A DNA stretch of 64,000 bases, taken from a virus. The position numbers were made by a program, and so were the translations under genes. The stretch is from positions 1 through 64,000 of IMG/VR virus record IMGVR_UViG_3300020159_001814; one strand, written 5' to 3'. Under the pieces are notes generated by a model, which was not told where the DNA came from, ran no database searches, and worked only from the letters and a program-made list of their open reading frames with translations. This document shows positions 1 through 64,000 of the stretch, piece after piece (the stretch's first letter is position 1; every line of letters starts with the position of its first letter).

Positions 1-43
1 CTTGAACCACAATCAAGCACTCTGCCAACTGAGCTACATACAC
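1..43 (-). tRNA. tRNA-His (GTG), 3' end outside window
   Basis: Read on the minus strand there is a 7-nt acceptor half, TA at positions 8-9, a GCTC D-stem with AGTTGGCAG loop, and an anticodon stem-loop with loop TTGTGGT, giving anticodon GTG. A G precedes the acceptor, as expected for tRNA-His. The variable loop, T-arm and 3' acceptor lie before base 1. First member of a minus-strand tRNA cluster. Confidence 0.85.
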
Positions 44-51
44 CATGTAGT

Positions 52-119
52 ACCGATAAAGGGTATCGAACCCAATGACATCCAGGATATGAGCCCGGAC
101 CGAAAACCTTTTCTATCGG
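52..119 (-). tRNA. tRNA-Met-like (CAT), short D-arm
   Basis: Acceptor CCGATAG pairs with TTATCGG (one G-T pair). The anticodon arm is CCGGG-CTCATAT-CCTGG, anticodon CAT, and a TTCGATA T-loop is present. Only about 14 nt separate the acceptor and anticodon stems, too few for a normal D-arm, and the T-stem is weak. It may be a degenerate Met (or Ile-CAT) tRNA. Confidence 0.5.
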
Positions 120-126
120 CATGTTG

Positions 127-215
127 AGGAAAGCAGTGGTAACGATCCACAATCGGTTTCTCACCGATCACATTGTTTAGCAAACAAGTCCCGTCGCCTT
201 CAGGGATTACTTTCC
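127..215 (-). tRNA. tRNA-Ser (GCT)
   Basis: Acceptor GGAAAGT pairs with GCTTTCC, D-stem TCCC with GGGA. Anticodon loop TTGCTAA gives GCT. A long class II variable arm (ATCGG with CCGAT) and a T-arm with loop ATCGTTA follow. Length and long variable arm fit tRNA-Ser. Confidence 0.85.
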
Positions 216-220
216 ATTTG

Positions 221-293
221 TGTTCACGACGGGTTACGATCCCATTACCTCCGACGTATCAGATCGGCGCTCTACCAATTGAGCTACGTGAAC
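221..293 (-). tRNA. tRNA-Ile (GAT)
   Basis: Acceptor GTTCACG pairs with CGTGAAC, D-stem GCTC with GAGC. Anticodon arm CCGAT-CTGATAC-GTCGG gives GAT. The T-arm is ATGGG-ATCGTAA-CCCGT, with an A replacing the first T of the T-loop, as in the neighbouring Ser and Asn genes. Confidence 0.9.
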
Positions 294-299
294 TTATTG

Positions 300-372
300 C
301 GGACAAGGAAGGGTACGATCCTACAACCTATCGGTTAACAGCCGATTGCTCTACCAATTGAGCTACTTGTCC
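300..372 (-). tRNA. tRNA-Asn (GTT)
   Basis: Acceptor GGACAAG pairs with CTTGTCC, D-stem GCTC with GAGC. Anticodon arm ATCGG-CTGTTAA-CCGAT gives GTT. The T-loop ATCGTAC has the same leading A as the Ile gene. Confidence 0.92.
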
Positions 373-381
373 ATTTTGTTG

Positions 382-464
382 TGGGAGAGGAGGGACTCGA
401 ACCCCCAAGGTCTTACGACGACAGATTTACAGTCTGCTGAGCCAACCAATTGCTCAACTCTCCC
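382..464 (-). tRNA. tRNA-Tyr (GTA)
   Basis: Acceptor GGGAGAG pairs with CTCTCCC. Anticodon loop CTGTAAA gives GTA. There is a class II variable arm (GTCGTAAGAC) and a canonical TTCGAGT T-loop, as expected for bacterial tRNA-Tyr. Confidence 0.93.
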
Positions 465-475
465 AATTCAGGAAA

Positions 476-582
476 GGGGAAGATGGTTCAGTGGACATCC
501 CCTTTTATGATTGGCGTTACTATGACAGTTACAACTCCGATATAACCACGACTACTGACACGTTAACGTTATATCATTCCCC
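476..582. other. Structured spacer with nested inverted repeats in the tRNA cluster
   Basis: GGGGAA at 476-481 can pair with TTCCCC at 577-582, enclosing an 8-bp perfect inverted repeat GATATAAC (539-546) and GTTATATC (568-575). The 107-nt unit sits where a tRNA would be expected, but neither strand gives a complete D-arm, anticodon arm and T-arm. It could be a decayed tRNA or an unrelated small structured RNA. Confidence 0.4.
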
Positions 583-594
583 AATCAACCTTTG

Positions 595-668
595 TACACT
601 CTACAGGGATCGAACCTGTGACCTGTTGTATGTAAAACAACCGCTACTACCATCTGAGCTAAGAGTGT
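595..668 (-). tRNA. tRNA-Val (TAC)
   Basis: Acceptor ACACTCT pairs with AGAGTGT. Anticodon arm GTTGT-TTTACAT-ACAAC gives TAC. The T-arm has a canonical TTCGATC loop. Confidence 0.92.
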
Positions 669-739
669 GTGTTTTAGTTTCTTGGAACAAAGATAACCAT
701 TTTTTGGTATCTATCGTTCTTTTTTACTAAATTTTTTTG

Positions 740-814
740 TGATCCCGGTGAGTCTCGAACTCACGACCCCTCCATTAAAAGTGGAGTGCTCTAAACCAAC
801 TGAGCTACGAGATC
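740..814 (-). tRNA. tRNA-Lys (TTT)
   Basis: Acceptor GATCTCG pairs with CGGGATC, D-stem GCTC with GAGC. Anticodon arm CTCCA-CTTTTAA-TGGAG gives TTT. T-arm GTGAG-TTCGAGA-CTCAC is perfect. Confidence 0.95.
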
Positions 815-873
815 TTCTGTTTGTCATACTTGTCACTTTCCATAACACTTGTTTTTATTTGTTTATTTATTAG

Positions 874-946
874 TCTAAGTGACAGGGCTCGAACCTGCGG
901 CCTGAGAGTCCCAAACTCCCCGCTCTACCAACTGAGCTACACCTAG
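874..946 (-). tRNA. tRNA-Pro (TGG)
   Basis: Acceptor CTAGGTG pairs with CACTTAG. Anticodon arm GGGAG-TTTGGGA-CTCTC gives TGG. T-loop TTCGAGC is canonical. A proline tRNA fits the many Pro-Thr repeats in the tail genes of this window. Confidence 0.94.
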
Positions 947-957
947 TTATTTTTTGG

Positions 958-1043
958 AGGAAGAAGTAGGTGTCGATCCCAATACCCGCAAAGGTACCGC
1001 CCGTTTTCAAGACGGGGTCACAAGCCGTTGTGATTCATCTTCC
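958..1043 (-). tRNA. tRNA-Ser (TGA)
   Basis: Acceptor GGAAGA pairs with TCTTCC, D-stem TCAC with GTGA. Anticodon arm CCCGT-CTTGAAA-ACGGG gives TGA. The long variable arm is expected for Ser. It is the second serine tRNA of the cluster, and the downstream adhesins are rich in Ser. Confidence 0.88.
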
Positions 1044-1050
1044 TTATTGT

Positions 1051-1122
1051 TTTCCCCCAAGGGTTCGAACCTCGATTCCGTGGACCAAAACCACGTGTCC
1101 TGCCAAGTTAGACGAGGGGAAA
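1051..1122 (-). tRNA. tRNA-Gln (TTG)
   Basis: Acceptor TTTCCCC pairs with GGGGGAA. Anticodon arm CGTGG-TTTTGGT-CCACG gives TTG. T-loop TTCGAAC is canonical. Confidence 0.93.
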
Positions 1123-1163
1123 TTATGAAGCCAATATGTCAAAGAACTTTTTCTTTTTGTTTG

Positions 1164-1236
1164 AGGTTCCTATCAGGTTCGAACTGATGACTCCGGGTTA
1201 CAAAGCCGGGGTATTACCAAACTATACTAAGGAACC
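1164..1236 (-). tRNA. tRNA-Thr (TGT)
   Basis: Acceptor GGTTCCT pairs with AGGAACC, D-stem GTAT with ATAC. Anticodon loop TTTGTAA gives TGT. The top pair of the anticodon stem (31-39) is a C-C mismatch, so the loop is effectively enlarged. T-loop TTCGAAC is canonical. Confidence 0.88.
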
Positions 1237-1250
1237 GAATTTTTGGGTAT

Positions 1251-1280
1251 AAAAAAAACCCGAACTTTTTTGGTTCGGGT
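1251..1280 (-). terminator. Rho-independent terminator before the tRNA block
   Basis: ACCCGAAC (1258-1265) pairs with GTTCGGGT (1273-1280), followed on the minus strand by a run of eight T. It would end transcripts coming from the 36-codon ORF at 1315-1425. Confidence 0.85.
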
Positions 1281-1314
1281 CTTATATTTCTTTTATATTT
1301 TTAGTTAATCTTTA

Positions 1315-1425
1315 TCAACTCATAAATGAAAATGCCCTAACCTGCGACTTAAGCGTACGATACACATTGAACGACCACTGAATGCTCGGGTTACAAATGT
1401 TCATATGTCTGTTAGTTGTTTTCAT
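1315..1425 (-). CDS. Small ORF, 36 aa, unknown
   Basis: A 37-codon frame starting MKTTNRHMNICNPSIQWSFN with ATG preceded by an A-rich stretch and no Shine-Dalgarno sequence. It has its own Bacteroidota-type promoter about 45 bp upstream and a strong terminator 35 bp downstream, so a short dedicated transcript is likely. The transcript could equally act as a small RNA; the base composition is less AT-rich than most genes here. No family recognised. Confidence 0.45.
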   Translation of the reverse strand: MKTTNRHMNICNPSIQWSFNVYRTLKSQVRAFSFMS

Positions 1426-1470
1426 CTTGTTATAAATATATCGTTATTGTTAAAAGTTTTAATTATTGTA

Positions 1471-1500
1471 CAAATTTAGTTATTTTTTTCTATTTGACAA
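1471..1500 (-). promoter_or_regulatory. Bacteroidota-type promoter
   Basis: On the minus strand TTG (1498-1500), a 19-bp spacer, then TAAATTTG (1471-1478), matching the Bacteroidota -33 TTG and -7 TAnnTTTG elements. It points toward the 36-aa ORF at 1315-1425. Confidence 0.6.
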
Positions 1501-1533
1501 GTGTTTTTGTTATTTATTTTTAAATATTCTTCT

Positions 1534-1562
1534 TGTTCTTCCTCCAATCTACGTAAAAACAC
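1534..1562 (-). repeat. 29-bp direct repeat, copy 1
   Basis: Identical to 1665-1693. On the minus strand both copies can encode VFLRRLEEEQE in frame. This copy lacks a clear start codon and looks like a broken duplicate of the 41-aa ORF at 1625-1750. Confidence 0.75.
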
Positions 1563-1624
1563 AACATAATGTGATTTTAACTAAAAAAATATAATTAATG
1601 TTTGAGTATTATTTAAAAACCACA

Positions 1625-1750
1625 CTATAGTATGGTTTTCTCGTCATTTTTTTCAATATTTTCCTGTTCTTCCTCCAATCTACGTAAAAACACGTAATAG
1701 TCTTCAGAATTTATAAATTCTTCATGTATTGTTTGGTGTATATCTTCCAT
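1625..1750 (-). CDS. Small ORF, 41 aa, unknown
   Basis: ATG at 1748-1750, stop TAG at 1625-1627. The product begins MEDIHQTIHEEFINSEDYYV and is charged and probably helical, with the core VFLRRLEEEQE. The start is preceded by AAAATT, typical for this phage. The core is duplicated at 1534-1562. It lies between tRNA-Arg and the 36-aa ORF and may be transcribed with tRNA-Arg. No family recognised. Confidence 0.5.
   Translation of the reverse strand: MEDIHQTIHEEFINSEDYYVFLRRLEEEQENIEKNDEKTIL
1665..1693 (-). repeat. 29-bp direct repeat, copy 2
   Basis: Perfect copy of 1534-1562, here inside the intact 41-aa ORF. The copies are 131 bp apart. Confidence 0.75.
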
Positions 1751-1760
1751 AATTTTAAAG

Positions 1761-1838
1761 TGGTGATCCCGGAAGGATTCGAACCTTCAACCCTCGCCTT
1801 AGAAGGGCGATGCTCTAATCCAATTGAGCTACGGGACC
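1761..1838 (-). tRNA. tRNA-Arg (TCT), CCA encoded
   Basis: Acceptor GGTCCCG pairs with CGGGATC. Anticodon arm TCGCC-CTTCTAA-GGCGA gives TCT. T-arm GAAGG-TTCGAAT-CCTTC is perfect. The sequence continues A-CCA, so the 3' CCA is encoded, unlike the other tRNAs in the cluster. Confidence 0.95.
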
Positions 1839-1844
1839 ATATTA

Positions 1845-1997
1845 TTAAATCTTTTTTACCTCATAAACGTGACCTGAGTCTGAGTTGGTTTGAAATATAT
1901 CTTTCATTAACTCTGCTTCTGAAAGTGTTTCAAACTCCCATATTTCGCCTTGGGTATTTAATAAAACGACAGGTACTCTTTTTTTATTGTCCTGCAT
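1845..1997 (-). CDS. Hypothetical protein, 50 aa
   Basis: I chose the ATG at 1995-1997 (product begins MQDNKKRVPVVLLN). Longer in-frame starts exist, but they run into the promoter at 2039-2046. The gene is immediately upstream of tRNA-Arg and reads toward it. No domain recognised; the C-terminal half (SDSGHVYEVKK) is polar. Promoter and upstream terminator suggest it is a separate early-type unit. Confidence 0.65.
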   Translation of the reverse strand: MQDNKKRVPVVLLNTQGEIWEFETLSEAELMKDIFQTNSDSGHVYEVKKI

Positions 1998-2038
1998 TTT
2001 AACTTGTTTAATTATTAAAAACATATTCTTTTTTTTTA

Positions 2039-2069
2039 CAAATATAATAAATAAAAAACCCCCAGTCAA
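2039..2069 (-). promoter_or_regulatory. Bacteroidota-type promoter
   Basis: On the minus strand TATTGAC with TTG at 2067-2069, a 20-bp spacer, then TATATTTG at 2039-2046. This is a close match to TTTG-N(19-21)-TAnnTTTG. It overlaps the terminator of the upstream gene and drives 1845-1997. Confidence 0.7.
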
Positions 2070-2084
2070 TAAAGAAAGGGGGTT
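2053..2084 (-). terminator. Rho-independent terminator
   Basis: AACCCCC (2057-2063) pairs with GGGGGTT (2078-2084), and the minus strand continues with six T. It ends the 2103-2402 transcript. Confidence 0.85.
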
Positions 2085-2102
2085 AATTTTAGTTAGTTGT
2101 AT

Positions 2103-2402
2103 TTATCTACCAATAATTAAATCATCAAAATCTATATTGCTTGAACCCTTTATTTGTCCTTCAATGTCATCGTACATATATGACTTAACAACCGCAGTTA
2201 TTGACTGTTCTGATTGAGCGATTTTTGTTTCCATCCAATCTTCAAGTTCTTCACCTTCTTCCATCATTTCCCACATCTTATATGCTAACGTTGCAATGGT
2301 AAACAATTGTTGTTTTGCCATATAAGAACCATCATGATCGTTTTCTTTTAGAATCCTGACCATTTTTTCTAATTGTTTTTCTGTTATAATAATTTTACCC
2401 AT
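2103..2402 (-). CDS. Hypothetical protein with capsid-targeting-like N-terminus, 99 aa
   Basis: Start chosen at the seventh codon of the open frame (ATG 2400-2402), because the product then begins MGKIIITEKQLEKMVRILKE, matching the KIIITE start of the DHH protein at 5784-7295. The N-terminal 20 residues form a likely amphipathic helix ending in L-K-E, as in T4 internal-protein targeting peptides cleaved by the prohead protease. The rest is helical and acidic (EEGEELEDWMETK). Downstream terminator at 2053-2084. Function unknown; a packaged or core protein is an inference. Confidence 0.75.
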   Translation of the reverse strand: MGKIIITEKQLEKMVRILKENDHDGSYMAKQQLFTIATLAYKMWEMMEEGEELEDWMETKIAQSEQSITAVVKSYMYDDIEGQIKGSSNIDFDDLIIGR

Positions 2403-2413
2403 AATTTTAAATT

Positions 2414-2782
2414 TTACCAAGTTCTACAAGCCCAATATCTTGGTTTCCATCTTGGGCCAGGGTTGTCACAGTTATGTCTTGCCCTAAACGATTTTCTTCT
2501 TTCAGGGTTATTTTTTTTGATGGTCATTCGTTTACCTTTTGCAGATTTACCACCAAAACCAAAGTTTACTTTAACAACCTTTCCTTTGTCGTTTTTAACA
2601 TAAACTTTAAATTTTTTAATGTCACCTTGCATTATTTTACCAAGTTGTACTTTTCTTCCTTGGTACTCGGCTTCAGTTAAAAAATTAACTTCTTCTACTG
2701 AACCATATATGTCTTCATATAATTTTTTATTACCGAAGAATTCTTCTTTTAAAACTTTTTTTATGATTTCATTAATATTCAT
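2414..2782 (-). CDS. Probable virion protein with RARHNC-type C-terminus, 122 aa
   Basis: Start at ATG 2780-2782, directly after a TATTTATT motif. The N-terminus MNINEIIKKVLKEEFFGNK is a basic helix ending in L-K-E. Residues from about 60 to the end (KKFKVYVKNDKGKVVKVNFG, then RRKSFRARHNC and a WACRTW end) resemble a small C-terminal domain I recall from many marine phage proteins near head genes; its function is unknown to me. Cys and Trp residues may bind metal. The gene ends 11 bp before the start of 2103-2402, so the two are probably co-transcribed. Confidence 0.8.
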   Translation of the reverse strand: MNINEIIKKVLKEEFFGNKKLYEDIYGSVEEVNFLTEAEYQGRKVQLGKIMQGDIKKFKVYVKNDKGKVVKVNFGFGGKSAKGKRMTIKKNNPERRKSFRARHNCDNPGPRWKPRYWACRTW

Positions 2783-2785
2783 ATT

Positions 2786-2793
2786 AATAAATA
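2786..2793 (-). promoter_or_regulatory. TATTTATT upstream motif
   Basis: Coding strand GATATTTATTAATATG: the motif lies 3 bp before the start codon of 2414-2782. One of a recurrent set (see findings). Confidence 0.45.
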
Positions 2794-2803
2794 TCACGTA
2801 CAT

Positions 2804-2830
2804 AAAAAAAGGTGGAATTTCTTCCACCTT
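2804..2830 (-). terminator. Rho-independent terminator
   Basis: AAGGTGGAA (2809-2817) pairs perfectly with TTCCACCTT (2822-2830) around a 4-nt loop, followed by seven T on the minus strand. It ends the 2895-3161 transcript. Confidence 0.9.
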
Positions 2831-2836
2831 CTAGGG

Positions 2837-2891
2837 TCGATCACGGATTGTGATTCGAACTACCACCACTTTGTTTTATAGAGAAACAAAG
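2837..2891 (-). other. Two stable hairpins in the 3' UTR of 2895-3161
   Basis: Between the stop codon and the terminator lie an 8-bp stem CTTTGTTT/AAACAAAG (2869-2891, 7-nt loop CTCTATA on the RNA) and a bulged 8-bp stem (2837-2858). With the terminator this makes three consecutive hairpins. The first looks like an anticodon arm, but there is no D-arm or acceptor, so it is not a tRNA. Confidence 0.6.
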
Positions 2892-2894
2892 AAA

Positions 2895-3161
2895 CTACCC
2901 CTCTAACTTGGATTTTGCAACTACAACTTCAGCCATTGATACCTCCTTTGCTAGACCAATTACCATACACTCTTTTAGCATTTCTGCCGGTACGTGAATC
3001 AAAAAATCCTTTCCGTTGAACGTTGATAGGTTTTGGTTCAACTCGATAGAAGCGTGAACCATTTTCAAGAATAACTTGAACTGAACCTCATCCATAAAAG
3101 TTTCGTTTAGGACTTCCCCGTATTTAGGGTGAACTATCGTTACGTGTTTTAGTGTTGCCAT
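2895..3161 (-). CDS. Hypothetical protein, 88 aa
   Basis: Begins MATLKHVTIVHPKYGEVLNE. Codons are richer in G and C than in neighbouring genes, as in the 48-aa gene at 4706-4852, which may mean high expression. Followed by an unusual 3' UTR with two hairpins and a strong terminator. No family recognised. It looks like a small, highly expressed early protein. Confidence 0.75.
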   Translation of the reverse strand: MATLKHVTIVHPKYGEVLNETFMDEVQFKLFLKMVHASIELNQNLSTFNGKDFLIHVPAEMLKECMVIGLAKEVSMAEVVVAKSKLEG

Positions 3162-3198
3162 ATCTTTGATTTATGTAAAAGTAATATTTTTTTTTTAA

Positions 3199-3612
3199 TT
3201 ATCCAATAGTCTTGTATTCAATTTTTGAAATTGTAATGTTCATGTCACGATTATCGATTCCAAAATATTTTATTTCTTGTGTTATCGCCCCTAAAATCGC
3301 ACTTCTATAGTATCTGTTATATCTTTTAGCATTTCTCTGACAGTAGTCATTACCAATATACCAACCAGTATTACGCATATCAACAATAACGTCCACCTCA
3401 TAAACATATTGCTCTTGGTTATTGGAGTATCTAGTACGTCTGTGTAGATACTTTCTAACTGATTTAATTTTAATAGCTGAGTTATTTAGATCACTGTCCA
3501 AGTAGTAACCATCGTTTTGCAATGGTGTAATTAACATATTTTTAGTCAGTTTTTTAATACCTTTAATGTGTTTGTCTAAAATTGCCTTTCCTATTTTGTC
3601 GTTGTTTTCCAT
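3199..3612 (-). CDS. Hypothetical protein, 137 aa
   Basis: Begins MENNDKIGKAILDKHIKGIK. The middle contains YLHRRTRYSNNQEQYVYEVD and a beta-rich stretch, rich in Arg and Tyr. A Bacteroidota-type promoter lies directly before the start codon, so the mRNA has almost no leader. No family recognised. Confidence 0.75.
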   Translation of the reverse strand: MENNDKIGKAILDKHIKGIKKLTKNMLITPLQNDGYYLDSDLNNSAIKIKSVRKYLHRRTRYSNNQEQYVYEVDVIVDMRNTGWYIGNDYCQRNAKRYNRYYRSAILGAITQEIKYFGIDNRDMNITISKIEYKTIG

Positions 3613-3616
3613 ACAT

Positions 3617-3647
3617 CAAAGATAGAAAAAAAAATTTAATGCACAAA
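3617..3647 (-). promoter_or_regulatory. Bacteroidota-type promoter
   Basis: TTTG (3644-3647), a 19-bp spacer, and TATCTTTG (3617-3624) on the minus strand, 4 bp before the ATG of 3199-3612. The expected start site is at or next to the start codon. Confidence 0.7.
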
Positions 3648-3679
3648 AAAAATGGATGTAAAATTTTATCTACATCCAT
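3645..3679 (-). terminator. Terminator of the giant RNA
   Basis: ATGGATGTA (3652-3660) pairs perfectly with TACATCCAT (3671-3679), followed on the minus strand by a run of T. It lies directly upstream of the 3199-3612 promoter and ends whatever is transcribed from 4657-4687. Confidence 0.85.
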
Positions 3680-4650
3680 CAATTTTTTTCCTTATAAGAT
3701 TTTAAACCTAAAAATAAAAACCTGAGATTACAGTTTTTTGTGAGAACCTTTAGAGTCATTATTGTTTCTACTCTTATCCACTTCCTTTTGAGAAGTATTC
3801 CTCAGTGACGATTATTTAGGTGAATCACTCCTTAAGGTATCAATTACTCTCTCATTACTCAACTCTCTTCGAGGATGCCTCCCCAACTATTCCTTGCGGG
3901 ATTAGAGGTTTTTGGTAAGAATGTAGTTCAACTTGCGGTATCACTACGCAACGAACAGCTCGTTACTATGTAGTCACCTTTCATTGACACCTGACGGACA
4001 CTTTTGCTTTCTAGTTATAAATGTTACCTTATTAACATAAAAGTTTTTGTGTCGTGGATTGTCGAAGTAGTGGTCCGTCTTTCAGCTTCGTTATCTTTTG
4101 AACAACGAAATACCAAACTACTCCGTGAAATGTCCCCATTTCCATATTTCAAGACTACTTCGAGATCTAACCCTTGGTGGGGTTCAATCAAGGTTAGTAA
4201 CAGCACCACCTGTACACCAACATACCTTTCGGTTTTAAGTATCCTATCTTATTGGAACACGCAATAATAAAATTGGATAATCTTATTTTTTGCAATATTC
4301 CTACGGGTTATTCCTATTAGTGTTCCCACTTCAAACTGACAACCCACATTGCCAGTTCGTCTAACCACTTTCCCTACAGCGTTGCCCTCGGTACTAAAGG
4401 TTAAACGGTATCCCGCTTGTGTACTCGATCTCGACAAATCCGAAGATTCACCAAGACGCAAATCAGTTACACTTCTGACTCACTTTATCCCACTTTCGTG
4501 GTTTATTTTAATGGACCATACACGGCCCAATGACTTAATTTAGTTTCACACATAAAGAAAGGGAGGTGTTAATTCGCTTCTTTTTAATTGTGACGACCGT
4601 TTCAGTCGGATTTAGATTTTCAAAGAACGTTTCAGGACTTTTCCTGATTT
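3650..4650 (-). ncRNA. Candidate giant structured non-coding RNA, about 1 kb
   Basis: About 1.05 kb without a convincing gene on either strand, with more G and C than its surroundings, a promoter at the right end and a terminator at the left end. On the minus strand many helices are visible: a 9-bp stem AACTGGCAA/TTGTCAGTT (4334-4342 with 4349-4357); a 10-bp long-range stem (4062-4071 with 4154-4163) enclosing a 6-bp hairpin (4087-4092 with 4104-4109); ATGTTA/TAACAT at 4021-4038; AACGA/TCGTT at 3950-3964; and two GAAA tetraloop hairpins, ACCGAAAGGT and CCACGAAAGTGG. Size, ornate folding, phage context and closeness to tRNAs recall the GOLLD and ROOL classes, but I could not match their consensus. 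It is not RNase P, tmRNA or rRNA by inspection. Confidence 0.7.
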
Positions 4651-4656
4651 GTTTTA

Positions 4657-4687
4657 CAAAGTTAAGTCTTTTTTTTCAATTAGACAA
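4657..4687 (-). promoter_or_regulatory. Promoter of the giant RNA
   Basis: TTG (4685-4687), a 20-bp spacer and TAACTTTG (4657-4664) on the minus strand. The start would be near 4650. The first RNA element would be the hairpin TCAGGA/TCCTGA near 4632-4647. Confidence 0.65.
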
Positions 4688-4705
4688 GTACCTTGTGAAC
4701 TTTTT

Positions 4706-4852
4706 TTAAACTTTTTCTACGTAGACTTCGTAAGTCCCGTATTTGTTAGCTTGAGCAGTAGCAAACTCACCGTTAGGTGTGTAAAACTTCTCCCCTTTTG
4801 CTCCGTAGTAGTAGTACATTACGTTCTCAACTACTTCAGTGTTTTCACCCAT
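4706..4852 (-). CDS. Small protein, 48 aa
   Basis: ATG 4850-4852, stop TAA 4706-4708. The product begins MGENTEVVENVMYYYYGAKG and ends YEVYVEKV. Codons are unusually rich in GAG, AAG and GTA for this genome. It has a textbook Bacteroidota promoter with TTTG, 20 bp and TAGATTTG, and a 6-bp inverted repeat (4889-4894 with 4901-4906) in the leader. Together this makes a real, well-expressed small gene likely. No family recognised. Confidence 0.8.
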   Translation of the reverse strand: MGENTEVVENVMYYYYGAKGEKFYTPNGEFATAQANKYGTYEVYVEKV

Positions 4853-4888
4853 TTTTTTTGAGTTTAAAGGTTAATATTTCAATTTATT

Positions 4889-4906
4889 ATTAGGTCGTTT
4901 CCTAAT
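4889..4906 (-). promoter_or_regulatory. Inverted repeat in leader of the 48-aa gene
   Basis: ATTAGG-TCGTTT-CCTAAT lies just downstream of the -7 element at 4914-4921. It could be an operator or a 5' mRNA hairpin. Confidence 0.4.
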
Positions 4907-4913
4907 TGTTTTA

Positions 4914-4945
4914 CAAATCTAATATAATTAAATTGTTTTGTCAAA
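4914..4945 (-). promoter_or_regulatory. Bacteroidota-type promoter
   Basis: TTTG (4942-4945), a 20-bp spacer and TAGATTTG (4914-4921) on the minus strand; one of the clearest matches in the window. Drives 4706-4852. Confidence 0.75.
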
Positions 4946-5011
4946 CGTTAAAATAAAAAAATTTGAATTTTTTACGGAAGTAAATATAAATATATCTTAA
5001 TATTTCAAAAA

Positions 5012-5419
5012 TCATATTTTTTTATAAAAAATTTGAAGTTTTTTGTTCTTTTTATAATATGTAACGTCAAACTTATCCCAAAAAAATTTAGAATCATTAT
5101 TTTCTAAAAACCTATAAGCTAAAAAATAATCTATTTTCATTTTTTTATAAATTTTGAATGTTTCATCAATTAGTAGTTTACCATACCCCATTCTTCTGTA
5201 TTTTTCTTTAGTAACGACATTTGTGGTGATTAAACAATTTTTATAATTAAATAAAATATCTTCGTTTAATAATTCAGCAAAATCTGATTGTATAATATCA
5301 ATAAATTCATAATTAGTTAAATTTAAAGAACAAATTTTTTCTTCATTATAAACATATACTTCTAACCCCTGTGGTGTGTTAATATCACCAGAAACACCTA
5401 AATTATATTTTAATGACAT
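5012..5419 (-). CDS. GNAT-family acetyltransferase-like protein, 135 aa
   Basis: Residues 65-90 (NVVTKEKYRRMGYGKLLIDE) fit GNAT motif A: a beta strand, then R-R-M-G-Y-G, the acetyl-CoA pyrophosphate-binding loop, then a helix. The following YFLAYRFLENNDSKFFWDKF resembles motif B with the usual N and F residues. It would transfer an acetyl group to an amine; the substrate is unknown. Length is close to the family minimum of about 140. Divergent from the DUF192 gene, sharing an 11-bp start region. Confidence 0.75.
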   Translation of the reverse strand: MSLKYNLGVSGDINTPQGLEVYVYNEEKICSLNLTNYEFIDIIQSDFAELLNEDILFNYKNCLITTNVVTKEKYRRMGYGKLLIDETFKIYKKMKIDYFLAYRFLENNDSKFFWDKFDVTYYKKNKKLQIFYKKI

Positions 5420-5426
5420 ATTTATA
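5419..5426 (+). promoter_or_regulatory. TATTTATA upstream motif
   Basis: Coding strand TATTTATATTATATG: the motif is 4 bp before the ATG of the plus-strand gene at 5431. It is the plus-strand example showing that the motif follows gene orientation. Confidence 0.45.
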
Positions 5427-5430
5427 TTAT

Positions 5431-5787
5431 ATGAATATCAGTATAAAAGAAAACACATTTAAATGTAGGGTTTGTGCTACACCATTATCAATTCAAGATG
5501 GGATGAAAAATAAAACATTTAACATGAGTTTTAATGGTATGTTTTTTATTTTACCAAATAAAGGTAAACAAAAGTTTTGGATGTACGAATGTATCACCCC
5601 ACTTGATATTTTATTCATAGATGGTGACACAATAACAGAAGTACATAATGATTGTTTACCGTGTGATGTTATAGAAGCTTGTGAAAACTACGGTGGGTAT
5701 GGTGATCACGCATTAGAATTACCAGGCGGTACATGTCAATCATTGGGTATAATATCAGGGGACAAGATAAAAATCGGATTACCTTAA
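5431..5787 (+). CDS. DUF192 family protein, 118 aa
   Basis: The sequence follows the DUF192 pattern: residues near 12-25 (CRVCATPLSIQDGMKNKTF), then the central phenylalanine-rich strands (MFFILPNKGKQKFWMYECIT, PLDILFIDGDTITEVH) and the end LELPGGTCQSLGIISGDKIK. DUF192 is a small beta-barrel family of unknown biochemical role, found in bacteria and some large phages. I start at ATG 5431, just after a TATTTATA motif. Its 3' end overlaps the DHH gene on the other strand by 4 bp. Confidence 0.88.
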   Translation: MNISIKENTFKCRVCATPLSIQDGMKNKTFNMSFNGMFFILPNKGKQKFWMYECITPLDILFIDGDTITEVHNDCLPCDVIEACENYGGYGDHALELPGGTCQSLGIISGDKIKIGLP

Positions 5788-7295
5788 CCTTTTTGTATTT
5801 TACTATTTAATATTTCAACAAACTTTTCTTTTATATCTCTTGTTAGTTCTGTTGTTCCTCTTCCTTGTTTTGGGTCGGCAAGTGCTTCAACATCGATACC
5901 TTCTCTTTTCATTCCACTAATAGCCGCTTGAATTTGTTTTTCTGAAAGTTTTCTAAATCTTAAAAGTTTTTGTTTAATATCTTGTATGAATGAATTTGAC
6001 CCTTCGTAAAATGCAATAGGTATTGCATCTGCAGGTAAATCTTTTGTATATGGTTTGTCATAACCACTATAAACAAACCCGATTCCGGTTATATTCGTAA
6101 TACACTTGTGACCTCCTGAATTTGAAACCAAAAAATCATAAGCACTTATTGTATTTGTTTTTGGGTTATACGAAGGCATTTCCCCATATAAAGCATCCAT
6201 ATCTTTTTGTGTAAAACCAACAGAATCTTTTGTTGCCTTTTTTTCTGCAACTCTTTTAATTATTTTAAATGGAAGTATTACTTGTTCAAGTTCAGGTTTA
6301 AAACTTAGAAGAACTTGGTCTTTAATTTTTCCTAAATCAACCCCTTTAAGTGCCCTATCTTCTTTGTATGGGTTACAAGATGCTTGAACTAATCCAACAG
6401 GTGCCCCGATTCCTGTTACTAAAAAGTCCGCATCAGGATTTAACTCAAATGGTGTATATCTATCATATGAACCTTTTTTCATATGACCAAGACCAAACTG
6501 ATGAAGTACACCGCCTTCTTTTTGGATTACCCCTTCTTGTGATCTATCATCAAGATACCTTTCTTGATTTTTTTGCATTGTTTCTACTGAAGCATAACCT
6601 TGATCTTTTGCAATTTTTGTTATTGTATTATATAGATTTTCTAATGATGGTTCACAGTTCATTACAAGGTATTCAAGTAAATCCCTACCATCGACATTAT
6701 TATTTTTATAAGCTAAAAGAAGTTTATTAACAACAAGACCCATCATCATTTTATTTCTTCTAACACTTTTATCTTTGTCATACTTGAAAACAAAATTCAT
6801 TACCATTTTTGGTGTGATATCGTTTGCGGTAAAGTTTGCAGAATCGACTGTCGATACGACATATAAATCTTCGTCTTTGAATAAATCTTTTGGTGAAATT
6901 GTTTGTGAAATTGTTTCAACATTAGATCTTGAATGTTTGAAGCTGGTTTTTGTGTCTTTTTCAACCCCAACTTGTGAATCGTGGTGGTCTGTATGAATTT
7001 CAAACATTGGTTTTCCGTGTGCAAAATCAACAAGAACCGGCATAATCTCACCACTTCCATCCGGTTTTTTAACTGCCCATTCTTTTTCACCATATTGGAT
7101 TATTTCACAATCAACAACTTTAAACCCTTGGTTTTCAAGGTATTTTTTCATTGCAATTGCGGTTGTAACCCCATCCAAATCTTGGTGAAAGTATATTTTT
7201 GCCTTCTTATATCTTTTAAGAAGTTGATTTATATCCCTAATTCCAGATTCTTTAATTAGTTGTTTGTATTGACTTTCAGTTATAATAATTTTCAT
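5784..7295 (-). CDS. DHH-type phosphoesterase with capsid-targeting-like N-terminus, 503 aa
   Basis: The N-terminus MKIIITESQYKQLIKES is a helix ending in I-K-E-S, like the start of 2103-2402. It is followed by DHH signatures: HQDLDGVTTAIAMKKYL (D39, D41, G42), VLVDFAHG, and IHTDHHDSQVG, with the Asp-His-His metal motif. A C-terminal SGGHKCITNITGIGF near residue 395 resembles the DHHA1 GGH motif. DHH proteins are Mn-dependent phosphodiesterases acting on nucleic acid ends or nucleotides (RecJ, NrnA types). Family length is 320-570. The N-terminal peptide suggests that it may travel in the virion. Preceded by a TATTTATA motif. Confidence 0.85.
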   Translation of the reverse strand: MKIIITESQYKQLIKESGIRDINQLLKRYKKAKIYFHQDLDGVTTAIAMKKYLENQGFKVVDCEIIQYGEKEWAVKKPDGSGEIMPVLVDFAHGKPMFEIHTDHHDSQVGVEKDTKTSFKHSRSNVETISQTISPKDLFKDEDLYVVSTVDSANFTANDITPKMVMNFVFKYDKDKSVRRNKMMMGLVVNKLLLAYKNNNVDGRDLLEYLVMNCEPSLENLYNTITKIAKDQGYASVETMQKNQERYLDDRSQEGVIQKEGGVLHQFGLGHMKKGSYDRYTPFELNPDADFLVTGIGAPVGLVQASCNPYKEDRALKGVDLGKIKDQVLLSFKPELEQVILPFKIIKRVAEKKATKDSVGFTQKDMDALYGEMPSYNPKTNTISAYDFLVSNSGGHKCITNITGIGFVYSGYDKPYTKDLPADAIPIAFYEGSNSFIQDIKQKLLRFRKLSEKQIQAAISGMKREGIDVEALADPKQGRGTTELTRDIKEKFVEILNSKIQKG

Positions 7296-7299
7296 AATA

Positions 7300-7307
7300 T
7301 ATAAATA
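7300..7307 (-). promoter_or_regulatory. TATTTATA upstream motif
   Basis: Coding strand GTATTTATATATTATG, 4 bp before the start of the DHH gene. Confidence 0.45.
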
Positions 7308-7309
7308 CC

Positions 7310-7346
7310 TAAAAAAATAAAAAATCCAAGAGTTAATCTTGGATTT
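7310..7346 (-). terminator. Rho-independent terminator overlapping the MTase stop
   Basis: ATCCAAG (7324-7330) pairs with CTTGGAT (7338-7344). The minus strand continues with a T run. The stem begins inside the last codons of the methyltransferase gene. Confidence 0.85.
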
Positions 7347-8184
7347 CTTCTGATACTGTTTTTAAATTTTTAAAGTATTCAATTCTTGTGTTTGCAACTT
7401 CTGTATAATTTGGTGATAATTCTATCCCTAACCACCTTCTTTCAAGTATTTCGGCAGCTACCAAACTTGTACCTGATCCAGCAAATGGGTCTAAAACTAC
7501 ATCGTTCTTGTAGGATAAAATCTTAATCGCCTTGGTTGGTATGTCCATGGAGAAAGTTGCCTTGGTGAGTGATTTAGTGTCTGCGAAATAATTCCACTGA
7601 CCAAACACAAGTTCCATAAATTCTTTTTTATCTTCTTCATTATAAACAACTTTCTTTTTGAATGTTCCATCTTCTTGTTCTATATCTGTTGGCGTTCCTT
7701 TCCATTGTGGTTCACCTTTAATCTTTTTTATGTGGACTTTTTTATATGCTAATATAACACATTCCTTTGGGTTATAAATATAAGGACTAGATGGTGACAT
7801 CCATGATCCCCATGCGGTAGTCTTACTACGATGAGGTGATTGTTCTTCTAAATCCACAATACCAAAGAACCCAAAACCAATTTCTTTCATTATCTGATAC
7901 ATTTCAGATACAAAAAAGATTCTACCACCTTTTTTTTGTCTATTAATTTCATAAGGGATATTAAGAGCAATTCTTCCATCATCTTTTAATACTCTGTACG
8001 CTTCAGTAAGCCAGTTTTTTGCAAAAACAACATATTCATCAAATGGTACATCATCTTCATGTACGTCATAAGCAATCCCAACCCCATAGGGTGGTGATGT
8101 CACAATTAAATCAACTTCACCTTCAGGAAGTGTTTTCATCACTTCTACACAATCCCCATTTATTATTTTTCCTGTTTCTATCAT
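7333..8184 (-). CDS. DNA methyltransferase, TSPPY type (N4-cytosine or N6-adenine), 283 aa
   Basis: Motif IV TSPPYG is at residues 29-34 and the AdoMet-binding motif I DPFAGSGT at about 232-239. This order (catalytic motif first) marks the beta class. TSPPY is commoner in N4-cytosine enzymes, but adenine specificity cannot be excluded. The start ATG is at 8182-8184, overlapping the stop of the DUF3310 gene by ATGA, which suggests translational coupling. No restriction gene is adjacent. It probably modifies phage DNA against host restriction. Confidence 0.9.
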   Translation of the reverse strand: MIETGKIINGDCVEVMKTLPEGEVDLIVTSPPYGVGIAYDVHEDDVPFDEYVVFAKNWLTEAYRVLKDDGRIALNIPYEINRQKKGGRIFFVSEMYQIMKEIGFGFFGIVDLEEQSPHRSKTTAWGSWMSPSSPYIYNPKECVILAYKKVHIKKIKGEPQWKGTPTDIEQEDGTFKKKVVYNEEDKKEFMELVFGQWNYFADTKSLTKATFSMDIPTKAIKILSYKNDVVLDPFAGSGTSLVAAEILERRWLGIELSPNYTEVANTRIEYFKNLKTVSEEIQD

Positions 8185-8399
8185 CTTTTTTCTATTGTTT
8201 GAATGTGGTGTTGCAAATACCATAACGCCTTTTTAAGGTCTTGTAGTTCTTTATCCGTATCTTTTTTACCGGCCCTTGATATATACTTCACAGTGTTACC
8301 TAACGAAAATCCTAAATTCCAAGCATCAATTACTTTGATTGCTTCATATGGATTGTCTTCACCCCCATAATGTTCAGGGTGGTTTACTTGTTCGCTCAT
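8181..8399 (-). CDS. DUF3310 family protein, 72 aa
   Basis: MSEQVNHPEHYGGEDNPYEA, then LGNTVKYISRAGKK and LQDLKKALWYLQHHI, matches the DUF3310 pattern (NHP.HY, GN..KY..R...K, DL.KA..YL). The family is common in phages and often described as SaV-like; its exact role is unsettled. It overlaps both neighbours by ATGA, so three genes are coupled. Confidence 0.9.
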   Translation of the reverse strand: MSEQVNHPEHYGGEDNPYEAIKVIDAWNLGFSLGNTVKYISRAGKKDTDKELQDLKKALWYLQHHIQTIEKR

Positions 8400-8602
8400 T
8401 CAATATTTTCTTTTATGTAGTTAATTATTTCTTCTTCAGTTTTACCTTGATTGAACATTCTATATACTTCCCTTGAAAAATCATCTGTGGTATACACCGC
8501 ATCAGCATCCAAATACTTCATTATCCAATCAATATTTTGAATAATGTGATTTTTACTTAGAAACCTCTTGTTGAACCCCATTTTTTTGGTTTTTAATTTC
8601 AA
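8396..8602 (-). CDS. Hypothetical protein, 68 aa
   Basis: Product ends FSREVYRMFNQGKTEEEIIN, an acidic helical tail. The start may be ATG 8600-8602 or the internal ATG 8579-8581 (MGFNKRFLSK), which reduces overlap with 8553-8693. Overlaps the DUF3310 gene by 4 bp. No family recognised. Confidence 0.7.
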   Translation of the reverse strand: MKLKTKKMGFNKRFLSKNHIIQNIDWIMKYLDADAVYTTDDFSREVYRMFNQGKTEEEIINYIKENIE

Positions 8603-8693
8603 TAACCAATTTTCTAATTGCTTTACCTAAATCATAATCGTTAGGGTTTTGTTTTACCATTTGTTCTAAAAGTGACAAGTTAATATTTTCCAT
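8553..8693 (-). CDS. Small hypothetical protein, 46 aa
   Basis: ATG 8691-8693, stop TAA 8553-8555. The product begins MENINLSLLEQMVKQNPNDY and is largely helical. It overlaps the next gene by 29-50 bp and looks like the first gene of the coupled set leading to the methyltransferase. No family recognised. Confidence 0.65.
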   Translation of the reverse strand: MENINLSLLEQMVKQNPNDYDLGKAIRKLVIEIKNQKNGVQQEVSK

Positions 8694-8719
8694 AGTTTTT
8701 TTATTGTAAAAATATTAAT

Positions 8720-9472
8720 TTATATCTTACTTGTCAAATTTTTGTGTCTAATAATTTTAGATTGTATCATGTAATTCATGATTTTTCTTTTAGCAATAGG
8801 TAGTAGTGTTTCTTTAAGTGGGTAATTGTTATTGTGATTAATTGTAAAAACAATCAAATTTTTATGTAAATCTACGTCTTGTAGGTTTTTAATTAATGGT
8901 TTTTTTACTTCAAGTAGTTTTTCATCAAAATCACCTTTTGGACATTCACATATTCTTTTTATGTGGCATTTTGTTTCTAAATTACCTTTCTTTATTGGTT
9001 TTATAATAAATTCATATAGGTAAGTTTTATTTTTATAATCTAAAAAGAAAAGCCCTTGTTTTGGTTCTATGTTTTTTGGGTTTTGTACTACTTCAATTGC
9101 GACGGTGTCATTTACAATGTCCCATATTGCCTTTGCGTGGTTAAAGTAGTCTTTTAATTTTTCGGTTGAATACTTACAAACGTGATAGACTTCAAGGATT
9201 TCTTCTTTTGTTAGTAATGGACAATCAATTGTTACTAAATCTGATATAAGGATTTCATCGTCAGGATCTTTTAATGTTCTATTAATAGTAAGATATTGAC
9301 CCTTTTCAATTAAAAGATTTATACTGGCAAGATGTAATGATATTTCTTGAAACTGTGGGTACAATTTCAAATTATTTAAATTTTTATCTAATTTTTGTAG
9401 ATAATCTAAAAGTACGTATTGCTTATGTTCTAAATCAATAGGTTCTTGGAATAACCAATCTGTTTTCATCAC
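8720..9472 (-). CDS. Hypothetical protein, 250 aa
   Basis: Begins MMKTDWLFQEPIDLEHKQYV. Helical N-terminal half with regular Leu spacing; the middle is beta-rich with a Cys pair region (CHIKRICECPKGDFDEK). I recall similar sequences in Bacteroidota phages but no assigned function. The start could be either of two adjacent ATGs. Confidence 0.8.
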   Translation of the reverse strand: MMKTDWLFQEPIDLEHKQYVLLDYLQKLDKNLNNLKLYPQFQEISLHLASINLLIEKGQYLTINRTLKDPDDEILISDLVTIDCPLLTKEEILEVYHVCKYSTEKLKDYFNHAKAIWDIVNDTVAIEVVQNPKNIEPKQGLFFLDYKNKTYLYEFIIKPIKKGNLETKCHIKRICECPKGDFDEKLLEVKKPLIKNLQDVDLHKNLIVFTINHNNNYPLKETLLPIAKRKIMNYMIQSKIIRHKNLTSKI

Positions 9473-9514
9473 TAAATAATAATAAATTATAACATAGTGT
9501 AAATTATATTTCTT

Positions 9515-9606
9515 TTTAAATTGTATACGTCACCCAACCATTTGAACTAATTGAGTTCGTTGTCATAGACTTTGATTCCCTTTAAATTGTATACGTCACC
9601 CAACCA
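9515..9606 (-). repeat. 26-bp direct repeat at the 3' end of 9547-9954
   Basis: The same 26 bp occurs at 9515-9540 and 9581-9606 (66-bp period). The second copy encodes the WLGDVYNLK region of the gene; the first lies past the stop. It looks like a tandem duplication of the gene's 3' end, with the outer copy now untranslated. Confidence 0.8.
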
Positions 9607-9954
9607 CGTTTCTATAAGTGACTGAGTTTCATCATAGCTAAGCCCAAAACCTTCTTCTAAAACTGACCATATTTGATCATAATCAATGTAAACATCTTTA
9701 TGTTTTTTATAGTAAATTATCAGTTCTTTATTATCTCTACGTTTAAATGAAATAAATCCTTCACTATCAAAAACGTCAAGATCGTTATAAAAATTAAGAA
9801 AATCCGTTGGGTTATTTATGTGCATCAATTCCAATAAGTTTTCGGATCCATTAACCAATTCCGCGGTAGCTTTCCAACCAAATTCTTTAGCTTGGTCCTT
9901 TAAAGTTTGTTTTAAACTTTCCTCTTTTAATATTTTTTTGATTATTAGTTTCAT
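9547..9954 (-). CDS. Hypothetical protein with capsid-targeting-like N-terminus, 135 aa
   Basis: MKLIIKKILKEESLKQTLKD: a short basic amphipathic helix ending in L-K-E-E, nearly the same as the starts of 2414-2782 and 9956-11155. The rest is acidic and ends GDVYNLKGIKVYDNELN. It lies 1 bp downstream of 9956-11155, so the two are co-expressed. The 3' end is partly duplicated (9515-9606). Function unknown. Confidence 0.8.
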   Translation of the reverse strand: MKLIIKKILKEESLKQTLKDQAKEFGWKATAELVNGSENLLELMHINNPTDFLNFYNDLDVFDSEGFISFKRRDNKELIIYYKKHKDVYIDYDQIWSVLEEGFGLSYDETQSLIETWLGDVYNLKGIKVYDNELN

Positions 9955-9955
9955 A

Positions 9956-11155
9956 TTAATTATGTCTCATAACGTGATACCACGTTCCGTTTACTTTATA
10001 TTCGTCATCACTACCATCATAACCGTTTAATACCTGACCATACCCGTCAGAACTAATTATATCTTCACAAACACCGTCAATATCTATAAAATCTAATATA
10101 TAATCTTTAGGGAATCCCCTATCTTTTAAGTAAGCAGGAAAACTATCAGAGTAATCATCCACGTAACTTTCAATTGCCGATTCGATTTCTTCTTCATCAA
10201 ATTCACCTTCTGGGTTTTCTTTTATATCTTCAACTATACCTTCAATGTTTGAAATTTCATCTTCAATTTCTTCCGTTTGTTCTTCGGTTAAATCTTCATT
10301 CTCTAGTCTACTATTTAACCTATCTATTTTTTGATCGTATATTTCAATATATTTTTCTTGTTGACTGGAAAGGAGTTTTACAATACCGTAATCTTCGGGA
10401 CTTTCTCTGACAACATCTTCATATTCATTATATAAAAAATTTCTTACCTCGTCTTCATTTATATTATTTTCCCAAACCCATTCTCTAAATGCATCATATC
10501 CGACCTCTTCTATTAAACCTTGAAGACTTTCCATAGCGGCACTATGTATCTTATCATCTCTGTAAACCACGTATTCGCTTTCAAATTTATTACCACCTAA
10601 CCAAGTGTACATATTAGAATTTCCGTAGTGTCTCCAATTTTCTTTATAAAGAAAATATTTGTCTTCTATTGTTTCTTCATCTTCACCTTTTTGAGGTATA
10701 CCTTTTTCCATTAAATATTCATATATCGCTTCGGTTTCTTCTGAATCGTCATTTTCATTTCCAACATCCCAAGCACCTTCTTGTCTTAATTCTTCTTGAT
10801 GTTCTAATTTTTGTTTTAATATTTTTTGTCTTTCAATTTCGTACATTTTAGATTGGAAGTATCTAAAATGTCCTCTTACTTTTGACTTGTCAACGTTACT
10901 AATGTTTGATGATTCGATGTTTAAATCTCCTTCAACATAATCTATACTATCAATATTTGACACCCAATCGGCACGATGTAAATAAAGATCTCCAACAATT
11001 CTTATTTTTTTATTTCTATAATCCGGTAAACGTTTAATTAATGAACCATCTCCATTAACATATTTTAATAAATCAATATAATCTTCAGGTGATATATCCA
11101 CCCACTCTTCGGACTGTTCTTTTAAAACTTTTTTAATAATATTTTTTAACGACAT
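9956..11155 (-). CDS. Large acidic protein with capsid-targeting-like N-terminus, 399 aa
   Basis: The N-terminus MSLKNIIKKVLKEQSEEW matches the shared basic helix with L-K-E. The body is very acidic, with a coiled segment around residues 265-315 (LEDEISNIEG type) and aromatic-rich parts (EWVWENNINEDEVRNFLYNE). Some short strands near residues 50-95 (IVGDLYLHRADW, VEGDLNIESS) resemble a repeat of hydrophobic steps. Preceded by TATTTATA. Possibly a head-core or packaged protein; no family recognised. Confidence 0.8.
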   Translation of the reverse strand: MSLKNIIKKVLKEQSEEWVDISPEDYIDLLKYVNGDGSLIKRLPDYRNKKIRIVGDLYLHRADWVSNIDSIDYVEGDLNIESSNISNVDKSKVRGHFRYFQSKMYEIERQKILKQKLEHQEELRQEGAWDVGNENDDSEETEAIYEYLMEKGIPQKGEDEETIEDKYFLYKENWRHYGNSNMYTWLGGNKFESEYVVYRDDKIHSAAMESLQGLIEEVGYDAFREWVWENNINEDEVRNFLYNEYEDVVRESPEDYGIVKLLSSQQEKYIEIYDQKIDRLNSRLENEDLTEEQTEEIEDEISNIEGIVEDIKENPEGEFDEEEIESAIESYVDDYSDSFPAYLKDRGFPKDYILDFIDIDGVCEDIISSDGYGQVLNGYDGSDDEYKVNGTWYHVMRHN

Positions 11156-11159
11156 ATAA

Positions 11160-11167
11160 TATAAATA
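11160..11167 (-). promoter_or_regulatory. TATTTATA upstream motif
   Basis: Coding strand AAGTATTTATATTATATG, 4 bp before the start of 9956-11155; the same 15 bases as at 5419. Confidence 0.45.
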
Positions 11168-11242
11168 CTTTCTATTTACAAATGATTATTTTATAATTAT
11201 CAAATATTTATATAGAACATAAACCTATTAAAAATTTAAGTC

Positions 11243-11377
11243 ATGGGATGCGGATGTAAAAACAAAACAAATGAACAACCACAAGTTCAAACGCAACAGA
11301 CTCAACAACAACAAAATAATCAAACTGTGAAACAGGCGATTACTAAAATTGTTGAGAAATATTACAACAAAAAGTAA
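11243..11377 (+). CDS. Small Cys/Gln-rich protein, 44 aa
   Basis: Begins MGCGCKNKTNEQPQVQ, followed by a Gln-rich linker and a short helix AITKIVEKYYNKK. The MGCGCK start resembles small proteins I have seen in other Bacteroidota phages. The two Cys could bind metal or be modified. Plus strand, 66 bp upstream of 11444-12334. A TATTTATA-like sequence lies about 35 bp upstream. Confidence 0.7.
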   Translation: MGCGCKNKTNEQPQVQTQQTQQQQNNQTVKQAITKIVEKYYNKK

Positions 11378-11443
11378 TAACTATTTAAGGTATAATTTTT
11401 TTTATTTAAGATTGTTCATAAATAAATTTTTAAATAAAAAAAA

Positions 11444-12334
11444 ATGAAAACATTAGATGTTTACAATTTATTAGATGGTGAAACCCTATGTAATATTTTT
11501 GCGTCACTTATTGTTAACAAAATAAAAGAACAAACTCCTGATAGTAAAACAGAAATATCTGTAATAAATGTCAGGAGTTTTTTTATTGTTAAAGGTAGGA
11601 CCACTTCAGATATTGTGGTTACGAATCCTTCAGAAATTTTACAAGAATTTTTGAGTCAATACAGTGAAGTTAAATCAAATTCTGTACGAGTTATTGATAT
11701 AATCGAATATTCAAAACAATTCGACTTAAATAACCTAAATATTAATTATGGGTTTGATAAGGTTTTAGATAAAAGTCTTAAAGAAGAACAAAATTTTATT
11801 AATTCATTCATAAGTGATCAAGTTTATTTTAATTATAAAATAAATTATGTTCTTAATACAATATTTTTTGATTGTGAGAGTGGTTATGAAAGTTTAGTTA
11901 AAGAAAGATTGTCCGAAAGATTTATGGATTATGAAATTATAAAATCTGATTTTTCACAGGAAATTTATAAATCAGAAAGAATATACGGTATTAGTAACAT
12001 ACCTGAAAAATCCTATCATCTTTTATTAAAGAATATTTCGTATACGTTATTTAATTTAGGTATTTCTAAAAAATTAAACCTATTAGTTCAGTCAAATTTA
12101 AACTATGAAGACGTTGATTGTCTAAATGTGTTTTTTAAAATATCAAATGATGATCACATAGTAAAAACAGATTGGCTTGAATCTTTAATTTTAGATGTAT
12201 TTCCTTTTAATTTAAAGGAATTAAACAACTACTTTGATGTAAAGAACCACAACCCATTAGATGAATTACTTAACGATGATGTTAAGTGTACTTGGAAAAA
12301 TTTATCTTCTGTTAAAGATATTATATTAGTCTAA
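11444..12334 (+). CDS. Hypothetical protein, 296 aa
   Basis: Begins MKTLDVYNLLDGETLCNIFA; contains INVRSFFIVKGRTTSDIVV near residue 45. ATG follows a long A tract. Alternating strands and helices suggest a globular cytoplasmic enzyme, but I do not recognise the fold. Plus-strand pair with 11243-11377, ending convergently with the glutaredoxin gene (9-bp overlap). Confidence 0.8.
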   Translation: MKTLDVYNLLDGETLCNIFASLIVNKIKEQTPDSKTEISVINVRSFFIVKGRTTSDIVVTNPSEILQEFLSQYSEVKSNSVRVIDIIEYSKQFDLNNLNINYGFDKVLDKSLKEEQNFINSFISDQVYFNYKINYVLNTIFFDCESGYESLVKERLSERFMDYEIIKSDFSQEIYKSERIYGISNIPEKSYHLLLKNISYTLFNLGISKKLNLLVQSNLNYEDVDCLNVFFKISNDDHIVKTDWLESLILDVFPFNLKELNNYFDVKNHNPLDELLNDDVKCTWKNLSSVKDIILV

Positions 12335-12622
12335 TAAATAATTTTTCACCATTTCTACGCCCTCGAAGATGTCTTTATAATCTCTTTCGGGGGCTAAAAA
12401 TTTAACATTTTCGGCCGTTTCTGATTGCTCAACATCACTAATTGTCATTAACATTAATGAAGGAACATAATCATTATTTGTTATTTTTACAAACTCATTG
12501 TATTCATCTTCATATTCATATATGTCCCTTTCTATGAAGAATATATCATTTTTTTGTAACTCTTCTTTAATTTGTACACAATAAGGACAACCTTTCATTG
12601 TATAAACCACTGTAACTTTCAT
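12326..12622 (-). CDS. Glutaredoxin-like protein, 98 aa
   Basis: VYTMKGCPYCVQIKEELQK has the CPYC redox motif at residues 12-15 after the first beta strand, and the VPSLML stretch supplies the cis-Pro before the third strand. Length is typical for glutaredoxin. In T4-like phages such proteins reduce ribonucleotide reductase or act as general thiol reductants. Overlaps the next upstream gene by 4 bp (ATGA). Confidence 0.93.
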   Translation of the reverse strand: MKVTVVYTMKGCPYCVQIKEELQKNDIFFIERDIYEYEDEYNEFVKITNNDYVPSLMLMTISDVEQSETAENVKFLAPERDYKDIFEGVEMVKNYLLD

Positions 12623-12966
12623 ATTTTATCTATTGTAAAAAATTTATTTAATCCTATTAGTAACATATCAACTTTAGAATTATCGTCAGTTAATATATAT
12701 ATTTTATAAGTATTATCTGAGTCAACCTTCTTGAAATAAACAAATACTTCAGATGACAATGACCCCCAAATCACTAACCCATCAATATAAGTGTAGATTG
12801 TGTCATAAATTGAATTGGACCAAACTAATGTATTTTTTTCTATTAACGTTTTTAACCCAACCGCATTTATATTTTTTGTTCTTACAGTATTGGGTATAAA
12901 CTTCTTATCGAAGGTCTTCATAAACCTTTCAAAAATGTGTTTTGGTATTTCTTCAATTTCTTCCAT
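12619..12966 (-). CDS. Hypothetical protein, 115 aa
   Basis: I start at ATG 12964-12966, one base after the stop of the PcfJ gene (TAATATG), a spacing seen again at other junctions here; an ATG 18 bp upstream is also in frame. Sequence begins MEEIEEIPKHIFERFMKTFD with a beta-rich C-terminal half. No family recognised. Confidence 0.75.
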   Translation of the reverse strand: MEEIEEIPKHIFERFMKTFDKKFIPNTVRTKNINAVGLKTLIEKNTLVWSNSIYDTIYTYIDGLVIWGSLSSEVFVYFKKVDSDNTYKIYILTDDNSKVDMLLIGLNKFFTIDKI

Positions 12967-12967
12967 A

Positions 12968-14686
12968 TTAAGGTAACTCATCAATAAAATTTAAATCCTC
13001 AAAAAGATTGTAATCATCCATATAATATTGTAAAGGATTATCATTTGTTTCTGAATCCCACGTTGGTACTAAATTAAATGTTTTTTCATTTTTATCGTCA
13101 AAATGTGCAATACTACTAACCGTTTTACCGTTACGGTATTTTTTAACCATGGTCGGTAATTTAATAATTTCTTTACTGTAAAGATAGTTTGCAAATTCAT
13201 TTAATTCGTTAATAGGTGTTATCCATTCATTTGTAAGTCCTTTATTAAACTTACCTAATTTTTGTATAATTACTAACTGATTTCTTCTGAACTGGAATTC
13301 TACCGTTGCTCTTTCATTACCATTAACACTACCCTTCCTTAAAGAAATTATAAGTGATTGAGCCTTTTCGCTATACGTTCTAACACAGTTGTGCTGATGT
13401 GATGATTCCATTTCATATTCACCGGTGGTTGTTAGTAAAACAGGGTAATATGTAATACCTTCTGAATAAATTTCTTTTTGAATTAAGTAAGCATCTTCCC
13501 CATAATTTCTTGTCACGTCACCAGTTTTATATGACTGTAGTAATGATGACCACTCACTATGTTCCATTACATATTCATCATATGTAGTTGCAGTTACTTT
13601 AACATATTCTCCATATTTTTTTAACTGTTCTTTAAACATAATATGATCACTAAATGAATTTAAAAATTCATAAACCGTACTTGTATTTATAATACTAATA
13701 AAATTTTCTTTTTCATTTCTACTTAAATCCCCAACCATATCATCATTAAGATAATATCCATTTACGTAAATGGATTGTTTTTTATCAGTAAGTAAAGAAT
13801 TGTCATTTATTTTGTTAAATAAATCTATACCAAAAACCTTATAGCATTGTAATATAGGATCTATTTCTATGTTTTCATACTTATTAAGTAAGTTTCTAAT
13901 TTTCGTCCCTTTTAGTTCGTGTTTTTTCATAAACCAAGTAACTATATTATTACCAAAATTTTTTATTTCTTTTTTTGGTGTATAATATGACGCAAACTTT
14001 TCAAAGGCATTAGGGTACTTCACACCTGAAATTTCAAGAAATAGTTGGTAATATTTTTTTCTGATGTTATCGGAATCGGAATCAATGTTAAGGTTTAGTC
14101 TTTCAATAATTCTATCTAAAAAAATATTTAAACATTTTTTAGTTAATTTTTTTTCAGAAACTATCGGATATTCATTTTGATTTTCATTTTTTTCAAAGTT
14201 CTCTATTTTTCTAATTACTTCAATAGCATTGATGTCAGTTTTATTAATACTCATAACCCCACCAATCTTTCTTTTCTTTTTAAGGTTAAGTGTCCCTGAA
14301 TAAAATAACTTTCTTTTGAAATTAAATGTAAGGTAATCGATTACCCTTCTAACCTTAAAATACTTTTTACCGGCATCTCTTGATGATACGTAGGTATAAA
14401 CTTTTAATGCAATCTTACTCTCGTTTTCTTCAATAACAAGAGTTCTTTTTACCATAAATGTAGATGCTAAGGGATTTCCATAGTTTTTAACAAAACTTTC
14501 TTCCCCTTCTTCTTTTTTTAAGAATTTAAATTTACCTTGTTTAGGTATATGTTCGGTAGGATAGATACCAAATAAATCATCATCTTCTTCGTAGTCTTTT
14601 TTAGTTACTATTTCATTAAAATCTTGGTGGATGTCGGTATCGTACTTTTTAATTTCGTCCTTAAATAGGACAGTCATATCTGACAT
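12968..14686 (-). CDS. PcfJ-domain protein, 572 aa
   Basis: The region around residues 420-520 (EMESSHQHNCVRTYSEKAQS, then ATVEFQFRRNQLVIIQKLGK) fits the PcfJ-like domain: E...HNCV..Y, a basic strand, then ATVEF and Q.LG.FN. PcfJ was first noted on a conjugative plasmid; related proteins occur in phages, and the activity is unknown. The N-terminal 400 residues are Lys-rich and helical. It heads the PcfJ, 115-aa, glutaredoxin gene string. Confidence 0.8.
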   Translation of the reverse strand: MSDMTVLFKDEIKKYDTDIHQDFNEIVTKKDYEEDDDLFGIYPTEHIPKQGKFKFLKKEEGEESFVKNYGNPLASTFMVKRTLVIEENESKIALKVYTYVSSRDAGKKYFKVRRVIDYLTFNFKRKLFYSGTLNLKKKRKIGGVMSINKTDINAIEVIRKIENFEKNENQNEYPIVSEKKLTKKCLNIFLDRIIERLNLNIDSDSDNIRKKYYQLFLEISGVKYPNAFEKFASYYTPKKEIKNFGNNIVTWFMKKHELKGTKIRNLLNKYENIEIDPILQCYKVFGIDLFNKINDNSLLTDKKQSIYVNGYYLNDDMVGDLSRNEKENFISIINTSTVYEFLNSFSDHIMFKEQLKKYGEYVKVTATTYDEYVMEHSEWSSLLQSYKTGDVTRNYGEDAYLIQKEIYSEGITYYPVLLTTTGEYEMESSHQHNCVRTYSEKAQSLIISLRKGSVNGNERATVEFQFRRNQLVIIQKLGKFNKGLTNEWITPINELNEFANYLYSKEIIKLPTMVKKYRNGKTVSSIAHFDDKNEKTFNLVPTWDSETNDNPLQYYMDDYNLFEDLNFIDELP

Positions 14687-14707
14687 AAAATAACTTATTA
14701 ATGATTA

Positions 14708-14992
14708 CTAATTCAAACAAATTAAACCCATACTATGCTCCATAAATGGCAGTTTTTTCAACTTTTTTTCGCTAATAGCTTTTCCACCATTCATTTCGAC
14801 AAGAACGTCTAACACTTGATTTCTTGTTGGTTCTATAGGTTTTTCTTCTGCGTTATTTTTTTCCGCAATTTCCCTAATTTTATCGTAAAACATTTCAGGA
14901 TTAATATTACCTATTAGTGTTTTCAATTGATCAGGGTTTTTTTCAAAGAACCCCTTGAACTGATTCATATAAATTTCAACTTCTAAACTCAT
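14708..14992 (-). CDS. Hypothetical protein, 94 aa
   Basis: Start taken at ATG 14990-14992 (MSLEVEIYMNQFKGFFEKNP). Helical, with a basic patch KAISEKKLKKLP near the C-terminus. No family recognised. Confidence 0.7.
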   Translation of the reverse strand: MSLEVEIYMNQFKGFFEKNPDQLKTLIGNINPEMFYDKIREIAEKNNAEEKPIEPTRNQVLDVLVEMNGGKAISEKKLKKLPFMEHSMGLICLN

Positions 14993-15051
14993 TCCCAAAA
15001 CTTTTAAATTTTATACAAAAATACTAAATATTTTGGTTATAACAAATAACC

Positions 15052-16419
15052 TTAAGCAAATAAATGGAAGTTGTCGTCTGATTCCATTTTTTGTTTTAAT
15101 TCATCAGGAATCACTGAGTTTGGATTACTTCCTTTTAAATTAAGAACCGTTAATTTAGGTAGATTTGCCAAACAACCTGGTAAAGTTTTCAAACCTGGAT
15201 TATCAGGTAATGAAAGGAATTGTAATTTTTCAAGATTACATATTGATTTTGGTAAATCTCCAACACAACCAACTAAGTGTAGTGCTGTTAAGTTTTTAAA
15301 TTTACCGATAGAATCAGGGATGTTTAATGAAAGTTCAGCACCACCTTTTTTAGTGAACTCAAGTCTTTCAATGTTTTCAGGTAATGTATCGAAGAACTCA
15401 TCAAACCCATAAAGTGCAATAAATTTAGATGCCGAATCGCCAGGGTAGTTAACAGATACTTTTGTCCCACCTTTAGATGCTAATCCACCCATAAACTCAG
15501 GTTTAAAGTATTCTTTAAGTCCAGGTTCTTGTTGATTTAAGAATTCAACTAAGTCGATATTTCTATCGTCAGGTGTCATAAACTGATTAGACGGGAAATG
15601 GAATTGTATCCTGTAAGCCGGAAGTCCTGATTTTTGACCTATTTCATCACTACCTGTAAATTTACGAGGTGAGTTAGGAATAACAACATATAAAGGACCA
15701 TCTTTAATGTATCTGTCAAACCAAGTTAAACCAGGTGATGATGTACACCATCTTGTTTCGCCTTTTTGTGGCTCCAAATAGTATCCACCATAGAAACAAG
15801 CGGCGTCCTTACCTAATTGACCTTGATCTGAAATACGAGCCACAGTCCAATCAGAACCTCTATAAACTATGTCAGCCCCTGGGTGTTGGTATGTTTTTGA
15901 TGCTTCTTTCTTTTCATCTGCAGTTGCCTTAGTTTTTTCTAAACTGAAATCTTTTACTTGATCATAAAGTGTTTCAGGTGTTAACTTATTAATATCTCTA
16001 TATTCTTGAGGTAATCTATTTTTAAATCTTTCAAACTTCATTAAGTCACCTGTTACTTTGTACAAGTCTTCTAAAAATAATGCTTGATATTCTTTAATTG
16101 CTTGTTTAACCGCCGGACTATTAGGATCCGTAATACCACTACCTGAATAAATATTTGGTGTTGTAAAGTTTTTAAGTATCCATTGGGTGTATTTTCCAAT
16201 TTTAACTTTTTCCATATCTTCGGGTTTAGCATTTCCTGCATCCATTCCTTCAGGAACTCTTGATGTTGGGTCAGCTGCGATGATATCAAATAATATTTGA
16301 AAAGGCATCATACCCTTTCTGGTTTCTTTATTTGGTTTCACATATTTGTCAAAAAGGACTTGAAATCTTGAACTTTCAATAATCAAATCTCTTAGGATGT
16401 TTGTAAATCTAATAGCCAT
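15052..16419 (-). CDS. Leucine-rich-repeat protein with capsid-targeting-like N-terminus, 455 aa
   Basis: Three parts are visible. Residues 1-20 (MAIRFTNILRDLIIESSRF) form a basic helix ending in I-I-E-S. Residues about 185-300 carry a phage domain with GETRWCTSSPGLTWFDRYIK and GPLYVVI, a W-C-T/I-S pattern I recall from many phage proteins of unknown function. Residues about 345-450 are LRRs (IGKFKNLTALHLVGC, ICNLEKLQFLSLPDN, LANLPKLTVLNLKGS) with 23-residue spacing. LRRs bind proteins; a packaged LRR protein might act on a host target after injection. That is inference. Confidence 0.82.
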   Translation of the reverse strand: MAIRFTNILRDLIIESSRFQVLFDKYVKPNKETRKGMMPFQILFDIIAADPTSRVPEGMDAGNAKPEDMEKVKIGKYTQWILKNFTTPNIYSGSGITDPNSPAVKQAIKEYQALFLEDLYKVTGDLMKFERFKNRLPQEYRDINKLTPETLYDQVKDFSLEKTKATADEKKEASKTYQHPGADIVYRGSDWTVARISDQGQLGKDAACFYGGYYLEPQKGETRWCTSSPGLTWFDRYIKDGPLYVVIPNSPRKFTGSDEIGQKSGLPAYRIQFHFPSNQFMTPDDRNIDLVEFLNQQEPGLKEYFKPEFMGGLASKGGTKVSVNYPGDSASKFIALYGFDEFFDTLPENIERLEFTKKGGAELSLNIPDSIGKFKNLTALHLVGCVGDLPKSICNLEKLQFLSLPDNPGLKTLPGCLANLPKLTVLNLKGSNPNSVIPDELKQKMESDDNFHLFA

Positions 16420-16436
16420 TTTAAAATTGTTTTATT

Positions 16437-16444
16437 AATAAATA
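16437..16444 (-). promoter_or_regulatory. TATTTATT upstream motif
   Basis: Coding strand GTGATATTTATTAATA, 17 bp before the LRR gene start. A TATATTTG (16448-16455) lies immediately upstream without a well-spaced TTG. Confidence 0.4.
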
Positions 16445-16466
16445 TCACAAATATAAGAAAAATGTT

Positions 16467-17306
16467 TTAATAATTCATAATCAACAATTCTTCACCCATA
16501 TTTTGTTTTGTTCCCTTCTTTGCTGCGGCAGCTTTTGCAAATTCTTTTTTAACCCACGTATACTGTTCTTCAGGAAACCATTCATGAAGTAATTCAAAAT
16601 CATAATAAGATAAACTAAACTTACCTTTAACTTCTTTTAATGTATTTGCAAGTCTTTCGTGGTCTTGTCTATCAAAATCGTGATTGGAGTAATAGTTTTC
16701 TGTTTTCCAATATGGTGGATCTAAATAGATATATGTTGTTGGTGAGTCGTACTTTTTAATAACATCGGCAAAATCCATATTTTCAACTTCAGTTATTTTT
16801 AAAAAGTGTTCAATCCAATCCGGTTTAGATAACTTATCTCTAAATGTAAGATATTTTGATTTATATTTACCCTTCAAGTCAATAAACGAACTTGTTTCAG
16901 GTTTAGACCCACTAAATACTTGTGTTAGTACGTAAACGTATTTAGCCGCCACTTCATAATCGCCAGGTTCTACGCTGAAACCCTCATTAAAAATTTCAGC
17001 CTGAAACCTTACAAACTGTTCTTTGTATATTGGTGGTGTCGGTTCCTCACCAAACTTCTGACAATCAATCGCGTTAATTGCCTTCAATAATTCACTTGGG
17101 TTTTGTACACACTTAAATAGATTATAATTTAGTGGATTAAAGTCGTTGTAAACAACTTTCTTTAGGTTAGGGAACTCTTTTAAGTCCATATTAAAGAAAC
17201 ACCAAAACATCCCACCAAATGTTTCAACATATGTTTCCATATCTTTATCGTAGAAAGGGACTATCCACTTTCCGATTTTACTTTTACCACCAATATAACT
17301 TAACAT
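16467..17306 (-). CDS. dam: Dam-type DNA adenine methylase, 279 aa
   Basis: The D12-class layout is clear: N-terminal SYIGGKSKIGKWIVPF, motif I region VETFGGMF (residues 27-34), VVYNDFNPLNYNLF, and catalytic motif IV LDPPYWKT (DPPY 196-199). Length matches T4 Dam and DpnM (260-280). Motif I reads FGGMF where FxGSG is usual. It would place N6-methyladenine on phage DNA. The target site cannot be told from the sequence. Confidence 0.92.
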   Translation of the reverse strand: MLSYIGGKSKIGKWIVPFYDKDMETYVETFGGMFWCFFNMDLKEFPNLKKVVYNDFNPLNYNLFKCVQNPSELLKAINAIDCQKFGEEPTPPIYKEQFVRFQAEIFNEGFSVEPGDYEVAAKYVYVLTQVFSGSKPETSSFIDLKGKYKSKYLTFRDKLSKPDWIEHFLKITEVENMDFADVIKKYDSPTTYIYLDPPYWKTENYYSNHDFDRQDHERLANTLKEVKGKFSLSYYDFELLHEWFPEEQYTWVKKEFAKAAAAKKGTKQNMGEELLIMNY

Positions 17307-17364
17307 AACAAAATATAGTATTTTAAATATTTATTTTCAAATAGAAGTTTATTAAAATATAACC

Positions 17365-17520
17365 ATGGAAGAAAAAAAAGCAACACAAGTAACAGGATGT
17401 AACACATGTAAAGGTGTTAGTAAAAAACAATATAGTATGATTGTTTTAGGATTTTATATTTTAGGTACTTCAGTTTATGGAACTGTAGAATTAATAAAAT
17501 ATATCGCTACTTTGTTTTAA
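17365..17520 (+). CDS. Small membrane protein with CxxC, 51 aa
   Basis: Begins [20 protein letters not shown], then a single membrane segment of about 20 residues ([20 protein letters not shown]). The CNTC pair before the membrane segment could bind metal. Its last 30 bp overlap the 3' end of the DnaJ gene on the opposite strand. Size and topology would suit a holin-like or accessory membrane protein, but nothing proves this. Confidence 0.7.
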
Positions 17521-18483
17521 AACATCTTTTATTTTATTTTTCAACACGGGATCTAAGTTACTAGTCTTATCTACAATTATTTTAACGTAGAAGTTACCAA
17601 CCCCCCTATCTGTCTTATAGCCTTTATTTAGTATTCTTAAAGGTTTGTTTGTATCTAATTTTTCAGGTACCGTTAAAACTAAATCACCATCAGGGTGTTT
17701 AACTTCAAACTTATCCTCCAATAAAAGTTCCAAAGGTGAAACTTTTTTACTGTAAATTAAATCAAAACCAATTTTTTCATAATTATCAGCAGGGTTACAC
17801 ACAACTTTTAATATCAAATCACCGTGTCCTATTTTATGGTAATAATCACCTTTATTTTTTAGTTTTAAAAAGTCACCATTATCAACATTGGCAGGTATTT
17901 TAACATTAATTTTTATATCTTCTAATTTTGTACCAGACCCATCACATACTTTACAAGGATTAACAATAACACTTCCATTACCTTTACAATTACCACAGGT
18001 TGTTTGAAAATGTTGTTTGAACATACCAGTACCAACCACTTGTGTTATTACACCACGGCCATTACAAGTATTACAAGTACCTCTTTTACCACCATCACCA
18101 TTACATCCACCACACATATTATGGTTTGTAACATATAATTCTTTATCTACACCAAAATACGATTCGATAGGGGTTATATGAAGGTCATATGTTTTATCAG
18201 GAGCCTTTGGTCTTCTTATTCCATTCATCATTTCTTCAAACACACTATGAACATCAAATCCACCATTAAAAGATCCAAAAGGGTTTTTTCTTTGGTTGTC
18301 GTAATTATTCTTTTTCCCGTCATCACCTAAAATATCGTAAGCTTCTGAAATGTCTTTAAATTTTTCTTCACCATCAGGGTTTACATCTGGGTGATATTGT
18401 TTACTTAATTTTCTATATGCTTTTTTTATGTCTTCTTGGGATGCATTTTCATTAACGCCTAATATATCGTAATAATTCTTCAT
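17491..18483 (-). CDS. dnaJ: DnaJ (Hsp40) co-chaperone, 330 aa
   Basis: Start at ATG 18481-18483 ([20 protein letters not shown]); the open frame extends further, but the J-domain begins here. J-domain with HPD at 31-33, a Gly/Phe linker ([18 protein letters not shown]), then four CxxCxGxG repeats ([32 protein letters not shown]) and the C-terminal substrate domains. Complete type I DnaJ, slightly shorter than bacterial ones (about 370). It would recruit host DnaK, perhaps for replication or virion assembly. Divergent, with start codons overlapping, from 18482-19126. Confidence 0.96.
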
Positions 18484-19126
18484 GGATAATAAATTTTTAA
18501 TAATCTTATTTAAGAATAAGAAAAAACGTAAAATAATCAAACGTTATTCAACAGAATCTATCGCTAAAAGTAAATTTAAAGAATTACTATCTACCAATGA
18601 AAAAATATTATTTGATAAGGAAGTTGAAAATGCAACTCCGTGTAATTACGAATTAGCTCTATTAACTAACACAACTAACATACAAAAAAGTCTTTTTATA
18701 ACCGATGAATTAGGTAGAAATAACCCGGTAAATTTAGAAAACCCTGATTACGTTTTTTTAGATATTAAAAGATATAAAATAGAAGAAACTATATTTGACT
18801 GGCAACAACAAAAAAAAATAACAATAGACCAACTACTTAAAAAATATTGTAAGATTAACCAATTAAAAAGTGTATTCACCCTACATAACAAATTATGTAT
18901 TCAAGTTGATTTGGACGTTTCTATTTTTTCACTAAAAGATAGTCTTGAATCTGAAAGGTTAATAGAAGTTTTACAAAAATATTTTATGGAAAATAATAGA
19001 ATGGATGCCATTTTTGTGAAGGACGTGTCGTCAGCACAAAGAAAATGGATATATAACTTATTAGAAGAAAAAGGTTTTGATAAAAAAAGATTATATAGGT
19101 TAAAAACTACTTTTTCAAAAAGGTAA
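18482..19126 (+). CDS. Hypothetical protein, 214 aa
   Basis: Begins [20 protein letters not shown]. Basic N-terminus, then [20 protein letters not shown], a pattern I recall from unassigned Bacteroidota phage proteins. The middle has DVDVS-type strands and the end ([20 protein letters not shown]) is a conserved-looking helix. The ATG is on the opposite strand of the dnaJ start codon, so both genes share one divergent control region. No function assigned. Confidence 0.78.
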
Positions 19127-19328
19127 AATTAATGGATCCAATAGATATGACACAGTTAGTACTATTAGGTTGATTATTTAAATTTAACATTAGATTGTTA
19201 AATGTTTGTTCGTTAAGTTTAACTTTAATTTCAACTTCCCCTTCACTAATAAAAGTATTTTCAAGTAATTCTACAGATTCAGCTAATTTTGCTAATTGAT
19301 CCCTAAAGTTTTCAATATTCTTTGCCAT
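19107..19328 (-). CDS. Hypothetical protein, 73 aa
   Basis: MAKNIENFRDQLAKLAESVE, a helical N-terminus, then EVEIKVKLNEQTFNNLMLNL and a polar tail. Overlaps 19292-19504 by 37 bp. No family recognised. Confidence 0.65.
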   Translation of the reverse strand: MAKNIENFRDQLAKLAESVELLENTFISEGEVEIKVKLNEQTFNNLMLNLNNQPNSTNCVISIGSINFTFLKK

Positions 19329-19504
19329 ATCGTATATTTTACCTCAACCACAGGTGTATTTTTTATGTCTTTTTGGGTAAATTTTTTTATATCTTTAGAA
19401 ATTTGTTTTTTGTAAATTTCATTAGATACTTCGCTTATTTTAAGCTCATCTTCCAACATATTAAGCTGTTTTTGAAGATCCGCTATCGATTTCTGTTGTT
19501 TCAT
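19292..19504 (-). CDS. Hypothetical coiled-coil protein, 70 aa
   Basis: MKQQKSIADLQKQLNMLEDE gives a clear heptad pattern over the first 35 residues; the C-terminus ends in an amphipathic WQRILKTLGIN. Overlaps 19461-19886 by 44 bp, so the genes are tightly packed. Function unknown. Confidence 0.65.
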   Translation of the reverse strand: MKQQKSIADLQKQLNMLEDELKISEVSNEIYKKQISKDIKKFTQKDIKNTPVVEVKYTIWQRILKTLGIN

Positions 19505-19886
19505 TTTCTAAAAGTTTTGTAAGTTCTTCCATGTCAAATTTTAAACCTTTAAGGTTTTCCAATTTTTCTTTTTCAAAAATGTTTTTTAATTCTTGTACTT
19601 TAGATTTGAATAATCTTTCTTTTTCCTCCCTTTCGATGTTTGTCTTAATAACAGAATCCATCGTATTTTCTAATATATCTATAAATTCTTTTTTATTTTC
19701 ACATACAAATGAAGTTACCATTTGACCGTCTTGAGACTCGTTTTGTAATATCTCCAACCCGTTAGGTGATTTTTTAAGTGTAACCCAACTTGACGGGAAA
19801 ACCATATCAAAACTAATATAGTTTTTAAGTATCCTAACCGATTTAAGGTACTTTGTAGTTTTGTCTATAAATTGACTAAAGATCAT
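19461..19886 (-). CDS. Hypothetical protein, 141 aa
   Basis: The N-terminal half is globular (MVFPSSWVTLKKSPNGLEIL). The C-terminal half is a long charged helix (NIEREEKERLFKSKVQELKN) that may form a coiled coil. It lies in a run of small genes between the Hc1-like gene and dnaJ. No family recognised. Confidence 0.75.
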   Translation of the reverse strand: MIFSQFIDKTTKYLKSVRILKNYISFDMVFPSSWVTLKKSPNGLEILQNESQDGQMVTSFVCENKKEFIDILENTMDSVIKTNIEREEKERLFKSKVQELKNIFEKEKLENLKGLKFDMEELTKLLENETTEIDSGSSKTA

Positions 19887-19887
19887 A

Positions 19888-20076
19888 TTAAAAATGTATT
19901 AAATATGTTATTATATATGATAAAAAAATACCGTATATCGCCACTTCGTGAACCATTAATTCAAACGGTTTTGGTGGTGTTGACAATAATGCCCTTAAAA
20001 AATTAAATACTAATCTTATAAGGGCCATTATTGAAAATAAAAAAAGAAATGTTAAAACTGGTATAATAAATGACAT
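19888..20076 (-). CDS. Small membrane protein, 62 aa
   Basis: Two hydrophobic segments: MSFIIPVLTFLFLFSIMALI near the start and VAIYGIFLSYIITYLIHF at the end, joined by a loop with TPPKPFE. The ATG follows the stop of the Hc1-like gene by one base. Holin-like size and topology, but no direct link to the lysis-like block at 23-25 kb. Confidence 0.7.
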   Translation of the reverse strand: MSFIIPVLTFLFLFSIMALIRLVFNFLRALLSTPPKPFELMVHEVAIYGIFLSYIITYLIHF

Positions 20077-20077
20077 T

Positions 20078-20254
20078 TTATTTTTCTTCTTTTGTGTGAT
20101 TTAAAATCTCAGTTCTTAATGTTTGCATAAGTGCTTTAACTTCTTGAGCTGTTTTTCTTGCTCTAGTACCTGCAGACTTATTCCCACTGTAAAATTTAGT
20201 AGTATCCAAAGATAACGTTTCTACTAATGTTTTAATTTGTTCTAATGTTTCCAT
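20078..20254 (-). CDS. Histone H1-like (Hc1-type) DNA-binding protein, 58 aa
   Basis: Begins METLEQIKTLVETLSLDTTK, continues FYSGNKSAGTRARKTAQEVK and ends in a helix with LRTEIL. This follows the small Hc1-like proteins of Bacteroidota (a KFY..GN.SAGTR.RK..QELK pattern), which bind DNA through the basic middle. Length fits the family (55-60). In a phage it could compact its own DNA or act on the host nucleoid. ATG 20252-20254 is preceded by an A-rich stretch. Confidence 0.82.
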   Translation of the reverse strand: METLEQIKTLVETLSLDTTKFYSGNKSAGTRARKTAQEVKALMQTLRTEILNHTKEEK

Positions 20255-20315
20255 TTTTTAAAAAATTAAGTTTATTTTTATTAATATTATTATTTAATAT
20301 TTTATTGTAAATAAT

Positions 20316-20789
20316 TTAAATAACATTTAAAGACCTTTCTAAAACTTTATATATGTCTGTAAAAATTTCAATATCTGATTTTGTTTTTTTATATTTTCGA
20401 TCAAAAAGTGTTTCAAAAAATATATCAATACCATCTTTTAAATTTTTATCCGAATGGTTATAAAATATATCAAAAAAGAATTCCTTAAAAAAAACACTGT
20501 CAGATTCATTAAAAATAAAATCAATATTTTCCTTATTAAAGTTATCTATTGTTTTTTTCCAACACCATTCAAAATGATTGTTTTTTTGCTCTACAGTCAT
20601 TCCTACTTTTGTTTCATTATTTTCAGAAAAATCATCACCAAGATAAGTTTCTTTTAAAAGACTTAAAAAAGAAAGACAAAAATCCCTAAAAAGTTCAGTA
20701 AGTTCCGGTATTATATTATTGGCCAAATACCAAGCATTGATATCTTCTTGATTCATTGGTTTTGCTAACCAATCAAAAAAACGACCCAT
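20316..20789 (-). CDS. Hypothetical protein, 157 aa
   Basis: I start at the sixth codon of the open frame (MGRFFDWLAKPMNQEDINAW), which gives a compact start; an ATG 15 bp upstream is also possible. Aromatic-rich, helical, with NNHFEWCWKKTIDNFNKENI. I recall similar unassigned proteins in Bacteroidota phages. Transcribed away from the 20850-22238 gene. Function unknown. Confidence 0.75.
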   Translation of the reverse strand: MGRFFDWLAKPMNQEDINAWYLANNIIPELTELFRDFCLSFLSLLKETYLGDDFSENNETKVGMTVEQKNNHFEWCWKKTIDNFNKENIDFIFNESDSVFFKEFFFDIFYNHSDKNLKDGIDIFFETLFDRKYKKTKSDIEIFTDIYKVLERSLNVI

Positions 20790-20849
20790 GTTATTATCAT
20801 TCATAATAGTATAATAATAACATGGGTCATCCCAAAACGAAAGTGTTTT

Positions 20850-22238
20850 TTATTGTGTTTTTTGAGTATAACCTATTAAATTTTTCATTTTTTCTATTTC
20901 GGTTATAACTTTTTTATCTTCTACAGATTCTAATTTCATTAAAATCTTCGATGCTTTATCGGCATTTTCACCGGCTTCATCATTTACTGGTTGTGGTGCT
21001 TTGTTGTAAGCCTTTTTCTTGATTTGACCTAATAAGTTGTCTTTTCTTATTTTATTTCTTCTTTCACCAACTTCAGTTTCTACTGCGTTTGCCCACTCAG
21101 GGTTATTTCCTGTTCTAGATGAACCAACTAAATTATCTTCAACCCATTTTTCATTAGGTTTTATATCATCATAATCAATATTTTCTAAAGCCGCTGCTGT
21201 GAAATTTTCAACATATTCTTCAACCGCAGAAGACGGTATATACGCCTTCTTACCCATTTTACCAAGCTCACCATTACCTTTAGGAAAATGTTTAGGGTTC
21301 ATTTCATATTCACCTTTAGAAGCGTCCTTAAGATAATTTTTCATTTTTTTAACAACACTATCAACATATTTATCATTTTCTGATTTTGATTTTGATTGTG
21401 CCGATTTAGTTGTTGATTTAGCGGATTCTGATTTTTTTGTTTTTTTACTTTTTTCTTCTAAAACAATATTTTGTATAATATCTACCATATCGTTTTCTGT
21501 AAAAATGAATTTTTCGCCAGTAGACTCATCAAGATGTAATTCATACATTTCATCTTCTTTAGTTTCTTTCTTTTTACCATTAAGTTTAACACCTCTACCC
21601 ATTAAAACATCTTTTCTTGTTACTTTTCCATCACCACTTAAATCAGGAAACTTCTTACCTTCTTTTGTTTCTGTTTTTTTACCTTTTCTAAGTAGTTTAA
21701 AATCTTCAGAGTCTATTTTATTATTTTTGTTTCTATCAATTCTTTTTTGGTTACCTTTTAACCCTTCACCAATTTCAGCATCCCCGCGGTTTCTACCAAA
21801 ATTACGTTTCATTAGGTTCATTCTCTTTTCCGCAAATCCTGGTTTTGTTGGGAAATCTTCATCTTTATCTTCGTCACCTCTAAGAAGTTTCTCAATTTCG
21901 TCATTAGACATTTTTTTAGGGAATCTTTTTTTACCGAATTTTGGGTGTCCGTCATCCATACCACCTAATTCTTGGATTTCAGTTTCGTACATATTTCCAC
22001 ATTCCATACATTCGCCTTCCATCATTTTTCCACCACATTCAGAACACATTTGTCCTTCCATCATTGGTGATGAACCGCATTCCATACATTCGCCTTCGTA
22101 CATCTTACCACCACATTCAGAACATTCTTGTTTTTTCATGTTTTTGTTTTCAAAAATTTTATTTTTTAAATTATTAACTTTACCTGAAATTTCTTCAGAT
22201 AAAACTTTGTTCACTATTCTAAATATTTCTTTGTTCAT
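20850..22238 (-). CDS. Zinc-ribbon and EF-hand protein with capsid-targeting-like N-terminus, 462 aa
   Basis: N-terminus MNKEIFRIVNKVLSEEISGK, a helix ending in L-S-E-E. Two repeats of C-x-E-C-G-G-K-M-x-E-G-E-C-M-E-C-G follow (Cys 39, 42, 51, 54 and 65, 68, 77, 80), a duplicated zinc ribbon. Then two EF-hand or dockerin-like calcium loops, DRNKNNKIDSED (168-179) and DLSGDGKVTRKD (199-210). A Lys/Ser-rich linker and a helical end (EIEKMKNLIGY) complete it. Metal-binding modules with a possible prohead cleavage site suggest a core, scaffold or packaged protein. Preceded by TATTTATA, 4 bp before ATG. Confidence 0.82.
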   Translation of the reverse strand: MNKEIFRIVNKVLSEEISGKVNNLKNKIFENKNMKKQECSECGGKMYEGECMECGSSPMMEGQMCSECGGKMMEGECMECGNMYETEIQELGGMDDGHPKFGKKRFPKKMSNDEIEKLLRGDEDKDEDFPTKPGFAEKRMNLMKRNFGRNRGDAEIGEGLKGNQKRIDRNKNNKIDSEDFKLLRKGKKTETKEGKKFPDLSGDGKVTRKDVLMGRGVKLNGKKKETKEDEMYELHLDESTGEKFIFTENDMVDIIQNIVLEEKSKKTKKSESAKSTTKSAQSKSKSENDKYVDSVVKKMKNYLKDASKGEYEMNPKHFPKGNGELGKMGKKAYIPSSAVEEYVENFTAAALENIDYDDIKPNEKWVEDNLVGSSRTGNNPEWANAVETEVGERRNKIRKDNLLGQIKKKAYNKAPQPVNDEAGENADKASKILMKLESVEDKKVITEIEKMKNLIGYTQKTQ

Positions 22239-22242
22239 ACTG

Positions 22243-22250
22243 TATAAATA
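22243..22250 (-). promoter_or_regulatory. TATTTATA upstream motif
   Basis: Coding strand TTGATATTTATACAGTATG, 4 bp before the 20850-22238 start. Confidence 0.45.
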
Positions 22251-22259
22251 TCAAGTTAT

Positions 22260-22760
22260 TTATAAATTATCATCTATCTTGGATAATATGATATTTTTTA
22301 TTTCATTAACACTAAGTCCTGTCTTTAAGGAAACGTTTAATATTGCTTCATTCAGTGGTGATAGATTTCTATTTTCTTTCTGTAATGACTTTTTGTATTT
22401 GACCGCCCCTGTATTTCCTTGGTTACAATAAGGAAAGGTTTTACATTTTTCTTTTACTTCAACAAAAGAACCACCAGGTATTTGTGATTTTTTCCAAGAT
22501 CTTCCCTTACCTTTAGTTGTGCTTCCCTTCATACTTATATCTTCAAAACTATTAGCGTCGTATGCACCCATAGATGAAGAATCAGTTGCTTCAGTGAATT
22601 CACCTTCCATTCTTTTGTATTCTGACTTAGCTTCTTCATCCTCAGACCACATTGAAAATGCGGGTGCCGAAATGCCGTTTCCAGCGGAAGCCGCTCCTGT
22701 TGCTTCGGTAGCTTCTTTAAACGCTTCACTAATGTACTTATGTAATAATTCCTTATCCAT
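22260..22760 (-). CDS. Probable virion protein with capsid-targeting-like N-terminus, 166 aa
   Basis: Begins MDKELLHKYISEAFKEATEA: I-S-E followed by A is the closest match in the window to the T4 prohead protease site. Low-complexity repeats follow (TEATGAASAGNG, TEATDSSSMGAYDAN), then KCKTFPYCNQG and a helical end. I recall related proteins in Bacteroidota phages near head genes. Ends 21 bp upstream of 20850-22238, so it is probably in the same operon. Confidence 0.78.
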   Translation of the reverse strand: MDKELLHKYISEAFKEATEATGAASAGNGISAPAFSMWSEDEEAKSEYKRMEGEFTEATDSSSMGAYDANSFEDISMKGSTTKGKGRSWKKSQIPGGSFVEVKEKCKTFPYCNQGNTGAVKYKKSLQKENRNLSPLNEAILNVSLKTGLSVNEIKNIILSKIDDNL

Positions 22761-22763
22761 TTA

Positions 22764-23015
22764 CTAATTTTTTAAACTTTTTAGTCTACCTTCCCAATGG
22801 GTCCTTCCTGTCCAAAGCATGTAATAAAATTCATGAAATAATTTAACTATAACATCGTTAATATCACCCCTAAGATTACCTTTCTTAATTTCGTTTCTTA
22901 GTTTATCAATTATGATTTTTTCAAATTTTTCGGTAGTTGTAGCCCCTAAGAAATCTTTTATTTCTTTTCTAACTATCCCTTCAATTTCTTTCTTATCTGC
23001 AGAAGTTAACGACAT
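22764..23015 (-). CDS. Conserved phage protein, 83 aa
   Basis: MSLTSADKKEIEGIVRKEIK with a helical body and the aromatic end FHEFYYMLWTGRTHWEGRLK. I recall this pattern in many Bacteroidota and marine phages beside structural genes; no function is known to me. Its start overlaps the stop of 23015-23431 by one base. Confidence 0.8.
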   Translation of the reverse strand: MSLTSADKKEIEGIVRKEIKDFLGATTTEKFEKIIIDKLRNEIKKGNLRGDINDVIVKLFHEFYYMLWTGRTHWEGRLKSLKN

Positions 23016-23431
23016 TATTTAAATACTAAAATATAGGTTAATGCTCCAACAATGGTGCCGGATACTATTTCAATAATAGTATTTTTAGTTTTAGTTTTTT
23101 TAATATCTTCTCTTAGGTTTGTATTGTCTTCTTCAACTAACTTAATCTTTTCTTCTGAGTCTCTAATAATAATTTGGTTGCTGCTATCTTTTTGTTCCAA
23201 AAATTTAATAACCCCCTCTTCTTTGGTTACTTTATTTTCAAGTTCTTGTATCTGTTTACTGTCCAATAACGATTGTTTTTTTAACTTATCTAATTCGTTC
23301 AAATCTAATAATATCTGTTTTCCTACGTTAACGGGAAAACAAATTGTTGTTGTGTCTTCTTTTTGTGGTTTTGTTTGTCCAAACCCAACAAATGAAAACA
23401 ATAAGAATGTTATTAAAATAATTTTTTTCAT
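23015..23431 (-). CDS. Exported coiled-coil protein with C-terminal membrane segment, 138 aa
   Basis: Residues 1-19 (MKKIILITFLLFSFVGFGQT) are a clear signal peptide of flavobacterial style. A coiled coil of about 75 residues follows (ELDKLKKQ, ELENKVTKEE), then a membrane segment at the end (IVSGTIVGALTYILVF). The topology resembles spanin-like or lysis accessory proteins of Bacteroidota phages. It lies with 23434-23784 and the amidase-like gene, which supports a lysis role. Confidence 0.8.
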   Translation of the reverse strand: MKKIILITFLLFSFVGFGQTKPQKEDTTTICFPVNVGKQILLDLNELDKLKKQSLLDSKQIQELENKVTKEEGVIKFLEQKDSSNQIIIRDSEEKIKLVEEDNTNLREDIKKTKTKNTIIEIVSGTIVGALTYILVFK

Positions 23432-23433
23432 AA

Positions 23434-23784
23434 TTAATACTTATATCTTTGTTTAAACGAACTATCAATTTCTTTTTTTGACATACCTTCTATTTTTTCT
23501 TTCTTTTGTTCGTAAAAATTATTAATGGTTGTCTTTTCTGATTTTATTTTTGATATGTTCTCGTCAATTTTATCTATATCTTTTTTATATGAGGATATGG
23601 AGTCATTTAATTGTAGTTGTAATTGTTTCATTTTATTAATGTTCTGATCCAACTGTTCTAACTTATACTTTAATAATTCTGATTTATCAGGTGCTGGTGT
23701 TAATATTTTTACCAAAATAAATATAACAACACCAATTGTTAACACTAGTAATATCTCTTTATAATATTTTTTAATTAAATTCAT
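23434..23784 (-). CDS. Membrane-anchored coiled-coil (spanin-like) protein, 116 aa
   Basis: N-terminal membrane segment (ILLVLTIGVVIFILVKIL, residues 11-28), then a long coiled coil (LEQLDQNINKMKQLQLQLND) to the end. This is the layout of inner-membrane spanins such as Rz. It ends 3 bp before the exported coiled-coil gene. The pair may bridge inner and outer membrane in lysis. Assignment rests on topology only. Confidence 0.75.
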   Translation of the reverse strand: MNLIKKYYKEILLVLTIGVVIFILVKILTPAPDKSELLKYKLEQLDQNINKMKQLQLQLNDSISSYKKDIDKIDENISKIKSEKTTINNFYEQKKEKIEGMSKKEIDSSFKQRYKY

Positions 23785-23793
23785 TTTATATCA

Positions 23794-24348
23794 TTATATT
23801 TTTTTAGTCTTTCTTCTTGCCGATAGGACTTTAGCCCATTTTGCTTTAAATTTTTGGTAATATGATGTTAATTTTGTTACCAATTCCGTTAGTTTTTCAT
23901 CCAACTTTATCATATCCCCATTAATATATACACCATTGTTTTCCCCTATTGAAAAGAAAAATTCTAAATCAAAATCAATAACTTTACCGCTCCATTGTAC
24001 TTCATTAGGGTACATATTTAACACACCAAAATCAGATAAATCGGATACTTCTTCAACAAATTCATCCATTGTTTCTTGAAACGCCGTTTTTTCTTCTGTT
24101 GTTAATTCTAATTCTTTTTTTTCTTTAGAATGGATGGTTAAAAGTCCACCAGAAATTCTATATGATTTACTTTTATCTTGTTTTACCATTTCAGAGTCTG
24201 TTTGACCATCACCACTTGTTTCGTATTCTTTATCGTCTTTTGATATTTCGTTTTCAATACTTTTTGCGATGTTTACTCCTTCAGGCTGTTCCATTAACAT
24301 TCTAGACCTTTTTAAAAGTCTTTTTATTTCATCATATTCATTAATCAT
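23794..24348 (-). CDS. Probable virion protein, 184 aa
   Basis: ATG 24346-24348 overlaps the end of the amidase-like gene by 8 bp; an in-frame TTG lies just upstream. The N-terminus MINEYDEIKRLLKRSRMLME contains a basic helix with L-M-E, a weaker member of the targeting-peptide set. The middle is acidic and Lys-rich, the end basic (KWAKVLSARRKTKK). Function unknown. Confidence 0.72.
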   Translation of the reverse strand: MINEYDEIKRLLKRSRMLMEQPEGVNIAKSIENEISKDDKEYETSGDGQTDSEMVKQDKSKSYRISGGLLTIHSKEKKELELTTEEKTAFQETMDEFVEEVSDLSDFGVLNMYPNEVQWSGKVIDFDLEFFFSIGENNGVYINGDMIKLDEKLTELVTKLTSYYQKFKAKWAKVLSARRKTKKI

Positions 24349-24937
24349 TTCCAATTAGTTTTTTTAATAGTTTAAAATCAAAAGCCGGATTTACGTCTTT
24401 ATGTGTTATATCAAAATTACTTTTAGATACCACACCGTTAAAGTTTTTAACATTATCCCACTTAACATTTGTCCCCAAACATTCTTTATTAATGTTGAAA
24501 TTATCACAAAGGGTTAATATTAACTTAGACAAGCTTTCTATTTGTTTATCTGTGTAAATGTCCCAATATGATTGATCCCTCCATTTTTTTTCAAATACTT
24601 CTCTTTTATAAATATCCCCTAACCATGTTACATACGTATCTTCTATAGGATTTTTTTTAAACCATCCTAAATTCTCTAAAGATATTGTTATTGCGTTTTT
24701 ATCTATATCGATATCTTCCATATATAAAGAGTAACGACTTGGGTCCATTATGGTGTAAATGTCACCACTTTTTGTAATCACATAATTTGGTAAGTATGGG
24801 TTTTTTTTATTATAACGGTACCTTAAAGAATTAATATAATCTTTATAAGACCTTTTAGTGTCTGTCAGGATTATTTGTTTTTTATCTTTGTTTTCACCGA
24901 AATACTTAAAATCTGTCAATTCGTAGTGATCCACCAT
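24341..24937 (-). CDS. N-acetylmuramoyl-L-alanine amidase-like protein, 198 aa
   Basis: The Amidase_2-like order is visible: KKQIILTDTKRSYKDYINSL, YVITKSGDIYTIMD, AITISLENLGWF, a helix with TDKQIESLSKLILTLCDNFN, then ITHKDVNPAFDF. The position normally holding the first zinc His (IxxHHT) reads IILTDT, and the second (VGHS) reads VVSKS, so zinc ligands may be absent or moved. Either a divergent endolysin or a non-catalytic wall-binding relative. It overlaps the membrane-protein gene by 32 bp and lies with spanin-like genes. Confidence 0.72.
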   Translation of the reverse strand: MVDHYELTDFKYFGENKDKKQIILTDTKRSYKDYINSLRYRYNKKNPYLPNYVITKSGDIYTIMDPSRYSLYMEDIDIDKNAITISLENLGWFKKNPIEDTYVTWLGDIYKREVFEKKWRDQSYWDIYTDKQIESLSKLILTLCDNFNINKECLGTNVKWDNVKNFNGVVSKSNFDITHKDVNPAFDFKLLKKLIGND

Positions 24938-26030
24938 TTCTATTTGTGTATGTCAGACGTTTAGGTTGTTCTTCAGTAGATTCCACTATGTTATCTTCTT
25001 TTTTTTCTAAAATATCATAGTCTTTGTTTTCAAAATAATCTTCAACAGGTAAAAATTCTTTTTTTACGGGTACTTCCACTATTTTTTCAACTATTTTTTC
25101 TACAGGTACTTCCACTATTTTTTCAATAATAATGGGGTCTACTTGGTCGGTACTTGGTCGGTTGTTAGTCGGTACTTGATCGGTAACTTGGGGGGTAACT
25201 TGGGGGGTAACTTGGGGGGTATCGTCTTCTTTTCGTCTTGATTTAAAAGCTTGGTTTGTGGCAATAACTAACGTGATGGCTAATGGGTCAAACACAAAGA
25301 TTAAAATTAGAATGAACAGGTTCGCAGTTCTTTTAATATCCCAATCAAGTAATTCACTAACATATTTTAAAGCTCCTAACTCACTTCCTGATATTTCTTC
25401 TGACTCCATATTTAAAATATCAACATCTAGTTTAGTTATACTATCATTCATATTATCTATTCTTTTAGCTATAGTATCTCTTCTTACTTGTGCTTGTGAT
25501 AGTTGTGTTTCAAATGTTTTTCTATTTGCGTTATTAGCCCTTGTTACAACTTGACCCGTTCGTTTATCTACGGACTGAGTTGTTGTATTATTAGATAATC
25601 CATCCCTTAGTTTGGTAATGTCTCCATCTAATGTGTTTTTTTCCTTAGTTAATTCATCTTTGACTTCTTCAAACCTTTTCTTTTTAACTTCAATGTTTTT
25701 AACTTGTTTTTCGTTTATTTCAAGTTTCGCTATATTCCCTTGGAATCCTGTACTTAGTAATCCGTATATCCCTAACGATGTGATCAGTGATAAAATCACA
25801 AGTGCGGTTGTTAAATATATCTTTAAAACCCCGTAAGTTTGTTTCCATTTGTCGTGTAGGTATGTTGCAATTGCAATTTTAGAAATTTCAAGGAAAGACC
25901 CCATTATAATAACTGGGATTGCAACACCAACAAAGACAATAGAAAGTCCAACAACGGAATAATATGCTGCAGTTCCTGATAGTCCCAACGCACAAATTAA
26001 CATAAACCACGGTAAAAATTTTTCTTTCAT
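24906..26030 (-). CDS. Multi-pass membrane protein with coiled coil, 374 aa
   Basis: Three membrane segments near residues 5-27, 30-55 and 68-92 (LTTALVILSLITSLGIYGLL), a coiled coil of about 120 residues (KNIEVKKKRFEEVKDELTKE), a fourth segment (ANLFILILIFVFDPLAITLV), then a cytoplasmic tail with TPQV repeats and IVEVPVEKIVE repeats. I recall similar membrane proteins in large phages, role unknown. The tail repeat resembles that of 33190-33894. Confidence 0.78.
   Translation of the reverse strand: MKEKFLPWFMLICALGLSGTAAYYSVVGLSIVFVGVAIPVIIMGSFLEISKIAIATYLHDKWKQTYGVLKIYLTTALVILSLITSLGIYGLLSTGFQGNIAKLEINEKQVKNIEVKKKRFEEVKDELTKEKNTLDGDITKLRDGLSNNTTTQSVDKRTGQVVTRANNANRKTFETQLSQAQVRRDTIAKRIDNMNDSITKLDVDILNMESEEISGSELGALKYVSELLDWDIKRTANLFILILIFVFDPLAITLVIATNQAFKSRRKEDDTPQVTPQVTPQVTDQVPTNNRPSTDQVDPIIIEKIVEVPVEKIVEKIVEVPVKKEFLPVEDYFENKDYDILEKKEDNIVESTEEQPKRLTYTNRNGGSLRIDRF
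25184..25219 (-). repeat. Three tandem 12-bp units with G6/C6 runs
   Basis: TAACTTGGGGGG three times in a row on the plus strand, encoding the PQVT repeat in the membrane protein tail. G runs of this length are unusual in this AT-rich sequence and prone to slippage. Confidence 0.85.
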
Positions 26031-26047
26031 ATTATTAAACTATAATT

Positions 26048-26055
26048 AATAAATA
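26048..26055 (-). promoter_or_regulatory. TATTTATT motif between divergent genes
   Basis: Coding strand AAGTATTTATTAATTATAG, 17 bp before the 24906-26030 start. The same 46-bp gap must also carry the control region of the plus-strand gene at 26077. Confidence 0.4.
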
Positions 26056-26076
26056 CTTATAATAAAGATTAACATT

Positions 26077-26526
26077 ATGTCATTACTTAGAGAGTCAATA
26101 AGAAAGCACTTATTAGTTGAAAAAACTATCGCTCAAATTATTTCAAATATAGAAGTTTCATTCAATCTTGAAATTGATCGCAGTTTTCATGCTTTCGATA
26201 GAAAAAAAAGAAGCGACTTAGAAGGTAAGGGATTTGAATTAAGTGGTAAACACAGTTATGAATATAACCAAAGAGAAATAAGTAATCCTGAAATAAAAGA
26301 AGTCATTAATTTATCAAAAAAAGAAATTGCGGAAAAAATTGTATCAAGAGAAATCAACGATGAAGTTCCGTTTATTATAAAGTCTTTGAAGTGGGAAGTG
26401 GCAATTACTATAATACCAATGTTTCAGGGTGGAACGTATTGGATATTAAAAGTTAAGACAGTATTTAGGGAATCATTAGATAACCCTTTTAGGGTTGGTA
26501 AAGAACAATTAGTTATTTGGGTATAA
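26077..26526 (+). CDS. Small protein with capsid-targeting-like N-terminus and a toxin-fold-like body, 149 aa
   Basis: N-terminus MSLLRESIRKHLLVEKTIAQ, a basic helix with L-V-E. The body runs FHAFDRKKRSDLEGKGFELS, then PEIKEVINLSKKEIAEKIVS, and ends with three strands (YWILKVKTVFRESL, then RVGKEQLVIWV). This order of R-rich helix, helix and antiparallel strands resembles a group of phage proteins I relate to BrnT/RelE-like folds; catalytic residues are not certain. It may be a packaged RNase-like protein, by inference. Followed by a bidirectional terminator. Confidence 0.7.
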   Translation: MSLLRESIRKHLLVEKTIAQIISNIEVSFNLEIDRSFHAFDRKKRSDLEGKGFELSGKHSYEYNQREISNPEIKEVINLSKKEIAEKIVSREINDEVPFIIKSLKWEVAITIIPMFQGGTYWILKVKTVFRESLDNPFRVGKEQLVIWV

Positions 26527-26556
26527 ATAAAAAATCCCACCGGTACCAGTGGGATT
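26527..26556. terminator. Bidirectional Rho-independent terminator
   Basis: ATCCCAC (26534-26540) pairs with GTGGGAT (26549-26555), with a strong T run on the minus strand and a weaker one on the plus strand. It ends the 26077 gene and the small RNA candidate. Confidence 0.8.
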
Positions 26557-26665
26557 TCGTAGTTTCATCTTACCATATAGATAAGATTGAGGAATTTCAC
26601 CCTGAGAACCTCGTGTCTCATTCCGCCGAGTTGTAAGGGTAATCTCGGTTCAACCCTTTTTGTTT
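26535..26665 (-). ncRNA. Candidate small RNA with H-type pseudoknot, about 125 nt
   Basis: No ORF in the 165-bp gap between convergent genes. On the minus strand, AAGGGT (26653-26658) pairs with ACCCTT (26635-26640), while CCGAG (26644-26648), lying between them, pairs with CTCGG (26626-26630): an interleaved H-type pseudoknot. Downstream follow GGAAT/ATTCC enclosing GAGA/TCTC, a 6-bp hairpin ATCTTA/TAAGAT, and the terminator at 26527-26556. A TATCTTTG lies at 26672-26679. Could be a regulatory RNA, or a riboswitch-like 3' UTR of the 26692-26979 mRNA. Confidence 0.6.
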
Positions 26666-26671
26666 GTCTTA

Positions 26672-26679
26672 CAAAGATA
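26672..26679 (-). promoter_or_regulatory. Possible -7 element of the small RNA
   Basis: TATCTTTG on the minus strand fits TAnnTTTG. The nearest TTTG is only 15 bp upstream, shorter than the usual 19-21, so it is weaker than the other promoters. Confidence 0.4.
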
Positions 26680-26691
26680 TATCTTTTTTTA

Positions 26692-26979
26692 TTACAAACC
26701 TAACATTTCACCGACTTTTTTGAAATGTTTTTCAATTTTGTTCAAAGCTGCTGTTGCTTTTTGTTTGGTATTGAAATATGCGTAGAATTGACAGGATTCA
26801 GAATCAAATTCGGCAGTTATCTTTAATGTTTTTTCAACAAAACTTTCAAATTCATATGCGTCTTCCCATTTACGAATTGTGTTTTTATTGGGGAAACCTG
26901 TTAATGTCCATTGAGCCCCTTCCCAATTACCTTTAGTGATTGTTAATCCTACATTATAGATTGTTTCTGTGTTTGTCAT
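26692..26979 (-). CDS. Hypothetical protein, 95 aa
   Basis: MTNTETIYNVGLTITKGNWE; Trp- and Phe-rich with beta strands, ending in a helix (ALNKIEKHFKKVGEMLG). Has its own Bacteroidota-type promoter, the best spaced in the window. No family recognised; an early-type small protein. Confidence 0.75.
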   Translation of the reverse strand: MTNTETIYNVGLTITKGNWEGAQWTLTGFPNKNTIRKWEDAYEFESFVEKTLKITAEFDSESCQFYAYFNTKQKATAALNKIEKHFKKVGEMLGL

Positions 26980-26999
26980 AGTTTTTTAGTTTTGTTTTA

Positions 27000-27031
27000 C
27001 AAATATATGACGTTTATATCAATCTACCAAA
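27000..27031 (-). promoter_or_regulatory. Bacteroidota-type promoter
   Basis: TTTG (27028-27031), exactly 20 bp, TATATTTG (27000-27007) on the minus strand. Drives 26692-26979. It overlaps the end of the sigma factor gene. Confidence 0.8.
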
Positions 27032-27035
27032 TTTA

Positions 27036-27839
27036 TTACCCTAAATATTCAAATAAATCTGAACATTCGTTTCTTAACTTACGTAAAGCTTTTTCTTTAA
27101 TTTGTCTTACACGTTCTTTGGTTAATGAAAAATCAGTTCCAATATCTTCTAGTGTTCTTGGTGTGCCTGTAATCCCGTAATAGTCTTCAACAATTACCCT
27201 TTCTCTTTCGTCAAGTACACACATTATTTTCATCATTTTTTCTTTTAGTGCGTCTTTTGTTGAAAATATTTCGTCGGGAGCAACTACGTTATCATTTTTA
27301 ATAATATCAACTAGTGTGTCACCGTCTTCGTTTATATGCATATCCAAATCAATCATTCTTGGTAGGTTTGCAAACTTATCAGATAATTCTTTATTTGTTT
27401 TTTCGTTTTCACGTTTTTCTTTTTGCATGTCTTGTACGACATTTACCGGAAGTCTGATGGTACGTGAATTTTCGTTAAGTGATTGTAAAATTGATTGTTT
27501 AATCCACCAAACAGCGTAAGATATAAATCTATTATTTTTAGTCCAATCAAAATTATTAATCGCTTTCATTAAACCAAAGTTACCTTCAGCAATTAAGTCA
27601 GACAAATCAATCCCTTGATTTTGGTATTGTTTTGCTACTGTAATAACAAAACGTAGATTACCTTCTAACATTTCTTTTTGGATCTGTTTCTTTTCTCTTT
27701 CGGTACAATCTTTAGAACAAATACGTTCAGATAGTATTTTTTCTCTTTCAGGTGTCATCACCTTTAATTTTCTAATATCTTTCAAATAAATTTGAATTTC
27801 ATCCTGATTTAAAGGGTTTGTTGATTTTACTTCTTCCAT
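27036..27839 (-). CDS. RpoD-like sigma-70 factor, 267 aa
   Basis: Region 1.2 (NPLNQDEIQIYLKDIRKLKV), regions 2.1-2.4 (EGNLRFVITVAKQYQNQGID, DLIAEGNFGLMKAINNFDW, FISYAVWWIKQSILQSL, RTIRLPVNV), a reduced region 3, and region 4 (LDERERVIVEDYYGITG, TLEDIGTDFSLTKERVRQIK) are all present. The length matches the short primary sigma factors of Bacteroidota (about 287), so it looks host-derived. It should direct RNA polymerase to TAnnTTTG-type promoters. I start at ATG 27837-27839, one base after the preceding stop; an ATG 15 bp upstream is possible. Confidence 0.95.
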   Translation of the reverse strand: MEEVKSTNPLNQDEIQIYLKDIRKLKVMTPEREKILSERICSKDCTEREKKQIQKEMLEGNLRFVITVAKQYQNQGIDLSDLIAEGNFGLMKAINNFDWTKNNRFISYAVWWIKQSILQSLNENSRTIRLPVNVVQDMQKEKRENEKTNKELSDKFANLPRMIDLDMHINEDGDTLVDIIKNDNVVAPDEIFSTKDALKEKMMKIMCVLDERERVIVEDYYGITGTPRTLEDIGTDFSLTKERVRQIKEKALRKLRNECSDLFEYLG

Positions 27840-27840
27840 T

Positions 27841-28422
27841 TTACTTCTTTCCATAATTTTCTAAAATTTGTTTTTCTCTTTCTGTTAATGATTCTATTCC
27901 TGTTTCTGTTATCTTATCTAATATATCGTCTATACTTGGGTCTTTTACTATTTCGTCTTCGTTCGTTTTAAAGAAATTTGGGTCCATGATTGGGAACATC
28001 ATGTGGTAAATATCCATTTCTTTTTTTGTTGGTTTGAATTTAATTTCTGTCGGTTCACCTATTTCAATACTTCCATTTTTATTTTGTGGTTTTTCATCAT
28101 CAATATTAAGGAAATCTTTCTTTAGTGGTCTATCCATTTTTACATCAAAATTCGTACCTACTTCAACAAGATAATATTGTTCAGTAATTTCATTTAATGA
28201 CATGTCAATATATTCTTTTAAATCATTAAATGTTTCTTTTGTTCTAAAATGACAAACCATACCAAATTCACCGTAGTTAAATTTAATGAATTTTGAGCTA
28301 ACTATGGCAATTAATTGGTAATTAATTTCATTTACAAGATTTTCGTCGTCTGAAAAATCACCGAATAAAAATAACATATATCGTTTATCTTTAATCGCCA
28401 TATTCTTAGTCTTCTTTTTCAT
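27841..28422 (-). CDS. Hypothetical protein with C-terminal DUF6576-like motif, 193 aa
   Basis: Start taken at ATG 28420-28422 (MKKKTKNMAIKDKRYMLFLF), since longer frames run into the -7 element at 28445-28452; ATG 28399-28401 is also possible. The last 30 residues (IDDILDKITETGIESLTERE, then KQILENYGKK) resemble the DUF6576 C-terminal motif common in Bacteroidota proteins. The gene precedes the sigma factor by one base, so they are co-transcribed; it might modulate that sigma factor. Confidence 0.75.
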   Translation of the reverse strand: MKKKTKNMAIKDKRYMLFLFGDFSDDENLVNEINYQLIAIVSSKFIKFNYGEFGMVCHFRTKETFNDLKEYIDMSLNEITEQYYLVEVGTNFDVKMDRPLKKDFLNIDDEKPQNKNGSIEIGEPTEIKFKPTKKEMDIYHMMFPIMDPNFFKTNEDEIVKDPSIDDILDKITETGIESLTEREKQILENYGKK

Positions 28423-28444
28423 AAATAGTTTAGATATTAATTTA

Positions 28445-28452
28445 CAAATATA
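28445..28452 (-). promoter_or_regulatory. Possible -7 element before the sigma operon
   Basis: TATATTTG on the minus strand, 22 bp before the 28422 start. No TTG at the right distance. Confidence 0.45.
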
Positions 28453-28472
28453 ATATTTTTTAAACATAAAAA

Positions 28473-29324
28473 TTAAATTCCAAATTCTTTTAATACTAAA
28501 TTTTTAAAATTTTCGTCACCAAGTTGTACTTTTTGTGATTTTTTGAATAACTTTTCTATTTTTTCAGTATCCATAAATTCAGCAGAAAGACTTTCATATG
28601 TCCCGTTAGTATAGTCTTGAAATTTTTTTAGGTAATTTGGTTTTGTTGATGTTACTATCGATTTTATTTTATTAAAAACTTTTTTAGTGTTGTTCATTCT
28701 TTCTAAACCTTTCAATACTTCGGTTGATTCTTCAACTTCAACTTGTACTATTGGGTTACCGTTTTGATACGCAACAAAATCAACCCAATAAAAAGTGTCT
28801 TTACTTGTTAAATTTAATAGATTTGTTTCGTGTGATTCTATGATAGTTTTGTTATCATATTTAGTTTTATTACGGTCTCCGCTTGAGTCATTTTTTGGTA
28901 CCCATACATCACAACCGATTTTTGTAAATATACTACATAACTGATACTGTATGTTTACATGTTTTCTTGTTTCATTTTTGTTAGTTTTTTCTATCAATTC
29001 TTCTGAATTGTTTTTCAAAGCCAACTCATATATTTGATTATTATCAGTATAAAAATAATCAACACCTTCATACTCAAAAGAATGTAATTCTTTTATGCTT
29101 CGGCCTTCTTCATTTTTACAAACTTGTGAAATTTTACTTCTTGTTGTTCCAAAAGCACTTCTCCAATCGTTACCATTAAAAAGGTGTGGTTCATTTTCAA
29201 ACTTAGTTTTAATCATTTTATAGATCATACCTTTTGTTGGAAAAACACCTTTATTTTTAATTGTCCACAACACAAATAACGGTATAGATTCTTTTATTGT
29301 TTGTGATGCGCTTGGTAATTTCAT
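28473..29324 (-). CDS. Putative PD-(D/E)XK restriction endonuclease, 283 aa
   Basis: Residues 1-110 look like a helical DNA-recognition part (PTKGMIYKMIKTKFENEPHL, WRSAFGTTRSKISQVCK). Residues 180-200 (WVDFVAYQNGNPIVQVEVEE) carry a D182 then E196-x-E198 arrangement after a beta hairpin, as in PD-(D/E)XK nucleases with E or Q replacing K, followed by a helix with GLERMNN, like several type II-type enzymes. The neighbouring gene upstream is an adenine methylase, so the pair may be a restriction-modification module. Activity is not proven. Confidence 0.6.
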   Translation of the reverse strand: MKLPSASQTIKESIPLFVLWTIKNKGVFPTKGMIYKMIKTKFENEPHLFNGNDWRSAFGTTRSKISQVCKNEEGRSIKELHSFEYEGVDYFYTDNNQIYELALKNNSEELIEKTNKNETRKHVNIQYQLCSIFTKIGCDVWVPKNDSSGDRNKTKYDNKTIIESHETNLLNLTSKDTFYWVDFVAYQNGNPIVQVEVEESTEVLKGLERMNNTKKVFNKIKSIVTSTKPNYLKKFQDYTNGTYESLSAEFMDTEKIEKLFKKSQKVQLGDENFKNLVLKEFGI

Positions 29325-29352
29325 TTTATTTTTAGTTTTAAATATGTTTTAC

Positions 29353-29360
29353 AAATATAA
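29353..29360 (-). promoter_or_regulatory. Possible -7 element before the nuclease gene
   Basis: TATATTTG on the minus strand, 28 bp before the 28473-29324 start, located between methylase and nuclease genes. It could give the nuclease separate timing. Confidence 0.45.
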
Positions 29361-29370
29361 AGACTTTTTT

Positions 29371-30048
29371 TTAAACGGTTACTATGTTTTGATAAAAAAT
29401 CACTTCTTTTGTTTTGTGTTTCTGTCCTTGTATTTCAACTAATGGTTTAAAGTCCATCCATGTCGCTTCTGAATTTTCACAAACAATTGTTTCACCATTA
29501 CGTTCTAAACACCAATCTTTTAAGTTTTCATAATCAAAACCCTTATTACCGTGTTTATAGTACTTGCCCCCATTTCCTTGGTATGGCGGGTCTATAAACC
29601 AAGTCGCATCTATATTTTCTATTTGTTGATAATCTCCGTTAATTATTGTCCAATGTTTAACTTTATTAACATCGTTAGATAATTTTAATCTATTCTTTTC
29701 ATTCCACCCACAAAATTTACCAGGTGACTTTTTTGGTTGTGAAGAACCAGGATTTAAAAAAAACCCAATCAAGGATTTTTGATTGTCGGTTAGGTAATTA
29801 AATTGTTCGTCATTTAAAGATTGTCCCTTTACCAATAAAGGTAGTGAAAGTATTTCATCAGAACTAACTTCAATTAGGTATGACCAAAGATCTGCAATTC
29901 TTTTATCTTTTTCAATTAATATAACATCCCTATCATAATAATTCATTGAATATGCTGCCGACCCGGCAAATGGTTCAATTATTGTCCCATACTTAGGTTT
30001 AGGATAATAACTAAAAATCTTTTCTTTTCTTCCGTAATAATAAAACAT
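29371..30048 (-). CDS. D12-class DNA adenine methylase, 225 aa
   Basis: MFYYYGRKEKIFSYYPKPKY, motif I EPFAGSAAY at residues 25-33, and catalytic FIDPPYQGNGG (DPPY 153-156). Shorter than Dam (about 270); the target-recognition part is reduced. It differs clearly from the methylase at 16467. Lies directly upstream of the putative endonuclease, 46 bp apart. Confidence 0.9.
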   Translation of the reverse strand: MFYYYGRKEKIFSYYPKPKYGTIIEPFAGSAAYSMNYYDRDVILIEKDKRIADLWSYLIEVSSDEILSLPLLVKGQSLNDEQFNYLTDNQKSLIGFFLNPGSSQPKKSPGKFCGWNEKNRLKLSNDVNKVKHWTIINGDYQQIENIDATWFIDPPYQGNGGKYYKHGNKGFDYENLKDWCLERNGETIVCENSEATWMDFKPLVEIQGQKHKTKEVIFYQNIVTV

Positions 30049-30082
30049 ACCTAATTATAAATTATTTTTATACTAATATCAA

Positions 30083-32416
30083 TTATTGGTAAACTTTTGA
30101 TATGTTATCTTCTTTTTTAATTTTAACAACACTGTCAGCCCATTGATTCACCATTGGGTTATGGGTTATAAGGAAAATCTTTTCAAAATATTCTTTTATT
30201 TTTACAAAAAATTCTGAAACCATTTCCAAGTTTTCATTTGAAATCTTACCGAAAACCTCATCGAAAACAATTACGTTTGGTTTAGGTAATGAACATATTT
30301 TACTTAGTACCGACCTTAAAGCTAAAGAAGCTATTGTTCTTTCGTAACCAGATCCTGATGACATTAGTTTTTCAATACCTGTTCCATTATCTATCATTAA
30401 GAATTCGACTTCATTCTTATCAGATATTCTAATTTCTAACTTGAAGTAAGAACTATCTTCCATTAATCTTTGAAGTTCTGAATTAATCAATGGCATCATT
30501 GTCTTCATTATAATTTTAGATATACCATTTTTACCGTAAGCCTCCAAATACATTTTATGTATTTTTTCTTTTTCTTGTTCTTCGGCAATTTTTATAATGT
30601 TATTTAAGTTTGTTTTAATTTTTTCTTCTAAAGATTTAACTGAATAATCATCACTATTAATTTGTGTTTGTTTTTGTGTCTTTTGTCTTTCTAAATCTTC
30701 AATTCTTAAATTAGCCTTAATTAACATACTATCTATATGTTCATTTTCTTTTATCTTATCAAGCATCTTATCGTATTCAGTAAGTTTTGTCTGAAGTCCT
30801 TGTATTTTTAACTGATAGTTTTCAATTGTCGCATCGTACTTTTCTTTAATAAGTTTGTTTTTTTCATATTCATCAAAATCCTTTTTCAACCTGACAAACG
30901 TTTGTTCTATGCCTGATAAAACCTGCATTGTGGTCCAAACATTGTCTTTTTGCATGATATAACCATCAAGTTCAGATATTTTTTGTTGTGTAATACTAGC
31001 ATTCATTAAATTGATCCCACAATGTTCACATTTGATTCCACCCTCAACAGAACTCTTTAGTTTCTCAACTTCTTCTATTTTTGTTTCAATCTGAATTAAC
31101 TCTTTATTAAGTCTTGAATATTCTTCTTTAGTTTTATCGTGTTCATCCTCTTTGTAGTATTCTTTTGGTTCAACTACTTTAAGTTCATTAAGTTTTAATT
31201 TTGTTTGTTCAATCTGATACTCGTGTCCTTCAATATCTTGTTTAACCTGGCTTGGGTTTAATCTACTTAACTCAACGTCAATATCTGTGTGTTTTTTAGA
31301 AATCATGTCGTCGCGATAATCCCTACCTTTTGTTAGATTTGTATCAATATTTACCAATTCAAGTCCATATGATTCAATATTAGACTTTAACTCGGTAATT
31401 TTTGTTTCGTTGTTTTCGTTATCTGTTTTTAATTGTTCGGTATTGTAAATGTTAGATAACATTGATTTTGAAAAGTCGGAATATATTAATTTTGCGGCTT
31501 CTTCTTTTCTTTTTAAAAACTCTAACCCCATAAAACGAGTTAGTACCTGTCCTCTAGCAGTTGGTTTTGCGTCAATCAATTCTTCAAGATTTGTTGCCGT
31601 TGTAAGTATGGTCATTAGGAAATCATCTTTAGTTCCAATAGATTCTTTAATGAATTTTTCAGTTTCCCTTCTTTGTTCACCAGTAAAGTTTTGTAAAGTC
31701 CCATCAGCCAATTTTTTAAAAAAGTCTAATTCCGTTTTAACATTCCATTCACCTTTTTTAGACATTTTTCTTTCTATATTCCTAACGATAATATATTCTT
31801 CACCGTCGATAACAATTTCACCTTTTACAGTAACTTTATCTTTATCTGTAAACCGGTTAAAAATTTCTTCAGCTTTAGTTGTTTTTGTTGTTTCATTAAA
31901 GAATAAAAACAATAGTAAATCAACAGATAATACTGTCTTACCACCAAAATTTGGCGGGTTAGATTCAATAACAGTCAAACCATTACATTTTTCAAAATCT
32001 ATTTTTTGGTTTTCTCCGTAAGATAAAAAGTTAGAAAATTCAATGTTTTTTATATACCATTTTTTAAAAACAGTCGTTTCTGTTTCATTTTCTTGCATTT
32101 TATTTTCAACCATTTTATTATGTGATAAAATAGTATCTAAATAGTTTTCATATCCTTTACTTACCAAGTATTGTTTTAATAAATCGACTTGGTAGTTGGT
32201 ATCCATAATGTTTACCGATACGTCAACAGTTTGTTCCGTTTCTTCCTGTGTTGTTTTTACTTTGGTAATAACATTAACATTGGTTGTGTTATATTTTTTT
32301 TGGAAGTAGTGTTTTACACTTTTAATTCTGTCTTGTGTAAAATTCTCATTAATATCTTCCCAAACAACTTGGATGTACGGGTTTTCAAACTTAGTAAAGT
32401 TTATTTCTTTTGTCAT
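30083..32416 (-). CDS. SbcC/Rad50-like recombination nuclease subunit (T4 gp46 type), 777 aa
   Basis: Start taken at ATG 32414-32416 (MTKEINFTKFENPYIQVVWE), after the stop of 32436-32795. About 120 N-terminal residues precede the ATPase head, an extension not usual in gp46. Walker A is ESNPPNFGGKTVLSV (GGKT at 158-161), a zinc hook CEHCG sits between long coiled coils, the ABC signature is SSGSGYERTIASLALR and Walker B is VIVFDEVFG. With gp47 it resects DNA ends for recombination-dependent replication and host DNA breakdown. Confidence 0.93.
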   Translation of the reverse strand: MTKEINFTKFENPYIQVVWEDINENFTQDRIKSVKHYFQKKYNTTNVNVITKVKTTQEETEQTVDVSVNIMDTNYQVDLLKQYLVSKGYENYLDTILSHNKMVENKMQENETETTVFKKWYIKNIEFSNFLSYGENQKIDFEKCNGLTVIESNPPNFGGKTVLSVDLLLFLFFNETTKTTKAEEIFNRFTDKDKVTVKGEIVIDGEEYIIVRNIERKMSKKGEWNVKTELDFFKKLADGTLQNFTGEQRRETEKFIKESIGTKDDFLMTILTTATNLEELIDAKPTARGQVLTRFMGLEFLKRKEEAAKLIYSDFSKSMLSNIYNTEQLKTDNENNETKITELKSNIESYGLELVNIDTNLTKGRDYRDDMISKKHTDIDVELSRLNPSQVKQDIEGHEYQIEQTKLKLNELKVVEPKEYYKEDEHDKTKEEYSRLNKELIQIETKIEEVEKLKSSVEGGIKCEHCGINLMNASITQQKISELDGYIMQKDNVWTTMQVLSGIEQTFVRLKKDFDEYEKNKLIKEKYDATIENYQLKIQGLQTKLTEYDKMLDKIKENEHIDSMLIKANLRIEDLERQKTQKQTQINSDDYSVKSLEEKIKTNLNNIIKIAEEQEKEKIHKMYLEAYGKNGISKIIMKTMMPLINSELQRLMEDSSYFKLEIRISDKNEVEFLMIDNGTGIEKLMSSGSGYERTIASLALRSVLSKICSLPKPNVIVFDEVFGKISNENLEMVSEFFVKIKEYFEKIFLITHNPMVNQWADSVVKIKKEDNISKVYQ

Positions 32417-32435
32417 GTTTGTATAATTAAATGGT

Positions 32436-32795
32436 TTACTCTCCTCGAACAGATTCAGTTGATTCTTGTCCTTCCTGTGATTTTTCTTCATCTAAGTTTA
32501 TGTCTAATATATTTGCAATATTATTAATGTTTGACTGAATACCATCAACATCTATATTGTCTTCGTTACTTAATTTTCCTTCTAAAATATTAAGTTCATC
32601 AATAACGTTATCAAGTTTATCTTCACCATCTAAAAGTCCTGTTTCACCAGACATTGCTTCGAATTTTTGTTTCATAGCATCCATTTGTTCTTGGAATGCT
32701 TCTTGCCAAACTTTTTGCATTCTTTTTTCTTGTACTTTCAAGTTAGCGTTTCTTTTCGCCACTTTTGCTCTATGAGCCTTTGCCGCTTTTCCCAT
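32436..32795 (-). CDS. Hypothetical coiled-coil protein, 119 aa
   Basis: MGKAAKAHRAKVAKRNANLK: a highly basic helix of 30 residues, then a coiled segment with EKRMQKVWQEAFQEQMD, then an acidic tail. The charge split suggests nucleic acid or protein binding. Lies between gp46-like and the 10-bp tandem repeat. Function unknown. Confidence 0.75.
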   Translation of the reverse strand: MGKAAKAHRAKVAKRNANLKVQEKRMQKVWQEAFQEQMDAMKQKFEAMSGETGLLDGEDKLDNVIDELNILEGKLSNEDNIDVDGIQSNINNIANILDINLDEEKSQEGQESTESVRGE

Positions 32796-32850
32796 TATTA
32801 GTTATTATTAGTTATTATTAGTTATTATTAGTTATTATTAGTTATTATTA
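32794..32850. repeat. Tandem 10-bp repeat, five full units
   Basis: GTTATTATTA five times (32801-32850) plus a partial unit. On the coding (minus) strand it reads TAATAATAAC and contains TAA in all three frames. It supplies the stop and last Asn codons of 32838-33188 and forms the whole gap to the next gene. Copy number changes would alter spacing and the C-terminus slightly. Confidence 0.95.
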
Positions 32851-33188
32851 GTCGGTCTATTTTCTTCAAACCATTCTATGATCGCATTTATTCCCCACAC
32901 AAATCCTGCGGACAACATACCATCAAAAAATACAGATAAAAATTTATTAAGTCCAATAATATCTGTATTAGGTGAAAAATACACCAAAGAAAGGAAGAAT
33001 CCTACCCATGTTGATGTGCACAATACACAAGATATTAACCCTGACAAAAAGTTACCTATCCCATTGAATATGGCAAGTTCGTTGTTCCCCCAATTATGGA
33101 TTCTATTTCTTAATCCGTTGAAAATTGATCCGTAGACCAAAATGTTTGTCATTCCGTAGGCAACTATGGCCCAAATTAGTAAATTCAT
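32838..33188 (-). CDS. Membrane protein with LxxCxxC motif, 116 aa
   Basis: Start at ATG 33186-33188, one base after the upstream stop. Three to four membrane segments: LLIWAIVAYGMTNILVYG, a middle one with LISCVLCTSTWVGFFLSLVY, and FDGMLSAGFVWGINAIIEW. The CVLC-x-S-x-W pattern is typical of a small phage membrane family whose role I do not know. The C-terminus is encoded by the tandem repeat. Confidence 0.78.
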   Translation of the reverse strand: MNLLIWAIVAYGMTNILVYGSIFNGLRNRIHNWGNNELAIFNGIGNFLSGLISCVLCTSTWVGFFLSLVYFSPNTDIIGLNKFLSVFFDGMLSAGFVWGINAIIEWFEENRPTNNN

Positions 33189-33189
33189 A

Positions 33190-33894
33190 TTATCTATATA
33201 AGTCATCGTTTAGGTTAGAACTTCCGTGAAACTTGGCGGGAATATTGCCAAGTTGTTTTGGTTGTTCTAACAATTTTTTATTTAATTCTTCATTTTTATT
33301 TTTCAATTCTCTTATTTCCGTGTTGAGGTTTTGTATGGTGTCTTGTAATAGTTTCATTTTATTTTCATCTAACTTTATATCTAAATTACGTCTAACTTCG
33401 TCTAACTCTTTATCCTTATTAGATATTTCATAATGGAAATTATTTTCCATTTCTTCTGTTTTAGTGGAAAAAATTTTCCTTTCTGATTCTATTTGTTCAT
33501 TTAAGTGGAAAATATTTTGCTCCAACTGTTCGATTTTTCCGATTAGTTCGTTTTCACCACTTTTGTCACTAATATATTCTACTTTTGTGACAACTTTTTC
33601 TACTGGAACTTCCTTAATTACTTCTACCTCCTTGATAATCTCGACAGGTACTTCCACCCGTATTTCACGGATTACCTCAATTTCTACCTGTTTTTCACCA
33701 ACAATACCCGTTTTTAAGTGTTTTTCACCTTCATTAAGTGTTTTTCCTAAAAGTCCGTATTTCTCTATATTAAATCCAGTATCAAAACATTTTTTAATAA
33801 ACCCATCAATATCTTCAATACCGTTTAGTTTACAATATTCAGATACTGATTTCAATATGGTTTTATTAAATATTTCTGAGTACTTCAGTTCCAT
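33190..33894 (-). CDS. Coiled-coil protein with EVPV repeats, 234 aa
   Basis: Helical N-terminus (residues 1-60), a central beta-like repeat (VEVPVEIIKEVEVIKEVPVE), then a coiled coil to about residue 215. The EVPV repeat resembles the tail of the membrane protein 24906-26030. It overlaps the gp47-like gene by 29 bp. Function unknown. Confidence 0.75.
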   Translation of the reverse strand: MELKYSEIFNKTILKSVSEYCKLNGIEDIDGFIKKCFDTGFNIEKYGLLGKTLNEGEKHLKTGIVGEKQVEIEVIREIRVEVPVEIIKEVEVIKEVPVEKVVTKVEYISDKSGENELIGKIEQLEQNIFHLNEQIESERKIFSTKTEEMENNFHYEISNKDKELDEVRRNLDIKLDENKMKLLQDTIQNLNTEIRELKNKNEELNKKLLEQPKQLGNIPAKFHGSSNLNDDLYR

Positions 33895-34648
33895 TTTCTA
33901 TATCTTCAAAAGACTTAATCGAAAACTTTAAAAACGGTTTTGGGTTTTCAAGATCCGTATATGTATATTCTTTAGTTCCGAAATCATAAGTTCCGAAACC
34001 GTGGTTTCTGATGCTTTCACCGATGTTCTGTTGGATTGGTGATCCGATCATATACCCTTTCCCTGTTTTAAACTTAAATTCTTGTCTTTTGTGAATATCG
34101 CCACATAACACAATATCTAATCCATCAAACTTTTCTGTATCATAAGCATGGTCACCAAAATCATAACCTAAGTCTGTCGTCATTCCTTGTATTGGTCCAT
34201 GAAACAACCCTACTTTTATACCCTTTGCTTCTGAAATGTCAGGTGGAATATTTCCTTGATACTGCGAATACACACACCAACTAACATTATCGTCTTCATA
34301 AACACCTCTGTCTTTGTAATAGACAATGTTTTTGTTATTTAATGAGTCGATAATCGGAGATAAAGCGTCTAACCTATCAATATTATTCACTAAAAAGTCA
34401 TGATTACCAGGTATAATGATTGTTTTTGTAATATTTGCACATTCAGTTAATATCCAAGCAACAAACTCAATAAGTTCTGGTGTCATCTGATTTTTAGAGT
34501 GAACTAAATCACCGGTAAAGACAATACGGTCGGGTTTTATTTCTTCCCATTTGTTAATTGCGTCCTCCAAAATCTTTCGGTATTGGTCGTGATCTTTAAA
34601 TAATTTTACATGAAGATCAGAAAAGTGTACTAGTTTTTTTATCACCAT
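33866..34648 (-). CDS. SbcD/Mre11-like nuclease subunit (T4 gp47 type), 260 aa
   Basis: Metallophosphoesterase motifs in order: FSDLHV (D11, H13), TGDLVHS (D47), PGNHDF (81-84), GLFHGP and GDIHKRQ. These residues bind two Mn ions. Shorter than T4 gp47 (about 339), lacking the C-terminal capping part. It works with the gp46-like ATPase, separated here by three small genes. Confidence 0.93.
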   Translation of the reverse strand: MVIKKLVHFSDLHVKLFKDHDQYRKILEDAINKWEEIKPDRIVFTGDLVHSKNQMTPELIEFVAWILTECANITKTIIIPGNHDFLVNNIDRLDALSPIIDSLNNKNIVYYKDRGVYEDDNVSWCVYSQYQGNIPPDISEAKGIKVGLFHGPIQGMTTDLGYDFGDHAYDTEKFDGLDIVLCGDIHKRQEFKFKTGKGYMIGSPIQQNIGESIRNHGFGTYDFGTKEYTYTDLENPKPFLKFSIKSFEDIENGTEVLRNI

Positions 34649-35385
34649 TACTTTCTTTTTTTAAGTTTCGTAAGTTTATTTACTTCAACCATATATTTTT
34701 CTTCCGCAAAAATTCTGTCTTCAAGTTCCTTATTTTTTTTTAAAATATTGACAAGTCTTTCATTTGTTTCTTTAGCGTCTGATTCATTCTTTTTTAAATC
34801 AATATAATAATGGTTTACCTCGGTATCCCCACCATCTTCAATAACTTCAAACAAACCCCTAACTAATAAACCCCTAAAACCTTTAGTTTGGTATTCTTCT
34901 GGGTTGTCCAATACGTCATCTAATAACTTGTGAATATCATTTCTCAATGTTTCTTCATTATTAGTACCTTCAAATAAATCTTGAGCCATTTCGGGTGTCC
35001 AAGTTAGTAAAATATGTTTTCTTGGTTCAAATGTCATTGGATCATAAATTACTGGTCCCATGGCGGCACCATTCTTAACAGGTTTAATTAATTGATTTGG
35101 ATCGTACATTACAGGTGTTAATGCCAATGATAATAAATAACATTTACCCTTAAACTTCATAACATCTGACAACTTAACCGTAGATGTTGTTAATATTTCA
35201 CCATTATTATCTTTAACTAAAGGGTGTTCGAGAATTTCTAAAGAATCGCATTCTTTAAATTCGTCAGTATTCATTATAATCTTTTTGTATTTTTCTAAAT
35301 TTTTACCATACAAAAGATTATCCATATATAAACCATTATCATTTCTAGATAATTCTACAATTTCAATTAATTCTTTTAATTTCAT
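34648..35385 (-). CDS. Hypothetical protein, 245 aa
   Basis: Begins MKLKELIEIVELSRNDNGLY; central YDPMTFEPRKHILLTWTPEM, C-terminal helix of about 50 residues ending KLKKRK. One-base overlap with gp47 and ATGA overlap with the upstream gene, so it is part of the recombination operon. No family recognised. Confidence 0.78.
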   Translation of the reverse strand: MKLKELIEIVELSRNDNGLYMDNLLYGKNLEKYKKIIMNTDEFKECDSLEILEHPLVKDNNGEILTTSTVKLSDVMKFKGKCYLLSLALTPVMYDPNQLIKPVKNGAAMGPVIYDPMTFEPRKHILLTWTPEMAQDLFEGTNNEETLRNDIHKLLDDVLDNPEEYQTKGFRGLLVRGLFEVIEDGGDTEVNHYYIDLKKNESDAKETNERLVNILKKNKELEDRIFAEEKYMVEVNKLTKLKKRK

Positions 35386-35645
35386 ATTACTGTTTTTGTT
35401 GGGTGACTTGATTCGTCGTCTTGTTTATTTGTTCCACAATATATTTCATATGGTGGGTTAAATGGGTTTGGTGGTAATGGCACTGGTTCAAATCTTGGTA
35501 CTGTAGTTCTTGGATTTGGAAAAAATGGGTCCACGTCTTTTACTTCTTGCATTTTTTCAACAATCGGACTAATATTGATGTGTTTATCTTCAAGTTTACC
35601 GTATAAATAACCTTCTAACCAAATATAAAATTCTTTATGTGTCAT
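35382..35645 (-). CDS. Proline-rich hypothetical protein, 87 aa
   Basis: MTHKEFYIWLEGYLYGKLED, then a Pro-rich tail (FPNPRTTVPRFEPVPLPPNP). The N-terminal part (EFYIWLEGYL) resembles a short motif I recall from other phage proteins. Overlaps 34648-35385 by 4 bp. Confidence 0.72.
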   Translation of the reverse strand: MTHKEFYIWLEGYLYGKLEDKHINISPIVEKMQEVKDVDPFFPNPRTTVPRFEPVPLPPNPFNPPYEIYCGTNKQDDESSHPTKTVI

Positions 35646-35646
35646 A

Positions 35647-35847
35647 CTAATCTTCTTCTATTTCAAAATCGTATTCATCTTCGTCTTGGATTTTGTCCCA
35701 TTCCAATTCTTGGTTACCTCTAAAATCAACTTCTTCGTAGAATTTATCTTCATCTTCTTCAAAAAGTTTTGCTTCTTCGTCTGTTAACTCGGCAGAATAC
35801 TTACAAATTGTTGTATAAGATTCAAACCATACTAATTTTTTTCCCAT
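35647..35847 (-). CDS. Small acidic protein, 66 aa
   Basis: MGKKLVWFESYTTICKYSAE then strongly acidic (EEAKLFEEDEDKFYEEVDF) to the end. Very acidic small phage proteins are often DNA mimics or binding partners; here that is speculative. One base from the next gene. Confidence 0.72.
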   Translation of the reverse strand: MGKKLVWFESYTTICKYSAELTDEEAKLFEEDEDKFYEEVDFRGNQELEWDKIQDEDEYDFEIEED

Positions 35848-35852
35848 GTTTT

Positions 35853-35999
35853 TTAATTTAATTCTCGATTATATAAATTAACTAAAATAATTCTAGCAAA
35901 CTTAAATTCTTTTGCTCTGTTTAAATTTAGACCGTACGCATATGCTATCACTTTCAAATGTGGATACGCTTCGCTTATGGTCATTTTACCAATTTCCAT
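35853..35999 (-). CDS. Small basic protein, 48 aa
   Basis: ATG 35997-35999, stop TAA 35853-35855. Begins MEIGKMTISEAYPHLKVIAY and continues with NLNRAKEFKFARIILVN. Fits exactly between its neighbours (5 and 2 bp), which supports it as a real gene. No family recognised. Confidence 0.7.
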   Translation of the reverse strand: MEIGKMTISEAYPHLKVIAYAYGLNLNRAKEFKFARIILVNLYNRELN

Positions 36000-36001
36000 G
36001 A

Positions 36002-36217
36002 TTAATCAAATAATTTAAAATCGGCATTAACGTGACCACATTCATTACACATATATGTCGGGAAAGGTACTAACGTATCTTCAGGTCCACCTGTTAAAAT
36101 TTTAGAAACTTTTTTTAACATTACAATTTCTTTAAAGTAAGTGGATTTACATTCACCGCACTGTACTGTTGGTTGTTCTTTAAGGTTAATTTTTGGTTTT
36201 AGGATGTCGTCCATCAT
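36002..36217 (-). CDS. Zinc-ribbon protein, 71 aa
   Basis: Two Cys pairs, CGEC near residue 20 and CNEC near residue 57 (VQCGECKSTYFKEI, TYMCNECGHVN), make a zinc ribbon. Two adjacent ATGs are possible starts. Overlaps the 29-aa ORF by 4 bp. Small zinc ribbons in phages often bind nucleic acid or polymerase. Confidence 0.8.
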   Translation of the reverse strand: MMDDILKPKINLKEQPTVQCGECKSTYFKEIVMLKKVSKILTGGPEDTLVPFPTYMCNECGHVNADFKLFD

Positions 36218-36303
36218 TTTATGATATATTTTACGTTTATTTTTTCTGTTTGATTATCCCATGTGGTATTATACCACCACCTAATTGTTATATCTGGTTC
36301 CAT
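36214..36303 (-). CDS. Very small ORF, 29 aa
   Basis: ATG 36301-36303, TGA overlapping the zinc-ribbon start (ATGATG). Begins MEPDITIRWWYNTTWDNQTE. It fills the gap between two genes and has coupled stop and start codons, but its shortness leaves doubt. Confidence 0.5.
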   Translation of the reverse strand: MEPDITIRWWYNTTWDNQTEKINVKYIIK

Positions 36304-36326
36304 TTTAAAAATATAATTTATTTTAT

Positions 36327-37184
36327 TTATTTTGTCAAACGTTCTTTAATGTCCATATTTAATATGGTATCAATAACTTTTCGTTCTACCCTATATTCAG
36401 TAAAATCTTGGTCTTCGGTTAAATGAACAATAACACAACCATAAAATGGAATGTTTTCGTATTTAGAACCTTCCAACATTTTAATTAATAATTTACCATA
36501 TAAAGGTAATTGTGTGTTGTAGTGTCCAAGAGCGTTATTCGGTAAAAACTTAAATGGCTCCCTCATCGGTTTTGTATAGTCGTTGGATTCCATATTTTTC
36601 TTTTTGTTTGTTTTCCAATCGGTGATTACTATACCAAACCCTGTCTGTTGTTTATTTAACATAATCCAAACTTTATCGGGTTGACCTGTATATCCTAATT
36701 CCGGGTCACCTAAAACAATCTCCGTATCCAATAAAACCGCACCTCTTTCTTCCATTAGTTTTAAGAACCTATTACCGGCCTTTATCATACGATCACCCTT
36801 CATTATCATTTCCATATCACAGGCATAAATTGGTTGTCTAACTTCTTTTATGATTCCGTGTCGTTTGATAGTTTCAATTTCCAATTCGTAATGAACCCTA
36901 CTTCCCATGTTGGTTGATACTCTACCCGCTTCGGCCCATTCTTCCAATAAAGTTTGCATTACGTATGGGTCACCTTTGGCGACGTTTCTTGCCGCTTCTT
37001 CGGTTGGAAACTCATCATAAAACAATTTCATTACTTTAGATACTGAAGGGAAATTATCTTTTATTTCCCCATCAACGTCTTTCATTGTATATCTATGTTT
37101 TTCTTCCTCAAAAGTTAAACATAGTTCTTTTTGTCTTTCAGATAAGATATCTCTTATTTCTTCTGCTATTTTTTTTAAATTCAT
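36327..37184 (-). CDS. PD-(D/E)XK exonuclease (RecB/Cas4-like), 285 aa
   Basis: The core is DTEIVLGDPELGYTGQPDKV followed by IVITDWKTNKKK: a conserved D then D-W-K-T, the PD-(D/E)XK signature of RecB-type nucleases; QLPLY further on resembles the QxxxY motif. An upstream GSRVHYELE supplies the expected H. It overlaps the primase gene by 4 bp, so it works in replication or recombination. T4-like phages often carry a similar exonuclease. Confidence 0.88.
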   Translation of the reverse strand: MNLKKIAEEIRDILSERQKELCLTFEEEKHRYTMKDVDGEIKDNFPSVSKVMKLFYDEFPTEEAARNVAKGDPYVMQTLLEEWAEAGRVSTNMGSRVHYELEIETIKRHGIIKEVRQPIYACDMEMIMKGDRMIKAGNRFLKLMEERGAVLLDTEIVLGDPELGYTGQPDKVWIMLNKQQTGFGIVITDWKTNKKKNMESNDYTKPMREPFKFLPNNALGHYNTQLPLYGKLLIKMLEGSKYENIPFYGCVIVHLTEDQDFTEYRVERKVIDTILNMDIKERLTK

Positions 37185-38101
37185 TCTTTTTCTTGTATAT
37201 AATATGGTGTTATGTCACCCTTTAAATCACACACATCTTTGTCTTTTGGTAATTTAACAAGTTTTACTCGGTTATAAAGGACACCACCGTTTAGTTTATC
37301 GTATAGTTTTTTTGCATCATCATAAGCATCCCCATCAAGACAAATAATTATATCTTTTTTTGCCTTCGTATAAAGTTTTTCCCACATATTGTCATTTATA
37401 AACTTTCCAAGCAATGCGATTGAATTATCTAAAAAGAAAGAGTCGAACACACCTTCTACTATGTATATGTCTTTATTAAAATCAATTAAACTTTCATTAA
37501 AAATTAAAAAGTCTTTTGCCGCTTCGGGGTTCTTATATTTAAGTTTTGATTTTGGGTTCCAAGATCTTGATACAAAAAAATTTAAATCACCCTTTTTATT
37601 AAAGGATGGTACAATTATTCTACCTGAATATTCACCTTCAATACAAAGACCAATCTGATATTTATCAATTATTTCTTGTGTTATCCCTCGTTTTTTTAGA
37701 TAATTGAATGCTTCCTTTCTTGGGATATGTAATGGATGTATTTCATCAAATTTTTTATATTCTTTAGGTAATTGTAATTGTTTATATACCTTTTCTTTTT
37801 TTTCAAACTTATCAGGTCTAATTAACTTATAAGTTTTCTTATCTTTTTTTGACCCATATTTATCAATTAGTTTACCTAAATGTCCGTGAGTTTCGTGTGT
37901 TTCAGCACATGCCCAACATTTATAAACATGGTTTTGGTAATTTATTTCAAGATTTCCTTTACCGTCCGTTTTTGATAGTCCTTTAATATCGTAGGAACAC
38001 ACCGGACAATCTACAGAAATTTGTCCTGAATATTCGTTAACGTTTTTAGGTTCCCCAAAAATCGTTTGTATTAAGTCTATCAATAATGATTCGTCATCCA
38101 T
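37181..38101 (-). CDS. DnaG-type primase, 306 aa
   Basis: Start at ATG 38099-38101 (MDDESLLIDLIQTIFGEPKN), 4 bp after the -7 element. Zinc finger: CPVC near residue 31 and CWAC near residue 61. TOPRIM domain: YIVEGVFDSF and ICLDGDAYDDA with the catalytic E and DxD. T4 gp61 is a comparable small primase (342 aa). It makes RNA primers for lagging-strand synthesis; the partner helicase is not in this window. Confidence 0.9.
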   Translation of the reverse strand: MDDESLLIDLIQTIFGEPKNVNEYSGQISVDCPVCSYDIKGLSKTDGKGNLEINYQNHVYKCWACAETHETHGHLGKLIDKYGSKKDKKTYKLIRPDKFEKKEKVYKQLQLPKEYKKFDEIHPLHIPRKEAFNYLKKRGITQEIIDKYQIGLCIEGEYSGRIIVPSFNKKGDLNFFVSRSWNPKSKLKYKNPEAAKDFLIFNESLIDFNKDIYIVEGVFDSFFLDNSIALLGKFINDNMWEKLYTKAKKDIIICLDGDAYDDAKKLYDKLNGGVLYNRVKLVKLPKDKDVCDLKGDITPYYIQEKE

Positions 38102-38105
38102 ACTT

Positions 38106-38137
38106 AAAAGATAGGTGTATGGTATGGTTTTGTCAAA
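38106..38137 (-). promoter_or_regulatory. Bacteroidota-type promoter before primase
   Basis: TTTG (38134-38137), 20 bp, TATCTTTT (38106-38113) on the minus strand; the last base deviates from TAnnTTTG. It would start the primase-nuclease operon with a nearly leaderless mRNA. Confidence 0.6.
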
Positions 38138-38141
38138 TAAT

Positions 38142-38168
38142 AAAAAACCCACCTTTTTGGGGTGGGTT
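38142..38168 (-). terminator. Rho-independent terminator
   Basis: AACCCACC (38146-38153) pairs with GGTGGGTT (38161-38168); six T follow on the minus strand. Ends the 38176-38898 transcript. Confidence 0.88.
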
Positions 38169-38175
38169 ATTATTT

Positions 38176-38898
38176 TTAAGCTACGTTTTGGTCTGTTTTG
38201 TTATTTGTGGATGCAAAGGCGGCTTTTTGTACTGCCCTTCCTTCTTTATTATAACTACACATGTAATTTTGAATATAAGATATCATGTCTTTACCATCAC
38301 CATCGGTACCTCCTTCAACTCTTGGTTGTGGGAATTTGTTTAGTAATATATCAGCGTCTACTGAAATAGCAGTCGCCAATTCTTGGTCAGTTTTTTGAGT
38401 ATTTCTATTTTTAATTTTAGCATGATAAGTTACAAGTCTTTTCCAGCTGTCGTTGTATTTATTTTTTACAAAATCAACGAAGAACCTACCAAGTTGTTGT
38501 AATATAGTACCATCTTCTTTAGTAACTTCTAAAGTAAAATTGTTAGAACCATCACACATATATGTTAATTTTACATCACCTATTCTTAGATCGTTATCAG
38601 CCATTGTTTTATAACCAACACCAGTAACAAAAATATGATTACCTCTTTCACTAAACATAATATTATTACATTCTAACTGAAATAATGGAAGATCAAATTC
38701 ACCTGGTAAATAAAAATTAATTTTTTTACCTTTAAAAATTCTAACAAATTCACCAATTCTTTGTGCCTCATCGGCAGTTTTTGGGTCAATGTTAGGTGTT
38801 ATGTCTTCCGACAAATAAAATCTTTTGGTTGATTTTTTATGCATTTCAAGAATTCTATTCTTTTCTTGTTGTGTGATTTCAGATAAAATATTTTTCAT
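38176..38898 (-). CDS. Probable virion protein with targeting-like N-terminus, 240 aa
   Basis: The N-terminus MKNILSEITQQEKNRILEMH, then KKSTKRFYLSED, is a long helix with two L-S-E sites (5-7 and 29-31). I recall nearly the same leader in several unrelated Bacteroidota phage proteins, as expected for a sorting peptide. The body is beta-rich and Gly-poor (IFKGKKINFYLPGEFDLPLF), ending in a polar tail. Own TATTTATA motif and terminator, so a single-gene unit amid replication genes. Confidence 0.78.
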   Translation of the reverse strand: MKNILSEITQQEKNRILEMHKKSTKRFYLSEDITPNIDPKTADEAQRIGEFVRIFKGKKINFYLPGEFDLPLFQLECNNIMFSERGNHIFVTGVGYKTMADNDLRIGDVKLTYMCDGSNNFTLEVTKEDGTILQQLGRFFVDFVKNKYNDSWKRLVTYHAKIKNRNTQKTDQELATAISVDADILLNKFPQPRVEGGTDGDGKDMISYIQNYMCSYNKEGRAVQKAAFASTNNKTDQNVA

Positions 38899-38915
38899 AA
38901 TTTTTTTAATTTATA

Positions 38916-38923
38916 TATAAATA
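38916..38923 (-). promoter_or_regulatory. TATTTATA upstream motif
   Basis: Coding strand TATATTTATATATAAATT, 17-18 bp before the 38176-38898 start. Confidence 0.42.
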
Positions 38924-38948
38924 TAATAAAAAATCAAAAAAAAAATGA

Positions 38949-39554
38949 TTACCAAATTTTTTCTTGTTTCATATACCCCAAAACACAAGTATATGAATCG
39001 GCCATATCAAAACATTCTTTTTTAAGTGTATTGTTTTTTGTGTAAAGCCATTTAATTTGTGGTTCTTTTTCTGATACTTTTTTCCAAATAGTATCTTTTT
39101 TGTCGATGTCCTTTGGTAGTCCACCAAAAAGAACATATTTACCTTTATCATTCAGTTGTACAAGATCAGGCCAAGCAAATTTTCTTGAGTTATATGTAGA
39201 TATGTAGGATGGAACAATTCCTAAAATATCATATATTGATTTAGTAATCATTGAATTATATCTTAATAAGACACCTACTGTCCAAATATTATTAGAATTT
39301 AGTAAGGGTTCTTCAATAACAACTTTAGTAATTCCTAAGTTTTTATATCCTTCAAGTTTTTCTTCAAACGCAACAACCTTCAATAAAAGTTCTTCTATTT
39401 TATCTTCAGGTTTTGGTTTAATAACCGGGGAAAAATGTGTTAATTCTAAAAGTTCTTCTGTTTTAATATCGAATAAACTCCAACCTATTGTCTTTGTTGA
39501 AATGTCTAATCCAAGAACTTTTGGTGTGTTCTTTAAATCTGTTTTTTTGTTCAT
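38949..39554 (-). CDS. RuvC-like Holliday junction resolvase, 201 aa
   Basis: RNase H fold motifs: VLGLDISTKTIGWSLF (D17), KVVIEEPLL (E81, E82), and ECFDMADSYTCVLGYM (D183, D186), the four acidic residues of RuvC-type enzymes. Length is near 170-200. It would cut recombination junctions before packaging, the role of T4 gp49. It ends the recombination block and follows the first structural gene by 5 bp. Confidence 0.85.
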   Translation of the reverse strand: MNKKTDLKNTPKVLGLDISTKTIGWSLFDIKTEELLELTHFSPVIKPKPEDKIEELLLKVVAFEEKLEGYKNLGITKVVIEEPLLNSNNIWTVGVLLRYNSMITKSIYDILGIVPSYISTYNSRKFAWPDLVQLNDKGKYVLFGGLPKDIDKKDTIWKKVSEKEPQIKWLYTKNNTLKKECFDMADSYTCVLGYMKQEKIW

Positions 39555-39559
39555 AAAAT

Positions 39560-41764
39560 TTAAAAATCCAATTTAATAGGATACTGTTGAATACCTTGTC
39601 TTTTTTCAGGTGACTGTATCTTAGATATAACCATAAGTTCTTTGTCTGTATTGTAAAGAGCAACTTCGGTCACGTAAATAGACTTGGTTTTATCCCATGT
39701 TGGATTTGATGAATCAAAAAACTGTGTTTGACCTAAATTCACTAAGAAATTCATAACGTAAATTGTTGCTTGAATATCTGTTGTTATTGTACCAAAAAAC
39801 AAGTACTCCCCACCAAAATTTAAAGTTACACCATTTTGGTTTAAGGTCGGTAAAGAAATATAACTATTTAAATTATACAATGATGCCGTATCGTACATAT
39901 TTTTTGTTAACTGTATCGTTGTACCTGTAAGTCCTGAATATGTTATATATCCATTTGAAGTTGTGGCCGATAATTGGTCGGTTACATCAATTTCTTTCCA
40001 TAGTGTTGGGTCAGGTCTTGTTGTTCCACTACTAACTTTTTGTGCTAAGATTTTTACACTATTAGCATTAAACCCTAAAGGTGTTGCTAACAAATCATTA
40101 TTTAAAAAAGAAAATTCAGCCCCAAATCTTATTATAATATCAGACGCGCCAGCCAATAAAGTTTGGTCATTCCCTGTGACTGTAGTATAATAATTACAAT
40201 GTAATGAATCGGTAAATGCCGTACTGTTAAATCTATAAGTTAAAAATAGTGTTTCACTATTACCAGATAATAAACCTGTCGTACCACCTAAAACACCACC
40301 AAAAGTGTTTGGTGTAACCAAACCTAATTTAGGTGCCGGTAGTGTCCAAGTTCTATTTGATTTATAATTTAAAGTTGCGACAATTTCGTCATCATCAAAT
40401 ACCACCATTTTTAAGTCAGGAAAAACTTTACCAACCCTATTAGGAATTCCTGTTGTGTTAGCGTGTGTGTCCCAAAGATGGTAATATCTTAAACCAGGGT
40501 TATTAAAATTAATATCTTTTTTTGACTCTATATAATAAACTTGAAACAAGTTTAAACCGGCAAATCCGGGTGGGTCAACATAAAAATCTTCACCTATAGT
40601 TCCGTTTGGATTTTTATGCCACATTAACCATGGTAAAGATATTTTAAAGTTTCTTGCTTGTCCTGTATTATTAGGGTTAGCCGGATCGAAGTCTTGAAAT
40701 GCGAACTTTTCACCATAAAAATTATCAATCGATTGGTTAGTGTAATGTAGTATTGCTATCGCTTTTTGGTCAACACTCGGTACAGATATTTTTTCAGCAA
40801 ATGAATTGTAATAGAACGTTTCGCTAGTATCTTCTTGTCCGGTTTTACTATTATACCCTAAATATTCTTTTGTATTTGTGTAATTTTTAGAATTATAGTA
40901 ATTAAAATCTTGGTATGTTGAATTAAAGACTCCTGCAGGTGATTCGGTCCATGGAATGTTCATATTCCAAACATTAACATTTCTTTGTGATACATCACAA
41001 TTTGTTTCAAAATTAAATACGTCAGTTGCCCAATATGGTTGTGGTGTAAATGTATCATATAAATCAGTCATGTTTTCAGGTAAAAACATAATACTTGAAA
41101 ACCCTCCGTATCCCATTAAAGCGTAATTAGGTAGACTTCTATCAACTTCTATTGTTATTGTTGCGTCAGTTGAGCTATTACCTGTTATTGATACCACTTT
41201 ATAGACAAACATTGGTGTATTTGTTGTTATAGGTTCTAAACTATTATTAACAAACATAACCATATACATTCCTTGTGTAACCGATCCACTAACAGTCGGA
41301 TAAAGGGTTGTTGCTGATAATGTTACAACATTACCGGATAAAGTGGTGTTGTCTGCAACAAAATTAGGGTTAATAGTATATGCTGATGATGTGAATGCAC
41401 TAAATCCGTTTGTTGTGTCACCAGTAAAAAACCCTCTTGGTGCTGCAGAATTATAAACATTATCAATATATGAATTATCAAATGGGACCCCAAAAGTACT
41501 TCCTGATGTTGAGTCCAAAAATAATGGATACTTTATATGCATTCTATTCTTTTCTGGAATCGGTGCAGTATTTTGTGCATTGTATTGTGGCATTAATACG
41601 TTAAAATCAACAGGATTAAAATTATCGACACAATTATAACAAACTTCACTATCACCAATTTGGAAATATGCAATATCAAATCTACCTTGCGATATTCTTT
41701 TTCTAGCAGCATCGGTTAATAACGTGTTAATTAGTGCTGATGTATTTTTTATTATGTATGACAT
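39560..41764 (-). CDS. Large virion structural protein (tail or baseplate), 734 aa
   Basis: N-terminus LTDAARKRISQGRFDIAYFQ and IGDSEVCYNCVDNFNP, then long beta-rich, Thr/Ser/Asn-rich stretches typical of fibre or baseplate proteins, and a C-terminus IYVTEVALYNTDKELMVISK, then SPEKRQGIQQYPIKLDF. I recall such ends in wedge or fibre-attachment proteins of T4-like Bacteroidota phages. No transmembrane segments. First gene of the tail block read here, which continues to the window end. Confidence 0.78.
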   Translation of the reverse strand: MSYIIKNTSALINTLLTDAARKRISQGRFDIAYFQIGDSEVCYNCVDNFNPVDFNVLMPQYNAQNTAPIPEKNRMHIKYPLFLDSTSGSTFGVPFDNSYIDNVYNSAAPRGFFTGDTTNGFSAFTSSAYTINPNFVADNTTLSGNVVTLSATTLYPTVSGSVTQGMYMVMFVNNSLEPITTNTPMFVYKVVSITGNSSTDATITIEVDRSLPNYALMGYGGFSSIMFLPENMTDLYDTFTPQPYWATDVFNFETNCDVSQRNVNVWNMNIPWTESPAGVFNSTYQDFNYYNSKNYTNTKEYLGYNSKTGQEDTSETFYYNSFAEKISVPSVDQKAIAILHYTNQSIDNFYGEKFAFQDFDPANPNNTGQARNFKISLPWLMWHKNPNGTIGEDFYVDPPGFAGLNLFQVYYIESKKDINFNNPGLRYYHLWDTHANTTGIPNRVGKVFPDLKMVVFDDDEIVATLNYKSNRTWTLPAPKLGLVTPNTFGGVLGGTTGLLSGNSETLFLTYRFNSTAFTDSLHCNYYTTVTGNDQTLLAGASDIIIRFGAEFSFLNNDLLATPLGFNANSVKILAQKVSSGTTRPDPTLWKEIDVTDQLSATTSNGYITYSGLTGTTIQLTKNMYDTASLYNLNSYISLPTLNQNGVTLNFGGEYLFFGTITTDIQATIYVMNFLVNLGQTQFFDSSNPTWDKTKSIYVTEVALYNTDKELMVISKIQSPEKRQGIQQYPIKLDF

Positions 41765-41790
41765 ATTTTATAAATTTTATTCTTTATTTT

Positions 41791-43386
41791 TTATGCTAAT
41801 ATTACTACCCCATTTTTTGTAACTGACATATATTGTGGGTTAACCAAATTACTTATAGTTGAGCAATCATTAGGTAACAATGATAAAACATTAATTGTCA
41901 TTGTGTCACTAATAGTTGCTGTTAAAACACATCTGTTATTAAATGATGTGGGTACAAATATTGCTTGATCAATTATTCCTGTTATATATCCATTACCGGT
42001 TATTGATGCTGAATATGTTGCGGTGTATGCACTTGTTGATATTGTTGTTCTTTCACACTCTTTGTCAGTTATTATTGTTGACGTTTGAGTTACGGGACCA
42101 ACGGTAGGTGCACCAAGTGTTGACGTATTAATAGGGGTACCACTAATAGTATTAGAAGTGATTGTTCTTCTTGACCCATTTGTTGTTCCCGTCATATTAA
42201 CTGAAAAATTAACATCAAATGAAATTGTTTTTGTTGGTGGTAGTGTTGGTGATACGTCGATTCTCCAATACCATGTTTTTACGGTTGTTGTGTTAGTAAT
42301 AGATTGTGTTGCAATAGGTGTTAATGTCAGATTTAAGACATAATTCACTACAGAAGATACCGGTGTTAAAGTTACCGTTTGTGTTATTATATTGTTTGAT
42401 GAATCTTTTACATAAACAGTATAATTACCTGACGATAACCCGACAAATGTAGATGATGGTTGGTATGTAACGCCGTTTAACGAATACGTATACCCAGGGT
42501 CCCCACCCAAAACATTAACACTAATAACACCATTATTAACACCAACACAAGATGGATTAGTTTTACTAATCTTAAGTGTCATCGGAGTACTTACACATTC
42601 GCCACTACTAACAGTTATGTTTGTTAATGGTGCTCCATTAACCGACCAAGTACCGACCGGTGGAGCAACAGGGTAATTATAACTTGGTACCCCACTACCG
42701 GACCAATTTAAAATTTCCCATCTTGTCATACCCGTATTATAATATATGGTATATGTTGGTGTGGAACTTGTCCAAGATGGGTAACCATTTATAGTACTTC
42801 CAGAACTAAAATCAATTTGTTCATTAATTTTTAATACTTTAATATTCATACAAAGTTTACTTGGGTAAACTATAGGGGGTAAAGGTACAGGTAAACACCT
42901 AAAACAAGAATTATATGGTGAGTGACTTGTGTTTGCAAAATTATTTATATAGGTTTGTCCTGTATATAGTGTAGTTCCACTACTAGTCCAACATCCTGTT
43001 TGTGTTGTTAATTTGTAGACTTTACCATTTATAAATGTCGATGGTAAATTTGCCAAGTAATAAATAAAATTACTTGGGTTACTACAATTTTGAAATTTTT
43101 CCAAATAAAAACTGTCATACCCAACAGTACATGTAGTTGTTGCGGTAAAATCACCATAATAATCAGTTACGGTGGCAGTATAATTACCAGGTAATAAATT
43201 AGAAATTGGTGATCCTTGTAATCCATTATTCCAAGTAATATTATAAGGTGGTGTTCCTCCAGTAACATACAAAGCGATCACACCGTTAGTTGCGTCAGGT
43301 GTCGATGCGTTAACCGTATTACATTTAACCCCTAAAGGTAAAATTGTTATAATATTACAGCTATTTCCACTTAATTGGCTCATCAA
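41791..43386 (-). CDS. Tail adhesin with SprB-type repeats, 531 aa
   Basis: At least two SprB-like units: NGVIALYVTGGTPPYNITWN ... NLLPGNYTATVTDYYGD, and NGVISVNVLGGDPGYTYSLN ... GLSSGNYTVYVKDSSNN. The pattern G-G-x-P-P-Y ... L-x-x-G-x-Y-x-x-x-V-x-D is that of the repeats in flavobacterial SprB adhesins. Other parts contain Cys pairs and Ser/Thr-rich linkers. Likely a tail-tip or fibre protein that touches the host surface. Overlaps 43383-43604 by 4 bp. Confidence 0.8.
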   Translation of the reverse strand: MMSQLSGNSCNIITILPLGVKCNTVNASTPDATNGVIALYVTGGTPPYNITWNNGLQGSPISNLLPGNYTATVTDYYGDFTATTTCTVGYDSFYLEKFQNCSNPSNFIYYLANLPSTFINGKVYKLTTQTGCWTSSGTTLYTGQTYINNFANTSHSPYNSCFRCLPVPLPPIVYPSKLCMNIKVLKINEQIDFSSGSTINGYPSWTSSTPTYTIYYNTGMTRWEILNWSGSGVPSYNYPVAPPVGTWSVNGAPLTNITVSSGECVSTPMTLKISKTNPSCVGVNNGVISVNVLGGDPGYTYSLNGVTYQPSSTFVGLSSGNYTVYVKDSSNNIITQTVTLTPVSSVVNYVLNLTLTPIATQSITNTTTVKTWYWRIDVSPTLPPTKTISFDVNFSVNMTGTTNGSRRTITSNTISGTPINTSTLGAPTVGPVTQTSTIITDKECERTTISTSAYTATYSASITGNGYITGIIDQAIFVPTSFNNRCVLTATISDTMTINVLSLLPNDCSTISNLVNPQYMSVTKNGVVILA

Positions 43387-43604
43387 ATATCTTCTTTATT
43401 TATTATTGTTCTTGTACCACCACTGAATAATAATATTTCATTTTCATTCAAAGGGTAGTAATATGTTATTTTTAATTCATCAATTTTATCAAAACAAAGT
43501 TCTTGTGTATTTGATTCAAAAATTTGATAGGGTGTTGCGGTTATACCATTTGTTTCTAACAAATCAATAACTTCCGTATTTGTGTATATTAATCTCCAAA
43601 TCAT
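43383..43604 (-). CDS. Hypothetical protein, 73 aa
   Basis: Start at ATG 43602-43604 (MIWRLIYTNTEVIDLLETNG), two bases after the stop of the LRR fibre gene. Beta-rich. Small genes like this between fibre genes may encode assembly helpers or tip proteins. No family recognised. Confidence 0.7.
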   Translation of the reverse strand: MIWRLIYTNTEVIDLLETNGITATPYQIFESNTQELCFDKIDELKITYYYPLNENEILLFSGGTRTIINKEDI

Positions 43605-43606
43605 AA

Positions 43607-45043
43607 TTAATAAGTTATTGTCCAATTATAGGGTGACCCTGTTAAAAAGGATATTGCGGCTAAACCATTATATCCACCGCTCGATGAGTCAGGATCTGCG
43701 TTTGTTCCGCTTATATTTAAAGTAATGTTTGACCAACCTGTTGGGTTGTAAGTCGCATTTCCACTAAAATCCACTAATATGTGATTAACATCGGTAGTTG
43801 TCATATTGTTATTTTGTAAATCGATTCCCGCACGTCCTTGTGTAGTTCCAGAAACTAAAGTAGCGCCTGATAAACTAGTTAAGTCTATATAGTCTAAATT
43901 ACAACCATATAAACTAAATGCCCTACTACCTAAACCATTACTTTCGTTTTTAAAATATTGTGTAGATGTAGGTAACAATATATTTGTTAAACTACTGTTT
44001 CCATCAAGTCTTAAAATTGATGTTGATCCGGTTGTTGAAGCACCTAATTTTGTTAGGTTTCTTAAATCTAAGGTTCCGGTTAATTTACAATCGTTTGCCC
44101 TATATCGTGTAATATTATTTGGCGATGTTGCGTGTGTTATTCCAGTTAAATTAAAGTTAAACCAAACATCAAATTGCCCTCCTAACCCAGATAATGGCGT
44201 TAAATCTAAATTTCCTATTAGATTACAAGAATTTGCGAAATATGATGTAAAAATTTGTGATGATGGTCCGTGAGTAATTCCTGTTAAATTTGTACTATAT
44301 TGAACCCAAAATTGCCCACCTAAACCAGATAATGGCGTTAAATCTAACTTTCCTGTTAAATTACAAGAATTCGCTAAATATGATGTAAAAATTTGTGATG
44401 ATGGTCCGTGAGTTATCCCTGTTAAATTACTATTAGCACTAACCCAAAATTGACCTCCGAGTCCAGATAATGGCGTTAAATCTAAATTTCCTATTAGATT
44501 ACAAGAATTTGCTAAATATGATGAAATATTTTGTGATGATGGTCCGTGAGTTATCCCTGTTAAATTTGGATTATTATTAACTTGGAACTGTCCACCTAAA
44601 CCAGATAATGGTGTTAAATCTAAATTTCCTGTTAAATTACAAGAATAGGCAATATATGATGAAAAAATTTGTGATGATGGTCCGTTAGTAATTCCTGTTA
44701 AATTTGGGTTTGTATTGACTCTGAAGGTGCCTCTAAAACCAGATAATTGTGTTAAATCTAAATTACCATATATATTATCATTATCAAAAATAAAACTATT
44801 TGTATTCCTAAAACTATTAACCCTAATTTGGATTGTCCTAATATCGGTGTCTAATGTAAAACCGGTATATGTTAATCCATTTCCGGCGGTTTGTGTAATA
44901 TTTGTTCCATTATCTAATCTCCATGATACTCTCCCTCCCCCATCAAACCCTATTGTCGGTTCGAAAAAACTTGTTGACCCACTCTTTTGAAAAGTAAGGA
45001 TTTTACCTATATTATTTCTTGACGTGAATTGTTGCCTACTCAT
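43607..45043 (-). CDS. Repeat fibre protein with leucine-rich 46-residue units, 478 aa
   Basis: Five to six copies of a 46-residue unit, GNLDLTPLSGLGGQFxV, NPNLTGITHGPSSQ and SYLANSCNL, with further degenerate units at both ends. Leu/Ile spacing suggests a BspA- or internalin-like LRR solenoid. The N-terminal 50 residues (MSRQQFTSRNNIGKILTFQK) may attach it to the tail. Solenoid fibre proteins usually bind receptors. Confidence 0.8.
   Translation of the reverse strand: MSRQQFTSRNNIGKILTFQKSGSTSFFEPTIGFDGGGRVSWRLDNGTNITQTAGNGLTYTGFTLDTDIRTIQIRVNSFRNTNSFIFDNDNIYGNLDLTQLSGFRGTFRVNTNPNLTGITNGPSSQIFSSYIAYSCNLTGNLDLTPLSGLGGQFQVNNNPNLTGITHGPSSQNISSYLANSCNLIGNLDLTPLSGLGGQFWVSANSNLTGITHGPSSQIFTSYLANSCNLTGKLDLTPLSGLGGQFWVQYSTNLTGITHGPSSQIFTSYFANSCNLIGNLDLTPLSGLGGQFDVWFNFNLTGITHATSPNNITRYRANDCKLTGTLDLRNLTKLGASTTGSTSILRLDGNSSLTNILLPTSTQYFKNESNGLGSRAFSLYGCNLDYIDLTSLSGATLVSGTTQGRAGIDLQNNNMTTTDVNHILVDFSGNATYNPTGWSNITLNISGTNADPDSSSGGYNGLAAISFLTGSPYNWTITY
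44050..44760 (-). repeat. 138-bp tandem coding repeats
   Basis: Nearly identical 138-bp units encode the 46-residue LRR units. Silent and replacement differences are few between neighbours, which points to recent expansion or gene conversion. Confidence 0.85.
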
Positions 45044-45053
45044 ATGTTAATTT

Positions 45054-45887
45054 TTATATATAATCATTACCAACTGTCCAATACATTATTGAGCCGTTAT
45101 ATGTGAACGTTAATATATCAGTTGCCCCGCCATTAGATGTTAGTACTACAGGTCCCCCACCATTTGCTACCTTATGTGTGCCTGACGCACCATTTACTTG
45201 ATTAAAAAATAAACTTCTTCCCCCAACACCGTCTTGTATTACTATCAAAGTCCCGTATTCACCATTTCTTACATTAATTAATGATAATGTTGTGTTTGCC
45301 GTTAGTGTTGCTTCATAATTTGTACTTAATCCGGAAACGTCCCAAACTACCGTTGATCCTGTTGACCCTATGTCGTTAAATGGGTTTATACTGACACCAC
45401 CACCAGACGTACCACTACTTCCACTTGTACCATTAATTCCTGATGTTCCATTAATTCCACTAGTTCCATTTATTCCTGATGTACCACTAGTTCCATTAAT
45501 TCCTGATGTACCACTAGTTCCATTTATTCCTGATGTACCACTAGTTCCATTAATTCCCGAAGTACCACTAGTTCCATTAATTCCGCTAGTTCCTGAAGTT
45601 CCATTAATTCCCGAAGTACCACTAGTTCCATTAATTCCCGAAGTACCACTAGTTCCATTAATTCCCGAAGTACCACTAGTTCCATTAATTCCCGAAGTAC
45701 CATTAATACCACTGGTGCCCGATCCGCCGGATGTACCACCAAAAATAGTTATAAGTTGTTGTAATTCTGCTTTATAAGATGACCCATCAGGGTTTTGTGA
45801 CGGGTCCCCAGTATAAACAATATGTATTAGGGTTGTTGGGGTAATTGCCGTTGATGCCGCTAATGTCCTGTCCGTTAATCTTGCCAT
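45054..45887 (-). CDS. Collagen-like GTSG-repeat fibre protein, 277 aa
   Basis: N-terminus MARLTDRTLAASTAITPTTL, then about 110 residues of GTSG/INGTSG repeats at about 60-165, then a globular C-terminal head (STVVWDVSGLSTNYEATLTA). Fibres of this type, with a Gly-rich stalk and small C-terminal head, are common in Bacteroidota phages. Thr and Ser in the stalk are possible glycosylation sites for the enzymes at 47858-49896. Confidence 0.82.
   Translation of the reverse strand: MARLTDRTLAASTAITPTTLIHIVYTGDPSQNPDGSSYKAELQQLITIFGGTSGGSGTSGINGTSGINGTSGTSGINGTSGTSGINGTSGTSGINGTSGTSGINGTSGTSGINGTSGTSGINGTSGTSGINGTSGTSGINGTSGINGTSGINGTSGSSGTSGGGVSINPFNDIGSTGSTVVWDVSGLSTNYEATLTANTTLSLINVRNGEYGTLIVIQDGVGGRSLFFNQVNGASGTHKVANGGGPVVLTSNGGATDILTFTYNGSIMYWTVGNDYI
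45403..45722 (-). repeat. Short tandem repeats encoding the GTSG stalk
   Basis: About 320 bp of 18- and 27-bp units encoding INGTSG and INGTSGTSG. Such arrays change length easily by slippage or recombination. Confidence 0.9.
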
Positions 45888-45907
45888 TTTTTTATTTTAT
45901 ATAATTT

Positions 45908-46189
45908 TTATTGAAATTTATATTCTTCACCATCTTGGAACTCAAATATTAATCCGTCTTGGAAAAGTTTATCTGAAACACTTAATGTTTCACAATACGT
46001 ACAATTATTATCATCTATTAATTTTATAGTATAAGTTTCATAAGTTTCATAAGTTTCAGGTAATATAAAACTATATGGTATGGTCGTTATTGTATCAATA
46101 TATTGACAAGTACCGTAACACGTATCACAAACCCATATGTGGTATGGTGAAGTTCCTAAAGTTATCGTATTTATTGTTACGTTTATCAT
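45908..46189 (-). CDS. Small SprB-like tail protein, 93 aa
   Basis: MINVTINTITLGTSPYHIWV, a Cys-rich middle (CDTCYGTCQYID), YTIKLIDDNNCTYC and the end FEFQDGEEYKFQ. It is a single half-unit of the SprB-like pattern (S-P-Y ... I-K-L-x-D). Similar to 49966-50367 and 50369-50656, so these form a set of short tip proteins. Confidence 0.72.
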   Translation of the reverse strand: MINVTINTITLGTSPYHIWVCDTCYGTCQYIDTITTIPYSFILPETYETYETYTIKLIDDNNCTYCETLSVSDKLFQDGLIFEFQDGEEYKFQ

Positions 46190-46207
46190 TTATTAAAAAT
46201 TTCCATT

Positions 46208-47803
46208 TTATTTACAAAATCCATTAACTTTACATTTTTGTGTTAAAGAACCTGTTTTATCATTAACCTCATAGATATAATCTTGGTATTTGATATAATC
46301 CACAGTTAATTTTCTTGTTAAACTACTATCCTTATACACATATATACCATCGGTTAATGTTTCTACACCGTATTCCGTATAGATTGTTATTGGTGATCCA
46401 AAGTTAGTCAATTCACAAACAGGACAAGAAATTGTATATTCACCTTTAACTTCCCAAGATTTAAACACAGGTGTTGGTGTTGGCTCAGGTGTAAAACATT
46501 CTATACAATCAACATATGTTGTTGCTGTTGTAGCAGTAAACACATCTTGGTTTGTTGCTATAAATCCTGTTGTTGGGTAATAACCAACAACATTTGTGAC
46601 ATAAACCCAACAATTACCATTATCATCTTTTAATACATTAGTTTCACAAAGATTTAGTGGTGGCGTTGCGGTTTGAACTATCATTGAATTATTAGTACAT
46701 GACGTAAATATAAATTGGGTTCCCATAGGATACGATGTTGGTGTTGGTGTCGGTGTTAGTGTTGCCGTTGGTGTTGGTGTCGGTGTTGCAGTTGGTGTTG
46801 GTGTCGGTGTAACACAAACACTACAATCACTAGTATATGCAGTAATTATTAATTCAAGATTACTATTTGTACTACTAAATAAATCTTTAGTGTATGTTAC
46901 ACATTTTATTTGGTCACTAATTACCGCCAAGAAAGTTGTACCAGTACTTAATGGTATACCGCTAAACACTATAGGTTCAGTAACGTAATATTTATTAAAC
47001 GTACCACATTCACTTAATTCTTTTGTTCTTGTACAAATAAATTTACCAGTATCTATTAAATAAGTAACACTATCCGCAGATGGCACAATAACGTTATAAC
47101 AAGGTGTTGGTGATGGTGTTGGTGATGGTGTTGGTGATGGTGTGATTTCTTCTGTTGATATATCGACAATAAACCCTTCACAAACATCGGGTGTTGGTGT
47201 TGGTGTTGGTGTAGGAGTTGGTGTTGCGGTTGGTGATGCTGTTGGTGATGGTGTAATACCACATTCTATTAATACATCAAAATCAAGTATAGAACAAGGG
47301 TCATATGGTGTTGGTGTAGGTACACATACTCCATTATATAAAATGGTCTCGTCAAGGTCGGGTGATGTTGATTCTGTCGGGTTTTGCCCAAAAAAATCAC
47401 ATTCACCACCTAAAGTTTCACTTAAACACCATTTTATACCATCATAAAAAATGTAACCATTGTTTGTTATTCCACTGTAATATGTATTAGTATTATAACT
47501 TCCCGCAAAAGTATATGACCCGTTATATCCAGTAAATGCACTTAAAGAAATATTAACGCAAAAATCTTCAGACCCACAATAGTCACTACAACCACCAGAA
47601 CCACAACCACCATTTGATATTGATACCCCGTCAAATATTACAGGTATACTACCGACACCACTAGACACTATAGTATAGCACCCATTTATTATGTTAGTAT
47701 CATCTGTAATTTCAAAACCATCACCGACGGTCGTACTATACGACCAACCCGTGGCACTATATACTAGATTATAACAACAACTACTTAAAACAACATTAGC
47801 CAT
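46208..47803 (-). CDS. PT-repeat tail adhesin, 531 aa
   Basis: Three Pro-Thr linkers ([13 protein letters not shown] and [12 protein letters not shown] types) separate Cys-rich beta domains, e.g. [20 protein letters not shown]. Extended PT linkers and Cys pairs suggest a long, flexible, disulfide-stabilised fibre. PT segments are classical O-glycosylation targets, and two glycosyltransferase genes lie directly upstream. Preceded by TATTTATA. Confidence 0.78.
46732..46815 (-). repeat. PT-coding tandem repeats (GGTGTT units)
   Basis: Runs of GGTGTT, GGTGTC and GGTGTA on the plus strand encode Pro-Thr dipeptides. Similar arrays occur at 47101-47145, 47188-47256, 50020-50058 and 50102-50150, so ectopic recombination between genes is possible. 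Confidence 0.85.
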
Positions 47804-47822
47804 TCAGATTTAAACTTTATTA

Positions 47823-47830
47823 TATAAATA
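47823..47830 (-). promoter_or_regulatory. TATTTATA upstream motif
   Basis: Coding strand TTATTTATATAATAAAG, 19 bp before the PT adhesin start, in the gap after the glycosyltransferase genes. Confidence 0.42.
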
Positions 47831-47857
47831 ATCGAAAGTTTATTTTATTGAAGTGTT

Positions 47858-48652
47858 TTATGAGAATATGTTAAAATATTGTCTCCAATCTGATTTGACA
47901 ATATTGTAACTTTCGGGGTTTAGATTATAGCAAAAATCATAATACTTTTCTTCGCTACCAACAACACCTTGTTCTAAATACATGTCTATATACCAAATAA
48001 AGTCGGCAATTAATTTATCAATCGTATTATTGTTTGGCACAAAAAAACAACCACCGTGAATAAACCTATACTGTGAAAACAAATGAAAAACATAATCACC
48101 TAATGATACGGTATCTTGGTGATTAAAGAATGTTATTTTATCTGAATAACCGTTATTTATTTTTTCTAAATTAGGCCAGTTAGGTATTGGCTGATTTATT
48201 TCATGTCTCAGAACCCCAGCATCCGCCCAAATAAAAAAATCAGAATCAAAATGTTTTTTCATTATTGATTCTTTTATGTAAAAAAGTTTATTAAAAATTA
48301 CAATATTATATAATGGTTTAGTCATTTCTGGAACCCTAAAATGTATTTTATTTTTAAATTCTTCAGAATTCATTAAACTATTTACCTTTTCATAATACAT
48401 TTGATGAGCAACCAAGTCCTCAACTTTTCTTATTTCAAAAATAGTTTTTTCTAAATTAGGGTCACAAACCATTCTATTTTTTTTAATTTCATCGTATAAT
48501 TTTTCATCAGTATAAATAACCATTGGCATGTCGTACATTAATAGGGCTTTCATCCAGTGAAGATATGTACCATATGCTAATTCATATCCATCCCAAGTAT
48601 CCCTACCAATATCAAACAATGCCGTTACAATGACCGGTTTTTCTATTTTCAT
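47858..48652 (-). CDS. HtrL/YibB-family glycosyltransferase-like protein, 264 aa
   Basis: VIVTALFDIGRDTWDGYELA near the start, MVIYTDEKLYDEIKKN, and SDFFIWADAGVLRH near residue 140 follow the HtrL/YibB (WlaTC) pattern, where the WADAG loop takes the place of the DxD of GT-A folds. The family is linked to surface glycan synthesis. It overlaps the second glycosyltransferase by 4 bp (ATGA), so the two act together, probably on virion proteins. Confidence 0.8.
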   Translation of the reverse strand: MKIEKPVIVTALFDIGRDTWDGYELAYGTYLHWMKALLMYDMPMVIYTDEKLYDEIKKNRMVCDPNLEKTIFEIRKVEDLVAHQMYYEKVNSLMNSEEFKNKIHFRVPEMTKPLYNIVIFNKLFYIKESIMKKHFDSDFFIWADAGVLRHEINQPIPNWPNLEKINNGYSDKITFFNHQDTVSLGDYVFHLFSQYRFIHGGCFFVPNNNTIDKLIADFIWYIDMYLEQGVVGSEEKYYDFCYNLNPESYNIVKSDWRQYFNIFS

Positions 48653-49896
48653 AATTTTCCTGTTAGTCTTTCACCCCAACCTTTTGATGTTGTGTGTGTC
48701 CATACAACCCATTCTGTTGGTTTTATTGTTGTATTAAATTCCCTCCAAACATTTACAAAATCCCCTTGTTTTGACAAAATGTTGTTTATTTCGTTTTTAT
48801 CGGCGTCTTTTCTAAATATTTCATTACCATTATCATCTAAAAATATTACGGCCCAAAAATCATAATCAGATTCTTTTAAACTACCTTTATATAGGTCAAT
48901 ACAATGTTTAAAAACAGTTGAAAAGCTGTTTACCCATTCGTCTTCAGTTTCATAATTATATGGGTTTGGTGGGTATTGTTTATTAATAGTGTATTGTTGT
49001 ACCGCTCTTTTTGAAAAAAGTAATCCGGCATATTTTTCATAATCTTTTAACGTTCTTTCCTTTCCAAATCCGTATATATCATCATGGCCTTCTTGCATTA
49101 TACCATCCATACCAAACAACATTCTATTAAGTAAATGGGCCTTTTCATTTTTTTTATACCATTCTTTATCGTCGTCCCATTGTTTAGTTCTACCGTTTCT
49201 TGTATATTCATGCCATATAACAACTTTATGTGGGTGAAATAAATCATACCCATGTGTATATGCTCTAACCGCTATTGATATTTCTTCGCCGTGAAAATAA
49301 AAATTAGGGTTATGTTGTACTTCTTTTGAAAATACTCCTAATGTAAAACAAAAATGTGCGGAATAGAATCTTGATGTAATTGGTTCTGTTAACGTTTCCC
49401 AATTTGGGATTGTCTCAGGTAAAAAGAATACCGCACCTTCGGGTATGAATCTATCAAATACCATTCTCCAAGGAACATTAACCCTACCTTCGGGATCATT
49501 TTGTGGATTATAAGACGAAACATATCCAGTTAAAAGTGGTTTTTTATGTCCTTTTTTTTGTAAATCAACAACCATGTTAATTAGTGTTTCATCCCAATTT
49601 TTTTCAAATCTCATGTGTGAATCAATCTGCAAAGTATAATCTTCACCATCATATAACTGTTGGACCATATTTCTTGCCCAACAAACCCCTTTAGCATCTA
49701 AATATGGGACATCAACAATCCTAAATCTTTCATCATTTTCATATTCACTAAGGTCGTCAAATTTATCATCTATGTGATATTGTCGACATATACCAAATAC
49801 TAAACTTTCAGGATTTTTTGCGTTCAATAAACAATTCTTTATTGTTGGTATCAATTCGGGGTCCCTATAAGACGCGATTTGTATAAAAATTTTCAT
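48649..49896 (-). CDS. GlcNAc-transferase-like glycosyltransferase (GT60 type), 415 aa
   Basis: MKIFIQIASYRDPELIPTIK, DAKGVCWARNMVQQLYDGED, and YTLQIDSHMRFEKNWDETLI are hallmarks of the family including Skp1-hydroxyproline GlcNAc-transferase: ASYRD, ARN..Q.L..GE and the metal-binding D-S-H. FYFHGEEISIAVRAYTHGYD follows. The eukaryotic enzyme modifies hydroxyproline; here Thr/Ser/Pro-rich adhesins are neighbours, so a tail-modifying role is plausible. Confidence 0.85.
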   Translation of the reverse strand: MKIFIQIASYRDPELIPTIKNCLLNAKNPESLVFGICRQYHIDDKFDDLSEYENDERFRIVDVPYLDAKGVCWARNMVQQLYDGEDYTLQIDSHMRFEKNWDETLINMVVDLQKKGHKKPLLTGYVSSYNPQNDPEGRVNVPWRMVFDRFIPEGAVFFLPETIPNWETLTEPITSRFYSAHFCFTLGVFSKEVQHNPNFYFHGEEISIAVRAYTHGYDLFHPHKVVIWHEYTRNGRTKQWDDDKEWYKKNEKAHLLNRMLFGMDGIMQEGHDDIYGFGKERTLKDYEKYAGLLFSKRAVQQYTINKQYPPNPYNYETEDEWVNSFSTVFKHCIDLYKGSLKESDYDFWAVIFLDDNGNEIFRKDADKNEINNILSKQGDFVNVWREFNTTIKPTEWVVWTHTTSKGWGERLTGKL

Positions 49897-49965
49897 ACTA
49901 CCAATATATATAAAAAAAAATTTGTGTAAATAATATTTAATATCTACGTATAACAGTCGGTGTTG

Positions 49966-50367
49966 TTATATATTTAATTCAAAAGTATAACCTGACAAAC
50001 TACATAAAATAGGTTCAATAGTAGGTGTGGGTGTAGGTGTAGGTGTTGCGGTTGGTGTTATTTTATTTAATTCAAAACTATATCCAGACATACTACATAA
50101 AACAGGTGTTGGTGTAGGTGTTGGTGTTGGTGTAGGTGTTGGTGTTGGTTCGCAAGGGGAATCAATCAAATCTACGCACCCATAATTATCAACAATCCTA
50201 ACTTTTAATAACCCTTCTTTAGGAAAATAATTATCAGAGTTAATAAAAACATTTGGTGGTATTGAAGTTACTCCCGATATATAAAAACAACCGGTTAAAT
50301 CCCAATTACAAAGATATATGTCATACGGACCGACCCCATTTGTTACACCTGTTATTTCAATAATCAT
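49966..50367 (-). CDS. Small SprB/PT tail protein, 133 aa
   Basis: MIIEITGVTNGVGPYDIYLC, then a Cys-pair domain, a PT linker, LCSMSGYSFELNKI, another PT linker and LCSLSGYTFELNI. The C-terminal unit LCSxSGYxFEL is duplicated together with its linker, an internal duplication of about 30 residues. Directly upstream of the glycosyltransferases in position and likely a substrate. Confidence 0.75.
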   Translation of the reverse strand: MIIEITGVTNGVGPYDIYLCNWDLTGCFYISGVTSIPPNVFINSDNYFPKEGLLKVRIVDNYGCVDLIDSPCEPTPTPTPTPTPTPTPVLCSMSGYSFELNKITPTATPTPTPTPTIEPILCSLSGYTFELNI

Positions 50368-50368
50368 T

Positions 50369-50656
50369 TTATATCCAAACTAATCCATCCCCACTTTCAG
50401 TGGTTATTATGAGTTCGTTCTCAGTTAAAATAAAGAAGGTATCTAATGTACAATAAACATATTTAAAAGTAAAACACCCAGTACTATCAACCAATTTTAT
50501 TATCAATGTTTGTGCAGTAGAAAAAAAGGAATTTAAGGTGTATGTTCCACCTGTAGGTCCAAGCAAAAAACAAGTATTCATATATTCGTCACAAACATAA
50601 AAACTATAGGGTGGTGTGCCACCTGTTTCACCTGATATGATAAGTTGACTTGTCAT
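50369..50656 (-). CDS. Small SprB-like tail protein, 95 aa
   Basis: One SprB-like unit: TSQLIISGETGGTPPYSFYV ... CDEYMNTCFLLGPTGGTYTL ... TLIIKLVDSTGCFTFKYVYC, ending ELIITTESGDGLVWI. Stop and start overlap with neighbours. Probably a tip or connector protein. Confidence 0.75.
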   Translation of the reverse strand: MTSQLIISGETGGTPPYSFYVCDEYMNTCFLLGPTGGTYTLNSFFSTAQTLIIKLVDSTGCFTFKYVYCTLDTFFILTENELIITTESGDGLVWI

Positions 50657-52905
50657 AATATAAAGTATGTTGAGTCATGAATTGTGTATGCACTTGTAGT
50701 CCCTGTGTAACTATATATTAAGAATTCACTTGATGTTGTTATACCGGTTAATGATCTAGTGTAAATTTCAAAATCCCTTCTATCTGATGGGTTATTTAAT
50801 TTTACAGTATAATAGTAATTATACCTTCCATAATAACCTAAATTATTTGATGATGCTTGGTAAGTAAAACCAGATGTATCAAAATTAAATGTTTTACCAC
50901 TTAATGAATTTACTAATGTTGGTGATGTTCCGCTATAAACAATTGTTTCATTTATATATTTTGGTATATATATGTATCCTACTGATGTCGTTCCTGTTTG
51001 TGATGTTGTGCCGCTGCACAGAGCATAAACATAAGCAACAGGATTTGTATATCTAGAACTAACAGTTGTTGTTCCAGTATAATTATTTGTTGTCCCTGTA
51101 GATTGTGTATTAATAGTATTAACAACTGATAATACATTTCCTTGTATACTACAATTAGGGTCATATGTTAAACCATCATAAACCGTCGGCATTGTAAATC
51201 TTAAAGTATAATCACTACCAGTTATGCCAGTTGTAACAACTGATCCAGTATGTAAAAGGTATTGTTTAACTGTAGACCCATCTGAACCACATATACTGGT
51301 ACCTGTGGTGGATGGTAGTGACAAATAAAGATATCTGTAATATCTAATATCTGTTGGATCACTTGGAGTCCCGCTCCATGGGCCTGATGAAGTAGCACAA
51401 ATACCTGTGGTGGTTGTTGTACCAGTAATTGCCTTTAAATATGAATTATAATATGCGTTAAAATCCGTAAAATCTGTAAACTGAATGTCTATTATACCTA
51501 ATGTTCCTCCACTAATATATTTTTTAAATGTTATTGTTCCTGTGGAGCTAGCAGCACAGATGTCAGGTGTGGTATAATAAGGGTTAGTTGCAGATGCTTG
51601 GATTGTATTTAAATATAAAAAATTACCCACCCCTATTAAATTATTAACACCGGAACCGTACATGCTAACATCATAGTAAGGCACATTATTACTTAAGATA
51701 AAAGACCCGTCAGTTGCAATATATTTACTAAAATCATCAGCACTTCTACTACAAGCACTAACACTAAATGATACTGTATTGGAATTACATCCACCGGTAA
51801 TTGTTGTGATTGTTGATGCGGAAATTTTATAAGGAAAATTATTTAAAATACAAGTATCTTGTGAAAAACCACTTAAACATGTAAAATAAAAATCCCAATT
51901 AGTTTCATTGTTAAACTGATTTGGTATGACTTCAATTCTTAAAGAGTCTCCTATGTTTCTAGTTAAACCAGTTAAACATGTCACCTTTTTAAGGTATGTT
52001 GCTTGTGAAATAGTATCGGCACTTTTTGGAAATTTATTTAAACTAAAATCGGATCTAATTAAGTTAGACCCAACTGTTATGTCTTCAATTAAAAGTTCTT
52101 CAGAATATGCGGAACCAATATATGTTAATCTTAATCTATCTTCAACAGCAAATCCTTTAAACTTCCAAGCGAAATAATCAGTAATACCCGTAAAAAGAAA
52201 TGTTGCTTCCAAAGCCTGTGGTGTCGATCCAACAGATGCTGATAAAAAATTTACCCTATGTTCATAATATGGGTTATCACTACTATCACCATTACCACAA
52301 GTAAACGCGTCTACAGTTACTGTTGTTAAATCAAAACATTCTAATTCTGCGGGGATATTACCTGTGCCCCCTGTTTGTGAAAAAGTTAGACCACTTAATT
52401 TTATTTTATCAATGATAGGTACATATGTACCTGCTTGTGCAAATATAGAACTAGTGCCCGTTAATGGATGCGTAAAAGAATATGGTGTAAATTCAGAACC
52501 CTTTCCCGAAACATAAACAGGATTTGTAGTATCCCCTGTTTCATACCAAAATATTCTATAATCAGTAATGTTTGATTCGCAAGCACCTGTAAGGTTACCA
52601 GCAACAATTCTACCAACAGTCGATGCACTATAACTACTAAAATCCAATTCACAACTAACACATAAATCATTAGACTGCACAAAAGTATCACAATAACACC
52701 CTGTCGATATATCTAATATTCTTATTTGTGTTGTTCCGTTGGGTACTTCAATATAATACGGACATTCATTGCCGGTTATTGCTGATAAATTTATACTACT
52801 TTGTATTGGGGTAGTAAACCCATCATAATCACTATATATATTCATAACCCCACCAAGTGGTGTTGTTCCTGTGTAAGATAAACATGTTACTGCCGAAAAT
52901 GACAT
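50653..52905 (-). CDS. Large tail adhesin, 750 aa
   Basis: Beta-rich, with Cys and TGTT-type Thr-rich segments throughout; N-terminal SFSAVTCLSYTGTTPLGGVM. Many Tyr/Thr-rich turns (YLHTGSVVTTGITGSDYTLR). No catalytic motif seen. Together with 52929-55256 it probably forms the main distal fibre or baseplate tip. ATGA-type overlap with 50369-50656. Confidence 0.75.
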   Translation of the reverse strand: MSFSAVTCLSYTGTTPLGGVMNIYSDYDGFTTPIQSSINLSAITGNECPYYIEVPNGTTQIRILDISTGCYCDTFVQSNDLCVSCELDFSSYSASTVGRIVAGNLTGACESNITDYRIFWYETGDTTNPVYVSGKGSEFTPYSFTHPLTGTSSIFAQAGTYVPIIDKIKLSGLTFSQTGGTGNIPAELECFDLTTVTVDAFTCGNGDSSDNPYYEHRVNFLSASVGSTPQALEATFLFTGITDYFAWKFKGFAVEDRLRLTYIGSAYSEELLIEDITVGSNLIRSDFSLNKFPKSADTISQATYLKKVTCLTGLTRNIGDSLRIEVIPNQFNNETNWDFYFTCLSGFSQDTCILNNFPYKISASTITTITGGCNSNTVSFSVSACSRSADDFSKYIATDGSFILSNNVPYYDVSMYGSGVNNLIGVGNFLYLNTIQASATNPYYTTPDICAASSTGTITFKKYISGGTLGIIDIQFTDFTDFNAYYNSYLKAITGTTTTTGICATSSGPWSGTPSDPTDIRYYRYLYLSLPSTTGTSICGSDGSTVKQYLLHTGSVVTTGITGSDYTLRFTMPTVYDGLTYDPNCSIQGNVLSVVNTINTQSTGTTNNYTGTTTVSSRYTNPVAYVYALCSGTTSQTGTTSVGYIYIPKYINETIVYSGTSPTLVNSLSGKTFNFDTSGFTYQASSNNLGYYGRYNYYYTVKLNNPSDRRDFEIYTRSLTGITTSSEFLIYSYTGTTSAYTIHDSTYFIL

Positions 52906-52928
52906 AATTTTATTTTATTAATTTTAGT

Positions 52929-55256
52929 TTATGGGCAAGGTATTTCTTCTATACAACTCACATCATACACTATTGTTAATGATAAATTTACTTCAACATC
53001 CGCCAAAGGATTTGAGTCACCGTCACAAGATGATATGATTTGTAATGTATTGTTAATAGTATCTAATGTGTATGATTCAACATCACTTATACCTGATAAT
53101 ATGTTTTCTATTGTTTGTTTCCATAATAAATCTGATGGTACGTCGGTGTTCGTTGATCCAGTATAAAAACTTTCGGTATATGATATTCCACTTATTTCTA
53201 AATTACATATGTATTCCGCAGAATTCAAACTACACCCAGTGTATCCGTCAGTTATGTCAAGATAACCTTCACCCAACATTTCTAAAAACCCTCTTTTAGC
53301 CCCTGTAGTTGTTGTAAATAAATTTTCACATATGTTATAAACACCATAACTACTAACTATATTTGTTAAACAATTAATACTAAAAGGTAATGTCGCAGTA
53401 CATCCGTTTGAATCTGTAACAATAACAGTGTATGTTCCGGCAGTAAGTCCTGTCACAGTACTACCTGTTTGTGAACAACAGACATTTTCAGACCAATCAT
53501 ATTCAAAGGTTGGTTTACCTTCATATATAACAACCTCCGCAGTTCCGTCATCCCCATTAACACAATCATTTGTTACAATATTTGCAACCAAATTACCAGC
53601 AGTTGTTACATTAATGTCTTTTTTTACTGAACACCCTTGTTCATCCGTAACCGTAACCGTATATAACCCCTCGGTTAAGTTATTAAAGGTATATGATGTC
53701 AAATTAGTATCTAATATTGTTTGACCATCACTTAAAAGGTAGTCTAAAACACCCGTATATCCAGTACCAACATCAATTTTAATAAATCCATTCGAAGAAA
53801 AGCAAGTCGCTCCACTTGTTGTTGCTGTAAAATCAAATTTTTGTACAGAACTAATATTTAAAAATGTACTATATGAACATTCTGTACCTGATCCAGAAAT
53901 ACTTAATAGGTATGTATCGTTTGGTAAATTATTAAAAGTGTAATTTTGATTTTGAGATACATTACCATATAATTGATTAGTATTTTGTCCTGATAGTGCG
54001 TACGCGTAATACCCACTTAACCCTTGTATTTCAACATAAACTGACCCGTTATTAATATCACAATTTGAATTCGTAATGACAGTGTTAACAACATTAAACC
54101 CATTTACAGGACTTAAAAACCCACCGAGAATCGTCTCACAAAAATTAGCATCCCTAACAACCACACTATAACCACCACTAGACAAACCAGTTATCGAAAA
54201 CGTGTCAGATAATGTGTATCCTACTTGTGATGTACTTGCCGAATAATAAAAAGGTACAGTTCCACCTGTTAATGTATAATTTAAAGTCCCATCAGAAGAA
54301 AAACAAGACGGATTATCCGAAGTTAGTAACCCTAAACCTAAAGGTTGTGCCTGCCCTATAGATTCATTTTTTGTTGTCGAGCAACCTAAACTATCAGTTA
54401 CAGTACAAGAATATGTTCCTATTGTTAATCCCGTAATTAATTGTGTTGTTTCACCGTTTGACCATAAGTATGTATACGGACCATTTCCAGTAATACCGGT
54501 TATGGCTAATTTACCTTTATCTATTACACATGTTGATGTGTTTACTTTCCAGAACCCAAAATCGACACTGGTGCTTGCCGAAACTATGACATTTTCTGTG
54601 TCTGCAGTTGTTGATCCATAGTCGTATATAGTCGCATAATAAATACCGTCACTTAGATTACTAACCAAATATGGGAAAGTATTTGTGGTGTATAACCCAT
54701 AAAATGAATTATCCCTATAAACAACAATATTATAAGGGCTGGCTGATGATGTTGCACTTAAACTAAAAGAACCGTTATTACCACCACATGTTGTTCCACT
54801 AACATTATATATATTAGCATTAAAACAATTACTGATGTTAACATTAATATATAATTCATTATTTTGTAACCCTAACGTATCATTTAACCTAAAAACATAA
54901 GTACCACCTGTAAGTCCGGTAAAATTAAATGGGCCGTTAGCCGTTTGTCCACTTAAAGTTCCAGGAATAACATTATCCACAGTATAAGGTAGTGTCCCAC
55001 CAAAACCATTTATTGTTAAATTACCGTACCCGCTATCACAAATCCCCGTAACTGTGAAATTATAACTTAAAGGTCCGTAATTACAACTATCTGTACATGC
55101 ACTTGTTGGTTCTAAGTACACCCCTACGGCCGAACCTGAGTATATTACGTCAACACACACACTTTCAAGGCCAGGTGATAAACCTGTTTGATTTAAACCA
55201 CAACAGTCTATATAATTATAGTACCCACCTAATGTAAAACCTGATACACAAGCCAT
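52929..55256 (-). CDS. Large tail adhesin with about seven SprB-type repeats, 775 aa
   Basis: Repeated units: GYGNLTINGFGGTLPYTVDN; NNGSFSLSATSSASPYNIVV; KGKLAITGITGNGPYTYLWS with GLTIGTYSCTVTDSLGCSTT; DGTLNYTLTGGTVPFYYSAS with GLSSGGYSVVVRDANFC; NNGSVYVEIQGLSGYYAYAL; NGFIKIDVGTGYTGVLDYLL with EGLYTVTVTDEQGC; DGTAEVVIYEGKPTFEYDWS with GTYTVIVTDSNGC. These are full SprB repeats (G-x-Y-x-V-x-V-x-D-x-x-G-C). In flavobacteria SprB is the moving gliding adhesin, so this fibre resembles a host surface protein. Confidence 0.88.
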   Translation of the reverse strand: MACVSGFTLGGYYNYIDCCGLNQTGLSPGLESVCVDVIYSGSAVGVYLEPTSACTDSCNYGPLSYNFTVTGICDSGYGNLTINGFGGTLPYTVDNVIPGTLSGQTANGPFNFTGLTGGTYVFRLNDTLGLQNNELYINVNISNCFNANIYNVSGTTCGGNNGSFSLSATSSASPYNIVVYRDNSFYGLYTTNTFPYLVSNLSDGIYYATIYDYGSTTADTENVIVSASTSVDFGFWKVNTSTCVIDKGKLAITGITGNGPYTYLWSNGETTQLITGLTIGTYSCTVTDSLGCSTTKNESIGQAQPLGLGLLTSDNPSCFSSDGTLNYTLTGGTVPFYYSASTSQVGYTLSDTFSITGLSSGGYSVVVRDANFCETILGGFLSPVNGFNVVNTVITNSNCDINNGSVYVEIQGLSGYYAYALSGQNTNQLYGNVSQNQNYTFNNLPNDTYLLSISGSGTECSYSTFLNISSVQKFDFTATTSGATCFSSNGFIKIDVGTGYTGVLDYLLSDGQTILDTNLTSYTFNNLTEGLYTVTVTDEQGCSVKKDINVTTAGNLVANIVTNDCVNGDDGTAEVVIYEGKPTFEYDWSENVCCSQTGSTVTGLTAGTYTVIVTDSNGCTATLPFSINCLTNIVSSYGVYNICENLFTTTTGAKRGFLEMLGEGYLDITDGYTGCSLNSAEYICNLEISGISYTESFYTGSTNTDVPSDLLWKQTIENILSGISDVESYTLDTINNTLQIISSCDGDSNPLADVEVNLSLTIVYDVSCIEEIPCP

Positions 55257-55265
55257 TCTATATTA

Positions 55266-58214
55266 TTAATTACAATTTATTTGTATGTCTACACCTATAT
55301 TTAGGTATAGTTTTTTATTTGTGAAGTCATCATAACAACTTGAATTACTAATCACTAATTGATTTCCAGAAAAATAATAATTTAATCCGTAGTTATATAA
55401 TCCTTCTAATTTGTCGTCTATTGCATTTAAAATTTGTAAATTTGTTGGTGTGTCGTTATTTCCGTACCCAACATAAAATTGTTCCTGCACTAAAACATCA
55501 CTATCTAATTTACATTCAACAAACCAAGTTGAAACAATACTTGTTGGATCACATTGGTTTTGATTAAACCCATTATCAGTTATAATTTTAGTTAACACGT
55601 AAGACAAAATTGTTGGTCCATTCGTATTCGGGAAACTACATTTAACCGTTTGGTCTATACAATCATATGCAAATAATTTTCCATCGTATTTACATGGTAT
55701 ACAAGAAACAGGGACAAATACACAACCACGTTGTCTTCTCCAAACAAACTTTTGTCTATGAAAGATTGAATTGTCCATTTTTTGGCCTGTTAACCAAAGT
55801 GTGGTTGCTGGAACAACTTGTTCTAATAGTCTTTGCCAATAATCACCGATACCCAAAGTAAAATCAATCATTTTTTGGTATGTAAACTTATTTGTTGGTA
55901 TCCCCACCGTTTCTTCAGATTGAAGGTATCTCCAAAATACAGATTGTAGTGTTGGGTATCCACCTGTTTTACCGTCAAAAATTGTTTGTCTATTTCTTAC
56001 GTTTATAAAATTATTGTAAAATGTTTGAGCAAACTCAAAAAACGTCTTTTCTTTAGGTTTTGGATTAATTGATGTCCAATCGACATTACCAGGTGCTGGA
56101 TAAGGTGCCGTTAATGGTGTATTTGGGATTGGGTAATCATATTTCACGGATGTTTCCCAAACATCGTAAGTTATCCCTTGCCCCATATTTAAATACATTT
56201 CAATGTTTTTAGAATTAATAACTAACCTATCGTTATTAACCTTGTAGTTAACCCCATTAAAATTTTTATCGTTAGACCTATTACCTATCATTTCAGATGG
56301 CCAAGATTTTTGGTTATCCGAAGTTTTAGTTAATGTGTATCCAACATTAATCATCCCATCAAAACTTCTATACTTATTCATGTAATCCTGACCAAAAGTA
56401 TTTGTTTTAATCTTTGATGTAATAAAGGGGTTTGTATTATTAAAAGATGAATTTTTTAAATCTATTTCTTCTTCAGACCTATGTTGTGGTGTTTGTTCAA
56501 ACCATCCAGACCCCTTTTGAAAAAAGTTACCTTCTGTTGCTCTTGGTGATTTAGGGTATCCAAAATTATCAATACCATAATCTTCTAAATTATTTGTTAT
56601 TCTTTTTATTGCCGAAATGTTTGTATATCCCGTATATTGTAAACCTTGTATATTAAACGTATTGTCGGGGTCAAAAGTTGCTATATTTAATTCAACGGTA
56701 CCACCCGAAATACAAGCATATTGTTCTTCAAATTTGTTAATGTTTATCGGGGCATCCGCTATATAAACAATTTCATTAAATTCAACAAGAGCATCAGGAG
56801 CCCCAATCATTCTCATAATGTATTCTAAAGAATGTCTTGTACCCTTACTTTTAAACATGTAAGAAGCGTTCAAAATTAGATTTCTATAGTATTGGAAATC
56901 CAACTCTAAAGGGGTGTCCGATTTTTCTATACCCGGATAGGTTTTCTTACTTGATGTGTTAAAAACAGAACCTAACAAACTTTCATTAGAAATTTTTGAT
57001 ATATTTGTATTAATCCCTAAAGTAAGTGCTAAATTCTTTAATAACTGTGATGGTATATCGTTCCCAACATCATAATTAACGGAATTCATATACGCCAATG
57101 AATCAATAAACTTTTTTGTTTCATCAAAACTTCTACCATATATTTGTAATACTTTTTCCATTCTTTGGTCTACAGTATCGAAATCTTTAAAAGAACCTGT
57201 GGTAAGAAATCTTGATATTAAATTTGTTTTGGTTGCGTCCATATTTTCAGCAACATCATTTAAATCTTTTAAGTATACATCAAAAGAATTACTTGATATA
57301 TCAATATTCCAAGGATCACCTAACGGCCAAGATATTGTTTTTTCATATTCAATTAACCTACCATCATTGTCAAAATATTGGTATTTGAAATTAGCACTGT
57401 ATTTTGGTGTTGTATTTCTATTTAAAAGAAATTTTTCAACCTCATCAAAATCTTCGTTAAATACTTTTTCAATAGTTTCATCGTTTAATCTAATTAACAA
57501 AGTTTCAGACCATGTCGGTTGTGATTGAAATGGATTTCCTTTAACGGTAAAAAATAAAGTCCCGTCATTTAATGTTTTTGTTGGTTCAAAGTCTGTAATT
57601 TCATAAGATTCATTAGGTGATACATATATTGAGTACTTTTCAAAATTACCTGTAAAATTTCTATACTTACTTAGTGGTATCGTACTGGTTTCTATTGATC
57701 TTTTTGCGTTTTTAGTATAATCAATACCTAATGGGTTTTTAATTTGATCCGCATTTATTTCAAAACTTGTTTCATCCCTTATTTGGTCGTATTCAATATT
57801 AAAGGCTGTATTTGCAACATATGAACCAACTTTTACTTTATTAATTAGTAAACCAGCGGGGAAATTATTAATAACATTAACAACAGCCACCGAAATTCTT
57901 TTTTGTAAAGAACCGTAAGTAGTAAAACTAGTGATCTGTGAAAAATCAAAATTAGGATAAACTTTAAAGTTTTGTTGGACTATCGCTTTAAGACTGTCAA
58001 TACTTTGGATGTTTAAACTATCTAAACTTACAGGATCAGAAAATACCCCTAAATCAAAATTTCTATTCGATTTATCACCTATGTTTGGCGTAAACTCAAA
58101 CACACCTGTTGTTAATCCACCACCCTTAACCAACTGTAAACCAACTAAGTCGTCTGAAAATGTTTCAGACCCTACTGGCGGTGCTGGTGGGTAAAAATAT
58201 TTTTTCTTTGCCAT
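55266..58214 (-). CDS. Very large tail/baseplate protein, 982 aa
   Basis: N-terminus MAKKKYFYPPAPPVGSETFS; a long alpha/beta body with LEYIMRMIGAPDALVEFNEI near residue 470; a C-terminal part with Cys pairs (CVFVPVSCIPCKYDG) and SprB-like strand ends. It has no membrane segments or enzyme motifs that I can see. Size and position among adhesin genes suggest a baseplate or fibre-anchor protein. Confidence 0.75.
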   Translation of the reverse strand: MAKKKYFYPPAPPVGSETFSDDLVGLQLVKGGGLTTGVFEFTPNIGDKSNRNFDLGVFSDPVSLDSLNIQSIDSLKAIVQQNFKVYPNFDFSQITSFTTYGSLQKRISVAVVNVINNFPAGLLINKVKVGSYVANTAFNIEYDQIRDETSFEINADQIKNPLGIDYTKNAKRSIETSTIPLSKYRNFTGNFEKYSIYVSPNESYEITDFEPTKTLNDGTLFFTVKGNPFQSQPTWSETLLIRLNDETIEKVFNEDFDEVEKFLLNRNTTPKYSANFKYQYFDNDGRLIEYEKTISWPLGDPWNIDISSNSFDVYLKDLNDVAENMDATKTNLISRFLTTGSFKDFDTVDQRMEKVLQIYGRSFDETKKFIDSLAYMNSVNYDVGNDIPSQLLKNLALTLGINTNISKISNESLLGSVFNTSSKKTYPGIEKSDTPLELDFQYYRNLILNASYMFKSKGTRHSLEYIMRMIGAPDALVEFNEIVYIADAPININKFEEQYACISGGTVELNIATFDPDNTFNIQGLQYTGYTNISAIKRITNNLEDYGIDNFGYPKSPRATEGNFFQKGSGWFEQTPQHRSEEEIDLKNSSFNNTNPFITSKIKTNTFGQDYMNKYRSFDGMINVGYTLTKTSDNQKSWPSEMIGNRSNDKNFNGVNYKVNNDRLVINSKNIEMYLNMGQGITYDVWETSVKYDYPIPNTPLTAPYPAPGNVDWTSINPKPKEKTFFEFAQTFYNNFINVRNRQTIFDGKTGGYPTLQSVFWRYLQSEETVGIPTNKFTYQKMIDFTLGIGDYWQRLLEQVVPATTLWLTGQKMDNSIFHRQKFVWRRQRGCVFVPVSCIPCKYDGKLFAYDCIDQTVKCSFPNTNGPTILSYVLTKIITDNGFNQNQCDPTSIVSTWFVECKLDSDVLVQEQFYVGYGNNDTPTNLQILNAIDDKLEGLYNYGLNYYFSGNQLVISNSSCYDDFTNKKLYLNIGVDIQINCN

Positions 58215-58216
58215 TA

Positions 58217-59125
58217 TTAACTAATAATATTTGTAAAGTTTTTACTAAAATCTATGTTGTTATTTCTATCTTGTCTTACTTCATAAAGTAATTCATTAAA
58301 GCTATCCCTAACTTCAAATAAATTATATTGTCTGTAAATATTACCACCACTATCATAAATTGTGTAAATCCCGTCTTCAATGCTTTTTGTTTGATTACCA
58401 TACAATGCCAACGCAATCGTATCCAAATCATGTTCAGCCATTTGAATGTCTATTGTCATTGGGTTAAAAAAAGTGTTTGTTATAATAATACTTTGATTTG
58501 GTTGACCAATGAATGGAGTTGCGTTTGGTTTATTTGTTGGTGATGCTGATGGTGTAAGTGTACAAAAAATTAAATCACTTCCTGTTTCAACATATCTATA
58601 TCTAATCGCCTTTTGTGTTGTGTTTGATTGTTCAGTTAAAATTGGTTCACAATAAAAAGATGATGTTACAATTCTATAAAAATTAGGTATTTTAGTACCG
58701 TCAGAATTTAAATATTCAACCCTAAATCCAACCAAACCTTGATTAACGAATTTACTTCTATATTCACTTGGTACCGCATTAATATCTATTACAATACCTT
58801 TTACGTTTGGTAACGCCGATAAAACCCCACAATCAGATATTGTTGTTCTAATTTCTGCAGGTCTTATATACAGTGTGTATATTCCTAACTTATTAAATTC
58901 AGATGCTGGAAGTTTAAGATTGTACAAACCACCAAGGATTTCAACATCAGTTTTACCACCAGTATTATCGTTATGAAAATATGGGGTTAAAATACTTCTA
59001 GTATTTAATTTTTTCATTATAAAGTTTTGGGTCACATCCCTAGACTCCGTATAATGTAAAATTATTTCAACATCTTCTGGTGAAACATCTGCGGGTCTTA
59101 CAATTCCATATGTGCCAAGTGCCAT
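58217..59125 (-). CDS. Virion structural protein, 302 aa
   Basis: MALGTYGIVRPADVSPEDVE followed by IILHYTESRD; I recall this start in structural proteins of Bacteroidota T4-like phages. It contains a short Pro/Thr linker (TLTPSASPTNKPNATPF) and a C-terminal domain with ALALYGNQTKSIEDGIYTIY. It ends 2 bp before the 55266 gene and has a TATTTATA motif upstream, so it may begin a transcription unit. Confidence 0.75.
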   Translation of the reverse strand: MALGTYGIVRPADVSPEDVEIILHYTESRDVTQNFIMKKLNTRSILTPYFHNDNTGGKTDVEILGGLYNLKLPASEFNKLGIYTLYIRPAEIRTTISDCGVLSALPNVKGIVIDINAVPSEYRSKFVNQGLVGFRVEYLNSDGTKIPNFYRIVTSSFYCEPILTEQSNTTQKAIRYRYVETGSDLIFCTLTPSASPTNKPNATPFIGQPNQSIIITNTFFNPMTIDIQMAEHDLDTIALALYGNQTKSIEDGIYTIYDSGGNIYRQYNLFEVRDSFNELLYEVRQDRNNNIDFSKNFTNIIS

Positions 59126-59137
59126 TTTCTTTTATTT

Positions 59138-59145
59138 TATAAATA
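59138..59145 (-). promoter_or_regulatory. TATTTATA upstream motif
   Basis: Coding strand CTATTTATAAAATAAAAG, 12 bp before the 58217-59125 start. Confidence 0.42.
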
Positions 59146-59160
59146 GGTTTATATTAAATT

Positions 59161-60333
59161 TTATAAATCGTTTGGTGTATTTATTTTATAATATCCGTAT
59201 CCATATCTTACTAAATCACCGATATTATCAACCTCACCTAACCTTTGTAAATTTTCAAATGCTGAATATTTTCCTCTTTGGATATATACGTCAGTTATTA
59301 TTTCAGGAGCCATCACCATATCCATTAATAACTCGTCTTTTGTTATTTTTTCGGCACCTATAGTATTTGATGTTAAACCTGAACTTTCTATAATATACAA
59401 AGTATTTCCATTATTTAAATCATAATATGAAACACCGTTTATTGTGTATGCAGTATAATCGGTATTAATGTCCGTTACTTGTCCGTATGGTTGGTTATTT
59501 TTAAATACAGTATTAAGGTTATATTTAGTCGGCCCCCACCTTCTTAGGTCCTGTAATCTTGATTTTGTATATCCACTAATTTGATATGGTACGGGTATAA
59601 AATTACTTGTTACTTGACTTTGTACGTTATTTTCGGAATCACCTGTAAAGATATAATCGTATGTTACAGGAATCCCTGACCAACTACCCCCTTGTGGTAT
59701 AAAAGTCACAGTACCGAATGGGTTTGATATTGTTACCCCTGTCATTGGTAAATAAACGTCTCTTTTTATGATGGTTTGACCAAACATGTTACTACCAGAT
59801 AAGGTTATTGTATATGTACTTGGGGTATTAGGGTATGTGTGTGATATTATTTGACTATTCAATGGTTGTTGTGATGTTCCGTCGCCCCAATCAACAAAAT
59901 AGTTACTTTCGGATAAATATGATACCATTATGTCACCCGAAGTATTATATAAATTTATTTCATAATTATTAAATGGTGCACCACTATAAACAAAATTAGT
60001 TATAATATCTTTTTGTAATAAAAACCCATCAAATTCCGAATAATAACCAATATCGTTTGTTGATTCTAAAAGCAATATAGGTAACGTAAGTCCTGTAAAT
60101 ATTGAGTTTCTAACGTCACATCTACAAATTATACATGTGTTATTATCACAATTACAAGTTCCTCCGCTTAATATATAAGTCATACCAGAATAGTAACTTA
60201 ACGACCAATCAGTCAATACGCTATCAGTATTACCACAATTTATTTGATCAGAATAACCTGAAAACGGTACCGTTATCAAGTCATTTTTTAATACTTCAGG
60301 TGATATTCTATATGATAAATTATATGATTTCAT
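59161..60333 (-). CDS. Virion protein with PKD-like domain, 390 aa
   Basis: The stretch YFVDWGDGTSQQPLNSQIIS then HTYPNTPSTYTITLSGSNMF is a PKD domain (WGDGT and H-x-Y-x-x-x-G/S-x-Y). A Cys-rich knot (CNCDNNTCIICRCD) precedes it. The C-terminal part ends YGYGYYKINTPNDL. PKD domains mediate protein or carbohydrate contacts in surface proteins. One-base overlap with the next gene. Confidence 0.8.
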   Translation of the reverse strand: MKSYNLSYRISPEVLKNDLITVPFSGYSDQINCGNTDSVLTDWSLSYYSGMTYILSGGTCNCDNNTCIICRCDVRNSIFTGLTLPILLLESTNDIGYYSEFDGFLLQKDIITNFVYSGAPFNNYEINLYNTSGDIMVSYLSESNYFVDWGDGTSQQPLNSQIISHTYPNTPSTYTITLSGSNMFGQTIIKRDVYLPMTGVTISNPFGTVTFIPQGGSWSGIPVTYDYIFTGDSENNVQSQVTSNFIPVPYQISGYTKSRLQDLRRWGPTKYNLNTVFKNNQPYGQVTDINTDYTAYTINGVSYYDLNNGNTLYIIESSGLTSNTIGAEKITKDELLMDMVMAPEIITDVYIQRGKYSAFENLQRLGEVDNIGDLVRYGYGYYKINTPNDL

Positions 60334-61175
60334 TATGGGTTTACGTATTCATACCATTTTATGGGATTTAAATTATCCCCAACTCTTGTTAGATTCCCTA
60401 ATTGGTCTTCTAAATAAACCTTATATTCATAATCATTAAAATCAAATTTAACTTTATAATAAAAAAGTAACGATTTATTAAAATTAAACTTGTTTGATGT
60501 AAAAAACGGATCGGATTGTGGTTTATTCATCATTCTTAAAAAACTTCCAGTCTTACCATTAAAAAATTTAGCACTCATATAAAATTCAGTGTTTGTTATT
60601 ACTTTTGGTTCTTTTAACCAATAGATAAAAAACCCTTCTTTATCGGCACCTAAATAATCTAAAATAAATTTTGGTTTTTTAACGTCAACCTGAGTCGGAT
60701 TTAAAGGTGGTCCTATTAATCCAGGTTCTTTTAATCCTTGTTGTACGGGAATTATTACACTAATGAATGCTCGTCCATTTTCATTTGAATTTGTGTCATA
60801 AAAATCTAATTTAAAGAAGCTCCCTTTGAATGAATTAGAAAAAAAGTAAATTTCTTTGTCTGTAAAAGTGGCGTATTGATAGTCGTCTAACCACGATGTT
60901 GGATTATTTATAGATTGCGTTGAATCGAAGAAATTAAATTGGTAATGAATTTCTGTTTTAAATGGGTTATTATCCCATGGTGCATGCATGAATCTTGTTG
61001 TTTCAAAATCATCAATTGGGTTAATGACCTTGTCAATAGTTTCTTTTTCATACCTATCAATAGCGTCTTCCCTTCCTGTTAAATCAAAGCTTAACTCAAC
61101 AGGAATATTCATGTAAGTATCCTTTTGTAAAGGTTTTAAACTAAATCTGTAATAGTTATTATTCACAGTCATCAA
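60333..61175 (-). CDS. Virion structural protein, 280 aa
   Basis: MMTVNNNYYRFSLKPLQKDT, then beta-rich segments (TEIHYQFNFFDSTQSINNPT, FFIYWLKEPKVITNTEFYMS). Typical for a tail or baseplate protein; no motif of known function seen. Overlaps its upstream neighbour by 17 bp. Confidence 0.72.
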   Translation of the reverse strand: MMTVNNNYYRFSLKPLQKDTYMNIPVELSFDLTGREDAIDRYEKETIDKVINPIDDFETTRFMHAPWDNNPFKTEIHYQFNFFDSTQSINNPTSWLDDYQYATFTDKEIYFFSNSFKGSFFKLDFYDTNSNENGRAFISVIIPVQQGLKEPGLIGPPLNPTQVDVKKPKFILDYLGADKEGFFIYWLKEPKVITNTEFYMSAKFFNGKTGSFLRMMNKPQSDPFFTSNKFNFNKSLLFYYKVKFDFNDYEYKVYLEDQLGNLTRVGDNLNPIKWYEYVNP

Positions 61176-62868
61176 CTTTAGGTCTTTTTATAACAATCGA
61201 GTTAACATTAACTTCTTGTTTAATTGGTTTTTGTAAAAACAATATATTTAAAAATGGGTAATGTGCTCCGTTAATAAATGGATGGTCCACACCAATATTA
61301 TCCGCATCTATAAAACCATAACTATATAAATCCCTCCATAACCATAATTGGTTTGATTCTGAAAACCACGAATATCCAGGGATACCATCAACTTCATTTT
61401 TACCCCCATATTCTATGTAATCACTAAATGTTCTTATTTTAATTGGGTAGTGTGGTATATATACATACCCACTAGGGTATGAATTTGTTGAGTTATCTAA
61501 AAAAACCATTTGGTTATATGAGTACTTATGATATAGATTTGATAATACATATTCTTTTTGTTCTATCTCATTGTATTCACAAAAATCACCTTTAATTACG
61601 TCACCGATATTTAGTTCTTTATTAAAATAGAATGTCTGTCCGTTCGCCACGTAACTACCAACAGGTAGGTTGTCTTTATTATTTAAAGATGTATGATTCC
61701 ACCAAGTATCTACTGAATTTTTTAAGAAATTAAATTCCCAACCAATATCTATTGATGTTTGTTGTGACGGTGGGGGGTAATTAAACCAACCCATATATCC
61801 CTTATTTAATATTGTCACAAAAAGTTCAGTTAATGGTTTTCCATTGTTATCTAATAACCCATTAATATCCACGTCCCTATCAAATGAATAGGAAAAAGAC
61901 TGACTACCTTGTCTTTTAGATACCCTTTGTGTTTGGTTTGGTGTTATCGCTGAATATTCTATTTTTTGTTTTATTGGGAAAGCACTGTTTTCAAAACCAG
62001 CTTTAGCCAAATTACAGTCTTTTTCAATTGTTAATACTTTATGAAGTCTAACATAATATCTTGATCTTGTTTCTGCACTGTTTGTTGTTGTTATTATTCT
62101 TTTAAAACTACCATATTTACCAACAGGAATATCTATTGCCGGAAATTTTAAATCATAGATTGCAAAAACATTTGTTTCACTACCTAATGTTCCGTCACCG
62201 ACAGAATAAACTTGGAATAGGTTTTTACCATTTATAGTAAAACTTAACTCAACCCATTCGTTTTCACTTAAATTGTGTGGTGTCGCACAATAAAAATACA
62301 CAATGGGGTTTCCATTATAAAACCCTGACTTTATACAGAAAGGAATACCATCACCAACAATCGCATTATTATAGACCGAGTTTGTAATGTTTTCATTTAT
62401 ATAACTTATTTTTTGTGTTGTAATACTACTAAACGGGTATGTTAAATATATTCCCCAATTATAAGATGACGCACTTTTTGGTGCAAATGGTATGTGGTTT
62501 GGTATACCATCCGACCTTAAAAATGTGAACTCGTCAAATTGTGGTGTACCTTCCCAAGCGTTTGCATTATTTAGTGCGTTTTGAACTGCATTTGTATAAT
62601 AAAGATAATTTTTAAATGGTGAATAACTAGTTTTTCCCGTTATTTCATTATTAAAAACATTAACAATTTTTCCAGATACCCGGTATATACCACTATTTTG
62701 TCTTTCTTTGTTAAATTGTTCTAATTGATTTACCATTACCGATCTATCGGATTCCGTAATATCCCTTCTTTCACCAATCAACGCAGGTTGTATCCAAACA
62801 TCTTTATTTGTGTTTCCTGCGTATCTTTTAGAACCTAAAACAATTCTTATTTCATTTTCATTACTCAT
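61159..62868 (-). CDS. Virion structural protein, 569 aa
   Basis: MSNENEIRIVLGSKRYAGNT; beta-rich, with a central part typical of baseplate or fibre proteins (GYMGWFNYPPPSQQTSIDIG) and long Asn/Tyr-rich loops. Overlaps 62861 by 8 bp. No enzyme motif seen. Confidence 0.75.
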   Translation of the reverse strand: MSNENEIRIVLGSKRYAGNTNKDVWIQPALIGERRDITESDRSVMVNQLEQFNKERQNSGIYRVSGKIVNVFNNEITGKTSYSPFKNYLYYTNAVQNALNNANAWEGTPQFDEFTFLRSDGIPNHIPFAPKSASSYNWGIYLTYPFSSITTQKISYINENITNSVYNNAIVGDGIPFCIKSGFYNGNPIVYFYCATPHNLSENEWVELSFTINGKNLFQVYSVGDGTLGSETNVFAIYDLKFPAIDIPVGKYGSFKRIITTTNSAETRSRYYVRLHKVLTIEKDCNLAKAGFENSAFPIKQKIEYSAITPNQTQRVSKRQGSQSFSYSFDRDVDINGLLDNNGKPLTELFVTILNKGYMGWFNYPPPSQQTSIDIGWEFNFLKNSVDTWWNHTSLNNKDNLPVGSYVANGQTFYFNKELNIGDVIKGDFCEYNEIEQKEYVLSNLYHKYSYNQMVFLDNSTNSYPSGYVYIPHYPIKIRTFSDYIEYGGKNEVDGIPGYSWFSESNQLWLWRDLYSYGFIDADNIGVDHPFINGAHYPFLNILFLQKPIKQEVNVNSIVIKRPKVDDCE

Positions 62869-64000
62869 TTTGATTTAAAATATATTTTGTAATGTATCTA
62901 TTTATTGCACTTTTACCCTTGTTTAATCCAAAATAAAAATGATTGGGTGCTCCCACAACAAATTTATCCGCATTTCCTGAAGGCCAAGAAGCGGAAGGAG
63001 TAACCCCATTCGATTGGTAATTATAAATGTACCCAAGATTTGGTCCGTTATCGGCCCAAAAATAATCTGTCTGTGTAAAGTCCATTCCTTGATATTTTGT
63101 TGAGTACATTTTTAAATTTGCAACATCTAAATCGGTCGCCCAATCGTTATCTTGATTCCCAAATACATTACCGGTATCGTCAGACTTCCACTTATACATA
63201 GGTACTTCTTGTGTATCAGGATACCCAAAGTAATTAGTTAATCCTGGTCCTAATGTTGTTATTCCGGGTGATAAAACTTTTCTATTTGCCGTTTCTGAAC
63301 TAAAGAATATACCCACCAAAGAGTCGCCGTTAGAATCTGTAGAAACATAAAGGTCATTTACCCCATCATATTCATCTTCACTAAATGCTGCAACACCGTA
63401 TTCGGAATTTATACTAAATAATTGTACTATGTCACCATCCAATCTGTTTTCACTTCTACTAAATAATCTATCAACAGATGCGTCGCCAAGGCCGGCAATT
63501 TGTCCCCAAAAACTACTATTAATTAATCTAGATATTATTCCTAATTGTAGTATATCTGATGTATCTTGGTTCGATGTTGACTTTAATGTGTTAACATAAA
63601 AACTTTCAAGTTGTGGATTAAAACATACTTCTTTAGTGAATTGATCTCTTGTTCCTAAATCCATTATTGTTGTTGGGAAAAATAAATTCCTTTCGTTAGA
63701 TTTATAACTTTGTGGGAAATCCCAAGACCCGACATTTAATGTTTTTTTCTTAGGTATTTGACCTAAGAAATTTGTTCCGTCATATGGTGTTGATCTGTAA
63801 AATAATGAATTAGTTGTCCCTTCTGTATATATTATAGGTCCTTGACCATATCTAGCGTTACTGTCTAATGTTCCGCAAAATTTATATTTTTTAGGTTGTC
63901 CAACAATACTATATATTGTTTTTTTCTTAAATGAAAACATGTATAAAGTACCGTTAACCCAATTATTTTGAAACATTTCGGCAAATACCCCTCTACATGC
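62861..64000 (-). CDS. Large virion protein, C-terminal part (gene continues past the window)
   Basis: The reading frame stays open from 62861 to the window end. An internal ATG at 63974-63976 precedes FQNNWVNGTLYMFSFKKK, but the eight codons before it (ACRGVFAE) look like coding sequence, so the start is probably outside. I recall the motif MFxNNxxNGTLYMFSF in very large structural proteins of Bacteroidota phages. C-terminal part: LQLGIISRLINSSFWGQ, DNDWATDLDVANLKMYS. Tail or baseplate protein. Confidence 0.75.
   Translation of the reverse strand, partial: ACRGVFAEMFQNNWVNGTLYMFSFKKKTIYSIVGQPKKYKFCGTLDSNARYGQGPIIYTEGTTNSLFYRSTPYDGTNFLGQIPKKKTLNVGSWDFPQSYKSNERNLFFPTTIMDLGTRDQFTKEVCFNPQLESFYVNTLKSTSNQDTSDILQLGIISRLINSSFWGQIAGLGDASVDRLFSRSENRLDGDIVQLFSINSEYGVAAFSEDEYDGVNDLYVSTDSNGDSLVGIFFSSETANRKVLSPGITTLGPGLTNYFGYPDTQEVPMYKWKSDDTGNVFGNQDNDWATDLDVANLKMYSTKYQGMDFTQTDYFWADNGPNLGYIYNYQSNGVTPSASWPSGNADKFVVGAPNHFYFGLNKGKSAINRYITKYILNQNE

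Follow-up and report, generated by a model that had tools for sequence, protein, structure and literature searches.

A full-length GOLLD RNA in a metagenomic phage fragment has a leader resembling those of Bacteroidota rRNA operons

Results

The window analyzed here is a stretch of 64,000 nucleotides (positions 1 to 64,000) of IMG/VR virus record IMGVR_UViG_3300020159_001814, a metagenomic phage fragment of 77,792 bases. An earlier note, made from the sequence alone, had pointed to a region of about 1 kb near a tRNA cluster that lacked a convincing gene, was raised in G+C and was framed by a promoter and a terminator both pointing left, and had proposed a giant structured RNA of the GOLLD or ROOL type or of a new class. 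The covariance-model search of Rfam that the note had suggested matched the minus strand at 3719–4125 to RF02032 (GOLLD) with 323 bits and an E value of 9.9e-92, covering the model completely (model 1–416) and exceeding its gathering score of 150; no match to ROOL (RF03087) was returned within the window. The locus is a full-length GOLLD RNA, so the giant-RNA proposal is borne out, and the match to RF02032 makes it a further member of a known family and not a new class. The record holds one GOLLD copy, and ten tRNA genes lie on the same strand at 126–1838, a location near tRNAs that is characteristic of phage GOLLD. The Rfam model covers only the 3′ domain of GOLLD; the whole core spans ~820 nt (4537–3712). 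The rise in G+C is confirmed, at 39.5% for the core versus 30.7% for the window (98.7th percentile of same-size windows), and folding of the minus strand at 3675–4655 scores z = −4.05 against shuffled sequence, versus −0.85 for the plus strand. The features of the locus, in the expected order of transcription, are as follows.

4657–4688, minus strand: putative Bacteroidota-type promoter CTTG-N20-TAACTTTG (−33/−7); 3 in the window versus 0.40 expected
4632–4647, minus strand: leader hairpin TCAGGA-AAAG-TCCTGA, just upstream of the boxA-like motif, in the boxB-like position of rRNA leaders
4620–4628, minus strand: boxA-like GTTCTTTGA, conserved upstream of the core in relatives
4538–4619, minus strand: variable 5′ leader between boxA and core (10–104 nt among relatives)
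4127–4537, minus strand: GOLLD 5′ domain, ~410 nt; 60 co-linear homologues, covariation
4519–4523, minus strand: pseudoknot strand GUGUA, pairing with 4423–4419; standard pairs in 40/40 at all five positions
4334–4357, minus strand: 9-bp hairpin whose loop 4347–4342 pairs with 4059–4054; covariation
4200–4211, minus strand: near-invariant CAGGTGGTGCTG at the end of the 5′ domain, used as a search pattern
3719–4125, minus strand: GOLLD 3′ domain, RF02032 match
4010–4053, minus strand: variable A/U-rich linker, aligning poorly among relatives
4006–4007, minus strand: dinucleotide GC, pairing with loop 3936–3935 in 40/40; corresponds to bridge B7
3893–3899, minus strand: loop CCGCAAG with palindromic GC, at the putative position of L21a (bridge B8) by position arithmetic
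3712–3734, minus strand: 3′-terminal hairpin (P27), then a U-run; loop 3728–3725 pairs with 3779–3776 in 40/40
3651–3680, minus strand: putative intrinsic terminator, a 12-pair stem then a T-run

The flanking open reading frames match Pfam DUF192, DNA methylase, PcfJ and, weakly, GNAT/LRR families, and PHROGs entries for an SbcC-like protein and one virion protein. The DUF192 (COG1430) protein is encoded on the plus strand at 5413–5787 among mostly minus-strand phage genes; the N6/N4 DNA methylase lies at 7333–8223, the PcfJ-like protein at 12968–14686 and the SbcC-like nuclease subunit at 30083–32491.

Relatives were drawn from two pattern scans of viral contigs, two uncultured phages of 635–642 kb and Acinetobacter phages, and candidate loci were filtered with separate 5′-domain and 3′-domain profiles (nhmmer), which removed many chance matches. 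Sixty loci carry both domains in order and are mostly full-length, with a core of ~790–890 nt in nearly all of them (the outliers are L004, 717 nt, and L010, 1,000 nt). Identity to the window runs from ~82% for the nearest relatives to 48% for the farthest, and the alignment comprises 40 sequences of <90% pairwise identity. The 5′ domain, which lies outside the Rfam model, is common to 59 relatives and covaries. The two large uncultured phages (642 and 635 kb) carry full-length GOLLD adjoining tRNAs in unannotated records (L002:4943–5349 and L003:4388–4793). A tRNA-Met (CAT) sits directly beside GOLLD, upstream or downstream, in many relatives (L007, L016, L018, L021, L023, L065, L111 and others) and is often the sole tRNA of the relative’s locus; the window has no adjoining tRNA-Met. 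L130, from a further contig scan for GOLLD, was a chance match that Rfam does not recognize.

RNAalifold applied to the alignment yielded 185 pairs, of which 156 show one or more double changes, and the addition of pseudoknots after a mutual-information scan resulted in a 207-pair structure. This structure is 96.1% paired across the alignment, a value that falls to 37–44% when partners are slid by 1–3 columns, and 173 of the 207 pairs have changed on both sides. Reading frames of 87, 70 and 64 aa do exist within the region, which could suggest a protein-coding region with incidental folding; however, they are open in 0, 1 and 7 of 39 homologues, respectively, and length differences among homologues are often not multiples of three. 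The coding reading is refuted, because the frames are lost while the base pairs covary, and we give it next to no weight.

Individual helices named in the earlier note fared differently. The 9-bp stem (4334–4342 with 4349–4357) has each position paired in 35–39 of 40 relatives, with up to five pair types, and the contact made by its loop is a six-pair helix (36–39/40) that ties the 5′ and 3′ domains together. Both GAAA tetraloops lie within conserved, covarying hairpins. A 10-bp long-range stem (4062–4071 with 4154–4163) did not hold in the proposed register, which is paired in only 15–39 of 40; instead, its 3′ strand on the minus strand (4063–4071) pairs with 4117–4125 in 38–40 of 40, and the other strand (4154–4163) pairs with 4238–4245. 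The idea of this stem as a conformational switch was ruled out because the stem is not conserved. Within the pseudoknot of the 5′ domain, position 4521–4421 takes four pair types.

The env-38 GOLLD RNA (833 nt) self-assembles as a hollow 14-mer cage, in which the 5′ domain forms the cap and the disordered linker lies inside (PMC12286853). With the env-38 stems mapped by description, the pairing of 4007–4006 with 3936–3935 appears to fit the published intermolecular bridge B7 (L20 × J13/15), and that of 3779–3776 with 3728–3725 the published L27 × J24/26 contact. The first occurs as GC:GC, GG:CC, UC:GA and GA:UC, with three pair types at one position. Loop 3899–3893 carries GC in the window and CG in L002, L003, L063, L075, L129 and others; a GC/CG switch is reported for bridge B8, and by position arithmetic from the same paper the loop would be L21a (PMC12286853).

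Two other readings bear on these contacts. One is that the cage is a by-product and that the monomer is the working form of the RNA, with ribosomes or a phage protein as examples of what it might bind: ribosomes bound GOLLD in a pull-down (as cited in PMC12286853), and particles were made by a Lactobacillus prophage without GOLLD (as cited in PMC7567579). However, the bridge-B7 residues covary, pairing in 40/40 sequences, and env-38 stays a 14-mer down to nanomolar concentration (PMC12286853), and we consider a purely monomeric role unlikely. The other is that the window holds a degenerate, unexpressed copy, as might be supposed for a metagenomic phage fragment. Against this, neither the helices nor the kissing contact show damage, the promoter and the terminator are likewise intact, and the 3′ domain scores among the best of the loci scanned, which renders degeneration highly improbable.

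The promoter, hairpin, boxA-like motif and terminator are present as sequence features from which their functions are predicted. Both signals of the earlier note were recovered on the minus strand: CTTG-N20-TAACTTTG at 4688–4657, from which the transcript would be expected to start near 4650–4655, and a terminator stem of 12 pairs at 3680–3651 followed by T8. Most relatives have a promoter of this kind ahead of the core; counted by cluster (<75% identity), the form TTG-N-TAnnTTTG precedes the core in 12 of 21, as opposed to 5.8% of background windows. The 3′-terminal hairpin at 3712–3734 and its U-run may itself terminate, and TTTT occurs near the 3′ end in 31 of 40 homologues.

Between promoter and core, the window leader carries the hairpin and then GTTCTTTGAAAA, which contains boxA (4628–4620). 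The hairpin stem shows compensated sequence changes in L111, L128, L063, L075 and L048, and a hairpin precedes boxA in most relatives, being missing in a minority (e.g. L038, L035 and L009). The order promoter–hairpin–boxA fits rRNA leaders, since boxB precedes boxA there (PMC6614801). In the 300 nt that precede the core, 42 of 49 loci have exact GTTCTTTGA, GTTCTTTAA or a close form. Counted by cluster (<75% identity), 16 of 21 have a boxA ahead of the core, versus 1.3% of background windows, and the opposite strand gives 0/21; the resulting p of ~1e-26 assumes independent clusters, and phage relatives are independent only in part. Among the five clusters missing the exact word, three have one-mismatch forms and two (L002 and L004) have none; one-mismatch loci are L063, L075, L129, L072 and L010. 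By eye, no clear boxC was seen, Bacteroidota boxC having no definition here.

Does the word match the rRNA leaders of the host? Ten 16S leaders were drawn from Bacteroidota records of a plasmid collection, and the exact boxA word lies between promoter and 16S in seven of them (Parabacteroides, Hymenobacter, Prevotella, Phocaeicola, Persicobacter, Segatella and Aureibacter). The Flammeovirga leader has a variant boxA, and exact GTTCTTTGA is missing from two flavobacterial leaders, those of Flavobacterium limnophilum (none clear) and Chryseobacterium fluminis (ATCATTGAAA). In DSS3_MAL1, presumably a Roseobacter phage judging from its name, a tRNA–GOLLD–tmRNA array (GOLLD 160 bits) begins with CGCTCTTTGACAATTTGG, and 16S leaders of its likely host group read GCTCTTTGACATTG (Ruegeria) and GCTCTTTGAAATTG (Sulfitobacter); because of this resemblance, we count the case as a host-matched switch. 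The DSS3_MAL1 GOLLD (L141:2570–3033) is unannotated and has an Arg tRNA inside its linker and a tmRNA downstream.

Away from GOLLD, the boxA word is 20-fold denser in the 150 nt preceding phage tRNA and tmRNA genes (18 matches in 22.5 kb versus 40 in 1,000 kb elsewhere). These include AGTTCTTTGACATATTGG, which lies between tRNA-Thr and tRNA-Gln inside the tRNA cluster of the window (1147–1139, minus strand); boxA-like words recur within tRNA arrays of relatives L012, L066, L027, L106 and L128. Such a word lies immediately upstream of phage tmRNA at L008:8030 (tmRNA 8044–8414) and L106:6194 (tmRNA 5818–6180).

An alternative hypothesis is that GTTCTTTGA is no Nus signal and that GOLLD RNA itself includes it as a conserved 5′ segment, or that it is a DNA element used at the promoter. 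In most relatives it does lie close to the 5′ end, on the strand that is transcribed. However, its spacing varies (10–104 nt to the core, 15–145 nt to the promoter), the motif also precedes tmRNA and tRNAs without GOLLD, and it takes the form of the rRNA boxA of the host clade, all of which speaks against the alternative and leaves it with a small share of the probability.

Discussion

Family membership, the division into 5′ and 3′ domains and covariation are established by the analysis. The reading that we favor, with a probability of roughly three in four, is that this full-length GOLLD gene belongs to a Bacteroidota phage and is organized in the manner of a host rRNA operon, with Nus factors assisting transcription and the RNA forming a cage. 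We infer the Nus action, the 14-mer assembly and the task of the cage, and the cage itself is a projection from env-38 by homology.

The rRNA-like start of the gene suggests a way in which the phage could produce an RNA of this size and have it fold. In E. coli, a Nus/SuhB complex on boxA counters Rho and aids rRNA folding and maturation (PMC4807359, PMC6614801), and in Legionella, addition of GTTCTTTAAAA to a CRISPR locus raised precursor RNA ~tenfold (PMC7862264). Based on the boxA features and this literature, we propose that GOLLD is made by a Nus-modified polymerase from an rRNA-type leader. RNA polymerase would start near 4650 at the Bacteroidota promoter and transcribe leftward, making the rRNA-type leader first, with the boxB-like hairpin followed by boxA. 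Host NusB and ribosomal protein S10 (NusE) would be expected to associate with boxA and with the polymerase, which could then pass Rho and internal hairpins and, during folding of the 820-nt RNA, hold the 5′ part close to the exit channel. Both domains would adopt their env-38 folds, kissing loops of the B7 and B8 type and A-minor contacts would assemble copies into a hollow cage that encloses the linker, and transcription would terminate at 3651–3680. The cage would most likely serve late infection and translation, beside the phage tRNAs, and would do so by keeping hold of the linker or of a partner, RNA or particle. Levels of GOLLD go up during lysis (PMC12286853), but one prophage GOLLD proved dispensable for phage production (as cited in PMC7567579).

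More broadly, we lean slightly toward a model in which the phage operons for GOLLD, tRNA arrays and tmRNA imitate the host rRNA leader, such that a host-type boxA recruits the Nus complex as a co-transcriptional folding aid for an RNA cage, and the output of GOLLD would be in competition with host rRNA synthesis or adjusted to it.

We know of no function established for GOLLD since its discovery, and to our knowledge its cages have been observed only for in vitro transcripts. An rRNA-type boxA matching that of the host, placed in the GOLLD leader, would tie the RNA concretely to host machinery for a first time: it predicts which host proteins meet the nascent RNA, it would account for the escape from Rho and the folding of an untranslated 1-kb transcript, and a boxA point mutation would separate expression and folding from structure. 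The 40-sequence covariation alignment spans both domains, including the 5′ domain absent from the Rfam model. The rRNA-like leader, which the earlier note does not mention, seems to be the new part of the finding and appears to be unreported for GOLLD: a literature search, whose coverage excluded most subscription papers, returned no report of boxA on GOLLD, and the word boxA is absent from PMC12286853. A survey of boxA targets states that non-coding RNAs were left out of consideration (PMC5725501).

How does the locus compare with known systems? With RF02032 and env-38 it shares a complete 3′ domain, a core of ~820 nt, a variable linker and nearby tRNA genes. It also has the separate, less conserved 5′ domain (known at ~420 nt), likened by place and size, as well as a B7-type kissing contact, an L22 pseudoknot and a terminal loop × J24/26 contact, matched by description. 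Unlike GOLLD as described, it has its own putative Bacteroidota promoter and an rRNA-like hairpin–boxA leader, and it has neither a tRNA in the linker nor an adjoining tRNA-Met. ROOL (RF03087) is likewise a giant RNA of phages, is encoded close to tRNAs and assembles as a cage, but the window has no ROOL sequence match. In the one ROOL tested (L143), boxA was not found upstream, unlike in GOLLD; that locus, of an abundant L. salivarius lncRNA (L143:28264–28806), is ROOL by 130 bits.

The closest parallel for the gene start is the rRNA operon leader (nut-like boxB–boxA–boxC), in which promoter, hairpin and boxA also precede a long structured non-coding RNA, and the boxA word is identical to that of most of the Bacteroidota 16S leaders compared. 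The window leader differs in that it precedes a phage RNA and has no recognized boxC, and its Nus binding is predicted. CRISPR arrays can have an upstream boxA as well (Stringer et al., as cited in PMC7862264), again on a long non-coding transcript outside rRNA, and the Legionella Lens CRISPR element GTTCTTTAAAA nearly equals the window boxA word; the CRISPR boxA serves crRNA production, whereas that of the window heads a structured phage RNA.
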